Assembly: GCA_017307865.1 (NCBI GenBank)
Contig: JAFKGE010000034.1
Location: forward strand, 1 to 64,000
DNA: 64,000 bases
Source of the DNA: Burkholderiales bacterium
GTDB lineage: Bacteria > Pseudomonadota > Gammaproteobacteria > Burkholderiales > Burkholderiaceae_C
Reading direction: 5' to 3'
Shown: positions 1 to 64,000 of the stretch, piece after piece
Layout: each line of letters opens with the position of its first letter
How positions within the stretch are numbered: the stretch's first letter is position 1
The notes under the pieces: model-generated
Told to the model about the DNA's origin: nothing
Database searches by the model: none
Seen by the model: only the letters and a program-made list of their open reading frames with translations
Made by a program: the position numbers and the translations under genes

Positions 1-66
1 CGTTCCAACATGACAATCACCTCTCCGAGAAAATGAAGGGGACGTCATGTTGCGCTGCGGCTGCTG

Positions 67-176
67 TTATGTGCCCCGATTCTGACCAGAGGCCCAGGAG
101 GTGCGCTCCTGGCCTCCAAGCACGGCACATAAGAAAACAGGGCACAAAATTCGCATTTTGTGGCGCGCCACAAAAT
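67..176. repeat. nested inverted repeats at island edge
   Basis: TTATGTGCC at 67-75 is the inverted complement of GGCACATAA at 124-132. Between them lies an imperfect stem formed by 91-100 and 106-114. Next to it are three alternating copies of CACAAAAT/ATTTTGTG at 142-176, the last two forming a perfect palindrome centred on GGCGCGCC. The truncated radC breaks inside this structure. It could be the end of a transposon or a site-specific recombination site; I cannot assign it to a family. Confidence 0.4.
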
Positions 177-540
177 GGGCCAGGATCAGCGCCGCCGAAT
201 TGCGTGTCAGGGCTTCCTTGACGATCTCGCGCGGGTATACCGACGTCTGGCTCACCGTGCCCCGGAACATCTCGACGTACTCGATGACCCGGTGCTGGGC
301 ATCCAGGTGGATCACCGCAAACACCTCGTGCTCCAGCGTGCCCAGCTCGATGCGCAGGAAGTCGCGCACCGCCTGCGGTGACGACAGCATCTCGGTACCG
401 CGCAACTGGCCCGCCAGCACCCGCAGCGCCGCCTGCAGCACCTCGGCAGGTGCGGCCGGACGGTAGCTGCCCGCGACATCGCACACGAGCAGGGAGGAAT
501 CGAGGGAAGAAGTGAACGACAGGGAAGATGGCTGCGACAT
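67..540 (-). pseudogene. truncated RadC-family (JAB/MPN) protein
   Basis: Residues 1-122 from the ATG at 540 read like a RadC/YkfG protein: the segment around VRDFLRIELG, EHEVFAVIHLD and YPREIVKEAL ends at LILAH. In intact family members this is followed at once by the metal-binding HNHPSG...D motif. Here the frame instead runs into unrelated sequence at about position 175 and stops at 67, so the JAMM zinc ligands are missing and the product should be inactive. The break coincides with a perfect 22-bp palindrome at 155-176. RadC-like genes are common cargo of integrative elements. An upstream in-frame ATG at 735 exists, but the added sequence looks non-coding. Confidence 0.65.
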
Positions 541-1035
541 GGTCGGCTCCGGTTCGGAATCGGGCGGGATTGCCCGGAACCGGCCACCCACGCCGCAGCG
601 CAAGCAGTCAGGGGTCGAAGGCGCAGCCGACAGACGGCCGCCAGGCCGCCAGCGTGCAAGGCCCGCGCAGCCCTTGACGGCGAGAACGGCGTGGTAGGTT
701 GAAAGGGCACAGCAAGACCGCCACTCCACACCCACGCCACCCCAGCCCCGGCAAGCGCAGCGCGCAGCGGCCAGGCCGCGCAGGCGTCAGGGATCAGAGC
801 CGGATGGCCGGGATGCGGCACGAAGCCCGGGGCGTAGCCCGCGAGCCCGGCGGCGGTACGCCGAGACGCTATATCGAGGTTGCATCCCGGACAACGGTCG
901 ACGATCAGGCCGTCACCGCCACTGGCATCGGCGTCCCGTACAACTTCACTTCGACTTGTGAGACAATATATCTAGTCCGACAATGATTTTGTATATTGTC
1001 ATATAAATCAATGAATTAATGATGTTGTGGGCGAA
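541..1035. promoter_or_regulatory. intergenic region with GACAATATA inverted repeat
   Basis: This 490-bp stretch has no convincing gene. Its last 80 bp turn AT-rich. GACAATATA at 962-970 is mirrored by TATATTGTC at 992-1000, with a third half-site GACAAT at 979-984. The position, 30-70 bp before the AAA+ ATPase gene, suggests an operator/promoter for the ATPase-protease operon. The regulator is not identified. Confidence 0.45.
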
Positions 1036-2190
1036 ATGAAAGAAGAGCAGTCAGATTTAGCCCAGATGGTTCGCTTGGCTTTGGCCGAGCAGACGGAAGA
1101 CGTGCGCCTGTTTGCGGCGCGGCTGGTGCGCAAGTACCGTGGAACGGCGCCCGACCTGGCCGAGCAGCTCGAACTGTTTCTGAAGTCGAAGCCGGCACGC
1201 AGCGTTTCGCCCATGCGCAAGTTGTCGCCCCAGCCATCGGCGACCCACGCCTTGCCGGTTGACGACGAATCCCGCCTCTCGCTCCTGAAGGTGTTCAAGG
1301 ACGCACCGACGAAAGACGCGCCGCTGCTGTCTAGTGATGTCGAGGATGTCCTGGGACAACTCATCGCCGAGCGCCGGCAGAGCGACCGACTGCAGGCCAT
1401 GGGGCTGATGCCGACCCGCTCGGCCATCTTTGTGGGGCCGCCTGGGGTCGGCAAGACACTCACGGCCCGCTGGCTGGCTGCGCAGTTGAAGGTGCCGCTG
1501 TACGTGCTCGACCTGACAGCCGTGATGAGCAGCCTGCTGGGCAAGAGTGGTGCCAACCTGCGGGCGGCCATCGACTTCGCCAAGCGCGAGCCGTGCGTGC
1601 TGCTGCTGGACGAGATCGATGCCATCGCCAAACGGCGCAGCGATGACACCGACGTGGGCGAACTCAAGCGCCTGGTCACGGTGATCCTTCAGGAAGTAGA
1701 CGAATGGCCCGCCAGTAGCGTATTGCTGGCGGCCACGAATCACCCGGAACTGATCGATCCGGCGCTGTGGCGCCGCTTCGACCTGGTGGTTCAGTTCAAG
1801 ACGCCCGATGAACAGGCGGTCAAGGAAGCCATCAAGCGCTTCCTGGGGCCGGACTACGCCCTCTTTGCCCGTTGGATCGATATCCTGGTGTTTGCATTCG
1901 CCGGACACTCGTTCAGCGACATCGAGCGCGACGTGCAGCGTTTCCGGCGCGCCGTGGCCCTGGGCACGACCACGGACGCCGATCTGGTCGAGGACTTCAT
2001 GAAGGCACGCGCCTTGGCGCTCGACAGGCAGGGTCGCATCGACCTGGCGGTGATGCTTGCCAAGCAGACCCGCTTGTCCCAGCACACCGTCTCCGACATC
2101 ACCGGGGTAAGCCGAGACACGATCCGCAAGTACACCAACGAGACACCTGCGGCACGAAAGGCCGCGCCCCGGAGAAAGGCTGACGCATGA
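1036..2190 (+). CDS. AAA+ ATPase with C-terminal HTH-like segment
   Basis: A 384-aa AAA+ ATPase of the FtsH/CDC48-like class. Visible motifs are Walker A GPPGVGKT (about residues 134-141), Walker B LLLDEID (about 189-195), and a sensor-1/arginine-finger stretch AATNHPELIDPALWRRFD. The last 50 residues contain RLSQHTVSDITGVSRDTIRKY, which resembles a helix-turn-helix. The start is taken at ATG 1036; an in-frame GTG at 1027 would add three residues. The stop overlaps the start of the downstream subtilisin-like protease by 4 nt (ATGA), so the two are translationally coupled and probably act together, for example with the ATPase loading or controlling the protease. AAA+/subtilase pairs recur in bacterial genomic islands; the substrate and trigger are unknown. 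Confidence 0.8.
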   Translation: MKEEQSDLAQMVRLALAEQTEDVRLFAARLVRKYRGTAPDLAEQLELFLKSKPARSVSPMRKLSPQPSATHALPVDDESRLSLLKVFKDAPTKDAPLLSSDVEDVLGQLIAERRQSDRLQAMGLMPTRSAIFVGPPGVGKTLTARWLAAQLKVPLYVLDLTAVMSSLLGKSGANLRAAIDFAKREPCVLLLDEIDAIAKRRSDDTDVGELKRLVTVILQEVDEWPASSVLLAATNHPELIDPALWRRFDLVVQFKTPDEQAVKEAIKRFLGPDYALFARWIDILVFAFAGHSFSDIERDVQRFRRAVALGTTTDADLVEDFMKARALALDRQGRIDLAVMLAKQTRLSQHTVSDITGVSRDTIRKYTNETPAARKAAPRRKADA

Positions 2191-4409
2191 GCCAAACCAA
2201 TTTCCTGATCGGTCGTGGCGAGCTGCTGACCCACGACATCGTCGGCCCGAGGCGCATGCCCGGCAAGGCCGAGGTCTACACCTTCGCGCAGGCGCGGGAA
2301 CGGTTGATTCCCCAGTTCCGCAGCGCTGCGAACGCGCTGGACGAACTGCCCGTCGACGCCTGTCCGGGCGACTTCGCGGTGGCCCGGCTGATGATGAACC
2401 CCAGCTTCATCGCTCGTTCCTATTTCCCGACCGGGCTGTTGCGCAGTACGGGGCTGGAGTCCATCGGTAGCCGCACCGTCAAGGTCAAGCCACAGGCCTG
2501 GACCCGCAAGGGGCAGCCGCAGGAGACCACGACGACCGAACTGTTCGTCGCGGGCAAGCGCCAAGCCTTCCGCAATCTTTCGCGGTGGACGGAAACCATC
2601 GACGCGGAATCCGATGAGGGCGACGACCTGGTCCACATCGAACAGTTCGCCGCTTTCGCGCCGGCGGAGCGCATCGTGCGCCTGGGCGGACCGAAGGATC
2701 GGTTCTTCGAGGTGGGCCTGCATCTGTTACCGGGCGGAGACCCGGGCCTGATCCAGAAGGCTTTCGTGAAATTCGCCCAGCGGGAGGGCGTTAAGGTCCA
2801 TAGTGAAGTCGATTTCGTCGCCGGCAACCTGTGGTTCGTACCGGTCGAAGGCAAGCCGCGTAAAGTCGAGAAGCTGGCCAGCTTCGCCTTCGTCCGGGTC
2901 ATCCGGCCGGTGCCCAAGCTGCGTGGCATCCGCCCGTTGCAACGCAGCGGTGGCCCCGCGGTGGGGTGCAGCCTGCCCATCGAGCAGGCCCTGTCGTCTG
3001 AGCCCCGTGTCGCCATCCTGGACGGCGGCCTGCCAAAGCACCACCCCATCGGTCCCTGGCTGCGCTCGTACCGCAAGCTCGACGAAGACGCCGCCGACGA
3101 CCCGGACGGCCCGGAGCACGGCCTGGGCGTGACATCGGCCGTGCTGTTCGGCCCGATCCAGCCCAACGGAACGGCCGGTAGGCCTTTCGCTCCGGTAGAC
3201 CATCTGCGCGTGCTTGACCAGGAATCGGCCGGTGAGGAACCGTTGGAGTTGTATCGCACGCTCGGTCTCATCGAACAGGTCCTGCTGTCGCGGTCCTACG
3301 AGTTCATCAACCTGAGCCTGGGGCCGGACCTCGAAGTGGAGGATCGGGAAGTCCACGCTTGGACGTCCGTCATCGACGAGTTGCTCAGCGATGGCGACAC
3401 CCTCATGACCGTGGCCGTGGGCAACAACGGGGAACGCGACCGCGAACTCGGCTACAGCCGCGTGCAAGTTCCGTCGGACTGCGTGAATGCGCTCGCGGTT
3501 GGCGCGGCCGACGACACTGGAGCGGACTGGGCTCGCGCGTCCTACAGCGCGATCGGGCCGGGCCGCAGCCCTGGCGTCGTCAAGCCGGACCTGATGGCCT
3601 TCGGCGGCAATCCAGCGTCCAAATACTTCCACGTCCTGGCGCCGAGCGCGAAACCGGTACTGACCCCGCAGCTCGGCACGAGTTTCGCGGCGCCGTACCT
3701 GCTGCGCAGCGCGGTCGGCATCCGTGCCATCCTGGGCGGCAACCTGACGCCTCTCGCCATCAAGGCCTTGCTGGTCCATGCGGCCGATCCCGGCGAGCAC
3801 GACCAGATCGAAGTGGGCTGGGGCAAGATTCCCGAGGACACCCTCGACATCATCACGTGCCCGGATGGCGTGGCCCGCGTGGTCTACCAGGGCGAGCTCA
3901 AACCCAGCAAGTACCTGCGCGCCAGCCTGCCGCTGCCCAAGGAAGGGCTGACGGGCAACGTCCGCCTGAAGGCTACTTTCTGCTACGCATCCCCCACCGA
4001 TCCGCAGGATGCCGCGGCCTACACCAAGGCCGGTCTCGAAGTCGTCTTCCGCCCCAACGACGAAAAGATCAAGGATGGCAAGAGCAACGCCGATACCAAG
4101 GGCTTCTTCGACTTGAAGAAGTTCGCCACCGAACAGGAGCGCCGCTCGGATCAGGGCAAGTGGGAAACCGTGCTGCACGGGGCCAAGCCCTTCCGTGGCC
4201 CTAGCCTCAAGAACCCCGTGTTCGATATCCACTACAACGCCCGCGACGGCGGCGGCCGGGCCACCGGCGCCGAGAAGATCCGCTACGCGTTGATCCTTTC
4301 GGTCGAGGCACCGAAGCACGCCGATCTCTACAACGACATCCTGCGCGCCTATGCCAAGACGCTGGTGCCGATCCAGCCGCAGGTGTCGTTGCCAATTAGG
4401 GTCAAGTAG
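2187..4409 (+). CDS. S8 family subtilisin-like serine protease
   Basis: A 740-aa protein with a subtilase catalytic domain in its middle third. The Asp motif is VAILDGG (about residue 278), the His motif EHGLGVTSA (about 311), the oxyanion Asn AVGNNGE (about 412) and the nucleophile motif GTSFAAP (Ser about 499). The His motif departs from the usual HGTHVAG but keeps the histidine. There is no signal peptide, so it is likely cytoplasmic. About 270 N-terminal and 240 C-terminal residues flank the catalytic core and may bind substrate or the ATPase. It is coupled to the AAA+ gene by a 4-nt overlap. A regulated intracellular protease in stress or phage defence is plausible but not shown. Confidence 0.82.
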   Translation: MSQTNFLIGRGELLTHDIVGPRRMPGKAEVYTFAQARERLIPQFRSAANALDELPVDACPGDFAVARLMMNPSFIARSYFPTGLLRSTGLESIGSRTVKVKPQAWTRKGQPQETTTTELFVAGKRQAFRNLSRWTETIDAESDEGDDLVHIEQFAAFAPAERIVRLGGPKDRFFEVGLHLLPGGDPGLIQKAFVKFAQREGVKVHSEVDFVAGNLWFVPVEGKPRKVEKLASFAFVRVIRPVPKLRGIRPLQRSGGPAVGCSLPIEQALSSEPRVAILDGGLPKHHPIGPWLRSYRKLDEDAADDPDGPEHGLGVTSAVLFGPIQPNGTAGRPFAPVDHLRVLDQESAGEEPLELYRTLGLIEQVLLSRSYEFINLSLGPDLEVEDREVHAWTSVIDELLSDGDTLMTVAVGNNGERDRELGYSRVQVPSDCVNALAVGAADDTGADWARASYSAIGPGRSPGVVKPDLMAFGGNPASKYFHVLAPSAKPVLTPQLGTSFAAPYLLRSAVGIRAILGGNLTPLAIKALLVHAADPGEHDQIEVGWGKIPEDTLDIITCPDGVARVVYQGELKPSKYLRASLPLPKEGLTGNVRLKATFCYASPTDPQDAAAYTKAGLEVVFRPNDEKIKDGKSNADTKGFFDLKKFATEQERRSDQGKWETVLHGAKPFRGPSLKNPVFDIHYNARDGGGRATGAEKIRYALILSVEAPKHADLYNDILRAYAKTLVPIQPQVSLPIRVK

Positions 4410-4514
4410 TTCATCTATTTTTATATTGGCGTCACCAGATAGGGCGAACGACCGTTCCAGCGCGCTGGCCGTCATGGGCTCTGCAGCAGCAGATCCTCAG
4501 CACGAAGCCTGACG

Positions 4515-4545
4515 ACTTCCGATTTCCGGCTGCTCCTGCGACTTA
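4515..4545 (+). promoter_or_regulatory. shared bipartite promoter-like motif, copy P1
   Basis: Block ACTTCCGATTTCC, six variable bases, then block TCCTGCGACTTA. The same two blocks with the same spacing occur at 9303-9333, upstream of the ubiquitin-like operon. A partial match with the full second block and the same spacing lies at 10772-10802. P1 precedes the sigma-factor gene. Downstream of both P1 and P2 are further shared words, GCATCCC and CAGAAATG. The likely reading is a promoter for the sigma factor encoded just downstream (autoregulation). An operator for another protein of the system is the alternative. Confidence 0.6.
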
Positions 4546-4610
4546 GTTATGCGGGGGGCATCCCTCGAAACAGAAATGTGGGGTGTTCGCATGACCAACG
4601 GAAAACAACG

Positions 4611-5327
4611 ATGTACATACGAGAATCTGATTCGGCCGTAGTGGCCCTTGACGACCGTTCGCTGCGGGCCAGACTAGCGCGCACGGACTGGAAACGTGAC
4701 CCGCTCTTCATCACCGATGAGCAGGTATTCGGTCTGTTCAGTCAGGCGCGCGCCAAGGGCGACAAAGCCAGAACTGCGCTGTTCGCCGAGGCGTTTAATC
4801 AGCGCTTGCTGGAGCGCTCGCGTAAGTTCGTCCTCAAGGCGCGCATTTACCCGGGCTTTATCGACGACCTCCGTCGTGCGGCGTATGAGCTTGCATCCTG
4901 TATCTGGGAGCACCTACTTTCGAGCGATAAGCATGCTGCGCACGCGGAGAAAGCGTTCGGGCAGTTCTTTGAACGGCGGGCCATCGAGTTCCAGCGAACC
5001 TTCCTCGCAAAGAAGCGCAAGTTGCAGTCCAGCTTGGACTCGGATGACGATGATGAAGACGAGGTAGTGTCGACGACCGACGACATCGACGAGCTAAAAG
5101 AGTTCAATACACCGGACCTTCTGGCTGCCCGGCGGCAGGAGTTCGAGCGGGTGAATAGCCGCCTGCTTGAAATCCTCACGCAGAAGGAATACGCCACCTA
5201 CACACTGATCTACGGCGCCGACTGGCAGGTCCAGGAAGTAGCTGCGGCGCTCAAAGTGACCGTCAAGAGCGTCAACACCTACAAGAGAAGTGCGCTCGCA
5301 AAAATCGACAAGGAGTTCAAGCAATGA
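4611..5327 (+). CDS. sigma-70-like RNA polymerase sigma factor
   Basis: About 238 aa. The C-terminal 75 residues (from about ARRQEFERVNSRLLEILTQK) look like sigma region 4, with an HTH in the segment VQEVAAALKVTVKSVNTYK. The helical N-terminal part with FIDDLRRAAYE and AFGQFFERRA could be region 2. The two are joined by a linker rich in Asp/Glu (DSDDDDEDE), unusual for an ECF sigma. The start is taken as ATG 4611; a GTG at 4578 would add 11 residues, and neither has a strong ribosome binding site. It overlaps the following gene by 4 nt. The motif P1 just upstream recurs before the ubiquitin-like operon, which makes this a candidate dedicated sigma factor for the cluster. A divergent phage-type regulator is the alternative. 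Confidence 0.6.
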   Translation: MYIRESDSAVVALDDRSLRARLARTDWKRDPLFITDEQVFGLFSQARAKGDKARTALFAEAFNQRLLERSRKFVLKARIYPGFIDDLRRAAYELASCIWEHLLSSDKHAAHAEKAFGQFFERRAIEFQRTFLAKKRKLQSSLDSDDDDEDEVVSTTDDIDELKEFNTPDLLAARRQEFERVNSRLLEILTQKEYATYTLIYGADWQVQEVAAALKVTVKSVNTYKRSALAKIDKEFKQ

Positions 5328-5965
5328 CAACGCCCAACCGCAGGCTGTCGCTCGATGAAGTGCTTGATGAGTTCTTCTACTCGGCCGACAAGCCGACCCC
5401 TGCCCAAGTGCTTCACGCGTGCCAAGCCCACCCCGAGTACCGAGCCGACATCGTGGAGTTCGCGGCCCTGTGGATCGCCTACGAAGCATCGCCCGAGCCC
5501 ACCGAAGATGCCTTGCTTCCGAAGGTGGCCAAAGACGACGTGTTGCGCCTGCAGAGCTTTGTTCTCAATCGGCTTCACGAACTGGACCAGGGGTCTGCCT
5601 CCAGTTCGCAAGCTGAAACTGCACGCAAGGCCGTCGAATCGCTTGCAGGGAAAAGCCTGAGGCAAGCTGCCGCAGCAGCTGGCCTTGGCGCTTCCGCACT
5701 GCTTCTGACGAAGGTTCTTACCAAGAGCATCGTCAACGTTCCCACCAAGGTTCTTCGCGACTTGGCTGCGCATCTCAATGTTGCGCTTGCCGAACTCCAA
5801 CAGTGCCTGGGACCGTCTTTGGCGGGTGCCAAGAGCTTTAGAGCCAAAGGAATTCCAAACGCCTCTGCTCAGGAAACTTGGGAAGCTGCAGTGCGTTCAC
5901 TTTCGGTCAGCGACGAAGAGAAACAGCGCCTGCTGGCTCTACAAACTAGAGAGGGTGACTCGTGA
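5324..5965 (+). CDS. unknown 213-aa protein, possible antagonist of the sigma factor
   Basis: No family recognised. It overlaps the sigma-like gene by 4 nt upstream and the peptidase-helicase gene by 4 nt downstream, so the three are tightly coupled. The N-terminal half is acidic and helical (SLDEVLDEFFYSADKPT). The middle, from about residue 105, has SLAGKSLRQAAAAAGLGAS followed by VPTKVLRDLAAHLNV. This resembles the pattern of XRE-type regulators that sit beside ImmA/IrrE peptidases. There is no membrane segment. In ImmR/ImmA and DdrO/IrrE pairs the neighbour is the cleaved repressor, so this protein could be an anti-sigma factor or repressor cleaved by the downstream peptidase domain. That role is inference. 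Confidence 0.6.
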   Translation: MTTPNRRLSLDEVLDEFFYSADKPTPAQVLHACQAHPEYRADIVEFAALWIAYEASPEPTEDALLPKVAKDDVLRLQSFVLNRLHELDQGSASSSQAETARKAVESLAGKSLRQAAAAAGLGASALLLTKVLTKSIVNVPTKVLRDLAAHLNVALAELQQCLGPSLAGAKSFRAKGIPNASAQETWEAAVRSLSVSDEEKQRLLALQTREGDS

Positions 5966-8900
5966 CCCCGTTTCACAGAGCCCGGGAGGCTGCGACGCAG
6001 TTGAGGCGCCAGCTGTTCGGCGATGAGGCGTCATCGGGTATTCCATCGAACCAGGTCATCGACGCCGCAGCGGCCGAAAACGCCGAGGACTTCGACATCT
6101 CTGATGCGGCACCTGATGACGAAGCTCTCGGGACCGCTGATGCCGTTCTGATCCGCAAGTTCCGACAAATCGTCGTACGCAACGACGTGCCGAGCGGTGA
6201 ACGCGCGTTCCTCATCGCACACGAGTTCGGCCACTGGAAGCTCCATCACGAAGGGCACGAGGGCTGCCATAAGGTCGTTGATTCGACCTTGAAGCCTGAA
6301 GACGGTGACACTTTCGGTGCCCAGAAAATTGAAGCCTATGGCGCTCGCGAGCGAGCCGAACTCCAGGCAAACATCTTCGCCAGAGAGCTTCTCCTTCCAC
6401 GCGCGGTGGCCCGTGGGCTCTTCCTCGCAGGAAAGACTGCAACACAACTCGCGCAAGACCTAGACGTCCCCCTGGAGTTGGTTCGGCAACAGTTGCTCGA
6501 TGGTTTGCTTCTTCCCGAGCCGCCAGCGAGCAGTGATGAGCCGCCCCAGCCCATTACGCCAACCCAGGACCAGATGGCGGCAGCCACGTCGTCGGCCAAG
6601 ACCTCCCTGGTGGTAGCCGGGCCTGGCACCGGCAAGACAGCCACGCTCCTCATGAGGGTGCAGCATCTACTCGCCGAGGGGGCCAAGCCCGAGAGTTTGC
6701 TGCTGCTGACGTTTTCAAATCGGGCAGCGCGAGAGCTGGTTGACAGGCTGCAAGAACTTGGTGTCTCGAACGCCCATGACATCTGGGTCGGCACGTTTCA
6801 CGCCTTCGGCCTGGAGTTCCTTCGCAAGAACCACGAGCAGTTCGGCCTGCGGCCGCGCTTCGGTGTTGCCGATAAGATGGCGCAGATTGCAGTTCTCGAG
6901 CCCCACATCTACGCCCTTGGCCTGAGGGCGTTCAATCCGCTTGGCGACCCCCTCGACTGGCTGAAGGACGTCGTCTCGACCATCCAGCGAGCAAAGGACG
7001 AACTCGCCGATGCCGACGAGTTTGCCGACGCAGTTGAGCAATCGGCACTGGACACCCCCGCTGAGGTGCTGGCCAAGCAGCACGATGTCGTCAAGCTATA
7101 CAGGTGCTATGAATCGAAGATGCGTGCGAACGGCAGCCTCGTCGACATGGGCGACCTCGTCATGCTCCCGGCCCTTGCGCTGACAAAGGAGTTCGCCAAG
7201 TACGCCGCGAGTGTTGGCCGATTCAAGCACATCCTCGTCGACGAATACCAAGATGTGAACCGGGCAAGTGCTCAACTTGTGAAGGCATTGGCCGCTCACG
7301 CCAGGAGCCTCTGGGTCGTGGGAGATGCACGGCAAGCCATTTACCGATTCCGCGGTGCGTCCATGCGCAACATCGTCCGCTTCGGCGACGACTTTCCAAC
7401 CCACACGACGTTCCCGCTCAACGAGAACCGGCGCAGTTTCGAAGAGGTAATCCGCGTCTTCGAGCACACGGGCCGCGAGGGCAATCCTCTACAGATGGTG
7501 CTCCCACTCGATGACGTAGGGTCGGCGCGCGGACACAGCGGCATCAAGCCTCGCCATGTTCAGTGCGCGAATGACGACGTGGTACATGGAGAACTCGCGG
7601 CCAATGTCCGTCGCATCCGTGGGCTGGGCGTGGCTTACCGAGACCAGGTCATCCTTGCAAGCACCCACGACACCTGCAGCGCCGCGGCAGATTCACTGAA
7701 CACGGCAGGGGTGCCTGCTCTGCACCTCGGCGACATCTTCCAGCGGCCCGAGGTCAAGGACCTGTTGGCATTGCTGCAGCTGTTCATCGACCGTTCAGGA
7801 AGCGGCCTGCTTCGAGTCTCACAACTCCCAGGCCTCCAGTTGCCGCCAACGGATGTCGAGAAGCTGCTTGCCTGGTGTAAAGTGAATCGGCCGGTGCCGC
7901 TGTCCTGGGTTGCCGCGCCGCCTCCTGGGCTATCCAGCAGGGGCATGGCGGCTCTGCAGCGGTGGGCGACTACTTTCGATGGCCTCGAGTCAACGGACTC
8001 TCCATGGGAAGTCGCCTGCCAACTGCTACTGGACCGGACAGGCATTCTTCGTGCCCATCTGGCCGGCAGCGGCATCCTCGAGATCACTCGTCGCATCGCG
8101 CTCTGGCAGTTCATCTACTACCTGCGGGTGCCGGACGGCGGTCGGGCGTACCAGACCGTCGGCAGCTTCATCACTCGCTTGCGTCGCCGTCTGCGCGTCG
8201 GCGATGACCGTGAGCTCCGTATCCCGCCTCCGGAGGCAGACAGTCTCGATGCGGTAGCCGTCATGACAATTCATGGGAGCAAAGGCCTTGAGTTCGAGGC
8301 GGTCCATCTTGTCGACATCGACGCCAGGCATTTCCGCATGGGCGCAGATTCCGACCTTGTCCCGCAGTCCCTGTTGCAGTCCATCGCTTCCGTCCAGAAC
8401 TTCGAGGAGCAAAGTGAGGCCTCGAACAAGCTGTACGTGGCACTATCTCGGGCCCGGGAGCACTTGGTCCTCTACGAGACCAAGGCGATGTACAACGCCG
8501 AGTGCGTTGCGGCCATTACTGGCGCCGCTCATCTACTCGAACGAGTTCAAGGCAAGGCCACTGTTCCCAAGGCGCTGGCGCCGTCATTTGTCAGCAGCTC
8601 TGTGCTCGCGCCTGCGGTATACGAGCTCACGGGCTTCTTGTCCTATCGGATGTGTCCGCGACGCTACTACTACGACTTCATCAAGGAACTAAGCCCTGCA
8701 GCCGGACTGCATCCAGCGGCCTTGATTGAAGGGGCCGTCATGCGCGAGCTCTTCGCTCCCTACGGCGAAGAGCCGGGAGCGCCGCCTCTGGAAGTCGAAA
8801 AGGTGCTGGCTTCTCTTGGGCCAGCCTTCAAGGAGTCCGTGCCGCATCTCAGAGCCTACGCGGACCAGCTACTAACCTTTGGTCGTTCTTGGCTTGGCGC

Positions 8901-9285
8901 GCAGCGCGCAATGATGGCGAAGCCGTTTGACGTTAAGTGCGCAGGCATCCCGCTTCACGTCTCGCCCCACCGCATCACAAAGTCCGGGTCCGTGGTCAAA
9001 ATTGAGTTCGTGCGGGCCAAGCCGTCGGGAAAGCTGTCGCGGCAACACAAGACCCTCAAATGGGTGTTGAAGTACCTGGCGGAGGCCTATCCCAACTACT
9101 CGTTCCAAGGCAGCATCTTTGTGCTGAGTACAGGCACTGAAGAGTCCGTCTCCCCATACGGCCGACTGCCTGCCGACTTCTTCCTCGTGCCAATTGCTCA
9201 AGCGCTCATGGCCGGCAACTTTGAGGCCAGGCTCAATCCATGGGAGTGCCCGAAGTGCAGGCACTTCTTGCATTGCCCGGCCTAG
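5962..9285 (+). CDS. ImmA/IrrE metallopeptidase - UvrD/Rep helicase - Fe-S nuclease-like fusion
   Basis: A 1107-aa fusion starting at GTG 5962, with an AGAGGG ribosome binding site and a 4-nt overlap with the previous gene. Residues 1-170 form an ImmA/IrrE-type zinc peptidase: H87-E-F-G-H91 and a downstream RAELQANIFARELLLP helix with the third ligand. Residues about 200-860 are an SF1A helicase: Walker A GPGTGKT (about 219-225), VDEYQDVN, NENRRS, TIHGSKGLEFEAVHLV, YVALSRAREH. The last 250 residues resemble an AddB/RecB nuclease with Cys ligands in MCPRRYYYDF and CPKCRHFLHC. The expected PD-(D/E)XK acidic residues are not obvious (KIEFVRAK), so nuclease activity may be lost. It could sense damaged or invading DNA and signal through proteolysis. 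Confidence 0.85.
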   Translation: MTPFHRAREAATQLRRQLFGDEASSGIPSNQVIDAAAAENAEDFDISDAAPDDEALGTADAVLIRKFRQIVVRNDVPSGERAFLIAHEFGHWKLHHEGHEGCHKVVDSTLKPEDGDTFGAQKIEAYGARERAELQANIFARELLLPRAVARGLFLAGKTATQLAQDLDVPLELVRQQLLDGLLLPEPPASSDEPPQPITPTQDQMAAATSSAKTSLVVAGPGTGKTATLLMRVQHLLAEGAKPESLLLLTFSNRAARELVDRLQELGVSNAHDIWVGTFHAFGLEFLRKNHEQFGLRPRFGVADKMAQIAVLEPHIYALGLRAFNPLGDPLDWLKDVVSTIQRAKDELADADEFADAVEQSALDTPAEVLAKQHDVVKLYRCYESKMRANGSLVDMGDLVMLPALALTKEFAKYAASVGRFKHILVDEYQDVNRASAQLVKALAAHARSLWVVGDARQAIYRFRGASMRNIVRFGDDFPTHTTFPLNENRRSFEEVIRVFEHTGREGNPLQMVLPLDDVGSARGHSGIKPRHVQCANDDVVHGELAANVRRIRGLGVAYRDQVILASTHDTCSAAADSLNTAGVPALHLGDIFQRPEVKDLLALLQLFIDRSGSGLLRVSQLPGLQLPPTDVEKLLAWCKVNRPVPLSWVAAPPPGLSSRGMAALQRWATTFDGLESTDSPWEVACQLLLDRTGILRAHLAGSGILEITRRIALWQFIYYLRVPDGGRAYQTVGSFITRLRRRLRVGDDRELRIPPPEADSLDAVAVMTIHGSKGLEFEAVHLVDIDARHFRMGADSDLVPQSLLQSIASVQNFEEQSEASNKLYVALSRAREHLVLYETKAMYNAECVAAITGAAHLLERVQGKATVPKALAPSFVSSSVLAPAVYELTGFLSYRMCPRRYYYDFIKELSPAAGLHPAALIEGAVMRELFAPYGEEPGAPPLEVEKVLASLGPAFKESVPHLRAYADQLLTFGRSWLGAQRAMMAKPFDVKCAGIPLHVSPHRITKSGSVVKIEFVRAKPSGKLSRQHKTLKWVLKYLAEAYPNYSFQGSIFVLSTGTEESVSPYGRLPADFFLVPIAQALMAGNFEARLNPWECPKCRHFLHCPA

Positions 9286-9302
9286 GCGGAGCTGGTCGAC
9301 GC

Positions 9303-9333
9303 ACTTCCGATTTCCAGGGCTTCCTGCGACTTA
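9303..9333 (+). promoter_or_regulatory. shared bipartite promoter-like motif, copy P2
   Basis: Identical to P1 in both conserved blocks (13 and 12 bases) and in the 6-base spacing, and 54 bp upstream of the ubiquitin-like gene start. Being outside any gene and upstream of the second operon, it fits a promoter for the Ubl-E2-JAB-E1 transcript. GCATCCC and CAGAAATG are also shared downstream of P1. Confidence 0.6.
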
Positions 9334-9386
9334 CCCAGCATGAGCAGCGCATCCCGCGCGGCTCGTCTAGCTGAAAGGGAGCAGAA

Positions 9387-9884
9387 ATGCCCACTCGCGT
9401 TTACATCCAGTCGGAATTCTTCTCCGACATCAAGTTCGTCGAAGTCAACGACGAGGCCACAGTCGCTGAGCTGAAGCACGCTGTCCTGGCGCTGCTGCCG
9501 GCCGGCACCGAGGCTTCTGACCTGACCCTCTCGGTCGAAGACGATGACGACGACACCCACGGCCACACGACCCACGTCAAGCACCTCAAGAAAGAGCACG
9601 GCGTGCGAGTGCACCTCCACCGCTGCAAGCAGGTGGAAGTGCAAGTCCGCTTCGGCGCCGAGGTCGTGCACCACAAGTTCCGCCCGGCGACCACCGTCGG
9701 CCGCGTGCGCCTGTGGGCCGGCGAGAAGTTCGGCATGGCGCCGGGCGACATCGCCGAGCACGTCCTGCAGATTGCCGGCACGACCGAGCAGCCCGACGTG
9801 GACATCCACATCGGCACGCTGACCAAGTGCCCGCAGTGCTCGGTGACCTTCGACCTGGTGCCCGCGCACCGCATCAACGGCTAA
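9387..9884 (+). CDS. tandem ubiquitin-like protein (Bil/BilA-like)
   Basis: A 165-aa protein made of two apparent beta-grasp repeats, about residues 1-78 and 79-150, separated near the charged DDDDDTHGH segment. A short C-terminal tail contains CPQC and ends ...HRING. The terminal residue is glycine, so the protein could be adenylated without prior trimming. Gene context is the strongest evidence: E2-like, JAB peptidase and E1-like genes follow directly. That set matches bacterial ISG15-like (Bil) or other prokaryotic ubiquitin-like conjugation operons, whose Ubl is conjugated to targets, in Bil to phage structural proteins. A good AAAGGGAG ribosome binding site precedes the start. Assignment to Bil rather than a sister system is not certain. 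Confidence 0.72.
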   Translation: MPTRVYIQSEFFSDIKFVEVNDEATVAELKHAVLALLPAGTEASDLTLSVEDDDDDTHGHTTHVKHLKKEHGVRVHLHRCKQVEVQVRFGAEVVHHKFRPATTVGRVRLWAGEKFGMAPGDIAEHVLQIAGTTEQPDVDIHIGTLTKCPQCSVTFDLVPAHRING

Positions 9885-9894
9885 GGGGCGAGGT

Positions 9895-10353
9895 ATGGCA
9901 CCGGACGAGCAATCGCTGCGTGCCGACCTCGCGTCGGCGCGCTTTCTCTCGGGCGAAGACCGCAACCGCTGGCAGTTCAAGAAGCTGGAGTGGCCCTTCG
10001 TCTACATCAACGTCATCGCCCGCGACCTGCGCGAGTACACGCTGCGGCTGGAGTGCAGCGGCTTCCCGACGCCGCCGCCCACAGGTACGTTCTGGGACCT
10101 GTCGACGAACAGCAAGCTGTCGTTCGACAAGTGGCCGCAAGGCGGCGAGCGCCTGCAGCTGGCCTTCAAGCCCGGCTGGAAGACAGGGGATGCGCTTTAC
10201 ATCCCCTGCGATCGCGAAAGCATCGTCGGCCATGAGTGCTGGTTTGCCCAGTACCCGCAGCTCATCTGGAAGCCCGCCAAAGGCATCAGCCACTACCTGG
10301 AGGTGGTTCATGACCTTCTTCAAAGCCGCGACTATGTCTGCGCCCCTGCTTGA
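9895..10353 (+). CDS. E2-like ubiquitin-conjugating fold protein (BilB-like)
   Basis: 152 aa, 10 bp after the Ubl gene. The order and size fit the prokaryotic E2-family proteins of ubiquitin-like operons. The sequence has a beta-rich first half ending in GFPTPPPTGTFWD, the Pro-rich turn typical of E2 folds, and a candidate catalytic cysteine in LYIPCDRES. A second cysteine lies in GHECWF and another near the C-terminus. Its last 44 bp overlap the JAB gene in another frame, implying coupled translation. The expected role is to accept the activated Ubl from the E1-like protein and pass it to targets. Identification rests mostly on context plus the fold-like pattern. Confidence 0.65.
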   Translation: MAPDEQSLRADLASARFLSGEDRNRWQFKKLEWPFVYINVIARDLREYTLRLECSGFPTPPPTGTFWDLSTNSKLSFDKWPQGGERLQLAFKPGWKTGDALYIPCDRESIVGHECWFAQYPQLIWKPAKGISHYLEVVHDLLQSRDYVCAPA

Positions 10354-10825
10354 GGTGCCTGCCGCGCTCTGGGCGGAGTTGATGGCGCACCTGCGTGCGC
10401 AAGGCGGCGGCGTTCGCGAGAGCGGCGCCTTCCTCCTTGGGCACAAAGCCGACGCTGACCGCGTGGTGCTGCGGTTCCTGCCCTACGAGCAGCTGCAACC
10501 CGACGCGCTCCGCAACGACCACGTGTCCCTGAAGGCCGCGAGTTTCGCGAAGCTGTGGGAGGTCTGTCGCGCTGAAGGCATGACCGTCGTGGCGGACGTG
10601 CACACGCATCCCTTCGGCCCCGGCCAGAGTCGGTCGGACCGGGCGAACCCGATGGTCGCCTTGAAGGGGCATATCGCGCTAATCGTGCCCCGGTTCGCCA
10701 AGGGCAACTCGCGCCCCCGCGACCTCGGGCTGTACGTCTACGAAGGCAACCACCAGTGGGCGTCGTACTCGGGATCTGATGTCGACCGCCTCCTGCGACT
10801 TACCAATGCTGGAGTTTCCCAATGA
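10310..10825 (+). CDS. JAB/MPN (Mov34-type) deubiquitinase-like peptidase (BilD-like)
   Basis: 171 aa from ATG 10310, chosen because GGAGGTGG lies just upstream; an internal ATG at 10334 is the alternative. The JAMM zinc-peptidase signature is complete: a conserved Glu in GVRESGAFLLG (about residue 35), then HTHPFGPGQSRSD giving H-x-H and the S-x-x-D ligands (about 97-110). Such enzymes in ubiquitin-like operons remove or mature the Ubl. It overlaps the E2-like gene by 44 nt and the E1-like gene by 4 nt. Its 3' end contains the third copy of the shared promoter-like motif, so coding sequence and regulatory site share bases here. Confidence 0.8.
   Translation: MTFFKAATMSAPLLEVPAALWAELMAHLRAQGGGVRESGAFLLGHKADADRVVLRFLPYEQLQPDALRNDHVSLKAASFAKLWEVCRAEGMTVVADVHTHPFGPGQSRSDRANPMVALKGHIALIVPRFAKGNSRPRDLGLYVYEGNHQWASYSGSDVDRLLRLTNAGVSQ
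10772..10802 (+). promoter_or_regulatory. shared promoter-like motif, copy P3 (partial), inside the JAB gene
   Basis: The second block TCCTGCGACTTA is identical to P1 and P2. At the same distance upstream is TCTGATGTC, 7 of 9 identical to TCCGATTTC in the first block. It ends 19 bp before the E1-like start codon and lies within codons for the JAB C-terminus (RLLRLT). It may be an internal promoter that adds E1 transcripts. Chance similarity of the weaker first block cannot be excluded. Confidence 0.4.
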
Positions 10826-12270
10826 CTGATTTCAACGCCGATTCCATGCACCGGCTGGCAAAGATGGCCTTGGACGCCGGCGAGGTCGCCTCGCCCGAGG
10901 AGGCGGTGGCCCTGTTCTCTCGCTATCGGCTGCGCATCCATCTCGGCCAAGGCTGGGCCAGCATGCTCGCCGGTCAGGCCTGCTTCTTGACCGCACTGAA
11001 TACGGCCGTGCGCGCCTTCCTGGGCGGCGTCGAGGTCTACGGCGACCTAGCCGTTGCGCTCGACGTCCCGCTGTACCAAGGGCGCGGTGCCCGGGTCGTC
11101 GCTGAAGACCTCGGTGCCAAGGTCGCCAACAACGCCGCCTCGGACCTGCCGACGCTCGTGCTCGGTGCCGTCCCTGAGGGCACGCCCGCGGCGTTTTGCG
11201 TTCAACTTAGCTGGGACCACTGGCGCTTCGAGATTGCGCCCGCCGCTGCGGGCGGTGGGCTGGCCTGCACGGACGACAATCCCCTCGCGGGCGTTGGCGC
11301 TGCGGCGCTGGGGGTCAACGAGGCGTTCATGCACGTCCGTGGCGACCTGGCTGAGGCCGGCCACCGAAACGTCGGCATGTCGCTCTGGAACCCGCTCGCG
11401 GTCGCCGACTGGCGCGACGACGCACACAAGGGCCCCGAGCTCGCCTACTTGCCGAAGTCCCTATGGCTCGTCGGCCTGGGCCACCTGGGCCAGGCCTACG
11501 CATGGACGCTGGGACTGCTGCCCTATCCGGCCGATGGTCGCCCGCACCTGGTGCTCCAAGACTTCGACAAAGCCGCCAAGTCCAATCTCAGCACCTGCTT
11601 ACTGTTGTGGGCGTCGGATCTGCTCAAGCCCAAGGTCAGAGCGGTGGCGAGCCGGCTCGAGGCCGCGGGCTTCACCACCGCGCTGGTCGAGCGCCGTTTT
11701 GGCCCCGGGCATCGGGTCATGATCGACGAGCCGACCGCGGCCCTCTTCGGCGTCGACAACGTGGTCGCGCGCCGCGACCTCGATACCGCCGAGTTTTCGC
11801 TGGTCGTCGAGGCCGGGCTTGGCAGCGGGCATCGCGATTTCCGGAACATCCGGCTGCACACGTTCCCGGGCCCGCGCCGACCGTCGGAAATCTGGACGGC
11901 GGAATCTGCCGCGCAAGCCTTCGTTGAGTTGAATGACACCTACAAGAAGTTGGCTGACGAGCGCCAGGACATCTGCGGGATGACGCTGCTGGCCTCTCGC
12001 GCCGTAGCCACGCCGTTCGTCGGGGCGCTAGCGGCGGTGCTGGCACTGTCCGAGGTCATGCGCCCGCTCCACGGCGGCCTGGTTCACGCCGCCCTGGACG
12101 CGCAGATGAAGAGCCTGCGCCATCGCACTGGCGCAGCTCCAATCGCGTACCAAGGGCTGCAGACGGCCTTTGTTCAAGCCGAAAAGCGGTTGTCCGGCCG
12201 TACAGGGGAGGTTGGTGAGCAGGCGCCGCTACGGCCGCTACGGCCGCCACCGGCGAGGCTGCCTTTCTGA
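10822..12270 (+). CDS. E1-like ThiF-family Ubl-activating enzyme (BilC-like)
   Basis: 482 aa. A ThiF/MoeB-type Rossmann segment starts at about residue 213: LWLVGLGHLGQAYAWTLG (GxGxxG), followed by LVLQDFDKAAKSNLST, the usual Asp and Asn/Arg-like positions for ATP and substrate. About 210 residues precede it and probably form a second, non-catalytic half. C-terminal helices end in a short Arg/Pro-rich tail. The expected reaction is adenylation of the Ubl C-terminal glycine and transfer to the E2-like protein. It is last in the Ubl-E2-JAB-E1 series and overlaps the JAB gene by 4 nt. Its own 3' end overlaps a small membrane-protein gene by 56 nt. Confidence 0.78.
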   Translation: MTDFNADSMHRLAKMALDAGEVASPEEAVALFSRYRLRIHLGQGWASMLAGQACFLTALNTAVRAFLGGVEVYGDLAVALDVPLYQGRGARVVAEDLGAKVANNAASDLPTLVLGAVPEGTPAAFCVQLSWDHWRFEIAPAAAGGGLACTDDNPLAGVGAAALGVNEAFMHVRGDLAEAGHRNVGMSLWNPLAVADWRDDAHKGPELAYLPKSLWLVGLGHLGQAYAWTLGLLPYPADGRPHLVLQDFDKAAKSNLSTCLLLWASDLLKPKVRAVASRLEAAGFTTALVERRFGPGHRVMIDEPTAALFGVDNVVARRDLDTAEFSLVVEAGLGSGHRDFRNIRLHTFPGPRRPSEIWTAESAAQAFVELNDTYKKLADERQDICGMTLLASRAVATPFVGALAAVLALSEVMRPLHGGLVHAALDAQMKSLRHRTGAAPIAYQGLQTAFVQAEKRLSGRTGEVGEQAPLRPLRPPPARLPF

Positions 12271-12625
12271 AGCGGTGGATGACTCCGCGCGCATCGCCGC
12301 GAAGTTTGGCCCTCTCGGAGCTCTATGGACTGGCGTGATTGGCTTCGCCGTCTTCTATGGGGGGCTTCCTGCCTGCATCTCGGCCTGGAGCGAGGAGAGC
12401 AAGGCCAACCTCAAGGGCCCAGCAGCGGCGGCCTTCGCGAACCTGCTGGACCAGGTCATGTGGCATCGCTTCATATCGCCTTGCCAGTGGGCCGGCATCG
12501 CCATCCTGCTGGTGTGCTCGGCCATCGCGATCTGGAAATGTCTCGACCGGACTGACCTCGATGATGAAAAGGCGAATCTCTTGAGCGCCGTCTCGAAAGT
12601 CGTCAGCCGTTTGATTGGGCACTGA
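12215..12625 (+). CDS. small two-helix membrane protein after the Ubl operon
   Basis: 136 aa from GTG 12215, with GGGGAGG just upstream, overlapping the E1-like gene in another frame. The first 20 residues are basic (SRRRYGRYGRHRRG). Two hydrophobic segments follow, LGALWTGVIGFAVFYGGLPACI and WAGIAILLVCSAIAIW. They fit an inner-membrane hairpin with a soluble C-terminal tail. No family recognised. The overlap suggests co-translation with the conjugation genes, so it may be a target, anchor or effector of that system; it could also be an unrelated passenger. Confidence 0.55.
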   Translation: MSRRRYGRYGRHRRGCLSEAVDDSARIAAKFGPLGALWTGVIGFAVFYGGLPACISAWSEESKANLKGPAAAAFANLLDQVMWHRFISPCQWAGIAILLVCSAIAIWKCLDRTDLDDEKANLLSAVSKVVSRLIGH

Positions 12626-12889
12626 GCGAGTGGCATCGGTCGCAGCCCTACCTCTCTGCTGAGTTCCATGCAATCCCGCCCCCGCATTGGAGTGAATCCC
12701 ATCGGCTGAGCCACCGGGAGTCAGGTATAGGCCAGCTTGCTGGACCAGCTAATCTTCGAACTCGTTGAGTGGTTGATAGCCAAGCGCCAAGTGCAGATGC
12801 TTGGCGTTGTAGACCTCTTCAATGAACCTCGGCAGTCGGGCTGCGACATTGGCGAAAGTCTCATCGCCGCCGATGTAGATGTTCTCGAC

Positions 12890-14479
12890 CTAGCCCGGAT
12901 ATTTCACCAGTAGCCGGCAAGCCGAGTTCAGCGACACGGTGAAGGAGTTTGCCGGTCTGATTGCGGCGCGAAGCAATCACTGAACGGGGTGGAGCTGATT
13001 TGCGGGGACAGCACCCCCTTACCCCCGTTGTTTGTCAGCGTGCCGGGGACAGCACTGGACGAACTTCAAGGGCCCAGCGCGGCCAGCCGCGCCGCAGCCG
13101 CGGCAAACAGCTCGCGCAGCGGGTGGTGACTGGCCAGCATGACCCGCACGCGGCGCGTGTTGCGCACGATGGCCGCTCCGATCTTGAGCAGCCGCCAGCG
13201 AATTGTTGCGGCCGTCGCGCGCTCGAGTTCGGTCGCTTCAAGCGCGAGCTGGCGCAAGCGCACCATCAGCGTATAGGCAAGGGCTGCCAGCAGCAGCCGC
13301 AACTGGTTGGCCGCGAAGCGGTGGCAACTGGCCCGGGTGCCAAACAGGTCGAGTTGGGCCTCCTTGATGCGGTTCTCCGCCTCGCCGCGCTGGCAGTACA
13401 GCCGGTCATACAGGTGGACGGCATCGCCCGGGAGGTTGGTCACCACGAAGCGCGGGTTGGTACCTTGGGCACCGTATTCGAGCCGCGTGATCACGCGCCG
13501 CTGGCGGTTCCAACTCTTGGCCGCATAGGCGAATTCGTCGATCAGGCGCTGCTTGACGCCGCTGGCCATGTAATCGTCGGCCATGGCCGCTTCGACGTAC
13601 TGCACCGCCTCGTGCAGTCGCGCGTTGCGCGCCAGACCAATGATGTAGCCCACGCCCGAGCGCTCGCACCACTGCAGCAGGCGGCGGCGACAGAAGCCCG
13701 AGTCGGCGCGCACGATGATGCGCGCCTCGGGCCAGGCGCGGCGAAGCCGGGCAACGATCAGCTTGATGACGGCCGCAGCGTTCTTCGCTCCATCGATGCG
13801 GCTTGGCCGCAAGACGCAGGCGAGCATCGCCTGGCCGCAGAACACGTACAGCGGCAGGTAACAGTGATGGTCGTAGTAGGCGTGGAACTGCGCCAGCTCC
13901 TGACCACCGTGCAGCGGCACGTCCGACGCGTCGATGTCCAGCACCAGTTCTTCGGGCGCGCTCTGGTGGCCGGCGATGAACTGCGCGATCAGCACTTCGT
14001 GCAATGCCCAGGCCTGGCCGCGCGTGGCGCGGTTGTCCAGGCGGCTGAAGGTGGGCGCCGAGGCCAACATCTGGTCGCGGCCCACCGCGGTTTGCATCAG
14101 CACGTCGCCGCGCAGCGCCTGGTGGTCGTTCAAGTCTTCGTAGCCGCAGCACAGCCCGTAGATGCGTTGCGCCAGCAGCTCACGCAGGCCATGCACGATG
14201 CGCGAGGGCTCCCGCGGATCGGGCAACGCGGCCGCCGCCGCGCGGCTCAGTCCGATATGTCGATCGACCTGGCGCAACAGCAGCACGCCACCGTCGCTGC
14301 TCAGATCGCCGCCGCTGAAGTCGGCTTCGATCACCCGGCGGCCAAGCCGTCCGAACTCGATCTTGCGCTGGGTACACTTTGGCATCGGCAGTCCTCGGTT
14401 GTCATTGGCGTCGAATACCTATGACAACGGGCTCAGCCACGAGGCTGCCGACCTATCATTGATGAAATATCCGGGCTAG
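12890..14479. mobile_element. IS1380-family insertion sequence with CTAG target duplication
   Basis: Terminal inverted repeats beginning CCCGGATATTTCA are at 12894 (left) and, inverted, ending at 14475 (right). Both are flanked by the 4-bp direct repeat CTAG (12890-12893 and 14476-14479), the target-duplication size usual for IS1380. The element carries one transposase gene on the minus strand and is inserted into an older IS3 remnant. Intact ends, duplication and gene suggest recent, possibly active transposition. Confidence 0.85.
13066..14385 (-). CDS. IS1380-family DDE transposase
   Basis: 439 aa, full length for the family. Motifs include an N-terminal SGGDLSSDGGVLLLRQVD, VLDIDASDVPLHGGQE (first catalytic Asp), IIVRADSGFCRR (second Asp) and YCQRGEAENRIKE (YREK-like with the catalytic Glu). 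It has the DNA-binding tail typical of the group. It occupies most of the element between the terminal repeats. The frame is uninterrupted. Confidence 0.9.
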   Translation of the reverse strand: MPKCTQRKIEFGRLGRRVIEADFSGGDLSSDGGVLLLRQVDRHIGLSRAAAAALPDPREPSRIVHGLRELLAQRIYGLCCGYEDLNDHQALRGDVLMQTAVGRDQMLASAPTFSRLDNRATRGQAWALHEVLIAQFIAGHQSAPEELVLDIDASDVPLHGGQELAQFHAYYDHHCYLPLYVFCGQAMLACVLRPSRIDGAKNAAAVIKLIVARLRRAWPEARIIVRADSGFCRRRLLQWCERSGVGYIIGLARNARLHEAVQYVEAAMADDYMASGVKQRLIDEFAYAAKSWNRQRRVITRLEYGAQGTNPRFVVTNLPGDAVHLYDRLYCQRGEAENRIKEAQLDLFGTRASCHRFAANQLRLLLAALAYTLMVRLRQLALEATELERATAATIRWRLLKIGAAIVRNTRRVRVMLASHHPLRELFAAAAARLAALGP

Positions 14480-14544
14480 AGCGTTGCCATGAAGCTCTCG
14501 ACCTGCGCATTGTGGTCGGGTTTGCATTTGGGTTTTGTGTTTGC

Positions 14545-15762
14545 CTACGCAACTTTTCGCAGCGTTGGCGTGAGGCCGTCCTTCCGTGCACAGTCCAGGT
14601 GATCGGCCCACGCTTGGAGCATCACGCGCCTTTCGTCTTGGTAGGCATGTCGGTTGTAAGCCGCGCGTACGGCGTTGGCCGGCACATGTGCCAGGCAGTG
14701 TTCGATCACGTCCACGCTTGCGCCCAGGCTGTTGAAGTGCGTGCTGAAGGCCGCCCTCATGCCGTGCGGTGTCCCCTCGCCGCCGAATCCAAGCCGTTCT
14801 ATCAAGGCGTTCAGGCTGCGATTGGCCATGGGCCGGCGGGGGTCAAGCCGGTTCGGGAACAGGTGTTCGCGACCGGCAGGGACGATCTTGCGAAGCCGCG
14901 TGAGCAACTCGACAGCCTGACCTGACAGCGGCACCCAGTGGGGCCGCTTCGCCTTCATGCGAGCTGCTGGAATTTCCCAATGGGCAGCTTCCAGGTCCAG
15001 TTCGTCCCAGCGGGCTTCGATGACTTCCGCTTTCCGACAGGCGGTCAACAAAACGAGCAGCATGGCGATACGCGTTTCCTCGTTGATCGTGGTGGCTGCA
15101 TTGAGGGCGCGGAGAAAGTCGCCGATCTGTTCACCAGCCAGGGCGGGGTGGTTGGACTGGTTGCGCTTCTTCATGACGCGCAGTGGTGGTACCGGGTTGT
15201 TATCCATCAACCCGGAGTCGATTGCGTACTCGAACATGCCCCAGAGATGGTTGCGAAGATTGCGGGCCACCTCGGGCGCGCGCTTCTCAACATCTTTCAG
15301 AAGCGCAGTCAGCTCCAAGCGCGTGATGCCGTCCATTGGGCGGTTCTTCAGCTTCGGCATCAGATCGTTGTCGATCTCGCGCTGGCGCTGTTTGACGGTG
15401 GATGGGCGCAGGCTGGCGGCCGTGGCCGTATTCCAGTCGGCCATCACTGCGGCGAACGTGCCCCGCTCGCGCTCCAACTGTTCCTGGGCCTGGGTGACCC
15501 GCAGTTCCTGTTTGGCCTGGACCGGGTTGATACCTTGGGCGACCAGCTTGCGGGAGTCGCTGTGCAACCCGCGTGCCTCCGCGAGGCCAATTTCAGGAAA
15601 TGCGCCGAGCGACTGTTTGCCCTCGACGCCACCCACGCGGAACTTGTAGCGCCAGAGCTTCGAGCCGTTGGACTGAACAAGCAGGTACAGCCCGCCGCTG
15701 TCGGCGAGCTTGTAGGCGCGTTCTTGCGCCTTGGCGGACTTGATTTGGATGGTGGTGAGCAT
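14545..15762 (-). CDS. P4-type tyrosine recombinase / island integrase
   Basis: 405 aa with an N-terminal DUF4102-like arm-binding region (KLADSGGLYLLVQSNGSKLWRYKFRVGG), a SAM-like core-binding domain and a catalytic domain. Visible active-site parts are LTACRKAEV (first Arg), TPHGMRAAF (His-x-x-Arg), LAHV and the tyrosine in AYNRHAY. It is at the edge of the defence-type island, transcribed toward it, as expected for an island integrase whose attachment site would lie beyond 15,763. No tRNA gene is present there, so the target site is not identified. Confidence 0.9.
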   Translation of the reverse strand: MLTTIQIKSAKAQERAYKLADSGGLYLLVQSNGSKLWRYKFRVGGVEGKQSLGAFPEIGLAEARGLHSDSRKLVAQGINPVQAKQELRVTQAQEQLERERGTFAAVMADWNTATAASLRPSTVKQRQREIDNDLMPKLKNRPMDGITRLELTALLKDVEKRAPEVARNLRNHLWGMFEYAIDSGLMDNNPVPPLRVMKKRNQSNHPALAGEQIGDFLRALNAATTINEETRIAMLLVLLTACRKAEVIEARWDELDLEAAHWEIPAARMKAKRPHWVPLSGQAVELLTRLRKIVPAGREHLFPNRLDPRRPMANRSLNALIERLGFGGEGTPHGMRAAFSTHFNSLGASVDVIEHCLAHVPANAVRAAYNRHAYQDERRVMLQAWADHLDCARKDGLTPTLRKVA

Positions 15763-16026
15763 CTGGGGGTTTCAGCCTGTCGAGGCCCCCAATGAGGCCC
15801 CCAAATGATCGAGATGTCAAGATATTTTGATTGATCGATTGAGACGTTATGCGACTATAAGTTATTGAAAGTATTTAGGTTTTTCAAGAATCCGAGATTT
15901 CTTGAGACACCCTGAAATCGCAATGCACACTTCAGGTGGCGATTTTCATTGGCAGTGGGGTTATTCAGGCCAGGGGCGATCGGCATAGCATGAGCCGCTG
16001 TGACTGCAGATGCTGACAAGTCAATT
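15763..16026. other. AT-richer junction between integrase and core genes
   Basis: 264 bp without a gene. The first 150 bp are clearly AT-richer than the surroundings. It should contain the attachment site of the integrase, but with one end only in view no direct repeat can be established. A weak inverted repeat (CCTGAA...TTCAGG, 15911-15935) is present. Confidence 0.3.
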
Positions 16027-16491
16027 ATGAGCACGCCGCGCGGGGCGGGTGCGGCGCCGCTGGACGTGGGTGGCGTGGCCGCGCGCGTGGCGCAGGTGCA
16101 CGCCGAGTTGATGCGCCTGACGCGCAAGCGGCTGGACGAGCAGGGCATCGCGCTCAACCACAGCCAGGTGCAGGCGCTCAAGCGGCTGCGCGCCCATGGC
16201 TCGATGAGCGCCGGTGAGCTGGCGCGCGCCTTCGACTACGACAGTGGCGGCATGACGCGCCTGCTCGACCGCCTGGAAAGCCAGGGCCTGCTGCGGCGCC
16301 AGCCCGACCCTGATGACCGCCGCAGCCTGCGCATCCAGCCCACCGCCGCTGGTCTGGCGCTGGGCGAGCGCCTGGCCGCCATCGGCGAGGCGGTGCTGGC
16401 GCAGGCGCTGAGCCCGCTGTCGGCGCGCGAGCGCCAGGGCCTGCTGGACAGCCTGGAGCGCATGCTGGCGGCGCTGCGCCAGGCGCCTTGA
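16027..16491 (+). CDS. MarR family transcriptional regulator
   Basis: 154 aa, with the winged-helix MarR pattern: SQVQALKRLRAHGSMSAGELARAF, then the recognition region DYDSGGMTRLLDRLESQGLLRR and the wing DPDDRRSLRIQPT. It precedes emrA/emrB-like genes in the same direction, the usual arrangement of a local repressor of a multidrug efflux operon. ATG 16027 is chosen as start; a GTG at 16000 would add nine residues. Confidence 0.85.
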   Translation: MSTPRGAGAAPLDVGGVAARVAQVHAELMRLTRKRLDEQGIALNHSQVQALKRLRAHGSMSAGELARAFDYDSGGMTRLLDRLESQGLLRRQPDPDDRRSLRIQPTAAGLALGERLAAIGEAVLAQALSPLSARERQGLLDSLERMLAALRQAP

Positions 16492-16526
16492 AGGACGGCG
16501 GCAGCCGTGAAGAAAAGGACAGGGAC

Positions 16527-17753
16527 ATGACCGAAGCCACCGCAGCCGCTGCCGATGCACCGCCGCCGCCCGCCGTGCCCGTTCCGCCGCGCCGGCGCAA
16601 GCGCCGCGTGCTGCTGTGGGGCGTGCTGCTGCTGGTGGTGGTGGGGGCGCTGGCCTGGGGGCTTTGGTATCAGCTGGACGGCCGCTGGAGCGAGAGCACC
16701 GACGACGCCTACGTGGCCGGCAACGTGGTGCAGATCACCCCGCGCATCGCCGGCACGGTGATCCGCATCGGCGCCGACGACAACGACCTGGTGCGCCAGG
16801 GCCAGACCCTGGTCGAGTTGGACCGCGCCAACGCCGACGTGGCGCTGGAGCAGGCCGAGGCCAGCCTGGGCCAGGCGGTGCGCAAGGTCAGCGGCCTGTA
16901 CGGCAGCCTGCGCGCGGCCGAGGCCGACGTGGGCACGCGCCAAGCCACGCTGCAGCAGGCGCGCGCCGACCTGCAGCGGCGCCAGCAGCTGGCCGGCAGC
17001 GGCGCGGTGTCGCGCGAGGAGCTGGCGCACGCGCGCGACGCCCTGGCGCGTGCGCAGAGCGCGCTGACGGCGGCGCAGGCGCAGGCCGCCATCGCCCATG
17101 CGCAGGTCAGGGGCACCGACGTCGCCAGCCACCCCGACGTGCACGCCGCCGCGGCCCGCCTGCGCCAGGCCTGGCTGGACGACCAGCACACCCGCCTGCC
17201 GGCGCCCGTCACCGGCTACGTGGCCAAGCGCACGGTGCAGCTCGGCCAGCACGTGCAGCCCGGCACGCCGCTGATGGCGGTGGTGCCGCTGGCCAGCGTC
17301 TGGGTGGACGCCAACTTCAAGGAAACCCAGCTCACCCACATGCGCATCGGCCAGCCGGTGACGCTGACGTCCGACCTGTACGGCGACGCCGTCACCTACC
17401 ACGGCCGCGTGGCGGGCCTGGGCATCGGCTCGGGCAGCGCGTTTTCGCTGCTGCCGGCGCAAAACGCCACCGGCAACTGGATCAAGATCGTGCAGCGCCT
17501 GCCGGTGCGCATCACCCTGCAGGCCGACGAGCTGGCCGCGCACCCGCTGCGCATCGGCCTGTCGATGGAAGCCAGCGTGGACCTGCACCAGCAGTCGCTG
17601 CCCACCCTGGCCACCGAGCCGCCCAGCCAGCCGGCACTGAGCACCGACGTGTACGGCAGCGACCCGGCCGAGGCCGACCGCCTGATCGCCGCCATCATCG
17701 CGCGCAACGACGGCGCGGCGCCGGCGCACCCGGCGGCTTCGGCACGGCACTGA
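16527..17753 (+). CDS. EmrA/HlyD-type membrane fusion protein
   Basis: 408 aa from ATG 16527. An N-terminal Pro-rich cytoplasmic stretch and basic PRRRKRR precede one membrane helix (LLWGVLLLVVVGALAWGLWY). Then comes the periplasmic part with the biotinyl-lipoyl-like DDAYVAGNVVQITPRIAGTV, a coiled-coil hairpin rich in Ala/Gln/Arg, and the beta-barrel with VWVDANFKETQL. It should link the inner-membrane pump to an outer-membrane channel, for which no gene is nearby. It is 11 bp upstream of the transporter gene. Confidence 0.88.
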   Translation: MTEATAAAADAPPPPAVPVPPRRRKRRVLLWGVLLLVVVGALAWGLWYQLDGRWSESTDDAYVAGNVVQITPRIAGTVIRIGADDNDLVRQGQTLVELDRANADVALEQAEASLGQAVRKVSGLYGSLRAAEADVGTRQATLQQARADLQRRQQLAGSGAVSREELAHARDALARAQSALTAAQAQAAIAHAQVRGTDVASHPDVHAAAARLRQAWLDDQHTRLPAPVTGYVAKRTVQLGQHVQPGTPLMAVVPLASVWVDANFKETQLTHMRIGQPVTLTSDLYGDAVTYHGRVAGLGIGSGSAFSLLPAQNATGNWIKIVQRLPVRITLQADELAAHPLRIGLSMEASVDLHQQSLPTLATEPPSQPALSTDVYGSDPAEADRLIAAIIARNDGAAPAHPAASARH

Positions 17754-17764
17754 AGGGACGCGCC

Positions 17765-19333
17765 ATGGCCAGCCTCGCGATCGCCGGCGCGCCGCCCGAG
17801 CGCTTTCGCCCGCCCAGCCTGCCGCTGGCCACGCTGGGTCTGTCGCTGGGCACCTTCATGCAGGTGCTGGACATGACGATCGCCAACGTGTCCCTGCCGA
17901 CCATCGCGGGCAACCTGTCGGCCAGCGTCGACCAGTCGACCTGGGTCATCACCTCGTTCACGGTGTGCCAGGCCATCACGCTGCCGATGACCGGCTTTCT
18001 GGCGCGCCGCTTCGGCGAGGTGCGGCTGTTCATCAGCGCCGTGCTGCTGTTCTCGCTGTTTTCGCTGCTGTGCGGCTTTGCCACCAGCCTGGGCATGCTG
18101 GTGGTGTTTCGCGCGCTGCAGGGCGCGGTGTGCGGGCCGATGTACCCGATCACGCAAAGCCTGATGGTGGAGATCTACCCGCGCGACAAGCGCGGCGTGG
18201 CGCTGTCCATCATCTCGATGATCACGGTGGTGGCGCCCATCATCGGGCCGGTGCTGGGCGGCTGGATCACCGACAGCTATTCGTGGCGCTGGATCTTCTT
18301 CATCAACGTGCCGCTGGGCCTGCTGGCCAGCGCCCTGGTGTGGGCGCAGCTGCACGCGCGCGCCGAGGCGCCGGTGCGCGAGCGCATCGACTGGGTGGGC
18401 GTGGCCACCCTGGTGCTCGGCGTGGGCGCGCTGCAGATTCTGCTGGACAAGGGCAACGACCTGGACTGGTTCGAGTCCAGCACCATCGTGGTACTGGCCA
18501 TCGTCGCCTCGGTGGCGCTGGCGGTGTGGGTCATCTGGGAGCTGACCGACGACCAGCCCCTGGTCGACCTGCGCCTGTTTCGGCACCGCAATTTCGCCGC
18601 CGGCACGCTGGCGCTGGTGCTGGGTTTTTCGGTCGTGTTCTCGGTCGCGCTGATGCTGCCGCAGTGGCTGCAGCACGTGCTGGGCTACACGCCGCTGTGG
18701 TCGGGCCTGGCGGCGGCGCCGGTGGGCGTGGTGCCGATCCTGACGGCCTACACCGTCGGCCGGTACGCCCACCGCGTCGACCTGCGCTGGCTGGCCGCCA
18801 TCGCCTTTGCCGTCATGGGCACGGTGTGCCTGCGCTTCGGCAGCTTCGACACCCAGGTCAGCTTTGCCGTGGTGGCGCTGACCGAGCTGATGATGGGCGC
18901 CGGCATCGCCATCTTCTTTCTGCCGGTGCTGACCATCCTGCTGTCCCCGCTGGAAGGGCCGGCGATCGCCGAGGGCTCGGGCTCGGCCACCTTCATGCGC
19001 ACCGTGGGCGCCAGCTTCACCGTCTCCATCGTCACCTACCTGTGGGTGCGCGGCGCGGCGATCCAGCACGCGGTGCTGGCCGAGCACATCAACCCCTTCG
19101 ACGCCCAGGTGCGCGCCGGCATGGCGGCGGCCGGCGGCGCCGGGCGCTACCTGGGCACGGTCAACGAGATCATCACCCAGCAGGCGCTGCAGATCTCGTT
19201 CAACCAGGTCATGAACGGGCTGGGGCTGATGTGCTTTCTGCTGATCGGCGTGGTATGGCTGGCGCGGCCGCCCTTCGTGCATGGCGGCAAACCGGGTGGC
19301 GATCAGCCCCCGCCGGTGGTGGACGCCGGGTAG
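17765..19333 (+). CDS. DHA2-family (EmrB-like) MFS drug transporter
   Basis: 522 aa, 14 predicted membrane helices. Motifs include LDMTIANVSLPTIAGNL in helix 1, GFLARRFGEVRLF (motif A-like) and GPVLGGWITDSYSWRWIFFINVPLG (motif C region), typical of DHA2 transporters. With the preceding EmrA-like gene it forms a proton-driven multidrug exporter, probably controlled by the MarR-type gene. The 3' end overlaps the convergent DUF488 gene by 31 bp. Confidence 0.9.
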   Translation: MASLAIAGAPPERFRPPSLPLATLGLSLGTFMQVLDMTIANVSLPTIAGNLSASVDQSTWVITSFTVCQAITLPMTGFLARRFGEVRLFISAVLLFSLFSLLCGFATSLGMLVVFRALQGAVCGPMYPITQSLMVEIYPRDKRGVALSIISMITVVAPIIGPVLGGWITDSYSWRWIFFINVPLGLLASALVWAQLHARAEAPVRERIDWVGVATLVLGVGALQILLDKGNDLDWFESSTIVVLAIVASVALAVWVIWELTDDQPLVDLRLFRHRNFAAGTLALVLGFSVVFSVALMLPQWLQHVLGYTPLWSGLAAAPVGVVPILTAYTVGRYAHRVDLRWLAAIAFAVMGTVCLRFGSFDTQVSFAVVALTELMMGAGIAIFFLPVLTILLSPLEGPAIAEGSGSATFMRTVGASFTVSIVTYLWVRGAAIQHAVLAEHINPFDAQVRAGMAAAGGAGRYLGTVNEIITQQALQISFNQVMNGLGLMCFLLIGVVWLARPPFVHGGKPGGDQPPPVVDAG

Positions 19334-19854
19334 CTCACCGTGCCGTCGGCCTGCACCCGCGCGCCGGGGTTGAGCGTGGCGTCGACCACATGGCCGTCCA
19401 TGATGTGGCGCACCGTCTCGCCCGCGGCCAGCAGGTGGTCGGCAATGATGCGGCGGTGGCAGCGCCACCACACGGCCTCGGCGCACATCACGGCGCAGCG
19501 CTCGCGCTGGCCCTTGTCGCGCAACTCCTGCAGCGCGGCGCGAAACGGCGGCTGCAGCGCCCAGTCGGCATAGTTGTGAAAGCTGGCGTTGTCCCAAAAG
19601 CCGTTGACCTCGGGCGCCACCGCGCGCTGGCGGCCGCGCCGCCCGCCCAGATCCGCCATGGCCTCGTAGGCGATGCCCTGCGTGGCCAGCGCCTGCGGCA
19701 GCGTGCCTTCGTTGAACTGCGGGTTGCTGCGCGAGCGGCGGATGGTGCGCACGTCGATCAGGCGCGTCACGCCGGCGGCGTGCAGGCGCGCGGCCAGTTC
19801 GTCCACGCTCAGGGTGGAATGGCCGATGGTGAAGTAGGGCAGGCGCTGGGCCAT
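19303..19854 (-). CDS. DUF488 family protein
   Basis: 183 aa. Begins YFTIGHSTLSVDELAARLHAAGVTRLIDVRTIRRSR, the hallmark of DUF488. Then come QGIAYEAMADLGGRR and RCAVMCAEAVWWRCHRRIIAD, where a conserved Cys and Glu cluster. Function unknown; family members are small cytosolic proteins. Convergent with emrB and 12 bp upstream of the DUF2945 gene stop. Confidence 0.85.
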   Translation of the reverse strand: MAQRLPYFTIGHSTLSVDELAARLHAAGVTRLIDVRTIRRSRSNPQFNEGTLPQALATQGIAYEAMADLGGRRGRQRAVAPEVNGFWDNASFHNYADWALQPPFRAALQELRDKGQRERCAVMCAEAVWWRCHRRIIADHLLAAGETVRHIMDGHVVDATLNPGARVQADGTVSYPASTTGGG

Positions 19855-19866
19855 GGCCTCAGCCTT

Positions 19867-20082
19867 TCACTCCTCGATGCGCCGCAGCGCCCGGCCCTTG
19901 TGCACCGCCAGGTGCTCGGTCTTGTCGCTCTTGATCTCGTACTGCGGGTCGGCCGCGCTCGCGTGGTGGGTGTAGCCCTTCCAGTCGAAGTCCTGGTGGT
20001 GTACGGCGACGATGTGGCCGCTGACCCGCCCGGCCTCCGAATTCCAGCTCACGTGCTCGCCCACCTTGAATGCTGCATTCAT
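19867..20082 (-). CDS. DUF2945 (hypervirulence-associated TUDOR-domain) protein
   Basis: 71 aa from ATG 20082 (an upstream ATG at 20100 would add six). Matches the DUF2945 pattern: FKVGEHVSWNSEAGRVSGHI...YEIKSDKTEHLAVHKGRALRRI. A small barrel protein of unknown role. It lies directly upstream of the DUF488 gene in the same direction, so they are likely co-transcribed. Confidence 0.82.
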   Translation of the reverse strand: MNAAFKVGEHVSWNSEAGRVSGHIVAVHHQDFDWKGYTHHASAADPQYEIKSDKTEHLAVHKGRALRRIEE

Positions 20083-20218
20083 GACATGTGGCCCTTTCAT
20101 GGATTGTGAATGGGGCCATTGTGAGAGCAGGATGTATTTCGAGTTTTGCGCGTTTCGCGAAAACCATGGTCATGGCACAAGGGGCATTCTCTTGGTCAAC
20201 CAAAGCGCCTTTAGGCGC

Positions 20219-20257
20219 CACGCATGGTGGGAGGCCTTCGGGCCTACCGCCATGCGT
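20219..20257 (+). repeat. long hairpin immediately before the CRISPR repeat
   Basis: Two 17-nt arms (20219-20235 and 20240-20256, two mismatches) around a TTCG-type loop form a strong stem. It ends where the repeat-like unit begins. There is no T-run, so it is not a simple terminator. It occupies the place a spacer would have. Confidence 0.6.
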
Positions 20258-20291
20258 TCCGGCCAGAGCGCATTTCCCAATCGTCTAGACT
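20256..20291 (+). CRISPR. single type II-C CRISPR repeat unit, no array
   Basis: Positions 20263-20284 are the exact reverse complement of 24793-24814, the anti-repeat of the tracrRNA upstream of cas9. The shared core is AGAGCGCATTTCCCAATCGT plus two bases. Flanking GTT at 20256-20258 also fits the repeat start. A rho-independent terminator follows about 10 bp later on the same strand, as after the last repeat of an array read toward cas2. No second repeat copy was found within the locus. The unit is thus a terminal repeat left after array loss, or a one-guide unit. Confidence 0.7.
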
Positions 20292-20301
20292 CGGACAGCG
20301 A

Positions 20302-20330
20302 CAACCCTCTGATTTTTCAGAGGGTTTTTC
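20302..20330 (+). terminator. rho-independent terminator after the CRISPR repeat
   Basis: ACCCTCTGA and TCAGAGGGT form the stem around a T-rich loop, followed by TTTTTCGCTTTT on the plus strand. The minus strand lacks a T-run, so it ends a plus-strand RNA containing the repeat, convergent to cas2. Confidence 0.8.
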
Positions 20331-20362
20331 GCTTTTGATGCTTGCGAAAGCATGTATCGGAG

Positions 20363-20689
20363 TCAGAAAAGGTCGAACTGATCGGGCGTTTTGTTGGCCG
20401 GTTGCCGTGCCTGCCCGTGGAAGCTGATGATGCGCTCGTACTGCTTGTCGGTGAACTGCAGGATATTGACTTTGCCGCCTTGGGGCAAGGCTTCTTCCAC
20501 GCGCTTGCAGTACGTGTCCACCTGAACGGGGCTGGTACACATGCGCATATACACGCTGAACTGGCTCATCTCGAAGCCGAGGTCGAGCAGGGCATTGCGA
20601 AATTCCGTGGCGGCCTTGCGCTCGGCCTTGAGCACCACGGGCAGGTCGAACATGACCACCATCCACATCAGGCGGTAGCCCGTGAGCAT
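20363..20689 (-). CDS. cas2: CRISPR-associated endonuclease Cas2
   Basis: 108 aa, normal for Cas2. Ferredoxin-like start MWMVVMFDLPVVLKAERKAATEFRNALLDLGF with the conserved Asp after the first strand, then SQFSVYMRMC. Partner of Cas1 in spacer acquisition. Begins 19 bp after cas1 in the same operon. Confidence 0.93.
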   Translation of the reverse strand: MLTGYRLMWMVVMFDLPVVLKAERKAATEFRNALLDLGFEMSQFSVYMRMCTSPVQVDTYCKRVEEALPQGGKVNILQFTDKQYERIISFHGQARQPANKTPDQFDLF

Positions 20690-20708
20690 GGAGACACCTC
20701 ACGCGTCA

Positions 20709-21638
20709 TCATTCATCCTGCAGTGAGTTCGCCAGGGCCAGCGGTAGGCCCGGTAGCGGCAGGTCGGGTTTGTCGCGATCACCCAGATAGATCTGAGCAA
20801 TGGAGGTAGCGAGTTTCTGGACGCAGACCGTAACCGGCGTGGCTCCGATGTCGCTTTGCATGTCGTCGTACAGGGTGCGCACCAGGGCGCGCTTGGCTTC
20901 GGGCGTGACTTCGCGTTCTTCGTTGCGCCACAGTTGCCAGACCTTCAGATCAATGATGGGGCGAAAGGGCTCCATCAGATCGTCCACCAGCCGCATGGCG
21001 TTGTTGTCGTGGCTGTGGTGCAGGCCGATGCCAGGATGCAGGCCGGCGGCAATCACGGCGCGGGCGGTGGCCGCACGCAGCACCGTGTAGCCGTAGTTCA
21101 GCAGCGCGTTGCGTCCACCGCCGTTCTGGTCGCGCCGGAAGTCATCGCCGAACAGCAAGCTCCAGTAGCGACGTGCGCCCTGAGCCTCCATGTTGTCCGG
21201 GTCGCCACTTTTGACCTTGCGCGCCAGGGCCAGCAACGGCGCAGTGACCGCGCCCGTGGCCTCCAGCGCCGCCGCCTGCTGCTCCAGCTTGGACCTCACC
21301 ACGGCGGCCCACAGGCGTTTGTGGATCGGCTGACTGGCCGCGATCTGTGCTTCGATGCGCCTTGACTGCTCGAAATTGCCTTCAATCGGCAGCAGCATGC
21401 CCACGGCGTTGTGGTTGGCCGCGCACAGTACGAAGGGCGCGCCGCGTTCGGCCAGCGCTACCAGGAGGTTGTTGGTGTAGGAAAGGCCGTGCGCGCTGGC
21501 GATCACCGCCGCGATGTCGTCCAGCGGCACCTGCCCCAGTTCCTTGCGCTCGCCTTCGGTGTCTTGCACCACCATGAAGCCGCGGTGCATAAACAGGTGG
21601 CGCCGATCGTCGGCCACTTCCACGATGCGGCCGAGCAT
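20709..21638 (-). CDS. cas1: CRISPR-associated integrase Cas1 (type II)
   Basis: 309 aa. Contains LGQVPLDDIAAVIAS, GARRYWSLLFGDDFRR (catalytic Glu region is the preceding helix), then GLHPGIGLHHSHDNN (His) and LVDDLMEPFRPIID (Asp), the metal-binding set of Cas1. Complete and in frame, so the adaptation module looks intact even though no array is seen. It starts 5 bp after cas9. Confidence 0.93.
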   Translation of the reverse strand: MLGRIVEVADDRRHLFMHRGFMVVQDTEGERKELGQVPLDDIAAVIASAHGLSYTNNLLVALAERGAPFVLCAANHNAVGMLLPIEGNFEQSRRIEAQIAASQPIHKRLWAAVVRSKLEQQAAALEATGAVTAPLLALARKVKSGDPDNMEAQGARRYWSLLFGDDFRRDQNGGGRNALLNYGYTVLRAATARAVIAAGLHPGIGLHHSHDNNAMRLVDDLMEPFRPIIDLKVWQLWRNEEREVTPEAKRALVRTLYDDMQSDIGATPVTVCVQKLATSIAQIYLGDRDKPDLPLPGLPLALANSLQDE

Positions 21639-21643
21639 GATCC

Positions 21644-24600
21644 TTACTCCTCGAACCCCGGGTCACGCAGTTCGCCGATCGGGGAGATCGTAACGCGGCG
21701 GGCTCGCAGTTTCGACAAGGCAGTTGCGGATTGGTCTTGAAGTTGTATTAGGCCGGCGTCTTTCGCACTCATCCGGTCTGCATGGTTGGCCTCTGTTACT
21801 CCGACAAGAGTGATCTGATTTCTACCTGCGCGCATCTTGACTACTCGGAAAACAATACGGCAACCATTTTTCTCGACAGCAACACTGTCGCCAGCGACCA
21901 GTCGCATGATTAGGGGCGCTCCGTTTTGCCCGCGCATCGGATGACGCAACTGAGTCGGACCCTTGGTACTGCAAATCCGGTACGCGTCGAAGGTTGGTAT
22001 GACGTTGCCTTCCCATTTCCCTTTGTCGGTCCGTGTGATCTCGATGCAGTAATTGCTGCCACCGACATAACCCTTGTATGGCAGGGGTTGCCCGTTTTCG
22101 TTAGCCAGGTGGCGACTGTCTGCTCGTGGCGGTCCCGAGATGGCGATCATGGGAGCGTCTGCAGCACGCTCATTGGGATTGTTTCCGCCTATGCCGCGTG
22201 TTCGCCACCTACCCTGTGGGTCCAGGTGTGGTGGCCGGTAAGTAGTTTCATCGGCAAATCCAGCTTCATGTCCATGGTCCGGCTTGTGGCTCACCCAAAT
22301 ATTGCCGATCGCACGCGCGACGTGTTCCCGGTAGCTTTCCCACGGTAGCGGCATGTTTTCGACCAACCGATCGAGTTGTCGTTCGCGCGCGCTGGCGCTG
22401 GCTTGCGCGAAGCGCTGCAGCAAGCCTTGGTCGGTGACCGCGATCACGCAAGCATCCACGGCGTGGTGACGGTGGTCGTTGCGGTTCTTTTCTCCGCTCA
22501 AACCCAGGATGTCATTCAGGCCGAACTTGGCGCGCAGCATGGCGGTCATCTGGCCGGGAATCACGCGCGTGGCTTGCGGGCAAATCAGGCTGAGGTACTC
22601 GCGCGCCACGCGACTCAGGTGGCGCGTGTCGTTGAGGGCGCGAGCCAGAAAATCCTGATCTTCGCGTAGCCATTTCTGGTGGCCGTCTTCAGCAAAGCGG
22701 TAGCGCTTGTTGCGCGGCATGTGCTCCGCGCGCGCCAGGATGGCGTCGTAGTTCCAACCCTGCTGCTCGAAGTCCGCGCGTGCCTCAAACGGCGTGCGAT
22801 TGCCCTTGACCCGATTGGCGCGGCGCATGGCCACGGTCTTGTTGTTCAGGCTGTCGTCCAGCGTGACGGAAAACGGCAGGATGTGCTCGATTTCCACCTC
22901 GTCGGACAGCACCATGGCGGCGCTGATCTGCACGCCGGAGTAGGGGCAGCGGCGGTCGGCAATGTCACGACTCAATTCTTCCCAGAGGATGAGCTTCTGG
23001 ATGTCGGTGTGGCGCACCCGTTCGGGCGCGATGTGCAAGATGGCGGCGGCATCGGCGCGCAGGCGGTCGTTGCGCTTTTGATTGTCGGCCTGCCGCTGAT
23101 GCTCTTCCTTCCGCTGCTCCTGGCTTTGCTTGAGGTCTCGTGCCACTTCGACAATGACTTCGCTCGGGTGGCCGTAGCGTTTGATCAGCCCGTTGACTAC
23201 GGTACGAGTTTGGTTGAGGCCGATGTGGACCGTGGGATTGGAGATCTTGCCGAATCGCTTTTCTGGTGGGTCGTTCAGGTCACCACTGCCGAAACCGACG
23301 TGGCGCTCCAGGTATTCCCCGTAGTAGGGCAGTTGCGGCAGGATTTCTCCGGTGGTTGCCGCATGGCTGATGTGGCTGTGGTGATCGAAACCTGCCAGTA
23401 GAACAGCCTTGTCGTAGGTGATCACGTCGCTCTGGAGCGCGGGCAGGATGCGCACGAGTGCCTGTGCGCTGAGACTGCCATAACCCTCGGGCAGGCTGGC
23501 GTTGGCTATGGTTTGCGCGTGCGCTTCGTCCAGCTTGAATTCGGTTTGCAGCCAATCCACGAGCGCCGCTTCGCTTTCCTCAGTGAGGAGACGCATGACG
23601 ATGGCGTCCTGCCGTTCGGCGCGGAAGTCGAACCATGCAGGGCCGAAAAAATCCTTCTTGCCGAGCAAAGCACTGGTGGCGTTGCCCTTGAGCTCCTGGC
23701 GTTTGGCGTCGTCCAGGTTGAATTGCGTGTCGCCCGGGAGTTTGAGCAAGGCGACGATTTGCTTGAAGCTGCGCTTGCCGTTGCGTTCCAGCGCGTCGAC
23801 CACGGCGTCGCGTTGCACCCGCGTCAGCGGTGTGTCGGCCAAGTTCGCGCCAAGGATGCGTAGGTGGTTTACTTCCTGGTAGATGCGAAAACGCTGTTGG
23901 CTAGGTAGGGCCAGCGGCGCGCGCTCCTGATCGGGGAGCAGGGTGCAGCGCCCCGGCTTGACGGGTTTGAGCGGGCGCTGGTGCAGCAGGCAATCCTTGA
24001 GAGCGCTGCGCGCGGCCTCGTTGAATTGAGCGGTGTTGAATCGCGTCTGGCTCGCCCACAAGGCGTCGAACTCGGCCTCGATCATCGCGCGATCGATGTA
24101 CAGGTCGTAACTCTTGTCGATGCGGGTCTTGCCGTCTTCCTTCTCGACGCGGCGCTCGCGGTAGCGGGCGCGCACGCCGCTCCCGTCTTTCATGCGCCGC
24201 CAGAGCAACTCGCCCACCGTGCGTGCCTTTCCATCGGCGCCGCTGGCTTCGAGTTGCTGGCGCAGCGCGCCGATGGCGGTCTTCAGTGCACCGCTGTCGT
24301 TGTCTTTCTTGTCGGTCTTGCGGTTGCTTTTGAAGCCACGGCGCTGGTTGATGTGAAACAGCGCGCGAGCGAATTCGGCTGGGGTGAGTTGGGCGTCCAA
24401 CCCCTTGGCGCGCAGTTCGTAGGGATTGAGCCGTTCCAGTGCCCTGCGTTCGGCGGGTTCTGCGGGAAAGAAGCCGTGATGGAGCAGTGTGGCCATCATC
24501 CGGTTCTTGCGTTTGAGCAGGCGGTCGCGGCGCCTTCGCATGGCGCGGGCCATGCGTCGGGTGACGGCCAGCGACGAGCCATCCTTGGGGTTGCGTCCGT

Positions 24601-24724
24601 CGCTGAAAATGCGCACGCCCGCCTTGATGACGGCGACGGGCTCCTCCTCCTTCAGTCTCACCATCGACCAACCCAGCGAAGTGCTGCCCAAATCCAGTGC
24701 CAGCCGATAACGCATCGTTCCCAT
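21644..24724 (-). CDS. cas9: Cas9, compact type II-C RNA-guided endonuclease
   Basis: 1026 aa, short for Cas9 and typical of II-C. RuvC-I YRLALDLGSTSLGWSM with catalytic Asp11, the Arg-rich bridge helix (RRMARAMRRRRDRLLKRKNR), RuvC-II VIVEVARDL, HNH VEIEHILPFS...NNKTVAMRRANRVKGN with His and Asn, and RuvC-III HHAVDACVIAV are all present. No frameshift. ATG 24724 has a GGAGGG ribosome binding site; ATG 24715 is an alternative. The operon cas9-cas1-cas2 without cas4/csn2 defines II-C. The tracrRNA is divergent and starts about 60 bp upstream. GC content is lower than in flanking genes, suggesting transfer. Confidence 0.95.
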   Translation of the reverse strand: MGTMRYRLALDLGSTSLGWSMVRLKEEEPVAVIKAGVRIFSDGRNPKDGSSLAVTRRMARAMRRRRDRLLKRKNRMMATLLHHGFFPAEPAERRALERLNPYELRAKGLDAQLTPAEFARALFHINQRRGFKSNRKTDKKDNDSGALKTAIGALRQQLEASGADGKARTVGELLWRRMKDGSGVRARYRERRVEKEDGKTRIDKSYDLYIDRAMIEAEFDALWASQTRFNTAQFNEAARSALKDCLLHQRPLKPVKPGRCTLLPDQERAPLALPSQQRFRIYQEVNHLRILGANLADTPLTRVQRDAVVDALERNGKRSFKQIVALLKLPGDTQFNLDDAKRQELKGNATSALLGKKDFFGPAWFDFRAERQDAIVMRLLTEESEAALVDWLQTEFKLDEAHAQTIANASLPEGYGSLSAQALVRILPALQSDVITYDKAVLLAGFDHHSHISHAATTGEILPQLPYYGEYLERHVGFGSGDLNDPPEKRFGKISNPTVHIGLNQTRTVVNGLIKRYGHPSEVIVEVARDLKQSQEQRKEEHQRQADNQKRNDRLRADAAAILHIAPERVRHTDIQKLILWEELSRDIADRRCPYSGVQISAAMVLSDEVEIEHILPFSVTLDDSLNNKTVAMRRANRVKGNRTPFEARADFEQQGWNYDAILARAEHMPRNKRYRFAEDGHQKWLREDQDFLARALNDTRHLSRVAREYLSLICPQATRVIPGQMTAMLRAKFGLNDILGLSGEKNRNDHRHHAVDACVIAVTDQGLLQRFAQASASARERQLDRLVENMPLPWESYREHVARAIGNIWVSHKPDHGHEAGFADETTYRPPHLDPQGRWRTRGIGGNNPNERAADAPMIAISGPPRADSRHLANENGQPLPYKGYVGGSNYCIEITRTDKGKWEGNVIPTFDAYRICSTKGPTQLRHPMRGQNGAPLIMRLVAGDSVAVEKNGCRIVFRVVKMRAGRNQITLVGVTEANHADRMSAKDAGLIQLQDQSATALSKLRARRVTISPIGELRDPGFEE

Positions 24725-24770
24725 GAATCCCTCCAGGCAAAATCGAAGTCTGACTGGTTTGTAACACGTT

Positions 24771-24780
24771 GTGCTATGAT
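24771..24780 (+). promoter_or_regulatory. extended -10 promoter of the tracrRNA
   Basis: TGCTATGAT is an extended -10 element 7-8 bp before the inferred tracrRNA start; no good -35 is seen, as usual for extended -10 promoters. Type II-C loci of Neisseria use similar TGnTAnnAT promoters. Confidence 0.6.
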
Positions 24781-24786
24781 GACTCG

Positions 24787-24876
24787 CACTACACGATTGG
24801 GAAATGCGCTCTGGACGCTAACAAGCTGAAAGATGCACCAAATGGAAAGGCCGCTACATGCGGCCTTTCGTCTTTT
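24787..24876 (+). ncRNA. tracrRNA of the type II-C CRISPR locus
   Basis: Divergent from cas9. The 5' part (24793-24814) is perfectly complementary to the repeat unit at 20263-20284. It is followed by CAAGCTGAAAGATGCACC, resembling the nexus segment of Neisseria meningitidis tracrRNA, and by a terminator stem AAAGGCCGC / GCGGCCTTT with CGTCTTTT. Start and end are inferred, not mapped. Length about 90 nt. It should pair with crRNA and recruit Cas9. Confidence 0.8.
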
Positions 24877-25116
24877 CGCGGCAGCTTCTCGTCTGGGCGG
24901 GTCCGCCGGTCACCAAGTCAACGGCTTGCGTTGCAAGCTTCCCGTGCGACACGCTCCTGCCGCTGTCGCGCCAAACCCCATTGTCGGTTGCAGCCAACAA
25001 AACGTCTCGTGCAGCGATTGAGAATGCTACAAAACAATACATTGGTAATAAGATTGCGGAGCGAATCTTGGCCGACGATTTCCGGTTCGGTGGCTTCGCA
25101 TGACGAGAGGTCGAAA
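24877..25116. other. intergenic region before the Bug-family gene
   Basis: 240 bp between the tracrRNA terminator and the solute-receptor gene. I see no gene, repeat copy or clear regulatory motif; the 3' half is AT-rich and probably holds the promoter of the next gene. Confidence 0.4.
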
Positions 25117-26127
25117 ATGAGACATGCACTGCGGATGCTGGCCTGCGGCGCCTCGCTGCTGGTGGCTGTGACGGCGGCCGTGGCCCAATCGGCGGCCTGG
25201 CCCGGCAAGCCGCTGACCCTGGTGGTGCCTTTTCCGGCCGGCGGCACCAGCGACGTCATGGGCCGCCTGGTGGCGACCGAGCTGGAAAAGGCACTGGGCC
25301 AGCCGATCAAGGTCGAGAACATCGGCGGCGGCGGCGGGGTGAAGGGCACGCTGGAGGCGCTCAAGCGGCCGGCCGACGGCTACACGCTGATCCAGTCGGG
25401 CATCGGCCAGAACGCGGTGGCGCACGCGCTGGATGCCAACGTGGGCTACGACTCGTCGCGCGATTTCATCCACCTCACGCAGGTGCACGAAGGGGCGAAC
25501 GTGCTGGTCGTCAAGCCCGACAGCCCCTACCGGAGCGTCCAGGAGCTGGTGGCGGCCGCCAAGACCGGCCCCGGCGTCACCTACGGCTACACGCCGGCGG
25601 CCTCGGGCCACATGGCGATGGAGCTGATGATCCAGATGCAGCGCACCTGCTTTGCGGTCGGCAAGGGCGAGAACCTGTGCACCGGCGGCAAGTTCAAGGG
25701 CGTGTCGTTCAGCGGCGGCAAGCCCCTGCTGGACGCGGCCCTCAAGGGCGGCGTCGACGCCATCTTCATCAACGTGGATGCCTCGCACCGGCTCATCAAG
25801 GACGGCAAGCTCAAGGCGCTGGCCGTCAGCAGCAAGGGCCGCAGCAACCTGCTGCCCGACGTGCCGACCATGTCCGAGGCCGGCTACCTCGGCTTCGAGG
25901 CCGTGTCCTGGTCCGGCATCTCGGTGGCCAAGGGCACGCCGCCGGCCGTCGTGGCGCGGCTGGAGACCGAACTGGCCAAGGTGATGGCCAGCGCGCCGGT
26001 CAAGAAGTACATGGAGCCCAACGGTTTCACCATTCCGGCGCAGGGCTCCAGCGTGTATTCGATCTACGTGTCGAAGGAAACCGACCGCTGGACGCGGCTG
26101 GTGCGCATCGCCGGCATCAAGCTTTGA
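25117..26127 (+). CDS. Bug/TctC-family periplasmic solute-binding protein
   Basis: 336 aa from ATG 25117 with GAGAGG upstream. Signal peptide MRHALRMLACGASLLVAVTAAVAQS is cleaved near residue 24. The mature part starts WPGKPLTLVVPFPAGGTSDVMGR, the Bug-family signature, and continues with ENIGGGGGVKGT and ILLVDAS-like segments. Such receptors bind carboxylates for tripartite tricarboxylate transport or signalling and are hugely amplified in Burkholderiales; no tctA/tctB neighbours here, so it is an orphan receptor. The ligand is not predictable. Confidence 0.88.
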   Translation: MRHALRMLACGASLLVAVTAAVAQSAAWPGKPLTLVVPFPAGGTSDVMGRLVATELEKALGQPIKVENIGGGGGVKGTLEALKRPADGYTLIQSGIGQNAVAHALDANVGYDSSRDFIHLTQVHEGANVLVVKPDSPYRSVQELVAAAKTGPGVTYGYTPAASGHMAMELMIQMQRTCFAVGKGENLCTGGKFKGVSFSGGKPLLDAALKGGVDAIFINVDASHRLIKDGKLKALAVSSKGRSNLLPDVPTMSEAGYLGFEAVSWSGISVAKGTPPAVVARLETELAKVMASAPVKKYMEPNGFTIPAQGSSVYSIYVSKETDRWTRLVRIAGIKL

Positions 26128-26143
26128 GGCGCGCCTGAGACGG

Positions 26144-27679
26144 TCAGCGCGCGGCGCCGTAGGCCTCGCGCAGTTCGCGCTTGAGCACCTTGCCGATGGC
26201 GCTGCGCGGCAGCTCGGCCACCAGGCGCAGGTCGGCCAGGCGCTGGGTCTTGCCGACGCGCTGGTTGGCCCAGTCCTTCAGCTCGGCGGCGGTCGCGTTG
26301 GCGCCGGCATTGGCCACGACAAAGGCCACCGGCGTTTCGCCCCACTGCGCGCTGGGCACGCCGACCACGGCCACGTCGTGCACGGCGGGGTGCCGGCGCA
26401 GCAGGGCTTCCAGGTCGCTGGGGTAGATGTTGAAGCCGCCGCTGATGATCATGTCCTTGCGGCGGTCGATCAGGGTCAGAAAGCCGTCGGCGTCGAAGCG
26501 CCCGACGTCGCCGGTGCGGATGAAGCGCTTGCCCGTGGCGTCGAACCACTCGGCCTCGCGCGTCTTCTCGGGCTGGCCGTGATAGCCGGTCATCATGCCG
26601 GCCGAGTGGCCCACCACCTCGCCCGCCTCGCCGGCCGGCAGCTCGTGCCCGGCCTCGTCGATCAGGCGGATGTCGCTGCCCACGGCCGGCTGGCCCACGG
26701 TGTGCAGCTTGTCGGGGTGACGGTGGGCGTCGAGGATGCAGGTGCCGCCGCCTTCGGTCATGCCGTAGAACTCGGTCAGGCCGCCTGGCCAGCGCGCCAG
26801 CACGTCGGCCTTGAGATCGGCGCGAAACGGCGCACTGGTGCAGAACTTGTTGCGAAACGCGCTCAGGTCGAACTGCCCGAATTGCGGCAGCGCCATGATG
26901 CGCTGGTATTGCACCGGCACCAGCATGGTGTGCGTGACGTGGTGGCGCTGCGCCAGCTGCAGGTAGTGCAGGGCGTCGAATTTCGGCATCAGCACCGCGC
27001 AGCCGCCGTAGGCCAGCGTGGGCACGAACACCACCAGCGTGGTGTTGGAGTACAGCGGCGTGGCCAGCAGCGTGGTGCCGTGCGGGCCGTAGTCGTAGGT
27101 GGCGCCGCGGCGGATGTGCGCCCAGCGCATGCCGTGCGACTGCACGATGCCCTTGGGTGTGCCGGTGGTGCCGCTGGAATAGATGATGTTGAAGGGCGTC
27201 TCGGGCATGATGGCGACCGGCTGCGGGTGCGTGCCGGCGGGCGCCAGCCAGTCCCCAAAGGCCCGGCCGGCGGCGGCGCCGTCCAGCGCGATGCGCGGCA
27301 GTGCCGGCTCGGGCGCGGGCAGGCGCAGCTCGGCGTCGGCGTCGACGAACAAGAGGCGCGCACCGGCGTCGCGCAGCATCGAGGCCAGGGCCTCGGCGGT
27401 GGCCGAGGGCGCCAGCGGCGCCACCGCCACGCCGGCGCGCAGCGCGCCCATGAACAGCGCCGCGTAGCGCACCGAAGGGCTGGCGCAGACGGCGATGCAC
27501 TGGCCGGGCTGCACGCCATCGCGTTGCAATGCGGCGGCGATGCGGTCCATCAGCGCGTCGAGCTCGGCGTAGCTGAGGGCTTCGTCCCCGCAGCGCAGGG
27601 CGGGGTGCTCGGGGCGCTGGCGTGCGTGCTCGGCGATCAGGTCGGGCAGGGTGTGAAAGGCGGTGTCGGAGGCGGTCAT
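26144..27679 (-). CDS. class I adenylate-forming acyl-CoA synthetase
   Basis: 511 aa. Core motifs: IIYSSGTTGTPKGIV (A3 P-loop), YGMTEGGG (A5), RTGDVGRFDADGFLTLIDRRKDMIISGG (A7-A8 hinge) and SAIGKVLKRELRE with the A10 lysine. It ligates a carboxylic acid to CoA via an acyl-AMP; substrate cannot be read from sequence. Its start overlaps the folA stop by 4 nt, so it is translated from the same mRNA as folA and the dehydrogenase genes upstream. Confidence 0.88.
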   Translation of the reverse strand: MTASDTAFHTLPDLIAEHARQRPEHPALRCGDEALSYAELDALMDRIAAALQRDGVQPGQCIAVCASPSVRYAALFMGALRAGVAVAPLAPSATAEALASMLRDAGARLLFVDADAELRLPAPEPALPRIALDGAAAGRAFGDWLAPAGTHPQPVAIMPETPFNIIYSSGTTGTPKGIVQSHGMRWAHIRRGATYDYGPHGTTLLATPLYSNTTLVVFVPTLAYGGCAVLMPKFDALHYLQLAQRHHVTHTMLVPVQYQRIMALPQFGQFDLSAFRNKFCTSAPFRADLKADVLARWPGGLTEFYGMTEGGGTCILDAHRHPDKLHTVGQPAVGSDIRLIDEAGHELPAGEAGEVVGHSAGMMTGYHGQPEKTREAEWFDATGKRFIRTGDVGRFDADGFLTLIDRRKDMIISGGFNIYPSDLEALLRRHPAVHDVAVVGVPSAQWGETPVAFVVANAGANATAAELKDWANQRVGKTQRLADLRLVAELPRSAIGKVLKRELREAYGAAR

Positions 27680-28212
27680 GGCTCGGTCGGCCGGTCGGGG
27701 TGTTCAGGTGATGGTGCGACCGCGCGCCGCCAGGTGACGAAGGCGCCGTGCAGTCCGGTGCTGGAGCTGAGCGGCTCGCGTGTCAGCTCGCGCCAGTCGG
27801 CGCCGATGGCGGGCGCGAAGGCGTCGCCGGCGATGTCGGCGTCGATCTCGGTCACCACCAGCTCGTCGGCCAGCGGCAGCGCCTGGGCGTAGATTTGCGC
27901 GCCGCCGATGATCCAGACCTGTGGCGAGTTCTCGCAAAGTTGTAGCGCTTCGTGCAGACTGGTCGCCGGCTCAAAGCCTGTTTCGTTCAAATCGGCCTGA
28001 CGCGTGAGGACGATGTTGCGCCGCCCGGGCAGGGGGCGAAAGCGCGGCGGGATCGAGTCCCAGGTCTTGCGCCCCATGATGACCGGGTGGCCCTGCGTGA
28101 CGCGCTTGAAGTGCGCCAGGTCTTCGGGCAGGTGCCAGGGCATCACGCCGTCCTTGCCGATGACGCCGCCGCGCGCCTGCGCCCAGATCAGGCCGATGCG
28201 CGGGCGCGTCAT
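27676..28212 (-). CDS. folA: dihydrofolate reductase
   Basis: 178 aa from ATG 28212. IGLIWAQARGGVIGKDGVMPWHLPEDLAHFKRVTQGHPVIMGRKTW contains the conserved W, acidic substrate-binding residue and GRKTW. LPGRRNIVLTR and WIIGGAQIYAQALPLADELVVTEI are the NADPH-binding parts. Reduces dihydrofolate to tetrahydrofolate, recycling the product of thymidylate synthase. Overlaps by 4 nt both the E1-beta gene upstream and the acyl-CoA synthetase downstream. thyA is on the same strand but separated from it by two dehydrogenase genes. Confidence 0.93.
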   Translation of the reverse strand: MTRPRIGLIWAQARGGVIGKDGVMPWHLPEDLAHFKRVTQGHPVIMGRKTWDSIPPRFRPLPGRRNIVLTRQADLNETGFEPATSLHEALQLCENSPQVWIIGGAQIYAQALPLADELVVTEIDADIAGDAFAPAIGADWRELTREPLSSSTGLHGAFVTWRRAVAPSPEHPDRPTEP

Positions 28213-29186
28213 GTGACCAGCTTGTGCGCCGCGGCGACGATGTGCGCGGCGCTGACGCGCGCCTCGGCCTCCAGCGTGGGCGCGTAGCCGACGGGGATGC
28301 GCGGCGCGCCCAGTCTGGCCACGCGCGCGCCGGTTTCCTCGGCCACCGTGGCGGCGATCTCGGCGCCGAAGCCGGCGGCGCGGATCGCCTCGTGCACCAC
28401 CAGCAGGCGGCCGGTCTTGGCCACACTGGCCAACACCGCGGCCTTGTCCCAGGGCCAGAGGGTGCGCAGGTCGATCAGCTCGACCTGCACGCCCTGCGCG
28501 GCAAGTTGTTCGGCGGCGTCCTGGCACGCCGTCATTTGGCGCGACCACGACACGATGGTCACGTCACGCCCTTCGCGCGCGATGCGCGCCTGGCCCAGCG
28601 GCACCACTTCACCCGGCACCACGTCGCCCGGCACGGCCCACAGCTCCTTGTGCTCCATGTAGACCACCGGGTCGCCCGAGGCCAGCGCGGCCAGCAGCAG
28701 GCCGTGGTTGTCGGCCGCCGTGGCGGGCGCGACGACGACCAGGCCGGGGATGTGGGCGAACCAGGCCTCCAGCGACTGGCTGTGCTGCGCCGCCGAGGCC
28801 GACCAGATGCCGATCGGCATGCGCAGCACCATCGGCACGCGGCCCTGGCCGCCGAACATGTAGCGGTTCTTGGCCGCCTGGTTGACCACCTCGTCGATGG
28901 CGCACAGGGCGAAGTCGACCACGCGCAGCTCGACCACCGGCGTGCAGCCGGCCAGCGCCATGCCGACGGCGGCGCCGACGATGGTGCTCTCTGAAATCGG
29001 CGTGTCGATGATGCGCTGCGGCCCGAAGCGCTGGGCCAGCGGCGCGCCGTCCGCGTCGCGGTACTGGCCGAACACGCCGCCGCGGCCCAGGTCTTCGCCG
29101 AGGGCGATGACGTGGGGGTTCTGTTCCATCGATTGCGACAAGGCCAGCGCTGCGGCCTGCGCGTAAGTCATCTGCACGGCGCTCAT
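28209..29186 (-). CDS. 2-oxo acid dehydrogenase E1 beta subunit (pyruvate/acetoin type)
   Basis: 325 aa from ATG 29186. ALGEDLGRGGVFGQYRDADG, DTPISESTIVGAAVGMALAG and ELRVVDFALCAIDEVVNQAAK are the usual E1-beta segments; the C-terminal transketolase domain contains LLVVHEAIRAAGFGAEIAA. Forms a heterotetramer with the E1-alpha encoded just upstream (4-nt overlap). No E2 or E3 gene is next to it, so it needs partners from elsewhere. Acetoin- or pyruvate-like substrates are the common choice. Confidence 0.85.
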   Translation of the reverse strand: MSAVQMTYAQAAALALSQSMEQNPHVIALGEDLGRGGVFGQYRDADGAPLAQRFGPQRIIDTPISESTIVGAAVGMALAGCTPVVELRVVDFALCAIDEVVNQAAKNRYMFGGQGRVPMVLRMPIGIWSASAAQHSQSLEAWFAHIPGLVVVAPATAADNHGLLLAALASGDPVVYMEHKELWAVPGDVVPGEVVPLGQARIAREGRDVTIVSWSRQMTACQDAAEQLAAQGVQVELIDLRTLWPWDKAAVLASVAKTGRLLVVHEAIRAAGFGAEIAATVAEETGARVARLGAPRIPVGYAPTLEAEARVSAAHIVAAAHKLVT

Positions 29187-30184
29187 GCCCACACTCCCTC
29201 ACCCACGTTCTGGATGTCGGTGTAGGCCGCGCTCTTGTCCGGCAAGGGCGCGGCCGTGGCCGTGGCCACGGCGGCGTCGATCTCGGCTTGGGCCGCGCGC
29301 TCGATCTGTTCGACCTGCGCGACGTGGCCTTGTTCGACTAGGCGCGCGCGCGTGCGCGCCAAGCCGTCGCGGGCCAGGGCGGCGGCCACGGCCTCGGGGT
29401 CGCGGTACAGGCCTGGATCGACCGACACGTGGCCCTTGTGCCGATCCGTCAGCGCGTGCAGCAGGCGCGGGCCGTGGCCGGCGCGGATGTCGGCAATCAG
29501 CGCGCCGGCGGCCTCGCTCACGGCCTGCACGTCGGTGCCGTCGACCTGCACGGCCGCGATGCCCATGGCGGCGGCGCGTGCGCTGGCGCCGGGGCCGGCC
29601 GTCATGGCGGCGCTTTCGGTGGTGGCCGAGATGCGGTTGTCCTCGCACACGAACAGCACCGGCAGCTGGTAGACCACGGCCCAGTTCAGCGCCTCCATGA
29701 AGGGGCCGCGGTTGATGGCGCCGTCGCCGAAGAAGCAGACGGCGATGGCGTCCTGGCCGCGAATCTTCAGCCCCTGCGCCGCGCCCACGGCGATCGGCAG
29801 GCCGGCCGCCACCACGCCGTTGGCGCCCAGCATGCCGACGGAAAAGTCGGCGATGTGCATCGAGCCGCCCTTGCCGCCGTTGTAGCCGCTGGCGCGGCCG
29901 AACAGCTCGCACATCATCCGGGTCGGGTCGGCCCCCTTGGCCAGCGTGTGGCCGTGGCCGCGGTGGGTGCTGGTCAGCAGATCGGCGGGCGTGAGGTGCG
30001 CGCACACGCCGGCGGCCACGGCCTCTTGCCCGGTGGACAGGTGCAGCGGGCCGCGCACCAGCGCGGGCGTGCTGGAGGCCTCCTTGCCCCAGGCCGCCAC
30101 GCCGCCCTGGCTGGCGACTTCGGCCGCGTCCTCGAAGGCGCGGATGCGCACCATGGTGCGGTACAGGGAAAGCAGTTCAGTCAT
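29183..30184 (-). CDS. 2-oxo acid dehydrogenase E1 alpha subunit (pyruvate/acetoin type)
   Basis: 333 aa. The thiamine-diphosphate motif is FFGDGAINRGPFMEALNWA; earlier SMHIADFSVGMLGANGVV and GQEAVAAGVCAHL fit E1-alpha. STSTHRGHGHTLAKG carries conserved His residues, and TDRHKGHVSVDPGLYR is the phosphorylation-loop equivalent. Co-translated with E1-beta. A copy of the dispersed repeat lies between it and thyA. Confidence 0.87.
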   Translation of the reverse strand: MTELLSLYRTMVRIRAFEDAAEVASQGGVAAWGKEASSTPALVRGPLHLSTGQEAVAAGVCAHLTPADLLTSTHRGHGHTLAKGADPTRMMCELFGRASGYNGGKGGSMHIADFSVGMLGANGVVAAGLPIAVGAAQGLKIRGQDAIAVCFFGDGAINRGPFMEALNWAVVYQLPVLFVCEDNRISATTESAAMTAGPGASARAAAMGIAAVQVDGTDVQAVSEAAGALIADIRAGHGPRLLHALTDRHKGHVSVDPGLYRDPEAVAAALARDGLARTRARLVEQGHVAQVEQIERAAQAEIDAAVATATAAPLPDKSAAYTDIQNVGEGVWA

Positions 30185-30190
30185 TCGGTT

Positions 30191-30252
30191 GATTCAAAGT
30201 TGATAGCTGCTTGCGCTTGATGGACAAGGGCTGCAGGACGATTCGATCAAAA
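30191..30252 (+). repeat. dispersed AGCTGCT repeat, copy A
   Basis: Intergenic between thyA and E1-alpha. Matches the family pattern TGATAGCTGCTtGCGCTTGA, 5-10 variable bases, AAGGGCtGcAGGaCGATT, ending in TCAAAA. Shared with copies B-F. Size about 55-60 bp. Possibly a REP/MITE-like element. Confidence 0.65.
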
Positions 30253-30253
30253 T

Positions 30254-31066
30254 TCACACCGCTACCGGCGCCTTGATCGCCGGGTGGTGCCGGTAGTTCA
30301 GCACCTCGAAGTCCTCGTACTCGTAGTCGAAGATCGAGGGCGGGCGGCGCTTGATGTGCAGCTGCGGCGGGGGGTAGGGCGCACGACTCAGCTGCTCGCG
30401 CACCTGCGCCTCGTGGTTGCTGTAGATATGGCAGTCGCCGCCGGTCCAGATGAAGTCGCCCACCCGCAGCTCGCACTGCTGCGCCAGCATGTGCGTCAGC
30501 AGCGCGTAGCTGGCGATGTTGAAGGGCACGCCCAGAAAGATGTCGGCGCTGCGCTGGTAGAGCTGGCAGGACAGGCGACCCTCGGCGACGTAGAACTGGA
30601 AGAAGGCGTGGCAGGGCGCCAGCGCCATCTTGGGCAGCTCGGCCACGTTCCAGGCGCTGACGATGATGCGGCGGCTGTCCGGGTTGCTCTTAAGCTGCTG
30701 CACCACCTGCGCGATCTGGTCGATGTGGCCGCCGTCGGGCGTCGGCCAACTGCGCCACTGCACGCCGTACACCGGGCCCAGGTCGCCGTCGGGCTTGGCC
30801 CACTCGTCCCAGATCGTCACGCCGCGCTCCTGCAGCCAGCGCGCGTTGCCGTCGCCGCGCAGAAACCACAGCAGCTCGTAAATGATGCTTTTCAGGTGCA
30901 CCTTCTTGGTGGTCACCAGCGGAAAGCCCTGCGACAGGTCAAAGCGCATCTGGTGCCCAAACACGCTTTTGGTGCCGGTGCCCGTGCGGTCGGCCTTGAA
31001 CACGCCGTGCGCCTGCACGTGGCGCATCAGGTCTTCGTAGGGGTGGGGGATGGATGCGGCCGTCAT
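30254..31066 (-). CDS. thyA: thymidylate synthase
   Basis: 270 aa, normal length (E. coli ThyA 264). Contains [19 protein letters not shown], the catalytic cysteine in [41 protein letters not shown] and [12 protein letters not shown]. Methylates dUMP to dTMP with methylene-tetrahydrofolate. The usual partner folA lies two genes downstream, on the same strand. Confidence 0.95.
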
Positions 31067-31085
31067 GGCGGCTGATTTTCACCCA

Positions 31086-31361
31086 TCAGGGTGGCCATTG
31101 CCGTCGCGTATGCACCAGGGCCAGCAACCAGACGGTGTCGTCGTGCACCTCGTACACCAGCCGATAGCTTTCGTGGGCGACCAGCTCGCGCGTACCCGGG
31201 ACCTGGCCCGTGCGGCCCAGCAGCGGGTGTTGCGCCAGACGGCCGGCCGCCGCCGCGAACAGCTCGTCCATCCGGATGGCGGCGAGCGGGTTGTCCTGGC
31301 CGATGAACTCGAAGATGCGGGCGCGATCCTGCTCGGCGCCCGAGGTCCAGAAGACCTTCAC
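31086..31361 (-). CDS. ParE/RelE-family toxin
   Basis: 91 aa. VFWTSGAEQDRARIFEFIGQDNPLAAIRM...HPLLGRTGQVPGTRELVAHESYRLVYEVHDDTVWLLALVHTRRQWP is a full ParE-type sequence. Starts 12 bp after the antitoxin gene. Likely a stabilisation or stress toxin (gyrase poison or ribonuclease). Confidence 0.88.
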   Translation of the reverse strand: MKVFWTSGAEQDRARIFEFIGQDNPLAAIRMDELFAAAAGRLAQHPLLGRTGQVPGTRELVAHESYRLVYEVHDDTVWLLALVHTRRQWPP

Positions 31362-31373
31362 GAATTCGCGCGT

Positions 31374-31652
31374 TCAGCCTTGACCCGCCGTGTGGGCGCG
31401 GCGGGCGGCAAAGCGGGTCTCGACCTCGTCCGCGCTGGCGTAATCACCCGCCTCGACCTGCTGGCGCGCCCGAGCGACCTTGGCCTGCAGGAAGGCGTCG
31501 TAGCCTCGTGCGTCGCGCTGGTGTCGAATGAAGTCGCGCATCAGTTCGCGCAGGATTTGCGACGCGGGCCGGTGGCTGGCCTGGGCCTCGGCCATGAAGG
31601 CGTCGCGCAGCTCGGCTTCGAGCTTCATCGTGAACATGGCTTCCTTGGACAT
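31374..31652 (-). CDS. ribbon-helix-helix-type antitoxin
   Basis: 92 aa from ATG 31652. MSKEAMFTMKLEAELRDAFM (strand then helix) and ASHRPASQILRELMRDFIRHQR fit a ParD/RHH DNA-binding N-terminus. The C-terminal half, with Glu/Ala-rich ARQQVEAGDYASADEVETRFAARR, should wrap the toxin. First gene of a two-gene toxin-antitoxin operon. Confidence 0.82.
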   Translation of the reverse strand: MSKEAMFTMKLEAELRDAFMAEAQASHRPASQILRELMRDFIRHQRDARGYDAFLQAKVARARQQVEAGDYASADEVETRFAARRAHTAGQG

Positions 31653-31731
31653 GAGCGGCTCTTTTGAAGATATATCGACGAAGTATAGGCGTCGTTGGTA
31701 CTTCGACCCGAGCGGGCGGCAGGCGTGCCCT

Positions 31732-32166
31732 TCAGCCCGCCGGCGCCGGCTCCACCGCCCGCCGCAGCCAGTCGGGCAGGGGCGCGGACTTGTGCGCCGC
31801 CATGTCGACCCACACGATGGTGGCGCCGCCACTGGCGTACACGGTGCCGGGGTCGTCGGTGCGCTCCATCGTGGCCCAGGTGTCGAAGGAGCTGCGGCCG
31901 GGGTTGCTGGCGAAGGTCTTGATGCGCACCTCGCCGGGGTATTCGAACTGGCGGATGAAGTTGCAGAAGGCGTTGACGATGACGATGGCCTCGCCGCCGG
32001 GCCGCGGCGCCAGGCCCATGGCGTTGACCCATTCGATGCGCGCCGTCTCCATGTAGCGGAAGTAGACCGTGTTGTTGATGTGGCCCATGGCGTCCATGTC
32101 GCCCCAGCGGATGGGGATGAGCATCTCGTGGACGAGCTTTTTCTGTTCGGGAAGGTCGATCTTCAT
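31732..32166 (-). CDS. hot-dog-fold acyl-CoA thioesterase (YbgC/4HBT-like)
   Basis: 144 aa. IRWGDMDAMGHINNTVYFRYMETARIEWV has the catalytic Asp and the HINN motif of the 4-hydroxybenzoyl-CoA thioesterase family. Hydrolyses acyl-CoA thioesters. It follows a short-chain dehydrogenase on the same strand, suggesting fatty or aromatic acyl-CoA metabolism. Confidence 0.85.
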   Translation of the reverse strand: MKIDLPEQKKLVHEMLIPIRWGDMDAMGHINNTVYFRYMETARIEWVNAMGLAPRPGGEAIVIVNAFCNFIRQFEYPGEVRIKTFASNPGRSSFDTWATMERTDDPGTVYASGGATIVWVDMAAHKSAPLPDWLRRAVEPAPAG

Positions 32167-32238
32167 CAGGGATTGTTGTTGGACGATGCTATTGAAATGA
32201 TTGCTGTCGGCGATTGCTGGACGGGCTCTGGCGCCCCA

Positions 32239-33021
32239 TCAGACCGCAAAGCCGTCGTCGGCGCTGATGATGGCGCCGTTGACGAAGTGGCTCTGGTCGG
32301 AGGCCAGCATCATCAACACCGCGTCCAGGTCGGCGGGCGTGCCCACGCGCCGGCGCGGCAGCATGCCGATCAGCTTGCGGCCGGCCTCGGTCTGCCAGTG
32401 GTGGCGGTTCAGTTCGGTGTCGATGTAGCCGGGGCAGATGGCGTTGACGTTGATGCCGTGGCGCCCCCATTCCAGCGCCATCGCCTTGGTCATCTGGATC
32501 ACGGCGGCCTTGCTCATGCAGTACACGCCGATCTTGGGCAGCACCTTCAGCCCGGCCAGGGACGCGATGTTGATGATGCGCCCGCCGGTAAAGCTGCCCG
32601 GCGCCGCGCCGCGGGCGCGCGCCAGCATGCGCTTGCCCACCTCCTGCGCGACGAAGAAGGCGCCGCGCACGTTGGTGTGGAAGACGTGGTCGTAGTCGTC
32701 CTCGCTCACGTCCTGCAGGCGCTGGGTGGTGGACACGCCCGAGTTGTTGACCAGGATGTCGATCGAGCCCATCTCGGTCTCGGCGTGCGCCACGGCGGCC
32801 TTGATGGACTGCACCTCGGTCACGTCGCATTCCACCACGTGGGCGTCGCCGCCCTCGCCCTCGATGCGCGCGCGCAGGTTCTTGAGTTGATCCAGCCGCC
32901 GGCTGGCCAGCACCACGCCGGCGCCGGCACGCGCCAGGGTGCGCGCGAACTGCGCGCCCAGGCCGCTGGAGGCGCCGGTGACGAGGGCCACGCGGCCCGA
33001 CAGGTCGATGTGATAGCTCAT
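32239..33021 (-). CDS. short-chain dehydrogenase/reductase
   Basis: 260 aa from ATG 33021. TGASSGLGAQFA (cofactor loop), VNNSGVS, active-site Ser and Y-C-M-S-K (IGVYCMSKAAV), then ICPGYIDTELNR. NAD(P)H-dependent oxidoreductase, often 3-ketoacyl-type; substrate unknown. Divergent from the ETF-quinone oxidoreductase gene, and upstream of the thioesterase. Confidence 0.88.
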   Translation of the reverse strand: MSYHIDLSGRVALVTGASSGLGAQFARTLARAGAGVVLASRRLDQLKNLRARIEGEGGDAHVVECDVTEVQSIKAAVAHAETEMGSIDILVNNSGVSTTQRLQDVSEDDYDHVFHTNVRGAFFVAQEVGKRMLARARGAAPGSFTGGRIINIASLAGLKVLPKIGVYCMSKAAVIQMTKAMALEWGRHGINVNAICPGYIDTELNRHHWQTEAGRKLIGMLPRRRVGTPADLDAVLMMLASDQSHFVNGAIISADDGFAV

Positions 33022-33148
33022 GAGCCTGGCTCCCGAAACGGGGCGCTCGAGGCGCCCGCGGCGATGCATAGAATCGATGGACGGGCCGGCGCGCGCTGGG
33101 CGCTTCGGCTGGTCTCCTGGTTCCCATTATTTCAAACGCGAGTCTTCC

Positions 33149-34855
33149 ATGCCCATGACCCCTGAGGAAATCATCCAGAAGTTCGGCCCCCGCGAGTCCA
33201 TGGAGTACGACGTGGTCATCGTCGGCGCCGGCCCGGCCGGTCTGTCCGCCGCCATCCGCATCAAGCAGCGCGCGGCCGAAAAAGGCCAGGACGTGTCGGT
33301 GGTGGTGCTCGAAAAGGGCTCCGAGCCCGGCGCCCACATCCTGTCGGGCGCCGTGATCGACCCCAAGGCCTTGACCGAGCTGATCCCCGACTGGAAGGAA
33401 AAGGGCGCGCCCTTGAACCAGCCGGTGACCGAGGACGCCTACGTCTTTTTGAACGAGACCGGCGGCACGCGCGTGCCCAACATGTTCCTGCCGCCTTTTG
33501 CCAACAACCACGGCAACTACATCGCCAGCCTGGGCAAGGTGGTGCGCTGGCTGGCCGCGCAGGCCGAAGAATTGGGCGTGGAGATCTTCCCCGGCTTTCC
33601 GGCCGCCGAGCTGCTGTTCAACGAGGACGGCAGCGTCAAGGGCGTGGCCACGGGCAACATGGGCATCGGCAAGGACGGCGAGCCGACCGACCACTTCCAG
33701 CTGGGCATGGAGCTGCACGGCAAGTACACGATTTTTTCCGAAGGCTCGCGCGGGCACCTGGGCAAGCAGCTGATCGCGCGCTACAAGCTCGACGAGCACA
33801 GCGACCCGCAAAGCTACGCCATCGGCATCAAGGAAATCTGGGAGGTCGACCCCAGCCGTCACACGCCCGGCTTCGTGATGCACACCGCCGGCTGGCCGAT
33901 GGACGAGTTCACCTACGGCGGCGCCTTCATGTACCACGCCGAGGACAACAAGATCTACTGCGGCTATGTGATCGGCCTGAACTACGCCAACCCGTACCTG
34001 AGCCCGTTCGAGGAGTTCCAGCGCTGGAAGACGCATCCGCGCATCAAGTGGTACTTCACCGACAACGCCGGCAAGGTCAATGCCAAGCGCCTGTCCTACG
34101 GCGCGCGCGCCATCACCGCCGGCGGCGTGCTGGCGCTGCCCAAGACGGTGTTTCCGGGCGGCGCGCTGGTGGGCTGCGACGCGGGCTACCTCAACGTCGG
34201 CCGCATCAAGGGCAGCCATGCGGCGATGAAGACCGGCGCGCTGGCCGGCGAGGCCGCGGTGGATGCCGTGCTGGCCGGCCGCCAGGGCGACGAGCTGACG
34301 GCCTACCCCGAGGCCTTCGAGGCCAGCTGGCTGGCGCGCGAGCTCAACAAGGACCGCAACTTCAAGAACTGGTTCAAGAAGGGCCTGACCGTGGGCACCG
34401 TGATGAACGGCTTCGAGCAGTACGCGCTGCGCGGCCACATGCCCTGGACGGTGCACCGCTCCCAGCCCGACCACGTGCAGCTGAGGCCCGCCAGCCAGTT
34501 CAAGCCCATCGACTACCCCAAGCCCGACGGCCAGCTGACCTTCGACCGCCTGTCCAGCGTGTTCATCAGCAACACCAACCACGAGGAGAACCAGCCGGCG
34601 CACCTGACGCTGAAGGACGCCACGGTGCCGGTGCGCATCAACCTGCCGCAGTACGCCGGCCCCGAGGGGCGCTACTGCCCGGCGGGGGTGTACGAGTTCG
34701 TGCCCGACGAGGCGCAGGGGGGCGGCGCCATGCGCCTGCAGATCAATGCGCAGAACTGCGTGCACTGCAAGACCTGCGACATCAAGGACCCGACGCAGAA
34801 CATCGTCTGGGTCACGCCCGAGGGCGGCGGCGGGCCCAACTACTCCGAAATGTAA
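33149..34855 (+). CDS. electron transfer flavoprotein-ubiquinone oxidoreductase
   Basis: 568 aa from ATG 33149, standard length. FAD-binding VVIVGAGPAGLSAAIR, the family segment VLEKGSEPGAHILSGAVIDP, quinone-binding hydrophobic region, then C-terminal 4Fe-4S ligands CVHCKTCDIKDP and the ending VWVTPEGGGGPNYSEM. Passes electrons from ETF (fatty-acid and amino-acid oxidation) to ubiquinone at the inner membrane. Complete. Confidence 0.95.
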   Translation: MPMTPEEIIQKFGPRESMEYDVVIVGAGPAGLSAAIRIKQRAAEKGQDVSVVVLEKGSEPGAHILSGAVIDPKALTELIPDWKEKGAPLNQPVTEDAYVFLNETGGTRVPNMFLPPFANNHGNYIASLGKVVRWLAAQAEELGVEIFPGFPAAELLFNEDGSVKGVATGNMGIGKDGEPTDHFQLGMELHGKYTIFSEGSRGHLGKQLIARYKLDEHSDPQSYAIGIKEIWEVDPSRHTPGFVMHTAGWPMDEFTYGGAFMYHAEDNKIYCGYVIGLNYANPYLSPFEEFQRWKTHPRIKWYFTDNAGKVNAKRLSYGARAITAGGVLALPKTVFPGGALVGCDAGYLNVGRIKGSHAAMKTGALAGEAAVDAVLAGRQGDELTAYPEAFEASWLARELNKDRNFKNWFKKGLTVGTVMNGFEQYALRGHMPWTVHRSQPDHVQLRPASQFKPIDYPKPDGQLTFDRLSSVFISNTNHEENQPAHLTLKDATVPVRINLPQYAGPEGRYCPAGVYEFVPDEAQGGGAMRLQINAQNCVHCKTCDIKDPTQNIVWVTPEGGGGPNYSEM

Positions 34856-34857
34856 AA

Positions 34858-34911
34858 ATGATAGCTGCTGGCGCTTGTTCCATAAGGGCCGGAGGCCGAT
34901 TTGGCTTGAAA
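34858..34911 (+). repeat. dispersed AGCTGCT repeat, copy B
   Basis: Directly after the ETF-QO stop. TGATAGCTGCTgGCGCTTG, then AAGGGCcGgAGGCCGATTT and GCTTGAAA. The closest of the copies to the consensus; see copies A and C-F. Confidence 0.65.
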
Positions 34912-35014
34912 GCGGCGGCGCGCGATCTGGCGTAGACTTGCCCCACCGGCCGCGCGCCCGACAGGGTGGCGCGGCCGGCCCATTCCATCCTTACACACGC
35001 AAAGAGGTTCGCAG

Positions 35015-35989
35015 GTGAAGCAGTTGACAAAGTGGGCGTGGATGCCCTTGGGTGCCGTGGCGCTGGCCATGGCGGCGGTGGCCCCGGCCCGCGCGCAGGA
35101 AAAGTCGGTGGCCGTGCTGGCCATCGTCGAGCACCCGGCGCTGGACGCCGTGCGCGATGGCGTGCAGGCCGCGCTGAAGGACGCCGGCTACGAGTCGGGC
35201 AAGAACCTGAAGTGGCAGTACCAGAGCGCGCAGGGCAACACCGGCACGGCGGCGCAGATCGCGCGCAAGTTCGTCGGCGACAAGCCGGACGCCATCGTCG
35301 GCATCGCCACCCCTACGGCGCAAGCCGCGGTGGCGGCGACCAAGACGGTGCCGATCGTGTTCTCGGCCGTGACCGACCCGGTGGCCGCCAAGCTGGTGCC
35401 CAGCTGGGAGCCCTCGCACACCAACGTCACGGGGGTGTCCGACCTGCTGCAGCTGGACAAGCAGATCGACCTGATCAAGCAGGTGGTGCCCGGCGCCAAG
35501 CGCGTGGGCATGGTCTACAACCCGGGCGAGGCCAACTCGGTGGTGGTGGTCAAGGAAATGAAGGACTTGTTGGCCAAGCGCGGCATGAGCCTGGTCGAGG
35601 CTTCGGCCCCGCGCTCGGTCGACGTCAGCAGCGCCGCGCGCAGCCTGGTGGGCAAGGTGGACGTGATCTACACCAACACCGACAACAACGTGGTGTCGGC
35701 CTACGAGTCGCTGGTCAAGGTCGGCCAGGACGCCAAGATCCCGCTGGTGGCCTCGGACACCGACAGCGTCAAGCGCGGCGCCATCGCGGCGCTGGGCATC
35801 AACTACCGCGACCTGGGCGAGCAGACCGGGCGCATGGTGGTGCGCATCCTCAAGGGCGAGAAGCCCGGCGACATCAAGCCCGAGACCAGCAGCAAGCTGG
35901 AGCTGTACGTCAACCCCGGCGCGGCCGAGAAGCAGGGCGTCAAGCTGTCCGACGCGCTGATCAAGTCGGCGGCGCAGGTCGTCAAGTAG
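35015..35989 (+). CDS. ABC transporter substrate-binding protein (TrpX-like, COG2984)
   Basis: 324 aa from GTG 35015 (AAAGAGG upstream). N-terminal signal peptide ending near ARAQEK. VAVLAIVEHPALDAVRDGVQAALKDAGYESGKNLKWQYQSAQGN and PDAIVGIATPTAQAAVAATKTVPIVFSAVTDPV are characteristic of the COG2984 periplasmic receptors. First of three genes with permease and ATPase. Tryptophan-type uptake is inferred from streptococcal TrpXYZ, not from this sequence. Confidence 0.88.
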   Translation: MKQLTKWAWMPLGAVALAMAAVAPARAQEKSVAVLAIVEHPALDAVRDGVQAALKDAGYESGKNLKWQYQSAQGNTGTAAQIARKFVGDKPDAIVGIATPTAQAAVAATKTVPIVFSAVTDPVAAKLVPSWEPSHTNVTGVSDLLQLDKQIDLIKQVVPGAKRVGMVYNPGEANSVVVVKEMKDLLAKRGMSLVEASAPRSVDVSSAARSLVGKVDVIYTNTDNNVVSAYESLVKVGQDAKIPLVASDTDSVKRGAIAALGINYRDLGEQTGRMVVRILKGEKPGDIKPETSSKLELYVNPGAAEKQGVKLSDALIKSAAQVVK

Positions 35990-36028
35990 AGCGCGAGGGT
36001 GCGGGCAACCGCGCCTCGTGATGTCCGA

Positions 36029-36057
36029 GAGCCATGTCATCATGGCTCGTTTTTTTT
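36029..36057 (+). terminator. rho-independent terminator inside the ABC operon
   Basis: GAGCCATG / CATGGCTC stem with a TCAT loop and eight T residues, between the substrate-binding protein and permease genes. It would let the receptor be made in excess over the membrane parts. Confidence 0.8.
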
Positions 36058-36074
36058 AGCCAGGCCCACCGATC

Positions 36075-36983
36075 ATGTCCCTGTTCTCGCTGCTCGGCGC
36101 CGTTGAAATCGGCCTGATCTTCGCCCTGGTCGCGCTGGGCGTGCTGCTGTCGTTTCGGCTGCTGCGCTTTCCCGACCTGACGGTGGACGGCAGCTTTCCG
36201 CTGGGCGGCGCGGTGTGCGCCACGCTCATCTCCAAAGGTGCCGACCCCTTCACCGCCACCGCGGTCGCCACCCTGGCGGGCGCGCTGGCCGGCCTCATCA
36301 CCGGCTGGCTGAACGTGCGCCTGAAGATCATGGACCTGCTGGCCTCGATCCTGATGATGATCGCGCTGTACTCGGTCAACCTGCGCATCATGGGCGGCCC
36401 CAACGTGCCGCTGATCAACGACCCCACGGTGTTCAACGTGCTGCAGCCGGCGGGCCTGGCCGACTACTGGTGGCGCCCGATCCTGATGCTGCTGATCGTG
36501 ATCGTCGCCAAACTGGCCATGGACTGGTTTTTCTCCACCGAGCGCGGCCTGGCCATTCGCGCCACCGGCTCCAACGCCCGCATGGCGCGCGCGCAGGGCA
36601 TCAACACCGGCGCCATGGTGCTGCTGGGCATGGCCATTTCCAACGCGCTGGTCGGGCTGGCCGGCGCGCTGTTCGCGCAGACGCAGGGCGGCTCGGACAT
36701 CTCCATGGGCATCGGCACCATCGTCATCGGCCTGGCCGCGGTGATCGTGGGCGAGGCCATCATGCCCTCGCGGCGCATCGTCTACGCCACGCTGGCCGTC
36801 ATCGTCGGCGCCATCGTCTACCGCTTCTTCATCGCGCTGGCGCTCAACAGCGACTTCATCGGCCTGAAGGCGCAGGACCTGAACCTGGTCACCGCCGTGC
36901 TGGTCGCCATCGCGCTGGTCATTCCGCAGCTCAAGCGCATGCTGCAGCACCGGCGCCTGCCCGACGCGCCCAAGAGCCTGTAA
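36075..36983 (+). CDS. ABC transporter permease (COG4120-like)
   Basis: 302 aa with about eight hydrophobic helices. LLSFRLLRFPDLTVDGSFPLGGAV and the permease segment RATGSNARMARAQGINTGAMVLLGMAISNALVGLAGAL fit the COG4120 group. Works with the receptor upstream and the ATPase 15 bp downstream. Confidence 0.88.
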   Translation: MSLFSLLGAVEIGLIFALVALGVLLSFRLLRFPDLTVDGSFPLGGAVCATLISKGADPFTATAVATLAGALAGLITGWLNVRLKIMDLLASILMMIALYSVNLRIMGGPNVPLINDPTVFNVLQPAGLADYWWRPILMLLIVIVAKLAMDWFFSTERGLAIRATGSNARMARAQGINTGAMVLLGMAISNALVGLAGALFAQTQGGSDISMGIGTIVIGLAAVIVGEAIMPSRRIVYATLAVIVGAIVYRFFIALALNSDFIGLKAQDLNLVTAVLVAIALVIPQLKRMLQHRRLPDAPKSL

Positions 36984-36998
36984 GGCCGGAGCCACGCC

Positions 36999-37793
36999 AT
37001 GCTGAGCGCACAAGACCTGCACATCACCTTCAACCCCGGCACGCCGATCGAGACGCGCGCGCTGCGCGGCATGTCGCTGGAGATTCCGGCCGGCCAGTTC
37101 GTCACCGTCATCGGCTCCAACGGCGCCGGCAAGTCCACCTTTTTGAACGCCATCTCGGGTGACCTGGGCATCGATTCGGGCCGCATCGCCATCGACGGGC
37201 TGGACGTCACCCGCCTGCCCGTGTGGGCGCGCGCCGAGCGCGTGGCGCGGGTGTTTCAGGACCCGATGGCCGGCACCTGCGAGGACCTGACCATCGAGGA
37301 AAACATGGCCCTGGCGCGCCAGCGCGGCACGCGCCGCGGGCTGCGCGGCGCCGTCAAGCAGGCCGAGCGCGCCATGTACCGCGAGCGCCTGGCCACCCTG
37401 GGCCTGGGGCTGGAAAACCGCCTCACCGACCGCATCGGCCTGCTCTCGGGCGGCCAGCGCCAGGCCGTCAGCCTGCTGATGGCCGCGCTGCAGTCCTCGC
37501 GCATCCTGCTGCTGGACGAGCACACCGCCGCGCTCGACCCGCGCACGGCCGAGTTCGTGCTGCAACTCACGCGCCGCATCGTGGCCGAGAACCAGCTCAC
37601 CACCATGATGGTCACCCACAGCATGCGCCAGGCGCTCGACGTGGGCCAGCGCACCGTCATGCTGCACCAGGGCCAGGTGGTGCTGGACGTGTCGGGCGAA
37701 GAGCGCGCGCGCCTGGACGTGCCCGACCTGCTGCACATGTTCGAGAAGGTGCGCGGCGAGAAGCTGGCGGACGACGCGCTGCTGCTGGGCTGA
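36999..37793 (+). CDS. ABC transporter ATP-binding protein (COG1101-like)
   Basis: 264 aa. Walker A GSNGAGKSTFLNAISG, Q-loop FQDPMAGTCEDLTIEENMAL, signature LSGGQRQAVSLLMA, Walker B ILLLDEHTAALDP, and H-loop VTHSM. Completes the three-gene importer. Confidence 0.93.
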   Translation: MLSAQDLHITFNPGTPIETRALRGMSLEIPAGQFVTVIGSNGAGKSTFLNAISGDLGIDSGRIAIDGLDVTRLPVWARAERVARVFQDPMAGTCEDLTIEENMALARQRGTRRGLRGAVKQAERAMYRERLATLGLGLENRLTDRIGLLSGGQRQAVSLLMAALQSSRILLLDEHTAALDPRTAEFVLQLTRRIVAENQLTTMMVTHSMRQALDVGQRTVMLHQGQVVLDVSGEERARLDVPDLLHMFEKVRGEKLADDALLLG

Positions 37794-37850
37794 CCCCTGT
37801 CAACAACTTCAGCGCGCTGTTGCCCCAGACTCCACCGAGGACAGCCAACG

Positions 37851-38582
37851 ATGAAAGCCGCCATCGCCATTCGCCATCTGGATTTCGAGGATCTGGGCAC
37901 GCTTGCGCCCCTGCTGGCCGCGCGCGGCTACGGTATTCACTACGTCGATGCCACGCGCGACGAGTTGACCGACCGGGCGTTGCAGGCCGCCGACCTGATC
38001 GTGGTGCTTGGCGGCCCCATAGGCGCCTTCGACGAGTCCCTGTACCCCTTCCTCGCCGATGAGCTGTCTCTGGTGCGCGCGCGCCTGGCCAGCGGCCGGC
38101 CGCTGATCGGCATCTGCCTGGGCGCCCAATTGATCGCACGCGCGCTGGGCGCGGATGTACGGCCCATGGGCCACAAGGAAATCGGCTTCGGTCCGCTCAC
38201 GCTGACCGAAGCCGGCCGGGACTCCGCTCTCGCGGCGCTCGGAGAGACCCCTGTGCTGCACTGGCATGGCGACCAGTTCGCCATACCGGCCGGAACGCAG
38301 AGGCTCGCCGGCACGCAAAGCTGCCCCCATCAGGCCTTTGCGCTGGGCGTCCGGGTGCTGGGCCTGCAATTTCACCTGGAGGCCGATCCGCGCGAGTTGG
38401 AGCGCTGGCTGGTCGGCCATGCCTGCGAACTGGGCCAGGCCGGCATCGATCCACGCACCCTGCGCCATGCAGCCCAGGCCCTGCAGGACGCCCTGCCCGC
38501 AGCCAGCCAGGCCGTATTCACGCGCTGGCTCGACGCCGCCGAGGCCGAACCGTCGCAGACAATGACGCACTCCTCCCCCTGA
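37851..38582 (+). CDS. class I glutamine amidotransferase-like protein
   Basis: 243 aa. GATase1 motifs: oxyanion LGGPIGAFDE, nucleophile elbow GICLGAQLIARALGA (Cys about 90), then LHWHGDQF and QFHLEADP with the catalytic His-x-Glu. A stand-alone GMP-synthase-like domain, possibly acting on gamma-glutamyl compounds. Partner synthetase not present. Follows the ABC genes by 57 bp. Confidence 0.85.
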   Translation: MKAAIAIRHLDFEDLGTLAPLLAARGYGIHYVDATRDELTDRALQAADLIVVLGGPIGAFDESLYPFLADELSLVRARLASGRPLIGICLGAQLIARALGADVRPMGHKEIGFGPLTLTEAGRDSALAALGETPVLHWHGDQFAIPAGTQRLAGTQSCPHQAFALGVRVLGLQFHLEADPRELERWLVGHACELGQAGIDPRTLRHAAQALQDALPAASQAVFTRWLDAAEAEPSQTMTHSSP

Positions 38583-38709
38583 TTCCGTTTCCAAATCATT
38601 CGTGTCCAGGCGCAAAACCGCAGGCAATGCTGTAGCACGACAAGGTGAAGCAACAACGACACGGGTGATTTAGAAATGGAATGAGCCGCCGGCCACGGCG
38701 GCTGCCGCG

Positions 38710-39165
38710 TCATACGCCCAGCGGCAGATCGGCCTTCTTCAGCGTGCGCAGCACGAAGCTCGACTGGCTGTGGCGTATGCCCTTGATCTTGTAGAGCCGC
38801 TCGCGCAGCAGGCGTTCGTAGTCGCGCGTGTCCTTGACCACCACGCGCAGCAGGTAGTCGTACTCGCCCGAGACCAGGTGCGCCTCGACCACCTCGGGGA
38901 TGCTGGCCAGCACCTCGCCGAACTTCTCCAGCGTGTTGTCGGAATGGCTGTCGAGGGTGACCATGACCAGCACCGTGTCGGCCAGCCCCAGCGCCAGCGG
39001 GTTCAGGCGCACGGTGTAGCCCTCGATCACGCCGGCTTCTTCCATCTTGCGGATGCGCGCCCAGCAGGGCGAGGGGCTCAGGCCGACGGCGGCGCCGATG
39101 TCTTGCAGGCTGGCGCGCGCGTCCTGCTGCAGCACCGAGAGGATTTTTCTGTCCAGGCGATCCAT
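38710..39165 (-). CDS. Lrp/AsnC family transcriptional regulator
   Basis: 151 aa. DRLDRKILSVLQQDARASLQDIGAAVGLSPSPCWARIRKMEEAGVIEGY is the AsnC-type HTH; the C-terminal half, LVSGEYDYLLRVVVKD, is the RAM ligand domain. Divergent from an aminotransferase it may control. Start chosen at MDRLD; an ATG three codons earlier is possible. Confidence 0.9.
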   Translation of the reverse strand: MDRLDRKILSVLQQDARASLQDIGAAVGLSPSPCWARIRKMEEAGVIEGYTVRLNPLALGLADTVLVMVTLDSHSDNTLEKFGEVLASIPEVVEAHLVSGEYDYLLRVVVKDTRDYERLLRERLYKIKGIRHSQSSFVLRTLKKADLPLGV

Positions 39166-39490
39166 GTGGTGCATTGTTCCGCAAATTGGCGGCAGACAGC
39201 AAATTATGCTGTAGACCGACGGCTTTCGTGGAAATTCAGCAAATCCATCCACGCCGGCTGCCCGATACTTCTTCCCATCAAGGCGCTCTTACCGGAGCGC
39301 GCGACATGGCAAGACCCCGGCGGGTTACCGCCCGCCCGGGGGGCTTGGCAGGCTGATCTGGCGGCTGGGTGGGGCTGGCCATCTACATCGGAGCTCGGCG
39401 GTGCGCAACGAGAAGCGGGCCGGGGACACGGCGCGGCGGTGCCGCACAATGGCGCCTGCATTCCCGCCAGTTTTCGATTCCCCGACCGCC
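39166..39490. promoter_or_regulatory. divergent intergenic region, Lrp-type gene / aminotransferase
   Basis: 325 bp. The Lrp-proximal third is AT-richer and probably carries both promoters. A strong GC hairpin occupies about 39311-39352 (arms CAAGACCCCGGCGGG and the matching CCCGCCCGGGG...CTTG) without T-run. No gene seen. Confidence 0.4.
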
Positions 39491-40690
39491 ATGTCCCTTT
39501 CCTTTGCCAAACGCCTCGACAACGTCGAAACCTCGGCCATCCGCGAGCTGTTCAAGCTGCTGGGCAAGCCCGGCATCATCAGCTTTGCCGGCGGCTTTCC
39601 GGACAGCGCCATGTTCGACGTCGCCGGCATTCGCCAGGCGGTCGACACGGCCCTGAGCGACGAGCCGGGCGGCGCGCTGCAGTACGGCGCCACCGAGGGC
39701 TACCAGCCGCTGCGCGAGCAGCTGGCCGGCTTCATGCAGTCCAAGGGCGTGCAGGGCCTGGCTGGCGACGGCCTGATGGTCACCACCGGCAGCCAGCAGG
39801 CGCTGGACCTGCTGGGCAAGACCCTGCTGGAGCCGGGCAGCACCGCCATCGTCGAGGGCCCGACCTTCCTGGCCACCATCCAGTGCTTTCGCCTGTACGG
39901 CGCCGATCTGGTCAGCGCGCCGATCGACGACGCGGGCGTGCAGGTCGATCGGCTGGAACAGCTCATCGTGCAGCACCGCCCGCGGCTGGTGTACCTGATT
40001 CCCACCTTCGGCAACCCCAGCGGCGCCATGCTGAGCCTGGAGCGGCGCAAGCGCGTGCTCGAGCTGGCGGTCAAGCACCAGACCCTGATCGTCGAGGACG
40101 ACCCCTACGGCGACTTGTACTTCGACGCGCCGCCGCCGCCCAGCCTGCTGGCGCTCAGCCATCAGGTGCCGGGCAGCCGCGACTGGCTGGTGCACTGCGG
40201 CTCGCTCAGCAAGGTGCTTTCGCCCGGCCTGCGCATCGGCTGGATGGTGGCGCCGCCGGCGCTGCTGGCCAAGGCCGTCATGTGCAAGCAGTTTTCCGAC
40301 GCGCACACCAGCACCTTCGCGCAGGCCACCGCCGCGCGCTATCTGGCCGCCGGCCTGATGCCGGCCACGCTGGCCACCGTGCGCGCCACCTACGGCCGGC
40401 GCGCGCTGGCCATGGGCCAGGCGCTGCGCCAGGAGCTGGGCGCCGCCGTCGAGTTCGTGCAGCCGCAGGGCGGGCTGTTCGTGTGGGCGCGCCTGACCGG
40501 CGCCGGCGGCAAGCTGCGCGACGCGGGCGAGCTGGCCCAGCGCGCCATCGAGCAGGGCGTGGCCTTCGTGCCCGGCGCGCCCTTCTATTGCGCCGACCCC
40601 GACCGCAGCACCTTCCGGCTGTCCTTCGCCACCGCGGGTGAAGACCTCATCCGCGAAGGCGTGGCGCGCCTGGGCCGATCCCTGGCCTGA
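39491..40690 (+). CDS. PLP-dependent aminotransferase (fold I, MocR-like/2-aminoadipate type)
   Basis: 399 aa from ATG 39491. Typical pieces: ISFAGGFPDSAMFD, LQYGATEGYQPLREQLAGFM, VTTGSQQALDLLGKTLLEPG, VYLIPTFGNPSGAMLS, EDDPYGDLYFD and the PLP-lysine in CGSLSKVLSPGLRIGWMVAP. Transfers amino groups between an amino acid (probably leucine/2-aminoadipate-like) and 2-oxoglutarate. Divergent Lrp-type regulator suggests amino-acid control. Confidence 0.9.
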   Translation: MSLSFAKRLDNVETSAIRELFKLLGKPGIISFAGGFPDSAMFDVAGIRQAVDTALSDEPGGALQYGATEGYQPLREQLAGFMQSKGVQGLAGDGLMVTTGSQQALDLLGKTLLEPGSTAIVEGPTFLATIQCFRLYGADLVSAPIDDAGVQVDRLEQLIVQHRPRLVYLIPTFGNPSGAMLSLERRKRVLELAVKHQTLIVEDDPYGDLYFDAPPPPSLLALSHQVPGSRDWLVHCGSLSKVLSPGLRIGWMVAPPALLAKAVMCKQFSDAHTSTFAQATAARYLAAGLMPATLATVRATYGRRALAMGQALRQELGAAVEFVQPQGGLFVWARLTGAGGKLRDAGELAQRAIEQGVAFVPGAPFYCADPDRSTFRLSFATAGEDLIREGVARLGRSLA

Positions 40691-40708
40691 CAAATCCTGC
40701 GAGGCCGA

Positions 40709-42214
40709 ATGGGGGCATTGACCGCAGCCGGTCGGCCGATACGCCGCTGGCCGCTGTGGGCCTGGGCGCTGGCGGCCTACGTGCTGGCCTGGACGCTGCT
40801 GCCCGCGCTGCTGGCGCCCAGCCTGCAGCTGGACGTGGTCGAGGGCATCGCCTGGGGCCAGGCGTGGCAGTGGGGCTACTACAAGCATCCGCCGCTGCCG
40901 GCCTGGCTGCTGTTTGCAGCGTTTCAGCTGCTGGGCCGCTTCGGGCCTTATCTGCTGGGGCAACTGGCCGTCCTGCTGACCTTGTTTTACGTGCACCGGC
41001 TGGCGCGCGCGCTGCTGGGGCCCGAGCGCGCGGCGCTGGCGGCGCTGCTGCTGTACGCCGTGTACTACTACACATGGCCGACGCTGGAGTTCAACCACAA
41101 CGTGGCCCAGCTGCCGGCTTGGGCGGCGCTCGCCTGGCATGCGCACCAGCTGATGTTCGGCGCGCCCGAGCGCGCGCGGCGCCACTGGCTGTGGCTGGGG
41201 GTGTGGGCCGGCCTGGGGCTGCTGGCCAAGTATTCGACCGCGGTGCTGCTGCTGTGCCTGGCGGCCGGCCTGCTGTGGCACGAGCCGCGCGCGCTGCGCC
41301 GGCCGGGGCCCTGGCTGGCGCTGACCGTGGCGGGCCTGATCCTGGCGCCGCACGCGCTGTGGCTGGTGCAGCATGGCGGTTTGCCGTTCGAGTATTTCGC
41401 CGCCCGCGCCGACGGCGGGCCGCACCGGGATCACGCCTCGGGCCTCGAATTTCTCCTCATGCAGTTGCTGGCGCACGTGCCGCTGCTGGTGATCGCGCTG
41501 GCCTGCGGGCTGCTGCCCTGGCGCTGGCGCTGGCAGCAGGTCGAGCCGGCGCAGCGCCGCTGGCTGCTGGGGGTGGCGCTGGCCCCGGCGCTGCTCGTGG
41601 CCGCTGGCGGCTCGCTGCTGGGTGCGCGCCTGCATCCCATGTGGGGCACGCCGATGTGGAACCTGTCGGCCGTGCTGCTGCTGGCCGGCTTCGCGCCCGA
41701 ATGGCTGGCGCGCAAGCGCGTGGCGCTGGGGCGCGCGCTGGCGCTGTGGCTGGCGGCGATCACGCTGGCCATGGTCTGGTACCTGGGCTGGAGCTGGCAA
41801 GGGCGCGCGCAGCCCGCGCGCATGGACTGGCCGGCCCAGGCCCTCGGCGATCAGGCCCAGCGCCAGTGGCAGCAGTTGGCCAGCTGCCCGCTGCGCGTGG
41901 TGGCCGGCAGCATCTGGGAGGCCGGCCTGGTGGCCGAGGGCGTGCGGCCCATGGCCGCGGTGCTGGTGGACGTCAACCCGGTCTATTCGCCCTCGATCAC
42001 GCCCGAACGCCTGCGGCGCGAGGGCGCGCTGCTGGTCTGGCACGTGGGCGACTACGACGGCGCGCCGGCCGCGCCCGTGCTCGACCAGGCGCCGCCCGGC
42101 AGTTGGCGCGTGAGCCAGGGCGAGTGGCAGATTCCGTGGCCGCGCCACGTCGGCGGCGCGTCGCTGCACATCGCCTGGCGCGCCTACGTGCCGCCGGCGT
42201 GCCAGCGCCCGTGA
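40709..42214 (+). CDS. GT39-like (ArnT/PMT-type) membrane glycosyltransferase
   Basis: 501 aa with about 11 hydrophobic helices. Early segment QLDVVEGIAWGQAWQWGYYKHPPLPAWLL has the Asp/Glu and Tyr-Tyr-Lys-His-Pro-Pro typical of this family; LWLGVWAGLGLLAKYSTAVLL follows. Uses a polyprenyl-phosphate sugar donor. Closely similar in motif order to the convergent gene at 42280, so the two are paralogues. Confidence 0.85.
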   Translation: MGALTAAGRPIRRWPLWAWALAAYVLAWTLLPALLAPSLQLDVVEGIAWGQAWQWGYYKHPPLPAWLLFAAFQLLGRFGPYLLGQLAVLLTLFYVHRLARALLGPERAALAALLLYAVYYYTWPTLEFNHNVAQLPAWAALAWHAHQLMFGAPERARRHWLWLGVWAGLGLLAKYSTAVLLLCLAAGLLWHEPRALRRPGPWLALTVAGLILAPHALWLVQHGGLPFEYFAARADGGPHRDHASGLEFLLMQLLAHVPLLVIALACGLLPWRWRWQQVEPAQRRWLLGVALAPALLVAAGGSLLGARLHPMWGTPMWNLSAVLLLAGFAPEWLARKRVALGRALALWLAAITLAMVWYLGWSWQGRAQPARMDWPAQALGDQAQRQWQQLASCPLRVVAGSIWEAGLVAEGVRPMAAVLVDVNPVYSPSITPERLRREGALLVWHVGDYDGAPAAPVLDQAPPGSWRVSQGEWQIPWPRHVGGASLHIAWRAYVPPACQRP

Positions 42215-42234
42215 GCGGGTGGGCACGCCGGGAT

Positions 42235-42294
42235 TTCAATCAAAAGCGGCTACAGCCGGCGCCTGATCAGCGCGAGCAGCTATCGATTGGATAG
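42235..42294 (-). repeat. dispersed AGCTGCT repeat, copy C
   Basis: Inverted copy between two convergent glycosyltransferase genes. Minus strand reads GATAGCTGCTcGCGCTGATCA, then GGCTGTAGCCGCTTTTGATTG. It includes the last codons of the minus-strand gene. Confidence 0.6.
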
Positions 42295-43890
42295 TATGCC
42301 GAACGGCCAGGGCGAGTGCCGCGTGGTCAGCTGCGCCCCCGCGCAGTCGGGCGCGCTGGCGGCGACGATGCCCCAGTCCACCGTCAGGCGCGGGCCCTGG
42401 GGCTTCGATGTCCAGGGCACGCTGACCTGGCCGTGCGTCTGCGCGCGGGCCATCCACTGCCGCTGCGTGGCCTCGGGCTCGGGCGCGCCGGGGCTACGGT
42501 CGATCAGCACCAGCAGGTCGCAGCGCGCCAGCGCCGGCGTGTCGATCCAGGGGGCGTGCGCCGGGTCGCCGTCGATGAACACCAGCGGCTGCGAGGGCAG
42601 GTGGATCGACACGTTGCCGGCCAGCCAAGTCTCGCCCACCAGCACGCGCAGCGGCGTGTGGGCGTGCTGGCGCCACACCTGCTGCAATTGCACAGCCAGC
42701 GCCGGCGCCGGAAAGTTGGAGCGCGCCGCGCGGCCCAGCAGGTCGACCCCCACGCCGCGCCCCAGCGCCAGCCCGCCGGCCAGGATCAGCTCCATCGCCA
42801 CCCCCACCACCAGCGTGGCCCTCAGCAGGCGCGCGGGCGCCACCGCCGGCACCCAGCGCAGCAGCAGCAGGCCGAAGAAGACATAGAAGGTGGTGGCCCA
42901 GGACGCCGCCAGGTGCACCCCGCCCACGCCCAGCGCCAGCGTCAGCAGCAGCGGCCCCAGGCCCATGAAGAGCACGAAGCGCCGCTCGTTCAGCACCGCC
43001 GGCGGCCGGGCGGTGACGGCGTCGCGCCGCAGCCACCAGCGCAGCCACGCCAGCCCCAGCAGGGCCGGCACCATGCGGCCCAGCTGGGTGGTGGCGAAGT
43101 CCCACAGGTCCACCCAGTGGCTGCGGTTGCCGGCAATGCCTTCTTCCACCGAGCGTTCGGCGTAGTGCAGCGAGGCGAAGCCCGACTCGGCGATCCAGGC
43201 CAGGTGCGGCGTCACCCCGACCAGGCCCACCACCACCGCCAGCAGCACCGGCGCCCAGGCGCGCCCGCTGCGCATGCGCGCATCCTGCAGCAGCCACACG
43301 CCGATGACGGCGAACCACACCAGCGCGCTGTACTTGGACAGCAGCGTCAGCGCCGCCGCCGCGCCCACCAGCGCCCATTGCAGCCAGCGCCGTGCGTCGG
43401 GCGCGCGCACGGCCGCCAGCACGGCCCACAGCAGCAGGCCCACCGGCATCAGCTGCAAGGTGTTGTGGTTGGCCATGATGCCGCGCAGCCCGTGATAGGC
43501 CACCAGTGAGGTCAGCACCACCGACACGAAGGCGCGCAGCGGCGTGGTGAACCCCAGCGCCAGGCGCCACACGCACACCAGCATGGCGGCCACGCTCAGC
43601 TCGGCGGCAAAAAACGTGACCCAGACGGTGCGCCCCAGCAGCTCGGTCCAGAAGTACATCCACCAGGTGGGCGCTGGCGGATGCTTGTAATAGCCCCATT
43701 GCAGCGACTGCGTCCACACCAGCTGCTCGATGTTGTCCCAGGGCGGCGCGCGGTGGCTGAGGGCTGGCAGCAAGGTCCACACCAGCAGGTGCAGCCCGAT
43801 GTAGGCCAGGGTCAGGCGCGCCATCTGCCGCGGGTCGGCCGGGTCGATGGCCCACGGCGAAGGCCGCGGCGGCGAGGCGGGAAGGTTCAT
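42280..43890 (-). CDS. GT39-like (ArnT/PMT-type) membrane glycosyltransferase, paralogue
   Basis: 536 aa from ATG 43890. APPWDNIEQLVWTQSLQWGYYKHPPAPTWWMY repeats the motif of the neighbouring gene, with ALTLLSKYSALVWFAV later. About 11 membrane helices and a periplasmic C-terminal domain. Probably modifies lipid A, other lipids or proteins with a sugar. Convergent with the paralogue; 66 bp between stops. Confidence 0.85.
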   Translation of the reverse strand: MNLPASPPRPSPWAIDPADPRQMARLTLAYIGLHLLVWTLLPALSHRAPPWDNIEQLVWTQSLQWGYYKHPPAPTWWMYFWTELLGRTVWVTFFAAELSVAAMLVCVWRLALGFTTPLRAFVSVVLTSLVAYHGLRGIMANHNTLQLMPVGLLLWAVLAAVRAPDARRWLQWALVGAAAALTLLSKYSALVWFAVIGVWLLQDARMRSGRAWAPVLLAVVVGLVGVTPHLAWIAESGFASLHYAERSVEEGIAGNRSHWVDLWDFATTQLGRMVPALLGLAWLRWWLRRDAVTARPPAVLNERRFVLFMGLGPLLLTLALGVGGVHLAASWATTFYVFFGLLLLRWVPAVAPARLLRATLVVGVAMELILAGGLALGRGVGVDLLGRAARSNFPAPALAVQLQQVWRQHAHTPLRVLVGETWLAGNVSIHLPSQPLVFIDGDPAHAPWIDTPALARCDLLVLIDRSPGAPEPEATQRQWMARAQTHGQVSVPWTSKPQGPRLTVDWGIVAASAPDCAGAQLTTRHSPWPFGILSNR

Positions 43891-43990
43891 GCGATGGGGC
43901 GGAGGGGGCGCGGCAGCGCGGGTGAGCGGGCCGGACTTGTTTTTGCCCCCACCCGCCGCAAAATGCGCAAGCATACCGAGGAATGATTTC

Positions 43991-44443
43991 ATGAGCGAAA
44001 CCACTCTGCACATCGTCTGCCCCCACTGCCACACCACCAACCGCGTGCGAGCCGACCAGTTGGCCAGCGCGCCCACCTGCGGGCAGTGCAAGCAGCCGCT
44101 GTTTGCCGGCCACCCCGTCGCGCTGGGTGACGAGGCCACGTTCGACAAACACGTCGCGCGCAGCCAGATCCCGGTGCTGGTCGACTTCTGGGCGCCCTGG
44201 TGTGGGCCCTGCCGCATGATGGCCCCCGCCTACGAGCAGGCCGCCGTGCTGCTGGAGCCGCACATGCAGCTGGCCAAGGTGGACACCGAGGCCGTGCCCG
44301 CGCTCGGCACGCGCTACAACATCCGCAGCATCCCGACGCTGGCGCTGTTCGCCTCCGGCCGCGAAGTGGCGCGCCAGGCCGGCGCGCTGACCAACCCGGC
44401 GCAGATCGTGCAGTGGGCGCGGGCGCACGCGCCGCTTACCTGA
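43991..44443 (+). CDS. trxC: thioredoxin 2
   Basis: 150 aa from ATG 43991. N-terminal zinc site CPHC...CGQC, then a thioredoxin domain with VDFWAPWCGPCRMMAPAYEQ and cis-proline in RSIPTL. Reduces disulfides; the zinc domain tunes redox potential. Complete. Confidence 0.93.
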   Translation: MSETTLHIVCPHCHTTNRVRADQLASAPTCGQCKQPLFAGHPVALGDEATFDKHVARSQIPVLVDFWAPWCGPCRMMAPAYEQAAVLLEPHMQLAKVDTEAVPALGTRYNIRSIPTLALFASGREVARQAGALTNPAQIVQWARAHAPLT

Positions 44444-44531
44444 CAGGTAATCGCCGCGCCGAGGGCGGCTTCGCATACTGGCTGCAGGCTGGCGCAAGGG
44501 TGCACCGGCCATCGACGACAGGAGCCCGCGC

Positions 44532-44951
44532 ATGCGAACCCTCGAACCTTCTCCGTGGCTGACATGGGCCTTGCTGGTTGATGCCGCCACCTGCGCGGCG
44601 ATCGCCGCCGCGCACCTGCTGGGGGGTAACGCCCTGGCCGATGCCCTGGCCTTGCCGCACGGCCTGTGGCGGGGCGTCGGCGTGTTTCTGGTGCCCTGGA
44701 GTGCGCTCTTGCTGTGGCTGGCGCGATCGCCCCGACTCGCCGCCGAGTGGGTGCTGGGGGTGATCGTCGGCAACGGCCTGTGGGCGTTCGCGGCGCTGGG
44801 CCTGCTGGCTTCGGATGCCTTGGCGGCCAACGCCTGGGGCCGCGCCTATCTGGCGCTGCACGGGGTGGGGGTGCTGCTGCTGGCGATCGTCGAGTGGCTG
44901 GCCTGGCGGCACTCGTCCGCCGTGGCGGCGGGTCGCGCCGCGCGCGCCTGA
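44532..44951 (+). CDS. four-helix membrane protein of unknown function
   Basis: 139 aa. Four hydrophobic segments (about 11-30, 46-64, 73-93, 104-122) with short loops. No family recognised. A GACAGGAG ribosome binding site precedes ATG 44532. Upstream of the c-subunit-like gene by 50 bp, same strand. Confidence 0.65.
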   Translation: MRTLEPSPWLTWALLVDAATCAAIAAAHLLGGNALADALALPHGLWRGVGVFLVPWSALLLWLARSPRLAAEWVLGVIVGNGLWAFAALGLLASDALAANAWGRAYLALHGVGVLLLAIVEWLAWRHSSAVAAGRAARA

Positions 44952-45000
44952 TGGTGCGCCGGGCGGTTTTTGCGACACTTCAGGCTCACGGACCCCTCCC

Positions 45001-45237
45001 ATGACGCACGACCTTCTTCCGCTCGCGGTGGCGCTGCTCATCGCCATTCCTGCCGCGGGCTCCTGCCTGGGCATCGGGCTGGTGGCGGCGCGCTTTCTGG
45101 AGGCCTCGGCGCGCCAGCCCGAATTTGCGCCGCAGCTGCAGACCAAGTTCTTCCTGGCGGCCGGCCTGTTGGACAGCGCCTTCATCATCGCCACCGGCGT
45201 CGGCCTGTGGTTTGCCACCGCGAGCCCGTTCCCATGA
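45001..45237 (+). CDS. ATP synthase F0 subunit c-like protein (orphan)
   Basis: 78 aa, two hydrophobic helices joined by the polar loop ARQPEFAPQLQTKFF, the conserved RQPE motif. The second helix has GLLDSAFIIATGVG with Asp in the ion-binding position. This matches c-subunits, but no other atp gene is nearby and the sequence differs from usual AtpE. Its stop overlaps the following regulator gene (ATGA). Function as a rotor subunit is doubtful; it could be a paralogue with a new role. Confidence 0.7.
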   Translation: MTHDLLPLAVALLIAIPAAGSCLGIGLVAARFLEASARQPEFAPQLQTKFFLAAGLLDSAFIIATGVGLWFATASPFP

Positions 45238-46061
45238 GCCGCGCGTGGATGCCGCATGGCGCCGCGCGGCGCGAGGTGGGGCCGCTGCTGCGCGCCTGGC
45301 GCGAGCGGCGCAAGCTCAGCCAGATGGCGCTGGCGCTGGACGTGGGTGTGTCGCCGCGCCACCTGAGCTTTGTCGAAACCGGCCGCTCGCGCCCCAGCGC
45401 CGAGCTGCTGCTGTCGATGTCGGAGCACCTGGCGGTGCCGCTGCGCCAGCGCAACGAGCTGCTGCTGGCCGCGGGCTACGCGCCGCGCTACAGCGAAACG
45501 CGGCTGGACGCGCCCGGTCTGGACGCGGTGCGCAGTGCGCTGCAGCGCCTGCTGGACGCGCACGAGCCCTATCCCGGTCTGGCGCTGGACCGCTGCGGCA
45601 ACGTGGTGCTGGCCAACGCCGCCGCCCAGCGGATGACGGCCCTGCTGCCGCCCGCGCTGCGGCAACCCACGCTCAACATCTACCGCGCCAGCCTGCACCC
45701 CGAGGGCTTTGCCGCCGCCACCCACAATTTCGCCGACTGGGCGCGGCACCTGGTGCAGGATCTGGGCTGGCTGGGCGAGTCCACGGGCGATGCCGAGCTG
45801 GCCGCGCTGGCCGAGGAGGTGCTGGCCTACCCCAACGTGGCGGCGCTGATGGCCAGTCCGCCGCCCGCACCGGACGGTACGGACGGCCTGGTGCTCACCT
45901 GCGAGCTGCAGATCGGCGAACAGCGCCTGACCCTGTTCACCGCGCGCGCGGCCATCGGCGCGCCGCGCGACGTGACGCTGGCCGAGCTGACGCTGGAGCT
46001 GTTCTACCCGGCCGACGTGGCCAGCGAGGCGCTGCTGCGGGCAGCCGCCACCAGCGCTTGA
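45234..46061 (+). CDS. XRE-family regulator with MmyB-like ligand domain
   Basis: 275 aa. HTH segment LRAWRERRKLSQMALALDVGVSPRHLSFVETGRSRPS, then the MmyB-like LDRCGNVVLANAAAQRMTALLPPAL and NFADWARHL that fold as a PAS-like ligand domain. Regulates an unknown set; usually local. Overlaps the c-subunit-like gene by 4 nt, an odd coupling. Confidence 0.87.
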   Translation: MSRAWMPHGAARREVGPLLRAWRERRKLSQMALALDVGVSPRHLSFVETGRSRPSAELLLSMSEHLAVPLRQRNELLLAAGYAPRYSETRLDAPGLDAVRSALQRLLDAHEPYPGLALDRCGNVVLANAAAQRMTALLPPALRQPTLNIYRASLHPEGFAAATHNFADWARHLVQDLGWLGESTGDAELAALAEEVLAYPNVAALMASPPPAPDGTDGLVLTCELQIGEQRLTLFTARAAIGAPRDVTLAELTLELFYPADVASEALLRAAATSA

Positions 46062-46071
46062 CGGGGAGCCT

Positions 46072-46677
46072 TCAGCGCACCAGCGCCTCGTAGTCGCGGC
46101 GCGTGTCGGGCGCCACGCCGGCCAGCACCTGGGCGTAGCTGCTTTGGTGGCGCGCCAGCAGGCGTGCCGAGGCGACGTTGCGCGAGCGGCAGAACCAGTG
46201 GCAGCTGTGCTGCATCAGGTACAGCTCGGCCGTCATGCGGTAGGCGTGCTCCTTGTCGGGCAGGGCGTCGGCGTGGCGCGCCAGCACGTCGATGGCGCGC
46301 GCGTGCAGCTCGAACAGGCGGCGCGCGTCGAACAGCAGGCGCCCGGGCAGCAGCGGCTGCGCGAAGGGCAGGGCAAAGGGCAGCTTGGCGACCTGCGCCT
46401 GCGGCGCCGGTACGCGGGCGAAGTCGACGGCAAAGCGGCCGAACTGGCTGGCCAGCGCCTGCTCGGTGGCCGCCAGCGTGCCCCAGATCTGGGCGCGCCG
46501 CTCGGCGTCGGCTTCGTGCAGCCAGCGCAGATAGCCTTCGGTCAGGCTCTCCAGCATGGGCTCGATCCGGTAGGGGCCCAGCACGCGGCCCAGCAGGGCG
46601 ATGCGGCGCGCCTGCTCGCGCCCGCGCAGCAGCGCGAACACGATGAAGGCCGCCGCCAGCGCGATCAGGAAGTCCAT
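46072..46677 (-). CDS. conserved hypothetical protein with N-terminal membrane anchor
   Basis: 201 aa. First 16 residues MDFLIALAAAFIVFAL are hydrophobic, the rest is helical and basic. No family recognised. Downstream of nrdR by 10 bp, so it is likely last in the glyA-nrdR transcript. Confidence 0.6.
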   Translation of the reverse strand: MDFLIALAAAFIVFALLRGREQARRIALLGRVLGPYRIEPMLESLTEGYLRWLHEADAERRAQIWGTLAATEQALASQFGRFAVDFARVPAPQAQVAKLPFALPFAQPLLPGRLLFDARRLFELHARAIDVLARHADALPDKEHAYRMTAELYLMQHSCHWFCRSRNVASARLLARHQSSYAQVLAGVAPDTRRDYEALVR

Positions 46678-46687
46678 GCGGGCGCGG

Positions 46688-47137
46688 TCAACGCTTCACC
46701 TCGTCGACCAGCGCGCGGAACTCGTCGATGTCCTCGAAGCTGCGGTAGACGCTGGCAAAGCGCACGTAGGCCACCTTGTCGAGCTTCTTCAGCTCGCGCA
46801 TCACCCACTCGCCCAGGCGGGCGCTGGCAACCTCGCGCGCGCCGGTGGCCAGCAGTTTCTCTTCGATGCGCTCGATGGCCGCGTCCTGCTGCTCGGTGCT
46901 GACCGGGCGCTTGCGCAGCGCCAGTTGCAGCGAGGCCTGCAGCTTGGGCCGCGCGTAGGGCACGCGCCGGCCGTCCTTCTTGACGATGGGCGGAAAACTG
47001 ACGTCGGGCCGCTCGTAGGTGGTAAAGCGCTTGCCGCAGTGCGCGCACTGGCGCCGGCGGCGGATGAAGTCGCCCTCGTCCGACACCCGGCTGTCCACCA
47101 CCAGGGTTTCGCTGTGGGTGCAGAAGGGGCAGCGCAT
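46688..47137 (-). CDS. nrdR: ribonucleotide reductase transcriptional repressor NrdR
   Basis: 149 aa. Zinc ribbon [43 protein letters not shown], then the ATP-cone domain with [28 protein letters not shown]. Represses nrd operons in response to dATP. Located after glyA, as in many Burkholderiales. Confidence 0.95.
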
Positions 47138-47142
47138 ATGGA

Positions 47143-47201
47143 TGTCGAATCGGGCTCTGGAGCCCGCCAGTCAGGCGCGGGCAGCTATCACGATGATAGT
47201 A
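47143..47201 (-). repeat. dispersed AGCTGCT repeat, copy D
   Basis: In the 82-bp gap between glyA and nrdR. Minus strand: GTGATAGCTGCcCGCGCcTGA, GGGCTCCAGAGCCCGATTCGA. A weaker copy. Confidence 0.5.
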
Positions 47202-47219
47202 TCCGAGAGCCCGGGGCAA

Positions 47220-48464
47220 TCACCGATAGACCGGAAAGCGCTTCGTCAGTTCGGCCACCTGGGCGCGCACGGCGGCCAGCTTGGCTTCGTCGCGCGGCGC
47301 GTCCAGCACATCGGCCACCAGGTTGGCCGTCAGGCGCGCTTCGTCGTCCTTGAAGCCGCGCGTGGTCATGGCCGGGGTGCCGATGCGCACGCCGCTGGTG
47401 ACCATGGGCTTTTCCGGGTCGTTGGGGATGGCGTTCTTGTTGATCGTCATGTGCGCGCTGCCCAGCACCGCCTCGGCCTCCTTGCCGGTGATGCCCTTGG
47501 CGCGCAGATCCACCAGCATGACGTGGCTTTGCGTGCCGCCGCTGACGATGCGCAGGCCGCGCTGGGTCAGGGTCTCGGCCACCACCTGCGCGTTGCGGCG
47601 CACCTGGGCGGCGTACTGCTTGAAGGCGGGCTGCAGCGCCTCTTGAAAGGCGATGGCCTTGGCGGCGATGATGTGCATCAGCGGGCCGCCCTGCAGGCCG
47701 GGGAAGACGGCGCTGTTGATGGCCTTCTCGTGCTCCGCCTTCATCAGGATGAAGCCGGCGCGCGGGCCACGCAGGCTCTTGTGCGTGGTGCTGGTCACCA
47801 CGTCGGCGTGCGGCACCGGGTTGGGGTAGCAGCCGCCGGCGATCAGGCCGGCGTAATGCGCCATGTCGACCATGAAGATGGCGCCCACCTCCTTGGCCAC
47901 CTTGGCAAAGCGCGCCCAGTCGATCTCCAGGCTGTAGGCGCTGGCGCCGGCGATGATCAGGCGCGGGCGGGTTTCGCGCGCCTTTTTCTCCATCGCGTCG
48001 TAGTCGATGGCCTCTTGCGCGTTCAGGCCGTAGCTCACCACGTTGAACCACTTGCCCGACATGTTCAGCGCCATGCCGTGCGTGAGGTGCCCGCCCTCGG
48101 CCAGGCTCATGCCCATGATGGTGTCGCCGGGCTTGCAAAAGGCCAGCAGCACCGCCTCGTTGGCGCTGGCGCCGCAGTGCGGCTGCACGTTGGCGGCCTC
48201 GGCGCCGAACAGCTGCTTGACGCGGTCGATGGCCAGCTGCTCGACCACGTCCACGTGCTCGCAGCCGCCGTAGTAGCGCCGGCCGGGGTAGCCCTCGGCG
48301 TACTTGTTGGTCAGCTGCGTGCCGGCTGCCTGCAGGACGGCGGGCGAGGCGTAGTTTTCGCTGGCGATGAGCTCGATGTGCTCTTCCTGGCGCTGGTGCT
48401 CGGCCTGGATGGCGGCCCAGACGGCCGGGTCCTGCTGGGCAATGGTGGTGCTGCGTTGGTACAT
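47220..48464 (-). CDS. glyA: serine hydroxymethyltransferase
   Basis: 414 aa, normal length. [44 protein letters not shown] and the PLP-lysine in [16 protein letters not shown] are diagnostic. Converts serine to glycine with methylene-THF formation. Its mRNA leader carries a ZTP riboswitch (48500-48660), tying expression to purine/folate status. nrdR follows. Confidence 0.96.
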
Positions 48465-48499
48465 GGCAATCCTTATGGACGAAATCCCCCGGCAGGCGG

Positions 48500-48660
48500 G
48501 GGCGGCCCAGGCGAACGGCTGGTGGGGCGCCTGCGCGCGCTCAGGATGAGCCCGCGTGGGCGGTGCGCTTCCCCGTGGTGGTGGGCAGGCGTGGCCTGCC
48601 GCGCTCCACGTCGGTGCCAGCCGAGAGCAGCCGAAACCTATCGCCAGTCGCGCACGGAGG
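48500..48660 (-). promoter_or_regulatory. ZTP (pfl) riboswitch in the glyA leader
   Basis: Read on the minus strand, the leader holds the three conserved blocks in order. CGCGACTGGCG is at 48642-48652, CCACCACGGGGAAGCG at 48566-48581, and GTTCGCCTGGGC at 48505-48516. These match the recognised ZTP-aptamer motifs (GACUGGCG; CCACnGGGGAnCG; GCCUGGGC). About 35 nt lie between the last block and the start codon, including a GC stem that may sequester the ribosome binding site. ZTP riboswitches control folate/purine genes such as glyA. Confidence 0.8.
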
Positions 48661-48701
48661 CGAGTTTAGCCGAGCGCCGCGCCCTGCCCGGGCGCGCCGG
48701 A

Positions 48702-49511
48702 TCAGGACGCCAGCTTGGCCGGCGGCGGCGGCGCGCCGACGTTGTTGGCCGCGCGCAGCTCGGGCCCGGCCGGCCCCATCGGCGGCGCCTTGCCGGTGGC
48801 CACGCGGTGCAGGCGGGCGTACTCGGCCATCACCTTGTCGGCGTAGCCGCCGTCGGTCGGCAGGTTGGCGGCGCCCACGTAGTACTTCAGCCCGCCCACC
48901 AGTGAGCCGGCGCGGGCGATGCACTCCTGCAGCACCTTCACGCCCACGCGCAGGTTGGTGCGCGGATCGAACGCGGCGTAGTTGCCGCCGAAGTGCTGGT
49001 ACTTGTCGGTGTGCACGCTGGTCATCACCTGCATCAGGCCCTGCGCGCCCACCGTGCTTTGCGCGAACGGGTTGAAGCTGGACTCGATGGCGATGATGGC
49101 CAGGATCAGGGTCGGGTCGAGCCTGGTGCTGCGGCCCACCTCGTAGGCCTCCGACACCAGCGCCGCCACCGGCTCGGGCGCCACGCGGTACTTGCGCGCG
49201 ATCCACTGCGCCACGCTGGCCTGCTCGCGCGGCAGGGCCTTGGGGTCGGCGGCGGTGGCGCGCTCGACGGCGTCGGGCTCGGGCGTGATGTCCAGCGTGG
49301 CCACCTTGCGCGCCTGCAGCCAGTCGGCCAGCCGGTCCTCGCCCTGCTGGCGCAGGTCGGGCCGCGCGCCCAGCAGGGCCACGGCCAGCACGGTGATCAC
49401 GCCCAGCAGGGCGAGACTGTTGTGGGTGATTTCGAAAAGCCCCTCCGCCACGTCACCGGCAAAGGTCTTCAGGCCGCTTCCCACCGCGGCAAGGCGTCCA
49501 GACGCTGTCAT
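48702..49511 (-). CDS. SLT-family lytic transglycosylase
   Basis: 269 aa from ATG 49511 (AGGAGTG upstream). One membrane segment LALLGVITVLAVALLGA (about 33-49). The catalytic SLT domain: LILAIIAIESSFNPFAQSTVGAQGLMQVM with the active-site Glu, followed by DPRTNLRVGVKVLQ and LVGGLKYYVGA. Cleaves peptidoglycan in the periplasm. Candidate minus-strand promoter at 49770-49799. Confidence 0.9.
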   Translation of the reverse strand: MTASGRLAAVGSGLKTFAGDVAEGLFEITHNSLALLGVITVLAVALLGARPDLRQQGEDRLADWLQARKVATLDITPEPDAVERATAADPKALPREQASVAQWIARKYRVAPEPVAALVSEAYEVGRSTRLDPTLILAIIAIESSFNPFAQSTVGAQGLMQVMTSVHTDKYQHFGGNYAAFDPRTNLRVGVKVLQECIARAGSLVGGLKYYVGAANLPTDGGYADKVMAEYARLHRVATGKAPPMGPAGPELRAANNVGAPPPPAKLAS

Positions 49512-49818
49512 AACACTCCTCGTCAAGGCGGCAGCGGTTCGGGGCCAGCACGGCGGCATCGTCTTGCGATGGGCGGGCTGGCGGCCCGGGGCTTGCGCGT
49601 CCTGATGTCAGTTGATGGGCCGGCTGCAGGCGCCCATGACGACAGGCGCGGTGGCTCCAGACGGAGCCGGGTTCGGTTTGCAGTCCAGCCTGCCGGGATC
49701 GGCAGCGGATCAGGGATTCCCCTTGCTTTTTGGGGAACGCTGGATTCTAGGAAGGTCTTTCATGCCTAGTCAATACTAAAAATTTGAGTCAAAAGTCAAA
49801 TTTGGATATAAAAAAGGC

Positions 49819-50198
49819 TCCGTCCGGCCGCCGTGCTCGGGCTTTGCAAGCGCGCCGGGCCGCAACCATGGGGCCTGCGCGGGCGTGATTGAAGGCGGTA
49901 ATTCGGGCCGGCCGGGGCATTGAAATTGCCGACTGGCGCCGGCGGGGCAGCGGACGTACAGTGAAGCCGTCCGATCGCATCGGACGGCCGAGGTCTCTGA
50001 AGAGCCGGCGCGCGGTAGCCGATACCGCAGCATGGCAGCCCAGCGGCTTCATTCGCAGAAGGCAATCTCTTGCCTTCCCCGCCACCGGAAACAACCCGCT
50101 TTCCGGCGCGGAACCCAGGCAGACCAGGACGCTTTTGTCACACTGCCTGAAGGCCCGGTGGGGCGGCTCAAGGCCAAGCCACCGGGCTTTCTGTTTTT
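49819..50198 (+). ncRNA. candidate structured RNA or attenuated leader upstream of the AsmA-like gene
   Basis: About 380 nt between a good promoter (TTGAGT-17-TATAAA, 49784-49812) and a rho-independent terminator: stem GCCCGGTGG (50153-50161) / CCACCGGGC (50179-50187), then TTTCTGTTTTT. Several stems inside (e.g. CCGTCCGATCGCATCGGACGG at 49969-49989). No convincing ORF. I compared mentally with RNase P RNA, tmRNA, 6S and cobalamin-switch patterns and found no match. It could be an sRNA or a terminated leader of the following gene. Confidence 0.4.
50153..50198 (+). terminator. rho-independent terminator
   Basis: Nine-bp GC stem GCCCGGTGG / CCACCGGGC with a 17-nt loop and a downstream T-rich tail on the plus strand. 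Confidence 0.75.
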
Positions 50199-50298
50199 GG
50201 CCCCGCCCGCCGCCGATTTTTTTGCGAGAAGTTGTTACTTTTCAGGCCGACCCGCCTGCGGCCGGGGTCGGTGCCTTGGGGTGACAATCGTCCGCGTG

Positions 50299-53200
50299 AT
50301 GCCAAGCGACTCCGACATCGACGAAGCGGCCCAAACCACAGCTCCCGAAGCCGCGCCGCCCGCCGCCGAGCCGACGCCGCCCGCGCGCCGCCCCTGGTGG
50401 TGGCGCTGGGGCCGGCGCCTGCTGTGGGCCGTGGGCGCATTGCTGCTGCTGTGGGGGCTGCTGTGGCTGGCGGTGCCGCCGCTGCTGCAGTGGCAGGGCC
50501 AGAAGATCGCCAGCGAGCAGCTGGGCCGGCCGGTGCGCATCGGCAAGATCGAGTTCAAGCCTTGGACGCTGGAGCTGACGCTGCACGACCTGGCCGTGGG
50601 CGGCCTGGCCGGCGCGCCCGACCAGCTGACGGTGGGGCGCATCTATCTGAATGCCTCGCTGGAGTCGCTGTGGCGCCTGGGCCCGGTGCTGGACGCGCTG
50701 CAGGTCGACGCCCCAGCGCTGCGCCTGACCCACGAGGGCGAGGGCCACTACGACATCGACGACATCCTGGCGCGGCTGACGGCCGGGCCGGCGCCCGCCC
50801 AGCCGTCCAAGCCGATGAACTTCGCGCTCTACAACATCGTGCTGCAGGACGGGCGCGTGGACTTCGACGACCGCGCCGTCGACCGCGTGCAGCAGCTGCG
50901 CGATCTGCGCCTGGCGCTGCCCTTCATCAGCAACCTGCCGAAGGCGCGCGAGGTCAAGGTGCTGCCGCAGCTGGCGTTCGATCTGAACGGCAGCCGCTTC
51001 GACTCGCAGGCCCAGGCGCTGCCCTTCGACGATTCACGCCAGACCGATGCCAGCCTGCAGATCGCCAAGTTCGACCTCAAGCCCTATCTGGGCTACCTGC
51101 CGGCCGGCCTGCCCCTGACGCTGCAGGCCGGCGTGCTGGACGCCGACCTGCGCCTGGCCTTCGAGCAGACGCCCCAGCCCGCGCTGCGCGTGACGGGCAG
51201 CGTGGCGCTCAGCGACGTCAAGGCGGCCGACCGGCAGGGCGCGCCGGCGCTGGCCTTCGACGCCCTCAAGCTGCAGCTGGCCGAGGCGCAGCCGCTGGCG
51301 CGCGCGCTGCACCTGGCCTCGGTCGAGCTCGTGAATCCCCAGGTGACCGCGCACCGAAGCGCCGACGGCCGGATCAACCTGTTGCCCACCGATGCTCCTG
51401 AAAAGGAAGCTGCTCGCGCAGACCGGGCGCCGGCCAAAGGCCAAAAAGACTTGAAAGAGTCGGCGGCGCCCCCCGCACCCTCCGCGTCGGCCGCGTCCGC
51501 CGCTGCCTCGGCTGCCTCGGCCCCCGCCAGCGCGGCCGCGCCGGCCGAGGCCGAGACTTTCAAGCTGCGCATCGACGAGCTGGCCGTGCACGGCGGCCGC
51601 GTCGACTGGCGCGACGACGCCACCGCCAGCGAGCACGCGCCGGCCGCCACTGCGCAGCTCGACAAGCTGGAACTGCAGGCCAAGGCCATCGCCTGGCCCA
51701 TGCAGCAACCGTTCGACTTCAAGGGTGGGGCTGCGCTGACTGGCGCCGTGGCCAGCGCGGCACCCGCCGCCCAGGCCGCCGCTTCCGTGGCCGAGCCCGC
51801 GCCGCGCCCGGCTGCCCGTGGCCGCAAGGCCCGATCGGCAACCCGTGGCAAGCCGAGCGCCAAGGCCCGGCCGCCGGCCGAGCCCAAGGCCCAGGCGGCC
51901 GCGCCCGCCCATGCCGGGCCGGCGTCGATCGCCTTCGAGGGCCGCGTCGGCGCCGCGCAGGGCGAACTCGGCGTGCAACTGGCCGGCGTGCCGCTGGCGC
52001 TGGCGGGCCCCTATCTGGCGCCTTACTTGGTGCCGCGCCTGGCTGGCACGCTGGGCGCCGACGCCCGCCTGCAATGGGCGTTGCCCCAGTCCAAAGGCGC
52101 CGCCGCGCCGCCCAGCTGGAGCGTGGTGGCCAAGCGCGTGCAGCTCGATCGGCTGCAACTGAGCGGCGAGGGCGCGCCCCAGCGGCGGCGCGGCGACACC
52201 ACGCCGGCCGACGAGCTGGCCCACGTCGACGCGCTGCAGCTGGCCGACGTGCAGCTCGACCCGCAGGCGCGCGCCGTCACCGTGGGGCGCCTGGCCGTGC
52301 AGGGCCCGCGCGTGCAGGTCGAGCGCGATGCGCAGCAGCACTTCATGTTCGAGCGCTGGCTGCGCCAGCCCGAGGGCAAGCCCACAAGCGAAGCCAAGAA
52401 GGCCGAGCCCAAGAGCGCCGAAACCGATGCACCCTGGGCCGTGCGCGTGAACGAGCTGGCCGTGGCCGACGGCACCGTGGGCTGGCGCGACGAGGCCATG
52501 GCGCGGCCGGTGCGCGCCGAGCTGACCGAGCTGAAGGTCGAGGCGCGCAAGCTGGACCTGGCGGGCCAGCAGCCGGCCGAGCTGCAGCTGAGCGCGCGCC
52601 TGGGCACCGGCCGCCGCTCGGGTGGCGAGCCGGGCCGCCTGTCCTGGAGCGGTCCCGTGACCTGGGCACCGGTGACCGCGCGCGGCGCCGTCGACGTGCA
52701 GCGTCTGCCGGTGCAGGCCTTCGAGCCCTATTTCGGCCAGCAGCTCAACATCCGCGTGCTGCGCGCCGACACCAGCTTCAAGGGCAAGGTGGACTTTGCC
52801 GAGACCGAGCGCGGCCCGCGCGTGCGCGTCGAGGGCAACGCGCGCGTCGACGAGCTGCGCACCTACAGCCAGCCGGGTACGGCCGTCAGCGCCGAGTCGG
52901 CCAAGCCGGCCGGCGCGCCCGCGTCCGGCGCCGCGCCCGCCTCGCAGGCGCCGCTGGCGCCCGTGGCGGCGCGCAGCGCCGGCGGCCTGGGCGACGAGCT
53001 GCTGAGCTGGAAGCAGCTGCGCCTGGACGGGCTGGACGTGGCGCTGGCGCCCGGCCAGGGGCCGCAGGTGAGCATCGGCAGCTCGCTGCTGTCCGACTTC
53101 TTCGCCCGCATCGTCATCGACCCCAGCGGGCGCATCAACCTGCAGGACATCGTCAAGTCCGACGGCAAGGCGGCGCCGGCCAGCACGTCGACAGCGGCGG

Positions 53201-54633
53201 CGCCGACGGCGCCCGCGGCCAACACCATGGTGTCGGGCGAATTCAACGCCACCGCCGTGACCGCCGCGCCCGCCGCGACGGTCGAGGTCAAGCCCGAGGC
53301 CAAGCCCGATCCGCTGGCGCCGGTCATCCACTTCGGCCCCACGCGCCTGGTCAACGGCCACATCGACTTCAGCGACCACTTCATCCGCCCCAACTACCGC
53401 GCCGACCTGACAGCGCTGGACGGCTCGCTGGGCGCCTTCAACTCGGTGGCGCCGGGCGGCGCGCCGCAGATGGCGCAGCTGGCGCTCACCGGCAAGGCCG
53501 AGGGCACGGCCACGCTGTCGGTGGACGGCCAGATCAACCCGCTGGCCGACCCGCTGGCGCTGGACATCCGCGCCAAGGTGAGCGATCTGGACCTGCCGCC
53601 GCTGTCGCCGTATTCGGTCAAGTACGCCGGCCACGGCATCGAGCGCGGCAAGCTCAGCATGGACGTGGCCTACAAGATCCAGCCCGACGGCCAGCTCACC
53701 GCCACCAACAAGCTGGTGCTCAACCAGCTCGAATTCGGCGAGCCGGTGGCCGGCGCGCCCGCCAGCCTGCCGGTGCAACTGGCCACCGCGCTGCTGGCCG
53801 ACAGCCACGGCGTGATCGACCTCGACCTGCCGATCAGCGGCTCGCTGAACGACCCGCAGTTTTCCATCGGCCCGATCATCGTCAAGGCCATCCTCAACCT
53901 GATCGGCAAGGCCATCACCGCGCCCTTCACCCTGCTGGCGCGCGCGCTGGGCGGCGGCGGCGCGGGCGGGCAGGACCTGTCGCAGGTGGCCTTCGCCCCC
54001 GGCAGCGCGCGCCTGAGCGTGCCGGCGCGCGCGCAGCTCGACAAGGTGGCCAAGGCCCTGGCCGACCGTCCGGGCCTGAAGCTGACGGTGGTCGGCAGCG
54101 CCCGCCTGGCGCCCGAGCTGGAAGGCGCCAAGCGCCAGCGCCTGGACGCGCTGGTGGCGGCCGAGCAGCGCAGCGAGGCCAAGACGTCCGCAGCCGCGCC
54201 CGCCGCGGCGGCCAGCACGCCGGCCTCGGCCGCCAGCGCGGCCGAGGCCGGGGCGGCGTCGATCGCCGATTCGCCCGAATACCCCACGCTGCTCAAGCGC
54301 CTGTACCGCCGCGCCGACATCCCCGACAAGCCGCGCAACATGCTCGGCATGCAGCGCGACATCCCGGTGGCCGAGATGGAGCGCCTGCTGATGGCGCACA
54401 TCGACATCGGCGAAAGCGCCATGCGCCAGCTGGCGGTGCAGCGCGGCGTCGCCGTCAAGGAATATCTGGCCGGCAAGGGCGTGGCGACCGATCGCCTGTT
54501 CCTGGGCGCCGCGCAGACGCAGGGCCAAGGCCAGGCGCCGACCGAGGCCGCGCCCGCTGCCAGCGCCCCGGCCGACGCGGGCGCCGCCAAGTCCTGGGTG
54601 CCCCACGCCGAGTTGAGCCTGGGCATGAACTGA
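50299..54633 (+). CDS. AsmA-like/DUF748 inner-membrane protein
   Basis: 1444 aa from ATG 50299. One N-terminal helix WGRRLLWAVGALLLLWGLLWLAVPPLL; the following LGRPVRIGKIEFKPWTLELTLHDLAVG is the AsmA/DUF748 start. Repeated beta-rich segments and long Ala/Pro linkers follow. The end resembles an OmpA-type fold: LSQVAFAPGSARLSVPARAQLDKVAKAL. Proteins of this group bridge the periplasm in lipid transport. A dispersed-repeat copy (E) lies in the first linker region. Confidence 0.85.
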   Translation: MPSDSDIDEAAQTTAPEAAPPAAEPTPPARRPWWWRWGRRLLWAVGALLLLWGLLWLAVPPLLQWQGQKIASEQLGRPVRIGKIEFKPWTLELTLHDLAVGGLAGAPDQLTVGRIYLNASLESLWRLGPVLDALQVDAPALRLTHEGEGHYDIDDILARLTAGPAPAQPSKPMNFALYNIVLQDGRVDFDDRAVDRVQQLRDLRLALPFISNLPKAREVKVLPQLAFDLNGSRFDSQAQALPFDDSRQTDASLQIAKFDLKPYLGYLPAGLPLTLQAGVLDADLRLAFEQTPQPALRVTGSVALSDVKAADRQGAPALAFDALKLQLAEAQPLARALHLASVELVNPQVTAHRSADGRINLLPTDAPEKEAARADRAPAKGQKDLKESAAPPAPSASAASAAASAASAPASAAAPAEAETFKLRIDELAVHGGRVDWRDDATASEHAPAATAQLDKLELQAKAIAWPMQQPFDFKGGAALTGAVASAAPAAQAAASVAEPAPRPAARGRKARSATRGKPSAKARPPAEPKAQAAAPAHAGPASIAFEGRVGAAQGELGVQLAGVPLALAGPYLAPYLVPRLAGTLGADARLQWALPQSKGAAAPPSWSVVAKRVQLDRLQLSGEGAPQRRRGDTTPADELAHVDALQLADVQLDPQARAVTVGRLAVQGPRVQVERDAQQHFMFERWLRQPEGKPTSEAKKAEPKSAETDAPWAVRVNELAVADGTVGWRDEAMARPVRAELTELKVEARKLDLAGQQPAELQLSARLGTGRRSGGEPGRLSWSGPVTWAPVTARGAVDVQRLPVQAFEPYFGQQLNIRVLRADTSFKGKVDFAETERGPRVRVEGNARVDELRTYSQPGTAVSAESAKPAGAPASGAAPASQAPLAPVAARSAGGLGDELLSWKQLRLDGLDVALAPGQGPQVSIGSSLLSDFFARIVIDPSGRINLQDIVKSDGKAAPASTSTAAAPTAPAANTMVSGEFNATAVTAAPAATVEVKPEAKPDPLAPVIHFGPTRLVNGHIDFSDHFIRPNYRADLTALDGSLGAFNSVAPGGAPQMAQLALTGKAEGTATLSVDGQINPLADPLALDIRAKVSDLDLPPLSPYSVKYAGHGIERGKLSMDVAYKIQPDGQLTATNKLVLNQLEFGEPVAGAPASLPVQLATALLADSHGVIDLDLPISGSLNDPQFSIGPIIVKAILNLIGKAITAPFTLLARALGGGGAGGQDLSQVAFAPGSARLSVPARAQLDKVAKALADRPGLKLTVVGSARLAPELEGAKRQRLDALVAAEQRSEAKTSAAAPAAAASTPASAASAAEAGAASIADSPEYPTLLKRLYRRADIPDKPRNMLGMQRDIPVAEMERLLMAHIDIGESAMRQLAVQRGVAVKEYLAGKGVATDRLFLGAAQTQGQGQAPTEAAPAASAPADAGAAKSWVPHAELSLGMN
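51396..51456 (+). repeat. dispersed AGCTGCT repeat, copy E, inside a coding region
   Basis: Within the AsmA-like gene: AAGCTGCTcGCGC, then GGGCGCCGGCCAAAGGCCAAAAAG, ACTTGAAA. Translates in frame as a linker (EAARADRAPAKGQKDLKE). Weaker match, so insertion and amelioration are inferred. Confidence 0.5.
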
Positions 54634-54755
54634 CGGCCCTGCCGATCAGGGCGACGGAAAACAGGTTCTCGCACCGCACTTCATTGCAGCGACAATAGGC
54701 GGTTTCGGCGCGCGCCGCGTGGGCGCGCCCGCGTCCACCGTTGACTTTCAAGCGC

Positions 54756-57749
54756 ATGTTTCCCTTCACCCGCGACCCCAAAGACCCGCAACCCGCCGCC
54801 GAGGCCGCCGCGCCCGCGCCCAAGGCGCCCGAGGCGCATCCGCTCGACGCACTGACCAGCGGCGTGTTCTCCGCCGCCACCTCGGGCGAGCGCGCCCAGC
54901 GCGTGCGCGACTGGCTGGCCACCGAGCCCGAGCCGGCGCAGATGCAGGAGGTGTTCAAGGAGCTGTCGGCCAAGGACAAGGGCGCCGCCAAGGCGCTGCG
55001 CGAAAAACTCGACGAACTGCGCCGCGCGCGCGAGCAGGACACCGTGGCCGCCGAATGGCAGGCCAAGGCCCAGGCCCTGCTGGACGCCGCGCGCCTGAAC
55101 ATCGCCGACGCCCTGGCCTGGCAGCGCGACGCCGCCAAGGCCGGCGCGCCGCTGTCGCGCGAGCCGCTGGCCGGCCTGCGCACGCAGCTGGTCGAGCGCA
55201 TCAAGGCGGTCGAGGACCTGCAGCAGCGCGTGATGGTGCAGCGCGAGGCCGCGGCCCTGCTGGCGCAACGCATCGAGCTGCTGTCCACCAAGCCCTGGGC
55301 CGAGGCCCAGCAGCAGCAGGACGCGCTGCAGGCCGACGTGACGCACTGGCAGGCCCAGGCCGCCGCGCTGCAGGCCGACGGCCAGTGGCCCAGCGTGGAC
55401 ATGCGCTTTCCGCCCCAGCTGGAGGCCGCGCAAAGCCAGTTGAACGCGGTGTGGAGCGCCTTCGTGCCGGCGCTGGCGCAGGCCGTGGCCGCCGCGCAGG
55501 ATGCCGCCGCGCCGCTGCCGCCCGTGCCCCTGTGGGCCGACGAGCTGCGCGCCGCGCGCGGCGAGGCGCCGGTGGCCGAGGCCACGCCCCCCGCGCCGGC
55601 CAAGCCGCGCGTCGACCCCGAGCAGCGCCAGGCCGCCACCAAGGCGGTCGAGGCCGGCGTGATGCTGCTGGAGCAGGCGGTGGCTGCCGGCCACAGCAAG
55701 AACATGAACAGCGCCACCCAGGCGCTGCGCCAGTCGCTCAAGACCAACGGGCGCCTGATCGACGAGGCGCTGGAGGCACGCGTGCACGCCGCCCTGGTGT
55801 CCGCCGGCGAGCTGGGCGGCTGGCAGCGCTGGAGCGCCGACAAGGCGCGCGAGCAGCTGGTGGCGCGCGCCGAGGCGCTGCTGGTGCCGCGCAAGCCGCG
55901 GCGCGAGGCGCCGGCCGGGGCCCCGGCCGCAGCGGCCACGGCCGAAAGCCCGGTCGAGACGCCCACCGAAAGCGCCGCCAACGTCGTCGAGGCTCCTGCG
56001 GCGCCCGTCGCCGAAGCGCCTGTCGAGGCGGTGGAGGCCGCGCCCGAAGTGCCGGCTGCCGCGGCCGAGCCGATCGCCGCCGATACCGTTGCGTCCGATG
56101 CGAGCGCTTCCGATGCGCCTGCCGAGCCCACCGCCCCAGCCGCCGCCGCCCAGCCCGCCGAAGAGCTCGTCCCCGCCATGGGCGGGCGCAAGCTGCAGGA
56201 CGCGATCCGCAAGCTGCGCGAGGAGTGGAAGACCGCCGACCAGGGCGGCCCGCCCAACCATGCGCTGTGGAAGCGCTTCGACCGCGCCTGCAACGCCGCG
56301 CACAAGTTCGTCGACGCCTGGCTGGAGCAGGTGCGCGCCGAGTCGGCCCAGCACAAGGCGCAGCGCCAGGCGCTGATCGACGAGGTCAAGGCCTGGGGCG
56401 CGGCGCAGCAGGCCGCGGCCACCACCGACTGGAAGGCCATGGGCCGGCAGATTCACCAGTTTTCCGAGCGCTGGCGCAATGCCGGCCATCTGGCCGAAAA
56501 GGCCTACACCGAGCTGCAGGCGCAGTGGAAGGCCGCCATCCACCAGGCCGCCGCGCCGCTGGAGGCCGAACAAAAGGCCAGCACCGCGCGCCGCCAGGCG
56601 CTGATTGCCGAGGCCGAGCAACTGGGCGCCGCGCCGCAGCTGCGCATCGACGCCGTGCGCGCGCTGCAGCAGCGCTGGCAGGCCGAGGCGCAGGCCGTGC
56701 CGCTGGAGCGCCGCCACGAGCAAAAGCTGTGGGACGCCTTCCGCAAGCCGATCGACGAGGCCTTCAACCGCAAGAGCGCCGAGCGCGAGCAGCAGCAGGC
56801 GGCCCTGAGCGCGCACGACCGCGCCGTGCTGGAGGCCGCCAAGGCGCTCGAAGCGGCCAACGCCAGCGGCGACGCGCAGCGCATCCGCGCCGCCATGGCG
56901 CAGCTGGAGGCCGCCACGCGCGGCCAGGCCGCGGCGGCACCGTCTGAACAAAATACGGCTGCAGCGCCCGCCGATCAAGCGTCAGCAGCTCCTGAAAACG
57001 AAGCAAGCGACACGCCCCCGGCCGCCGATGCCGAGGCCGCCGCAGCCCCGGCGCCGGCGCCCAAGCCCGCCAAGCCGCTGATCGCCATGCGTGGCGACGA
57101 CCGGCCCGGCGCCAAGAAGGCCGAGGCGCCCGCGGCGCGTGGGCCGGGCCGCTTTGGCGACCGTCCCGGCGGGCGCGACGGCGCGCGTGGCGGCCCCGGC
57201 CGCGGGGACCGCTTCGGTGATCGGCGCGAAGGTGGCCGCTTCGGCGATCGCAACGACCGCGGACCGCGCGAAGACCGTGGCCCGCGCCTGGGCGACGCCG
57301 CCTTCCGCGCGCAGCGCGACGCGGTCGACAACGCGCAGGCGCAGCTACGCAAGCTGGCGGCGCAGGCCCATGGCGAGGCGCTGACCCAGCTGCTGGGCGC
57401 CTGGCAGCAGCGCCAGCCCGATCAGGTGCCCAGCGCGCAGGAGCTGGGCCGCGCCGTCAGCGCCAGCGTGCGCGGCAACTGGGCGCAGGCCGTGGGCAGC
57501 GGCGCCGGTGATGCTGGCAAGGCCGACGAGGCCCTGCTGCGCCTGGAGATGGCCGCCGAGGTGCCCACCCCGGCCGACCAGCTGGCCGCGCGCCGCGCAC
57601 TGCAACTGCAACTGCTGACGCGCCGCAACGACCCCGCGCCCGCTGAAACCTGGGCGCTGGACACCGCCACCGTGCTGGCCAGCGCGCACGACGACGCGCA
57701 CGCGCGGCGTCTGCAAAACGCGCTCAAGACGCTGCTGCGCAAGGGCTGA
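54756..57749 (+). CDS. DUF349 repeat protein with RGG-like tail
   Basis: 997 aa from ATG 54756. DUF349 blocks occur in the helical regions: LREEWKTADQGGPPNHALWKRFDRACNAAHKF and QLRIDAVRALQQRWQAEAQ...EQKLWDAFRKPIDEAFNRK. Ala/Glu-rich coiled coil otherwise. Residues about 795-855 are a disordered RGG/FGDR stretch (GRFGDR, GDRFGDRREGGRFGDR). Function unknown; RNA binding is plausible. Confidence 0.85.
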   Translation: MFPFTRDPKDPQPAAEAAAPAPKAPEAHPLDALTSGVFSAATSGERAQRVRDWLATEPEPAQMQEVFKELSAKDKGAAKALREKLDELRRAREQDTVAAEWQAKAQALLDAARLNIADALAWQRDAAKAGAPLSREPLAGLRTQLVERIKAVEDLQQRVMVQREAAALLAQRIELLSTKPWAEAQQQQDALQADVTHWQAQAAALQADGQWPSVDMRFPPQLEAAQSQLNAVWSAFVPALAQAVAAAQDAAAPLPPVPLWADELRAARGEAPVAEATPPAPAKPRVDPEQRQAATKAVEAGVMLLEQAVAAGHSKNMNSATQALRQSLKTNGRLIDEALEARVHAALVSAGELGGWQRWSADKAREQLVARAEALLVPRKPRREAPAGAPAAAATAESPVETPTESAANVVEAPAAPVAEAPVEAVEAAPEVPAAAAEPIAADTVASDASASDAPAEPTAPAAAAQPAEELVPAMGGRKLQDAIRKLREEWKTADQGGPPNHALWKRFDRACNAAHKFVDAWLEQVRAESAQHKAQRQALIDEVKAWGAAQQAAATTDWKAMGRQIHQFSERWRNAGHLAEKAYTELQAQWKAAIHQAAAPLEAEQKASTARRQALIAEAEQLGAAPQLRIDAVRALQQRWQAEAQAVPLERRHEQKLWDAFRKPIDEAFNRKSAEREQQQAALSAHDRAVLEAAKALEAANASGDAQRIRAAMAQLEAATRGQAAAAPSEQNTAAAPADQASAAPENEASDTPPAADAEAAAAPAPAPKPAKPLIAMRGDDRPGAKKAEAPAARGPGRFGDRPGGRDGARGGPGRGDRFGDRREGGRFGDRNDRGPREDRGPRLGDAAFRAQRDAVDNAQAQLRKLAAQAHGEALTQLLGAWQQRQPDQVPSAQELGRAVSASVRGNWAQAVGSGAGDAGKADEALLRLEMAAEVPTPADQLAARRALQLQLLTRRNDPAPAETWALDTATVLASAHDDAHARRLQNALKTLLRKG
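56945..56998 (-). repeat. dispersed AGCTGCT repeat, copy F, inside a coding region
   Basis: Minus strand: AGGAGCTGCTgaCGCTTGAT, GGGCGCTGCAGCCGTATTTTG. Lies in frame in the DUF349 gene, in a linker reading QNTAAAPADQASAAPENE. Same family as copies A-D in gaps. Confidence 0.55.
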
Positions 57750-57782
57750 AAACCACTCGCCGCCGCTGTGCGGCGCGGCATG

Positions 57783-57820
57783 AAAAAACCCGCACGGCCT
57801 TGCAGTTGTGCGGGTTTTTT
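57783..57820. terminator. bidirectional rho-independent terminator
   Basis: Arms AAAAAACCCGCAC and GTGCGGGTTTTTT around a 12-nt loop, 34 bp after the DUF349 stop. Second island begins just downstream. Confidence 0.88.
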
Positions 57821-57944
57821 GAATGTGGTGCCGGGGCCGCAACCGCATTCAAGCCCGCAACCCGCATGAATGCTAGGCCCGTGGCGCGCTGGTGCAAAAT
57901 GTGCCCCCAAATATGCCCCCAACCTTGCTTCGGTGCGCCCCATC

Positions 57945-59150
57945 ATGAAACTGTCCGATGTTGCCTTGCGAACCCTGACCGCCCCCGGCAAGCACTTCGA
58001 CGGGGCGGGGCTTTATCTGGAAGTGACCCCGGCCGGTGGGCGCTACTGGCGCTTGAAGTACCGGCACGCCGGCAAAGAAAAGCGCCTGGCGCTGGGCGTC
58101 TATCCGCAAGTGAGCATCAAGGACGCCCGCACCCGCGCCGCCGATGCGCGCCGCCTGCTGGCCGCCGGCACCGACCCGGGCGCGCAGCGCAAGGCCGACA
58201 AGCTGCAGGCCGCGCACGATGCGCGCAACACCCTGCAGGCCGTGGCCGCCGAATGGATGAAGCACCAGGCCGGCCGCTGGACGCCCGACACTGCCGCGCG
58301 CATCCGCCGATCCTTGGAGATGCACGTCTTCCCCGTCTTGGGCGCGCTGCCGCTGGCCAGCATCCGCCCGGGCGACGTGCAAGCCGCCGTGAAGGCGACC
58401 GAGGCCACCGGCGCAGGCGACACCGCCGGCCGTGTGTTGCAGCGCGTGAAGGCCGTCTATCGATGGGCCGTGATCCATGAGCGCATCGCCACAAACCCGA
58501 TGCTCGATCTGGTGCCCGGCGAGCTGCTGAAACCGCGTGACGTCGCCAGCCGCGCCGCGCTGCCCGAGCGGGCATTGCCCGCCTTCCTGGCCGCGCTGTC
58601 CGCCTACGAAGGTGACGCCGGCACCGTGCACGCGCTACGCCTGCTGATCCTGACCGCCGTTCGCCCCGGCGAGCTGCGCGGGGCGCGCTGGGTAGAGTTC
58701 GACCAGGCCGCCGCGCTTTGGGTGATCCCTGCCGAGCGCATGAAGATGCGCGCCGAACACCGCGTGCCGCTGTCCGCGCAGGCCCTGGCCGTGTTGCAGG
58801 CGCAGCAAGCCCTGTCCGGCGGGTATGAGCTGGTGTTTCCAAGCCCCTACTACCCCGGCAAGCCAATCAGCGAAAACACCCTGAACGGCGCCCTTGCCCG
58901 CCTGGGCTTCAAGGGGCAGGCCACCGCCCACGGCTTCCGGGCGCTGTTTTCCACCGTGGCCAATGAAGCCGGGTGGGATGGCGACGTCATAGAGCGCCAG
59001 CTCGCCCACGTGGAGCGCAACAAGGTACGCGCCGCCTACCACCGCAGCACCTACACCAGCGAGCGCGCCCGCTTGATGCAGTGGTGGGGCGACTACATCG
59101 ATGCACGCGAGCGGGGCGCGCCCGTGGTGCCCATCTTCCGCAGCGCCTGA
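57945..59150 (+). CDS. P4-type tyrosine recombinase / integrase (first of two)
   Basis: 401 aa from ATG 57945. DUF4102-like arm domain GKHFDGAGLYLEVTPAGGRYWRLKYRHAGKEKRLALG; catalytic Arg in LTAVRPGELRGARW, TAHGFRALFSTV, LAHVERNKVRAAYHRSTY with the tyrosine. Directly after the terminator of the core DUF349 gene, the likely insertion site of the element. A second integrase follows on the same strand. Confidence 0.92.
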   Translation: MKLSDVALRTLTAPGKHFDGAGLYLEVTPAGGRYWRLKYRHAGKEKRLALGVYPQVSIKDARTRAADARRLLAAGTDPGAQRKADKLQAAHDARNTLQAVAAEWMKHQAGRWTPDTAARIRRSLEMHVFPVLGALPLASIRPGDVQAAVKATEATGAGDTAGRVLQRVKAVYRWAVIHERIATNPMLDLVPGELLKPRDVASRAALPERALPAFLAALSAYEGDAGTVHALRLLILTAVRPGELRGARWVEFDQAAALWVIPAERMKMRAEHRVPLSAQALAVLQAQQALSGGYELVFPSPYYPGKPISENTLNGALARLGFKGQATAHGFRALFSTVANEAGWDGDVIERQLAHVERNKVRAAYHRSTYTSERARLMQWWGDYIDARERGAPVVPIFRSA

Positions 59151-59383
59151 GCCCGGCACACCGCCGCCGGGTACACCATCCGCACGGGGCCGCAAGGCCC
59201 TTTTTTCATTTCAGGATGACTCCAGCACCGAACTTTGCTGGACTACGCCGAAGCCCGATACAGCAGGTTTATCAATAACTTAGGCGCGTTCATCATATGC
59301 CGGTGCTTTCTGAAACCTGACCCGGCTTGTGTCCTCATGGCTCCCATGTGGCCCCTGCAAAACGGGTCTTTCAAGGAGTCATC
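59151..59383. other. gap between the two integrase genes
   Basis: 233 bp. AT-richer than the surroundings, probably with the second integrase promoter and possibly an attachment core. No gene, no clear repeat to the first integrase's upstream region. Confidence 0.3.
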
Positions 59384-60604
59384 ATGGCAAAGATCAAGCT
59401 CACAAAGTCCGCAGTTGATGCGGCGCAATCCCAGGCGCAGGCCGTCGAACTCAGGGATACCCTGGTGCCGGGCTTCTTGTGCAAGATTACACCAGCGGGC
59501 CGCAAGGTGTTCATGCTCCAGTACCGGACGAACGCCGGGGAGCGCCGCAAGCCTGCCTTGGGCCTATACGGGGAATTGACCGTCGAACAGGCCCGCTCGC
59601 TGGCGCAGGAATGGCTGGCCCAGGTGCGCCGGGGCGGCGACCCGGCCGCAGACAAGGCAGCGGCCCGATCGGCCCCTACGGTCGCGGAGTTGTGCAAGAA
59701 GTTCATGGGGGATCACTCCAGGCAGCGCAACAAGCCCAGCACGCAGGTCGGCTACCAGAAGTGCATCGACAACAACATCATCCCGATGCTGGGCCGCATG
59801 AAGGTGCAGGACGTGAAGCGCCCGGACGTGGCGACGATGATGAAGAAGATGGCCCACAAGCCGGCCGATGCGAACCGCACGTTCAGCGTGATGCGCAAGA
59901 TGTTCAACCTAGCCGAAGTGTGGGGCTACCGGCCCGACGGCACCAACCCGTGCCGCCATGTCCCGATGTACCCCAACGGCAAGGCCACCCACCTCATTAG
60001 CGACGAGGAAATGGGCAAGCTGTTCCGGTATCTCGACTATCTGGAAACCGATGGGCTGGGCCTGGATCATGCGGTTCTGCCGCTGGCCATCCGGCTGCAA
60101 TTTGAGTTCGCAGGCCGCCGCTCCGAGATTGTTACGCTCCAATGGGATTGGGTCGATCTGGAGAACAGGCGTGTGGTCTGGCCCGACAGCAAGACCGGCG
60201 GTATGTCCAAGCCATTGAGCGAGGAAGCCTATCGGCTGCTGTCCACCGCGCCCCGCCAAGACGGATACCCGTATGTGTTCCCGTCACCGAACCATCCGGG
60301 GCAGCACATGACCACGGGCGAGTATTACGGCGGCTGGACGCGCATCCTCAAGCGCGCCGACGTGTCCCATGTGGGCACGCACGGCATCCGCCACCGCTCC
60401 GCGACCGACATTGCCAACTCGGGCATCCCCGTCAAGGTCGGCATGGCGCTGACGGCGCACAAGACCGTGGCGATGTTCATGCGCTACGTCCACACCGAGG
60501 ACAAGCCGGTGCGCGAGGCGGCCGAGCTGGTGGCGAACCGGCGGCAGGCGATCACGGGAGTCCGACGCAATGCTTTAGCACAAGCCACCGCGTCAACCGC
60601 ATGA
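59384..60604 (+). CDS. tyrosine recombinase / integrase (second of two)
   Basis: 406 aa from ATG 59384 (AAGGAG upstream). DUF4102-like N-terminus (KIKLTKSAVDAAQ...FLCKITPAGRKVFMLQYR), catalytic FEFAGRRSEIVTLQWDW, THGIRHRSATDIANSG, LTAHKTVAMFMRYVHT. More divergent from the first than duplication would give; either belongs to a second element. Overlaps the next small gene by 4 nt. Confidence 0.9.
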   Translation: MAKIKLTKSAVDAAQSQAQAVELRDTLVPGFLCKITPAGRKVFMLQYRTNAGERRKPALGLYGELTVEQARSLAQEWLAQVRRGGDPAADKAAARSAPTVAELCKKFMGDHSRQRNKPSTQVGYQKCIDNNIIPMLGRMKVQDVKRPDVATMMKKMAHKPADANRTFSVMRKMFNLAEVWGYRPDGTNPCRHVPMYPNGKATHLISDEEMGKLFRYLDYLETDGLGLDHAVLPLAIRLQFEFAGRRSEIVTLQWDWVDLENRRVVWPDSKTGGMSKPLSEEAYRLLSTAPRQDGYPYVFPSPNHPGQHMTTGEYYGGWTRILKRADVSHVGTHGIRHRSATDIANSGIPVKVGMALTAHKTVAMFMRYVHTEDKPVREAAELVANRRQAITGVRRNALAQATASTA

Positions 60605-60804
60605 GCTATACCGGCCAGGAGCGCCACAAATCCCAGGCAGTGTCTGGGAAATCCGTCTCCTGCGAATTGACCAACAACTCAATGACGCTTTCCTATGCGC
60701 CGCCGACGCGGGAGCAGTTGCTGGAGGCACTTGCCATGCTGGAGCGAGTGCGTCCGGAGGACTGTAACGCTGCCGCACAAGAGGTTGTGGGGGCGGTCAC
60801 ATGA
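60601..60804 (+). CDS. small hypothetical protein
   Basis: 67 aa, ATGA overlap with the integrase stop. Helical C-terminal half (REQLLEALAMLERVRPEDCNAAAQEVV). No family recognised. The overlap supports that it is translated. Confidence 0.5.
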   Translation: MSYTGQERHKSQAVSGKSVSCELTNNSMTLSYAPPTREQLLEALAMLERVRPEDCNAAAQEVVGAVT

Positions 60805-60811
60805 GAGATCC

Positions 60812-60839
60812 TTGCGCTATATATCTGAACGTATATAAT
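60812..60839 (+). promoter_or_regulatory. toxin-antitoxin promoter with TATATA repeats
   Basis: TTGCGC, 16 bp, TATAAT. Two TATATA words flank TCTGAACG and may be the operator. The -10 ends only 2 bp before the toxin ATG (60842), so the start of transcription would lie at or beyond the start codon unless another -10 is used. Confidence 0.5.
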
Positions 60840-60841
60840 CT

Positions 60842-61204
60842 ATGACTGAGAAACGCAAGCTCTTGTACTGGGAAGGTTCCTCGAAGAAGGATTTCAAGGA
60901 GTTTCCCATTCCTGTCCAGAAGGACATGGGCGTCGCGCTGTTCGTCGTGCAGTTGGGTCAGACGCCTGATTCGGCCAAACCCTGGAAGGGGTTAGGTTCG
61001 GGCGTTTACGAGCTGGTGGAAGACCATCGTGGCGACACCTTTCGGGCGGTCTACACCGTTCGCATTGGCGATGCGGTGCATGTACTGCATGCGTTTCAGA
61101 AGAAGTCCAAGTCCGGCATTGCCACACCGCAGCCGGACGTGGAGTTGATTGAGAAGCGGTGGAAGGCTGTGCTTGCGCGTTACGGCGCGAGCGGGAGATC
61201 GTGA
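60842..61204 (+). CDS. Gp49/HigB-like toxin (RelE superfamily)
   Basis: 120 aa. WEGSSKKDFKEFPIPVQKDMGVALFVVQLGQTPDSAKPWKGLGSGVYELVEDHRGDTFRAVYTVRIGDAVHVLHAFQKKS is the phage Gp49-like pattern. Toxin-first order, as in higBA systems. Likely an mRNA-cleaving toxin held by the next gene. Stop overlaps the antitoxin start by 1 nt. Confidence 0.88.
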   Translation: MTEKRKLLYWEGSSKKDFKEFPIPVQKDMGVALFVVQLGQTPDSAKPWKGLGSGVYELVEDHRGDTFRAVYTVRIGDAVHVLHAFQKKSKSGIATPQPDVELIEKRWKAVLARYGASGRS

Positions 61205-61524
61205 TGACGCGCAAAGACCATTCTCAAGGCACCGACAACGTGCTGGCCGACCTCGGTTTGGACGACGCGGAAGAACTGTCGGCAAAGGCCGTCTTGGCAG
61301 TCAAGCTCAATGAGCTGATTGACAAGCGCAGCCTCAGTCAAACCGAAGTTGCGCACATCACCGGCATGACGCAGCCCAAGGTGTCCCAGGTGCGGCGCTA
61401 CAAGCTGCAAAACATTTCGCTTGAACGGCTGATGCAGGCACTGGTGTCGCTCGACCAGCAAGTGCAGATCGTTGTCCGGCCGGCGCGGCGTGCGCATGCC
61501 GCTGGCATCACGGTGGCCGCATGA
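61204..61524 (+). CDS. XRE-type antitoxin (HigA-like)
   Basis: 106 aa from ATG 61204. HTH in KLNELIDKRSLSQTEVAHITGMTQPKVSQVRRYKLQNISLERLMQALVSL (HTH_37-like). Neutralises the toxin and represses the operon. Confidence 0.88.
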   Translation: MTRKDHSQGTDNVLADLGLDDAEELSAKAVLAVKLNELIDKRSLSQTEVAHITGMTQPKVSQVRRYKLQNISLERLMQALVSLDQQVQIVVRPARRAHAAGITVAA

Positions 61525-61561
61525 TCTCTGCAGCAGTCATGAGGGTATGGATGATGGTCGC

Positions 61562-64000
61562 ATGTTGACGGGCGGCCAGCAGCCTTGGTGGAACCAATTG
61601 AGCGATGCCGTGCGAGGCGTCGCTGTGGAGGGGCTTGTCTTCGTCAAAACTTACCGGCGTGACGGTCGCCCGCCGGAAGAGGTTGTTCTGATGGAGAAGG
61701 CGCGCGAGTACGGCGCGCAGGCGGTGTTCTTCGAGGCGGGCCGCAATGGCAAACGCTCGGTGCCGCAGGCCTTCGTGTTTGTCGCAGACGGTCCTGAGCG
61801 AGATCATGAGTTTGCGGAGATTCACAAGAAGCTCTGGAGTTGGGGTGGCGTACCCCTGATCTACCGAAAGCTGCCTGGTCAACTGCAACTCTTCAGGTGC
61901 GCTCACGGCCCTGACTTCGTGTCTTCATCCGGAGAGCTGGTCTGCAATCCAGTCCGCACTTTGGCATTGGCGTCCACGGTTGCCAGCGACCCATGGTGGA
62001 GTGCGGAGCAATTGCGCAACGGCACGCTATGGGATGACACGGCGGCCTGCAAGGTATTGCTGTCATCCAACAAGTCCGCGCACAAGGGTCTCATCACGGC
62101 GGTCAAGGAGATCAGCGACGACTTAAATACCGAAGGCATCCTGCCAAGACATTTGCGCCGCAAGCTGCTGATCCTGTCCTTGCTGATCGCATACTTGGAG
62201 CAGCGCGAGGTCTTCAAGGATGGTTATCTGGCGCGCTTCCTGCCAGGTGCAGAAAAGTTTTTCCAGGTGCTGGCCAATGGTCCAGCACTCGTGGCGCTGC
62301 TTGAGGATCTGGAGAGGCGCTTCAACGGCCACGTATTCTCCTTCAGTGACGCTGACCGCGAGCGCTTGAGAGGCAGCCAGCAACTGATCCGCTTTTCCCG
62401 GCTTATCGAAGGGCGCGAGGAGGTTGGCGGTCAGTTGACGTTGTGGCAGCTCTATTCGTTCAAGGACCTTCCCGTTGAACTGATCAGTCACATCTATCAG
62501 CTGTTCGTCAAGGATGCCGATAGTTCTGTCTATACGCCACCATTCCTGGTGCGCCTGATGTTGGAGGAGTCGCTGAACTGGGAGCGGCTTGACCGGCTGC
62601 AAGAGCGCGGGGAGATCATCCTGGACCCATCGTGTGGTTCGGGTGTGTTCCTGGTCGAAGCCTACAAGCGGTTGGTGCTTCACTGGCGCAGCCGCAACCA
62701 ATGGCAGAAGCCTGATGTCGCTGTCCTCAAGGGATTGCTTCAGTACGTGCACGGAATCGATCGCGAAGAGGGTGCGATCGAACTGGCCGCCTTCAGCTTG
62801 TGCCTGGCTCTTTGTGATGCGCTGGAACCGGAGACCATCCGAGCCACCATCAAGTTGTTCCCACCACTGGCTGGTGAGACGTTGCACTGGTCTTGTTTCT
62901 TCGAGGCGAAGGAACAAGGCGTCATCACGGCACCGATAGGGGTCGTTGTAGGCAATCCGCCGTTTGCGTCGAAACTGACGACGCCTGGCGCTGTGCGAAG
63001 CTACGAGCGATACAACGCCACGCATGGCACCCTCCCCGACAAGCAGCTTGCCTACCTGTTCCTGCACGAAGCGATGGAGATGGTTGCCGAGGGCGGTGTG
63101 CTGAGCATGCTGCAGCAATACAACTTCCTCTACAACCAACAGTCGATTGCCCTGCGTCGGAGCTTCATCGGCAAATGGGATGTGCGTGAGATTCTGGACT
63201 TCATTTCAGTGCGTGGGCTGTTCCAGAGGGGCAAGGCCGACACGAAGGTCGTTGTCATCGTCGCCGAAGCCAGGACGGCGCCGGAAGACAGGCAGATCCT
63301 GCACGCAACGTTCCGACGCAGCGGACGCTCGGATGCCGAGCAGGGATTCGACATCGACTATTACGACCTGCATTGGCTGCCGAGAGAACTCGCGCTGGAA
63401 AACGATGCAGTGTGGAGAGCCGACCTGTTTGGTGGCGGCCGCACGCTGGGCTTTGTCGATCGCCTGAAGAACTATCGGACGCTGGGCGAATACGCGAAGA
63501 AGAAGAATTGGAACCACGGCGAAGGATTCATCGAAGGACTGAGTGGCAAGCGTGAGCCTGCGAAGCATATTTCTGGGAAGAAATACGTTCCATCGGACGC
63601 CTTGACTGTGGATGGGTTGGACCGCCAGCGTATTACGACTGCCAAAGGCACTCTCTTCAAGACCGCCTATACGAGTGGTCGCTACACACCGCCCATGCTT
63701 CTTGTTCGCGAGCAGATGGACCTCCCACATTGCTTGTGGACGGATTCGTACCTTACCTATGGTCAGCAGATCGTAGGGTTCTGTGCGGAGCAGAAGGACA
63801 TTGCAGCCCTGCGCAAGCTCGACAAATGGATGTCGACATCGCGGCGTGCATTGCAAGCCCACCTTGCATTGGTGAGTCCGCGCTTGTTTGTGCAGAAGGC
63901 TACCGCGCTGCAGGCGGACGATGTGTTCTCCATCCTGTATCCTGCAGAAGGCACCCTCGACCTGAGTCCCAACGAATCGATTCTGGTGGACGACATCGTG
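61562..64000 (+). CDS. N6-adenine DNA methyltransferase / type IIG-like restriction enzyme, 3' end beyond the window
   Basis: At least 813 codons open to the window edge, from ATG 61562. Motifs: YTPPFLVRLMLEESL before motif I, LDPSCGSGVFLVEAYKRL (SAM-binding motif I), VVVGNPPFASKL (catalytic motif IV, NPPF), and a long target-recognition part after about residue 600. The N-terminal 300 residues are not typical methyltransferase and may carry a nuclease or regulatory domain. Belongs to the second island with the integrases and toxin-antitoxin genes. Stop codon and any partner gene are out of view. Confidence 0.85.
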   Translation, partial: MLTGGQQPWWNQLSDAVRGVAVEGLVFVKTYRRDGRPPEEVVLMEKAREYGAQAVFFEAGRNGKRSVPQAFVFVADGPERDHEFAEIHKKLWSWGGVPLIYRKLPGQLQLFRCAHGPDFVSSSGELVCNPVRTLALASTVASDPWWSAEQLRNGTLWDDTAACKVLLSSNKSAHKGLITAVKEISDDLNTEGILPRHLRRKLLILSLLIAYLEQREVFKDGYLARFLPGAEKFFQVLANGPALVALLEDLERRFNGHVFSFSDADRERLRGSQQLIRFSRLIEGREEVGGQLTLWQLYSFKDLPVELISHIYQLFVKDADSSVYTPPFLVRLMLEESLNWERLDRLQERGEIILDPSCGSGVFLVEAYKRLVLHWRSRNQWQKPDVAVLKGLLQYVHGIDREEGAIELAAFSLCLALCDALEPETIRATIKLFPPLAGETLHWSCFFEAKEQGVITAPIGVVVGNPPFASKLTTPGAVRSYERYNATHGTLPDKQLAYLFLHEAMEMVAEGGVLSMLQQYNFLYNQQSIALRRSFIGKWDVREILDFISVRGLFQRGKADTKVVVIVAEARTAPEDRQILHATFRRSGRSDAEQGFDIDYYDLHWLPRELALENDAVWRADLFGGGRTLGFVDRLKNYRTLGEYAKKKNWNHGEGFIEGLSGKREPAKHISGKKYVPSDALTVDGLDRQRITTAKGTLFKTAYTSGRYTPPMLLVREQMDLPHCLWTDSYLTYGQQIVGFCAEQKDIAALRKLDKWMSTSRRALQAHLALVSPRLFVQKATALQADDVFSILYPAEGTLDLSPNESILVDDIV

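Follow-up and report, generated by a model that had tools for sequence, protein, structure and literature searches.

Costly immune operons are kept silent until they are turned on. Among such operons, Bil (bacterial ISG15-like) gives protection against phages by conjugating BilA to virion proteins. Operons of ECF sigma and anti-sigma factors can be autoregulated, and CapP, the peptidase of the CapH+CapP pair, is ImmA-like. One source describes CapH+CapP controllers, an HTH repressor with an ssDNA-activated peptidase, and the CapK+CapS and CapW controllers of Bub, CBASS and Bil operons; the published controllers of these operons that it covers act by repression, which DNA damage relieves (PMC13373217). 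The locus considered here lies in a window of 64,000 nucleotides, the whole stretch of DNA analysed, and carries a three-gene cassette 5' of a Bil operon; no description of this sigma cassette, with Bil or otherwise, was found in the open-licence literature. Ubiquitin-like anti-virus systems often seem to adjoin a transcription switch of their own, whose probable sites precede both the switch and the defence genes, a hint at a route of defence activation that has drawn little attention.

The three cassette genes, all on the forward strand, code for an ECF-like sigma factor, a small protein with a putative HTH, and a fusion of ImmA/M78 and UvrD. The sigma-70/ECF-like gene (4611..5327, 238 aa) begins at the ATG at 4611, the start conserved in the alignment, and was assigned from this alignment together with matches to NCBIfam TIGR02937 (E 3.1e-9, 36.7 bits against a cutoff of 42.9, covering profile positions 31-164 of 165) and Pfam Sigma70_r4_2 (20 bits, cutoff 25.7), both below cutoff. 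Among 24 aligned members, 19 match TIGR02937 at E<=0.1 and 17 match Sigma70_r4_2, the region 4 HTH, which is above cutoff in L051, L054 and L072, while no Pfam region-2 family was found in the 24 at E<=0.1. TIGR02937 also matches below cutoff in all five loci added later, and the top six PDB profile matches of the sigma are sigma factors; the NCBIfam sigma match is absent for three sigma-position genes (L055, L060 and L061). An earlier note had named a sigma-70-like gene as the one nearest to the first motif copy (P1, described below), and curated models do portray it as sigma-like, although the window's own copy scores below cutoff. The second gene (5324..5965, 213 aa) encodes a putative HTH or anti-sigma-like protein, a role proposed from weak HTH hits, alignments and gene order in relatives. 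Structures predicted for these two proteins from 3-row alignments were of low confidence (pLDDT 53 and 55) and gave no significant fold match for either the sigma or its neighbour. The third gene (5962..9285, 1107 aa) encodes an ImmA/M78 metallopeptidase joined to a UvrD helicase (Pfam M78 47.8 bits, UvrD 197.4 bits); its HExGH motif and four cysteines are kept in 23/23 aligned members, and its C-terminal cysteines appear nuclease-like by reading. The sigma and second protein match none of the PADLOC models, and for the helicase PADLOC gave nothing beyond generic helicase models that belong to other systems. What had been called the ubiquitin-like operon is a complete, ordered and adjacent anti-phage bilABCD, also on the forward strand: bilA (9387..9884, ubiquitin-like protein, PADLOC BilA 192.5 bits), bilB (9895..10353, BilB 205.2 bits), which we take to be E2-like as in the published Bil scheme, bilC (10310..10825, JAB peptidase, BilC 220 bits and Pfam Prok-JAB) and bilD (10822..12270, ThiF-type E1, BilD 567.9 bits).

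The motif that links the cassette and the Bil operon, ACTTCCGATTTCC-N6-TCCTGCGACTTA, occurs exactly at 4515-4545 (P1, 5' of the sigma operon) and at 9303-9333 (P2, 5' of bilA), both on the forward strand, and 25 bases are identical between the two. These are the only matches in the window with up to three mismatches (the earlier note, from the letters alone, had noticed no further full copy), and none of 100 dinucleotide shuffles of the window gave any match (0 expected, 2 observed). Throughout the genome (3,915,286 bases, 91 contigs), block 1 is exact only at these two sites and block 2 only there and at 10791-10802. No third full copy was found in the 3.9 Mb, although the mismatch-tolerant search may undercount, as it returned exact block 2 matches only where we would expect about ten by our own arithmetic; the exact searches were therefore relied on. 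A shorter exact core, TTCCGA-N16-CGACT, occurs in three places, P1, P2 and one on another contig, against a chance expectation of about 1.5 by our own arithmetic, so that the search for a regulon outside the locus in this genome gave a single extra core match, which is at chance level. The motif reads as a promoter with a -35 element TTCCGA, a 16-nt spacer and a -10 element CGACTT, placed at 4517-4522 and 4539-4544 in P1 and at 9305-9310 and 9327-9332 in P2. A house-keeping sigma-70 promoter was rejected as a candidate, since a consensus scan found none at or near P1 or P2. We consider it probable that P1, P2 and the weaker P3 described below are promoters read by the ECF-like sigma of 4611-5327, which would raise the cassette and the Bil operon together.

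The sequence downstream of the motif was also considered. GCATCCC is present at 4558 and 9349, 12 and 15 bases 3' of the motif copies, and CAGAAATG at 4571 and 9382; the ATG at 4576 in the sigma copy of the latter does not share the reading frame of the sigma gene. These words had been proposed as a shared part of the element, a proposal that was rejected because their spacing is not fixed and they are not conserved in all relatives. Predicted folds of six leaders place GCATCCC within a stem-loop of the predicted bilA leader (9342..9364, forward strand), and the stem is preserved in L014 through paired changes. As such stem-loops are predicted 3' of the motif in leaders from the window's clade, the element might act in RNA, through the structure of the leader, and not as a promoter. 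Yet the folds of the window's two copies show no common structure for the blocks, and similar sites lie within coding sequence elsewhere, making this reading very unlikely.

Related loci were found in Alpha-, Beta- and Gammaproteobacteria and on one cyanobacterial plasmid. If the motif served these genes, it was expected in relatives that carry them, and two matching sites, one 5' of the ubiquitin-like operon and another that governs genes of the cassette, are present in 27 of the 30 loci that have a sigma-position gene. The exceptions are L053 with one site, the Robbsia locus L055, where none was found despite the cassette, and L073, where none was found and the sigma gene is broken. Left out of this count were L059, L062 and L074 (without a sigma gene), L075/L076 (fragment) and L063 and L064 (weak BilD matches), while L015, the same locus as L014, was counted among the 26 only. 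The hexamers are 16-17 nt apart across loci, with one case of 15. Across six close loci, identity is 100% and 88-93% for the two blocks, 47-55% for the spacer and 30-43% for the upstream flank; for pairs of P1 and P2 in these loci, the values are 100% and 89% for the blocks and 37% for the spacer. The exact identity of 25 bases at both places could be left by a recent duplication or a recombination scar without function. However, only the blocks are kept while spacer and flanks have diverged, and both copies persist in loci whose sigma is 37-48% identical to the window's; the scar was rejected on this block-versus-flank conservation and is scarcely credible.

The sequence of the sites drifts by clade, mostly jointly within a locus. 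Both sites share TTCCGG-16-CGATCA in L051, TTCCGG-17-CGATTA in L054 and L071, TTCCGA-16-nTTGTA in L060 and L070, and TTCATG-16-GGATT in L061, while the two sites of L081 are unlike at two hexamer positions. When the sites of a locus were tested as a pair, no more than 2 in 300 shuffles were as similar as the real pair for 14 of the 16 Bil loci, and pair similarity was weak in L052 (13/300) and L070 (32/300); the best pair was displaced onto an A-rich stretch in L051 and involved an extra upstream copy in L014. A locus's own pair outscored all 22 cross-locus pairs, which include relatives, in 7/23 loci. A matrix built from clades other than the window's puts both window sites level at rank 1 of 127,920 positions, although the cross-clade matrix is weak for diverged clades (ranks 8-535 in L060/L070, 38 and 41 in L061). 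For five newly added loci the prediction was set beforehand, and a site 5' of the ubiquitin-like gene was among the top two positions in all four that retain this gene. The motif pattern of the window's clade, which does not cover the versions of other clades, had no match in 397 other genomes of a phylum sample, where the sigma search gave weak matches only, in 6/397; in a viral collection, a fragment of the sigma gene was found together with the second gene on a single contig. On comparison, then, the sites recur in most related loci with promoter-like geometry and clade-wise drift.

Sites also occur inside genes. Within one sigma clade, unusual codons of the sigma gene cover the second site in 11/11 loci. 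A shared site 5' of the sigma gene, looked for in the multiubiquitin clade, was not found, the second site being inside the gene. This in-gene site lies where it could drive the two cassette genes that follow. Within the window, the third, partial copy claimed at 10772-10802 holds up as an excess over chance, with block 2 exact and block 1 degenerate, within the 3' end of bilC. Listed as P3 (10774..10801, forward strand), this promoter-like site 5' of bilD has -35 ATCTGA at 10774-10779 and -10 CGACTT at 10796-10801 and is kept in 4/5 loci, being absent from L016; no third site 5' of bilD was found in the nine loci tested from other Bil clades. Both kinds of in-gene site encode residues of protein motifs, YRxxLxxAI in the sigma and SDVxxLLRLT in BilC, and might be by-products of these. 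Against this, the synonymous-codon null gave 1-27/2000 in 11/11 sigma genes, which are related and not independent loci, whereas 18 control genes of the same loci never fell below 175/1000. CGATT is moreover retained while the encoded amino acid varies (A, S, T), again among related loci. For bilC, likewise in related loci, the null gave 17/1000 in the window and 3, 2 and 0/1000 in L017, L018 and L014, but 981/1000 in L016. Altogether, a by-product origin seems rather improbable.

An alternative reader of the motif is the second protein, as a CapH-like repressor cut by the ImmA domain, with the motif as its operator and the sigma-like protein as an accessory. XRE-like and HTH_31 traces in this protein (with E 0.0025 for L056 and 0.034 for the window's copy) fit this, as do the HExGH motif throughout the peptidase-helicases, the occupation of the second position in all 30 counted loci and the Bil operon of L074, which instead adjoins an annotated HTH and ImmA/IrrE pair. 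L060 and L061 also hold site pairs without a recognised sigma, which slightly reduces confidence in the sigma-promoter reading. On the other hand, the motif is not a dyad by reading, unlike blocks 16-17 nt apart better fit -35 and -10 elements, and the lack of a sigma-70 consensus near P1 and P2 leaves no ordinary promoter evident for repression. The operator is unlikely, and the inferred reader of the motif is the sigma rather than the HTH-like product of the second gene. The earlier idea of a dedicated sigma that drives itself and conjugation genes gains from the 27 site pairs, the promoter spacing, the co-variation and the sigma-like neighbour, but the cassette comprises three genes instead of a single one, the driven genes form the anti-phage Bil operon, and in one sigma clade no site was found 5' of the sigma gene. 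In the proposed mechanism, active sigma would bind the sites, start transcripts there and raise its own cassette from P1 and the Bil operon from P2 together, with P3 as an additional, weaker site 5' of bilD. More speculatively, the second protein may act as an anti-sigma that keeps the sigma inactive; the ImmA-type peptidase fused to the UvrD helicase might sense DNA ends or single strands left by phage replication or by damage, cleave the second protein and so free the sigma.

The locus resembles the Bil system in its full bilABCD by PADLOC models and the CapH+CapP pair in having a peptidase gene next to a small putative HTH protein 5' of an immune operon and in a probable link to DNA damage. 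The peptidase, separate in that pair, is here part of a single 1107-aa protein that joins M78 to UvrD; the cassette also includes a sigma factor, and the DNA site in common looks like a promoter rather than a repressor operator. A transcriptional control cassette adjoining a ubiquitin-like operon likewise recalls CapK+CapS and CapW, yet sigma activation is proposed here against relief of repression there, and neither a GHKL/STAS kinase pair nor a WYL protein was among the Pfam hits of the three cassette proteins. With autoregulated ECF operons it shares a sigma, an adjoining candidate inhibitor and a matching promoter for its own operon and a target; it differs in a regulon that is apparently one neighbouring defence operon, a promoter that can sit within the sigma gene and a proposed inhibitor release by a helicase-borne peptidase. 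The tie of an ImmA-type peptidase to a helicase hints at what is sensed, and the exact sequences of the proposed promoters are at hand for reporter tests in E. coli K-12. If true, defence activation by a sigma switch that has its own promoter would follow an orthogonal route with positive feedback, and promoters within the sigma gene under synonymous constraint would offer a compact example of overlapping codes. It is conceivable, at somewhat less than even chances, that this is a fourth controller family for bacterial ubiquitin-like immune operons and the first based on a sigma: a self-contained sensor and switch made of a sigma, a protein inhibitor and a helicase-riding, inhibitor-cleaving peptidase that would switch on Bil and multiubiquitin operons upon processing of foreign or damaged DNA, through private promoters that diverge jointly with the sigma and that lie, in one large clade, within its own region-4 coding sequence.

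The sigma-like gene (4611-5327) opens a cassette whose second gene encodes a 213-aa protein and whose third encodes a 1107-aa protein in which an M78/ImmA domain and a UvrD helicase are combined with C-terminal cysteines. The cassette is followed by bilABCD, so the "conjugation genes" of the earlier note, which are indeed a ubiquitin-like operon, can be refined to a bacterial ISG15-like anti-phage operon. The aligned helicases retain HE.GH and four cysteines in 23 of 23 cases. The sigma-like protein matches TIGR02937 at E 3.1e-9, under the curated cutoff, and 19 of 24 aligned members match the model at E<=0.1; sigma region 4 is matched in 17 of the 24, and the six best PDB matches of a sigma profile search are sigma factors. 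Among ten sigma-position genes checked singly in related loci (L numbers), those of L058, L069 and L080-L084 matched TIGR02937 under its cutoff, and those of L055, L060 and L061 matched no NCBIfam model; several loci thus owe the label "sigma gene" to position and alignment. Directly 5' of the cassette, preceding the motif, lies the IetAS defence pair (ietA and ietS, AAA ATPase and subtilase; 1027-4409), with no motif copy before it; in Xanthomonas L016, an annotated AAA and S8 peptidase pair occupies its place. On the minus strand 3' of the Bil operon, a transposase-like ORF (13066-14385) and a tyrosine-integrase-like ORF (14545-15762) were recognised by eye, suggesting that the block belongs to a mobile island.

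The promoter-like element (TTCCGA, 16 nt, CGACTT) lies before the sigma-like gene (P1, 4515-4545) and before the Bil operon (P2, 9303-9333). These are the only matches in the window at <=3 mismatches, both exact, and 0 of 100 window shuffles gave a match, which bears out the earlier observation of two places and no other full copy in 64 kb. Across the whole 3.9-Mb genome, exact searches found two copies of block 1 and three of block 2, every one on the window's contig, and the core TTCCGA-N16-CGACT at P1, P2 and one further place, a count near chance expectation. In the window clade (window, L013, L014, L016, L017, L018), both sites are present with zero indels between blocks, and the blocks are 100% and 88-93% identical versus 47-55% for the spacer and 30-43% upstream. 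Stem-loops are predicted in the leaders after P1 and P2 in most of this clade. Variovorax L014 has an additional copy, TTCCGA-16-CGACTA (L014:9760-9787), ~70 bases upstream of P1, possibly a tandem promoter.

Outside the window clade, an altered version is common to both sites of one locus: TTCCGG-16-CGATCA (L051), TTCCGG-16-CGATTA (L052), TTCCGG-17-CGATTA (L054, L071), TTCCGG-16-CGAT[AT]T (L058), TTCCGA-16-nTTGTA (L060, L070), TTCATG-16-GGATT (L061), a CCCATTTTT-type pair (L069), and TTCC[CT]T at 17 and 16 nt before CGATCA (L072). In a pair test with 300 dinucleotide shuffles, the observed similarity was reached by <=2 shuffles in 14 of 16 Bil loci, with weaker results in L052 (13/300) and L070 (32/300). 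Upstream of sigma, a convincing pair was missing from the seven multiubiquitin loci, where 6 to 235 of 300 shuffles reached the observed similarity; the value of 6 reflects an AT-rich stretch in L057. Compared with the operon sides of the 22 other loci, relatives included, a locus's own pair beat every alternative in 7 of 23 cases. With a matrix of 25 sites from other clades, both window sites rank first of 127,920 positions. Held-out ranks of all 37 sites, which had been picked from upstream stretches ahead of training, span 1 to 535: 1-5 for the window, L051-L054/L071 and L058 clades plus L053, and 6-30 for the multiubiquitin clade; L072 has 4 and 20, L061 38 and 41, and L060/L070 8 to 535.

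The earlier note had proposed looking for the motif in related genomes. Among 30 loci with a sigma-position gene (the window and 29 others, phylogenetically non-independent, some sites having been spotted by eye and then tested), 16 carry a site before sigma and one before the operon, and 11 an in-gene and operon-side pair, the operon itself being gone in L080; L053 has one site, and none was found in L055 and L073. The comparison thus shows an element of promoter-like sequence, two per locus, drifting by clade, which the cognate sigma presumably reads. That sigma drives both itself and the neighbouring operon agrees with the 16 paired loci, but not with the multiubiquitin clade (L056, L057, L065-L068, L080-L084), where the second site lies within the sigma gene; there, its targets would be the second gene, the helicase gene and the ubiquitin-like operon, and sigma would not drive itself.

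For five new loci, the prediction was recorded before fetching, and positions were ranked with a matrix of 26 earlier sites, among them relatives of some of the new loci. The operon-side site was among the top two positions in 4/4 loci keeping a ubiquitin-like gene, and the sigma-gene position ~210 bases before the second gene in 5/5. Nineteen sigma genes were compared with 2000 synonymous-codon shuffles, using a matrix built from six operon-side sites that belong to the multiubiquitin clade. Every one of the clade's 11 genes had its best site at the ~210-base place, with a score reached by 1 to 27 shuffles; the eight genes outside it had no in-gene site (397 to 1956 of 2000) by this matrix, which is untuned to their own versions. 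CGATT stays constant while the amino acid over the -10 varies (A, S, T). Both sites read TACCGA-CGATTA in Acinetobacter and TACCGG-CGATTG in L065-L068 and L082-L084; in L081 they disagree at two positions, and the post-helicase site of L080 fits TTCCGG solely with a 15-nt spacer. Since L083 pairs the in-gene-site sigma type with a Bil operon, site placement tracks sigma, not operon.

A third copy (P3) lies inside bilC, 49-52 bases from its end, in the window, L017, L018 and L014, scoring 17-19 versus 27.6-30.3 for true sites. Synonymous nulls reached it in 17, 3, 2 and 0 of 1000, respectively, and no control gene (n=18) fell below 175. The site is absent from L016 bilC (981 of 1000) and from nine loci of other Bil clades. 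We read it as a putative, weaker internal promoter for bilD.

A full ubiquitin-like operon (bilABCD, or multiubiquitin and ThiF with or without DUF6527) adjoins the cassette, by annotation or tblastn, in 24 of 26 loci fetched by sigma or helicase similarity (L013-L018, L051-L057, L060, L065-L071, L080-L084), which are top or spaced matches and thus not a census. In L080, an IS66 element sits at the operon's expected place and tblastn matched no operon gene; in Aquincola plasmid L013, the operon is a remnant in which a deletion fuses bilA 1-110 to the bilD end (L013:14779-15209), with cassette and both motif copies still present. Of 15 non-Acinetobacter matches, 12 have an E1 gene ~0.8 kb downstream in the same orientation, among the matches listed; the other three fall outside the 60 of 116 matches listed, and two of them, L081 and L082, also have an E1 gene. 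Mesorhizobium L053 (10309-12850) joins the cassette to a multiubiquitin - unknown - ThiF operon, with a site found on the operon side only, and in Robbsia L055 (3075-10303) a multiubiquitin operon runs divergently from genes that resemble the cassette. On IMG/VR contig L076 (7858-8594), a sigma gene end and second gene occur, and neither helicase nor Bil was matched within the stretch examined.

Seven further loci were fetched by BilD (L058, L059, L061, L062, L072-L074). L072 and L073 carry the cassette, an IS256-type element cutting the sigma gene of Sphingorhabdus plasmid L073 (2007-3579), where the motif was not recognised ahead of the Bil operon. L058 and L061 have sigma- and second-position genes and lack the helicase; no cassette gene was found in L059. 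Upstream of the Bil operon in L062 (12480-12630), near an insertion element, a stretch resembling the cysteine-rich helicase C-terminus was seen by eye, with no tblastn match, and a TTCCTT-16-GGTTAA stretch stands ahead of bilA. In L074 (5009-8986), a divergent annotated HTH regulator, ImmA/IrrE peptidase and exonuclease-domain gene replace the sigma cassette and are an alternative controller of Bil.

Known controllers include CapW or CapH and CapP at 219/544 Bub operons, and CapK and CapS at 59/544 Bub and five Bil operons, according to the available part of PMC13373217, which does not name the sigma cassette. In the main text of a 2006 survey of prokaryotic ubiquitin relatives (PMC1779556), a term search found that sigma, helicase and UvrD never occur, and novelty is claimed solely relative to the open-licence literature searched. 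The second protein, encoded beside sigma, would hold sigma in check, and the helicase-borne peptidase would free sigma during DNA processing. The release step is proposed by analogy with CapH and CapP, where the CapP peptidase acts on CapH (PMC13373217); the helicase-borne peptidase may act likewise.
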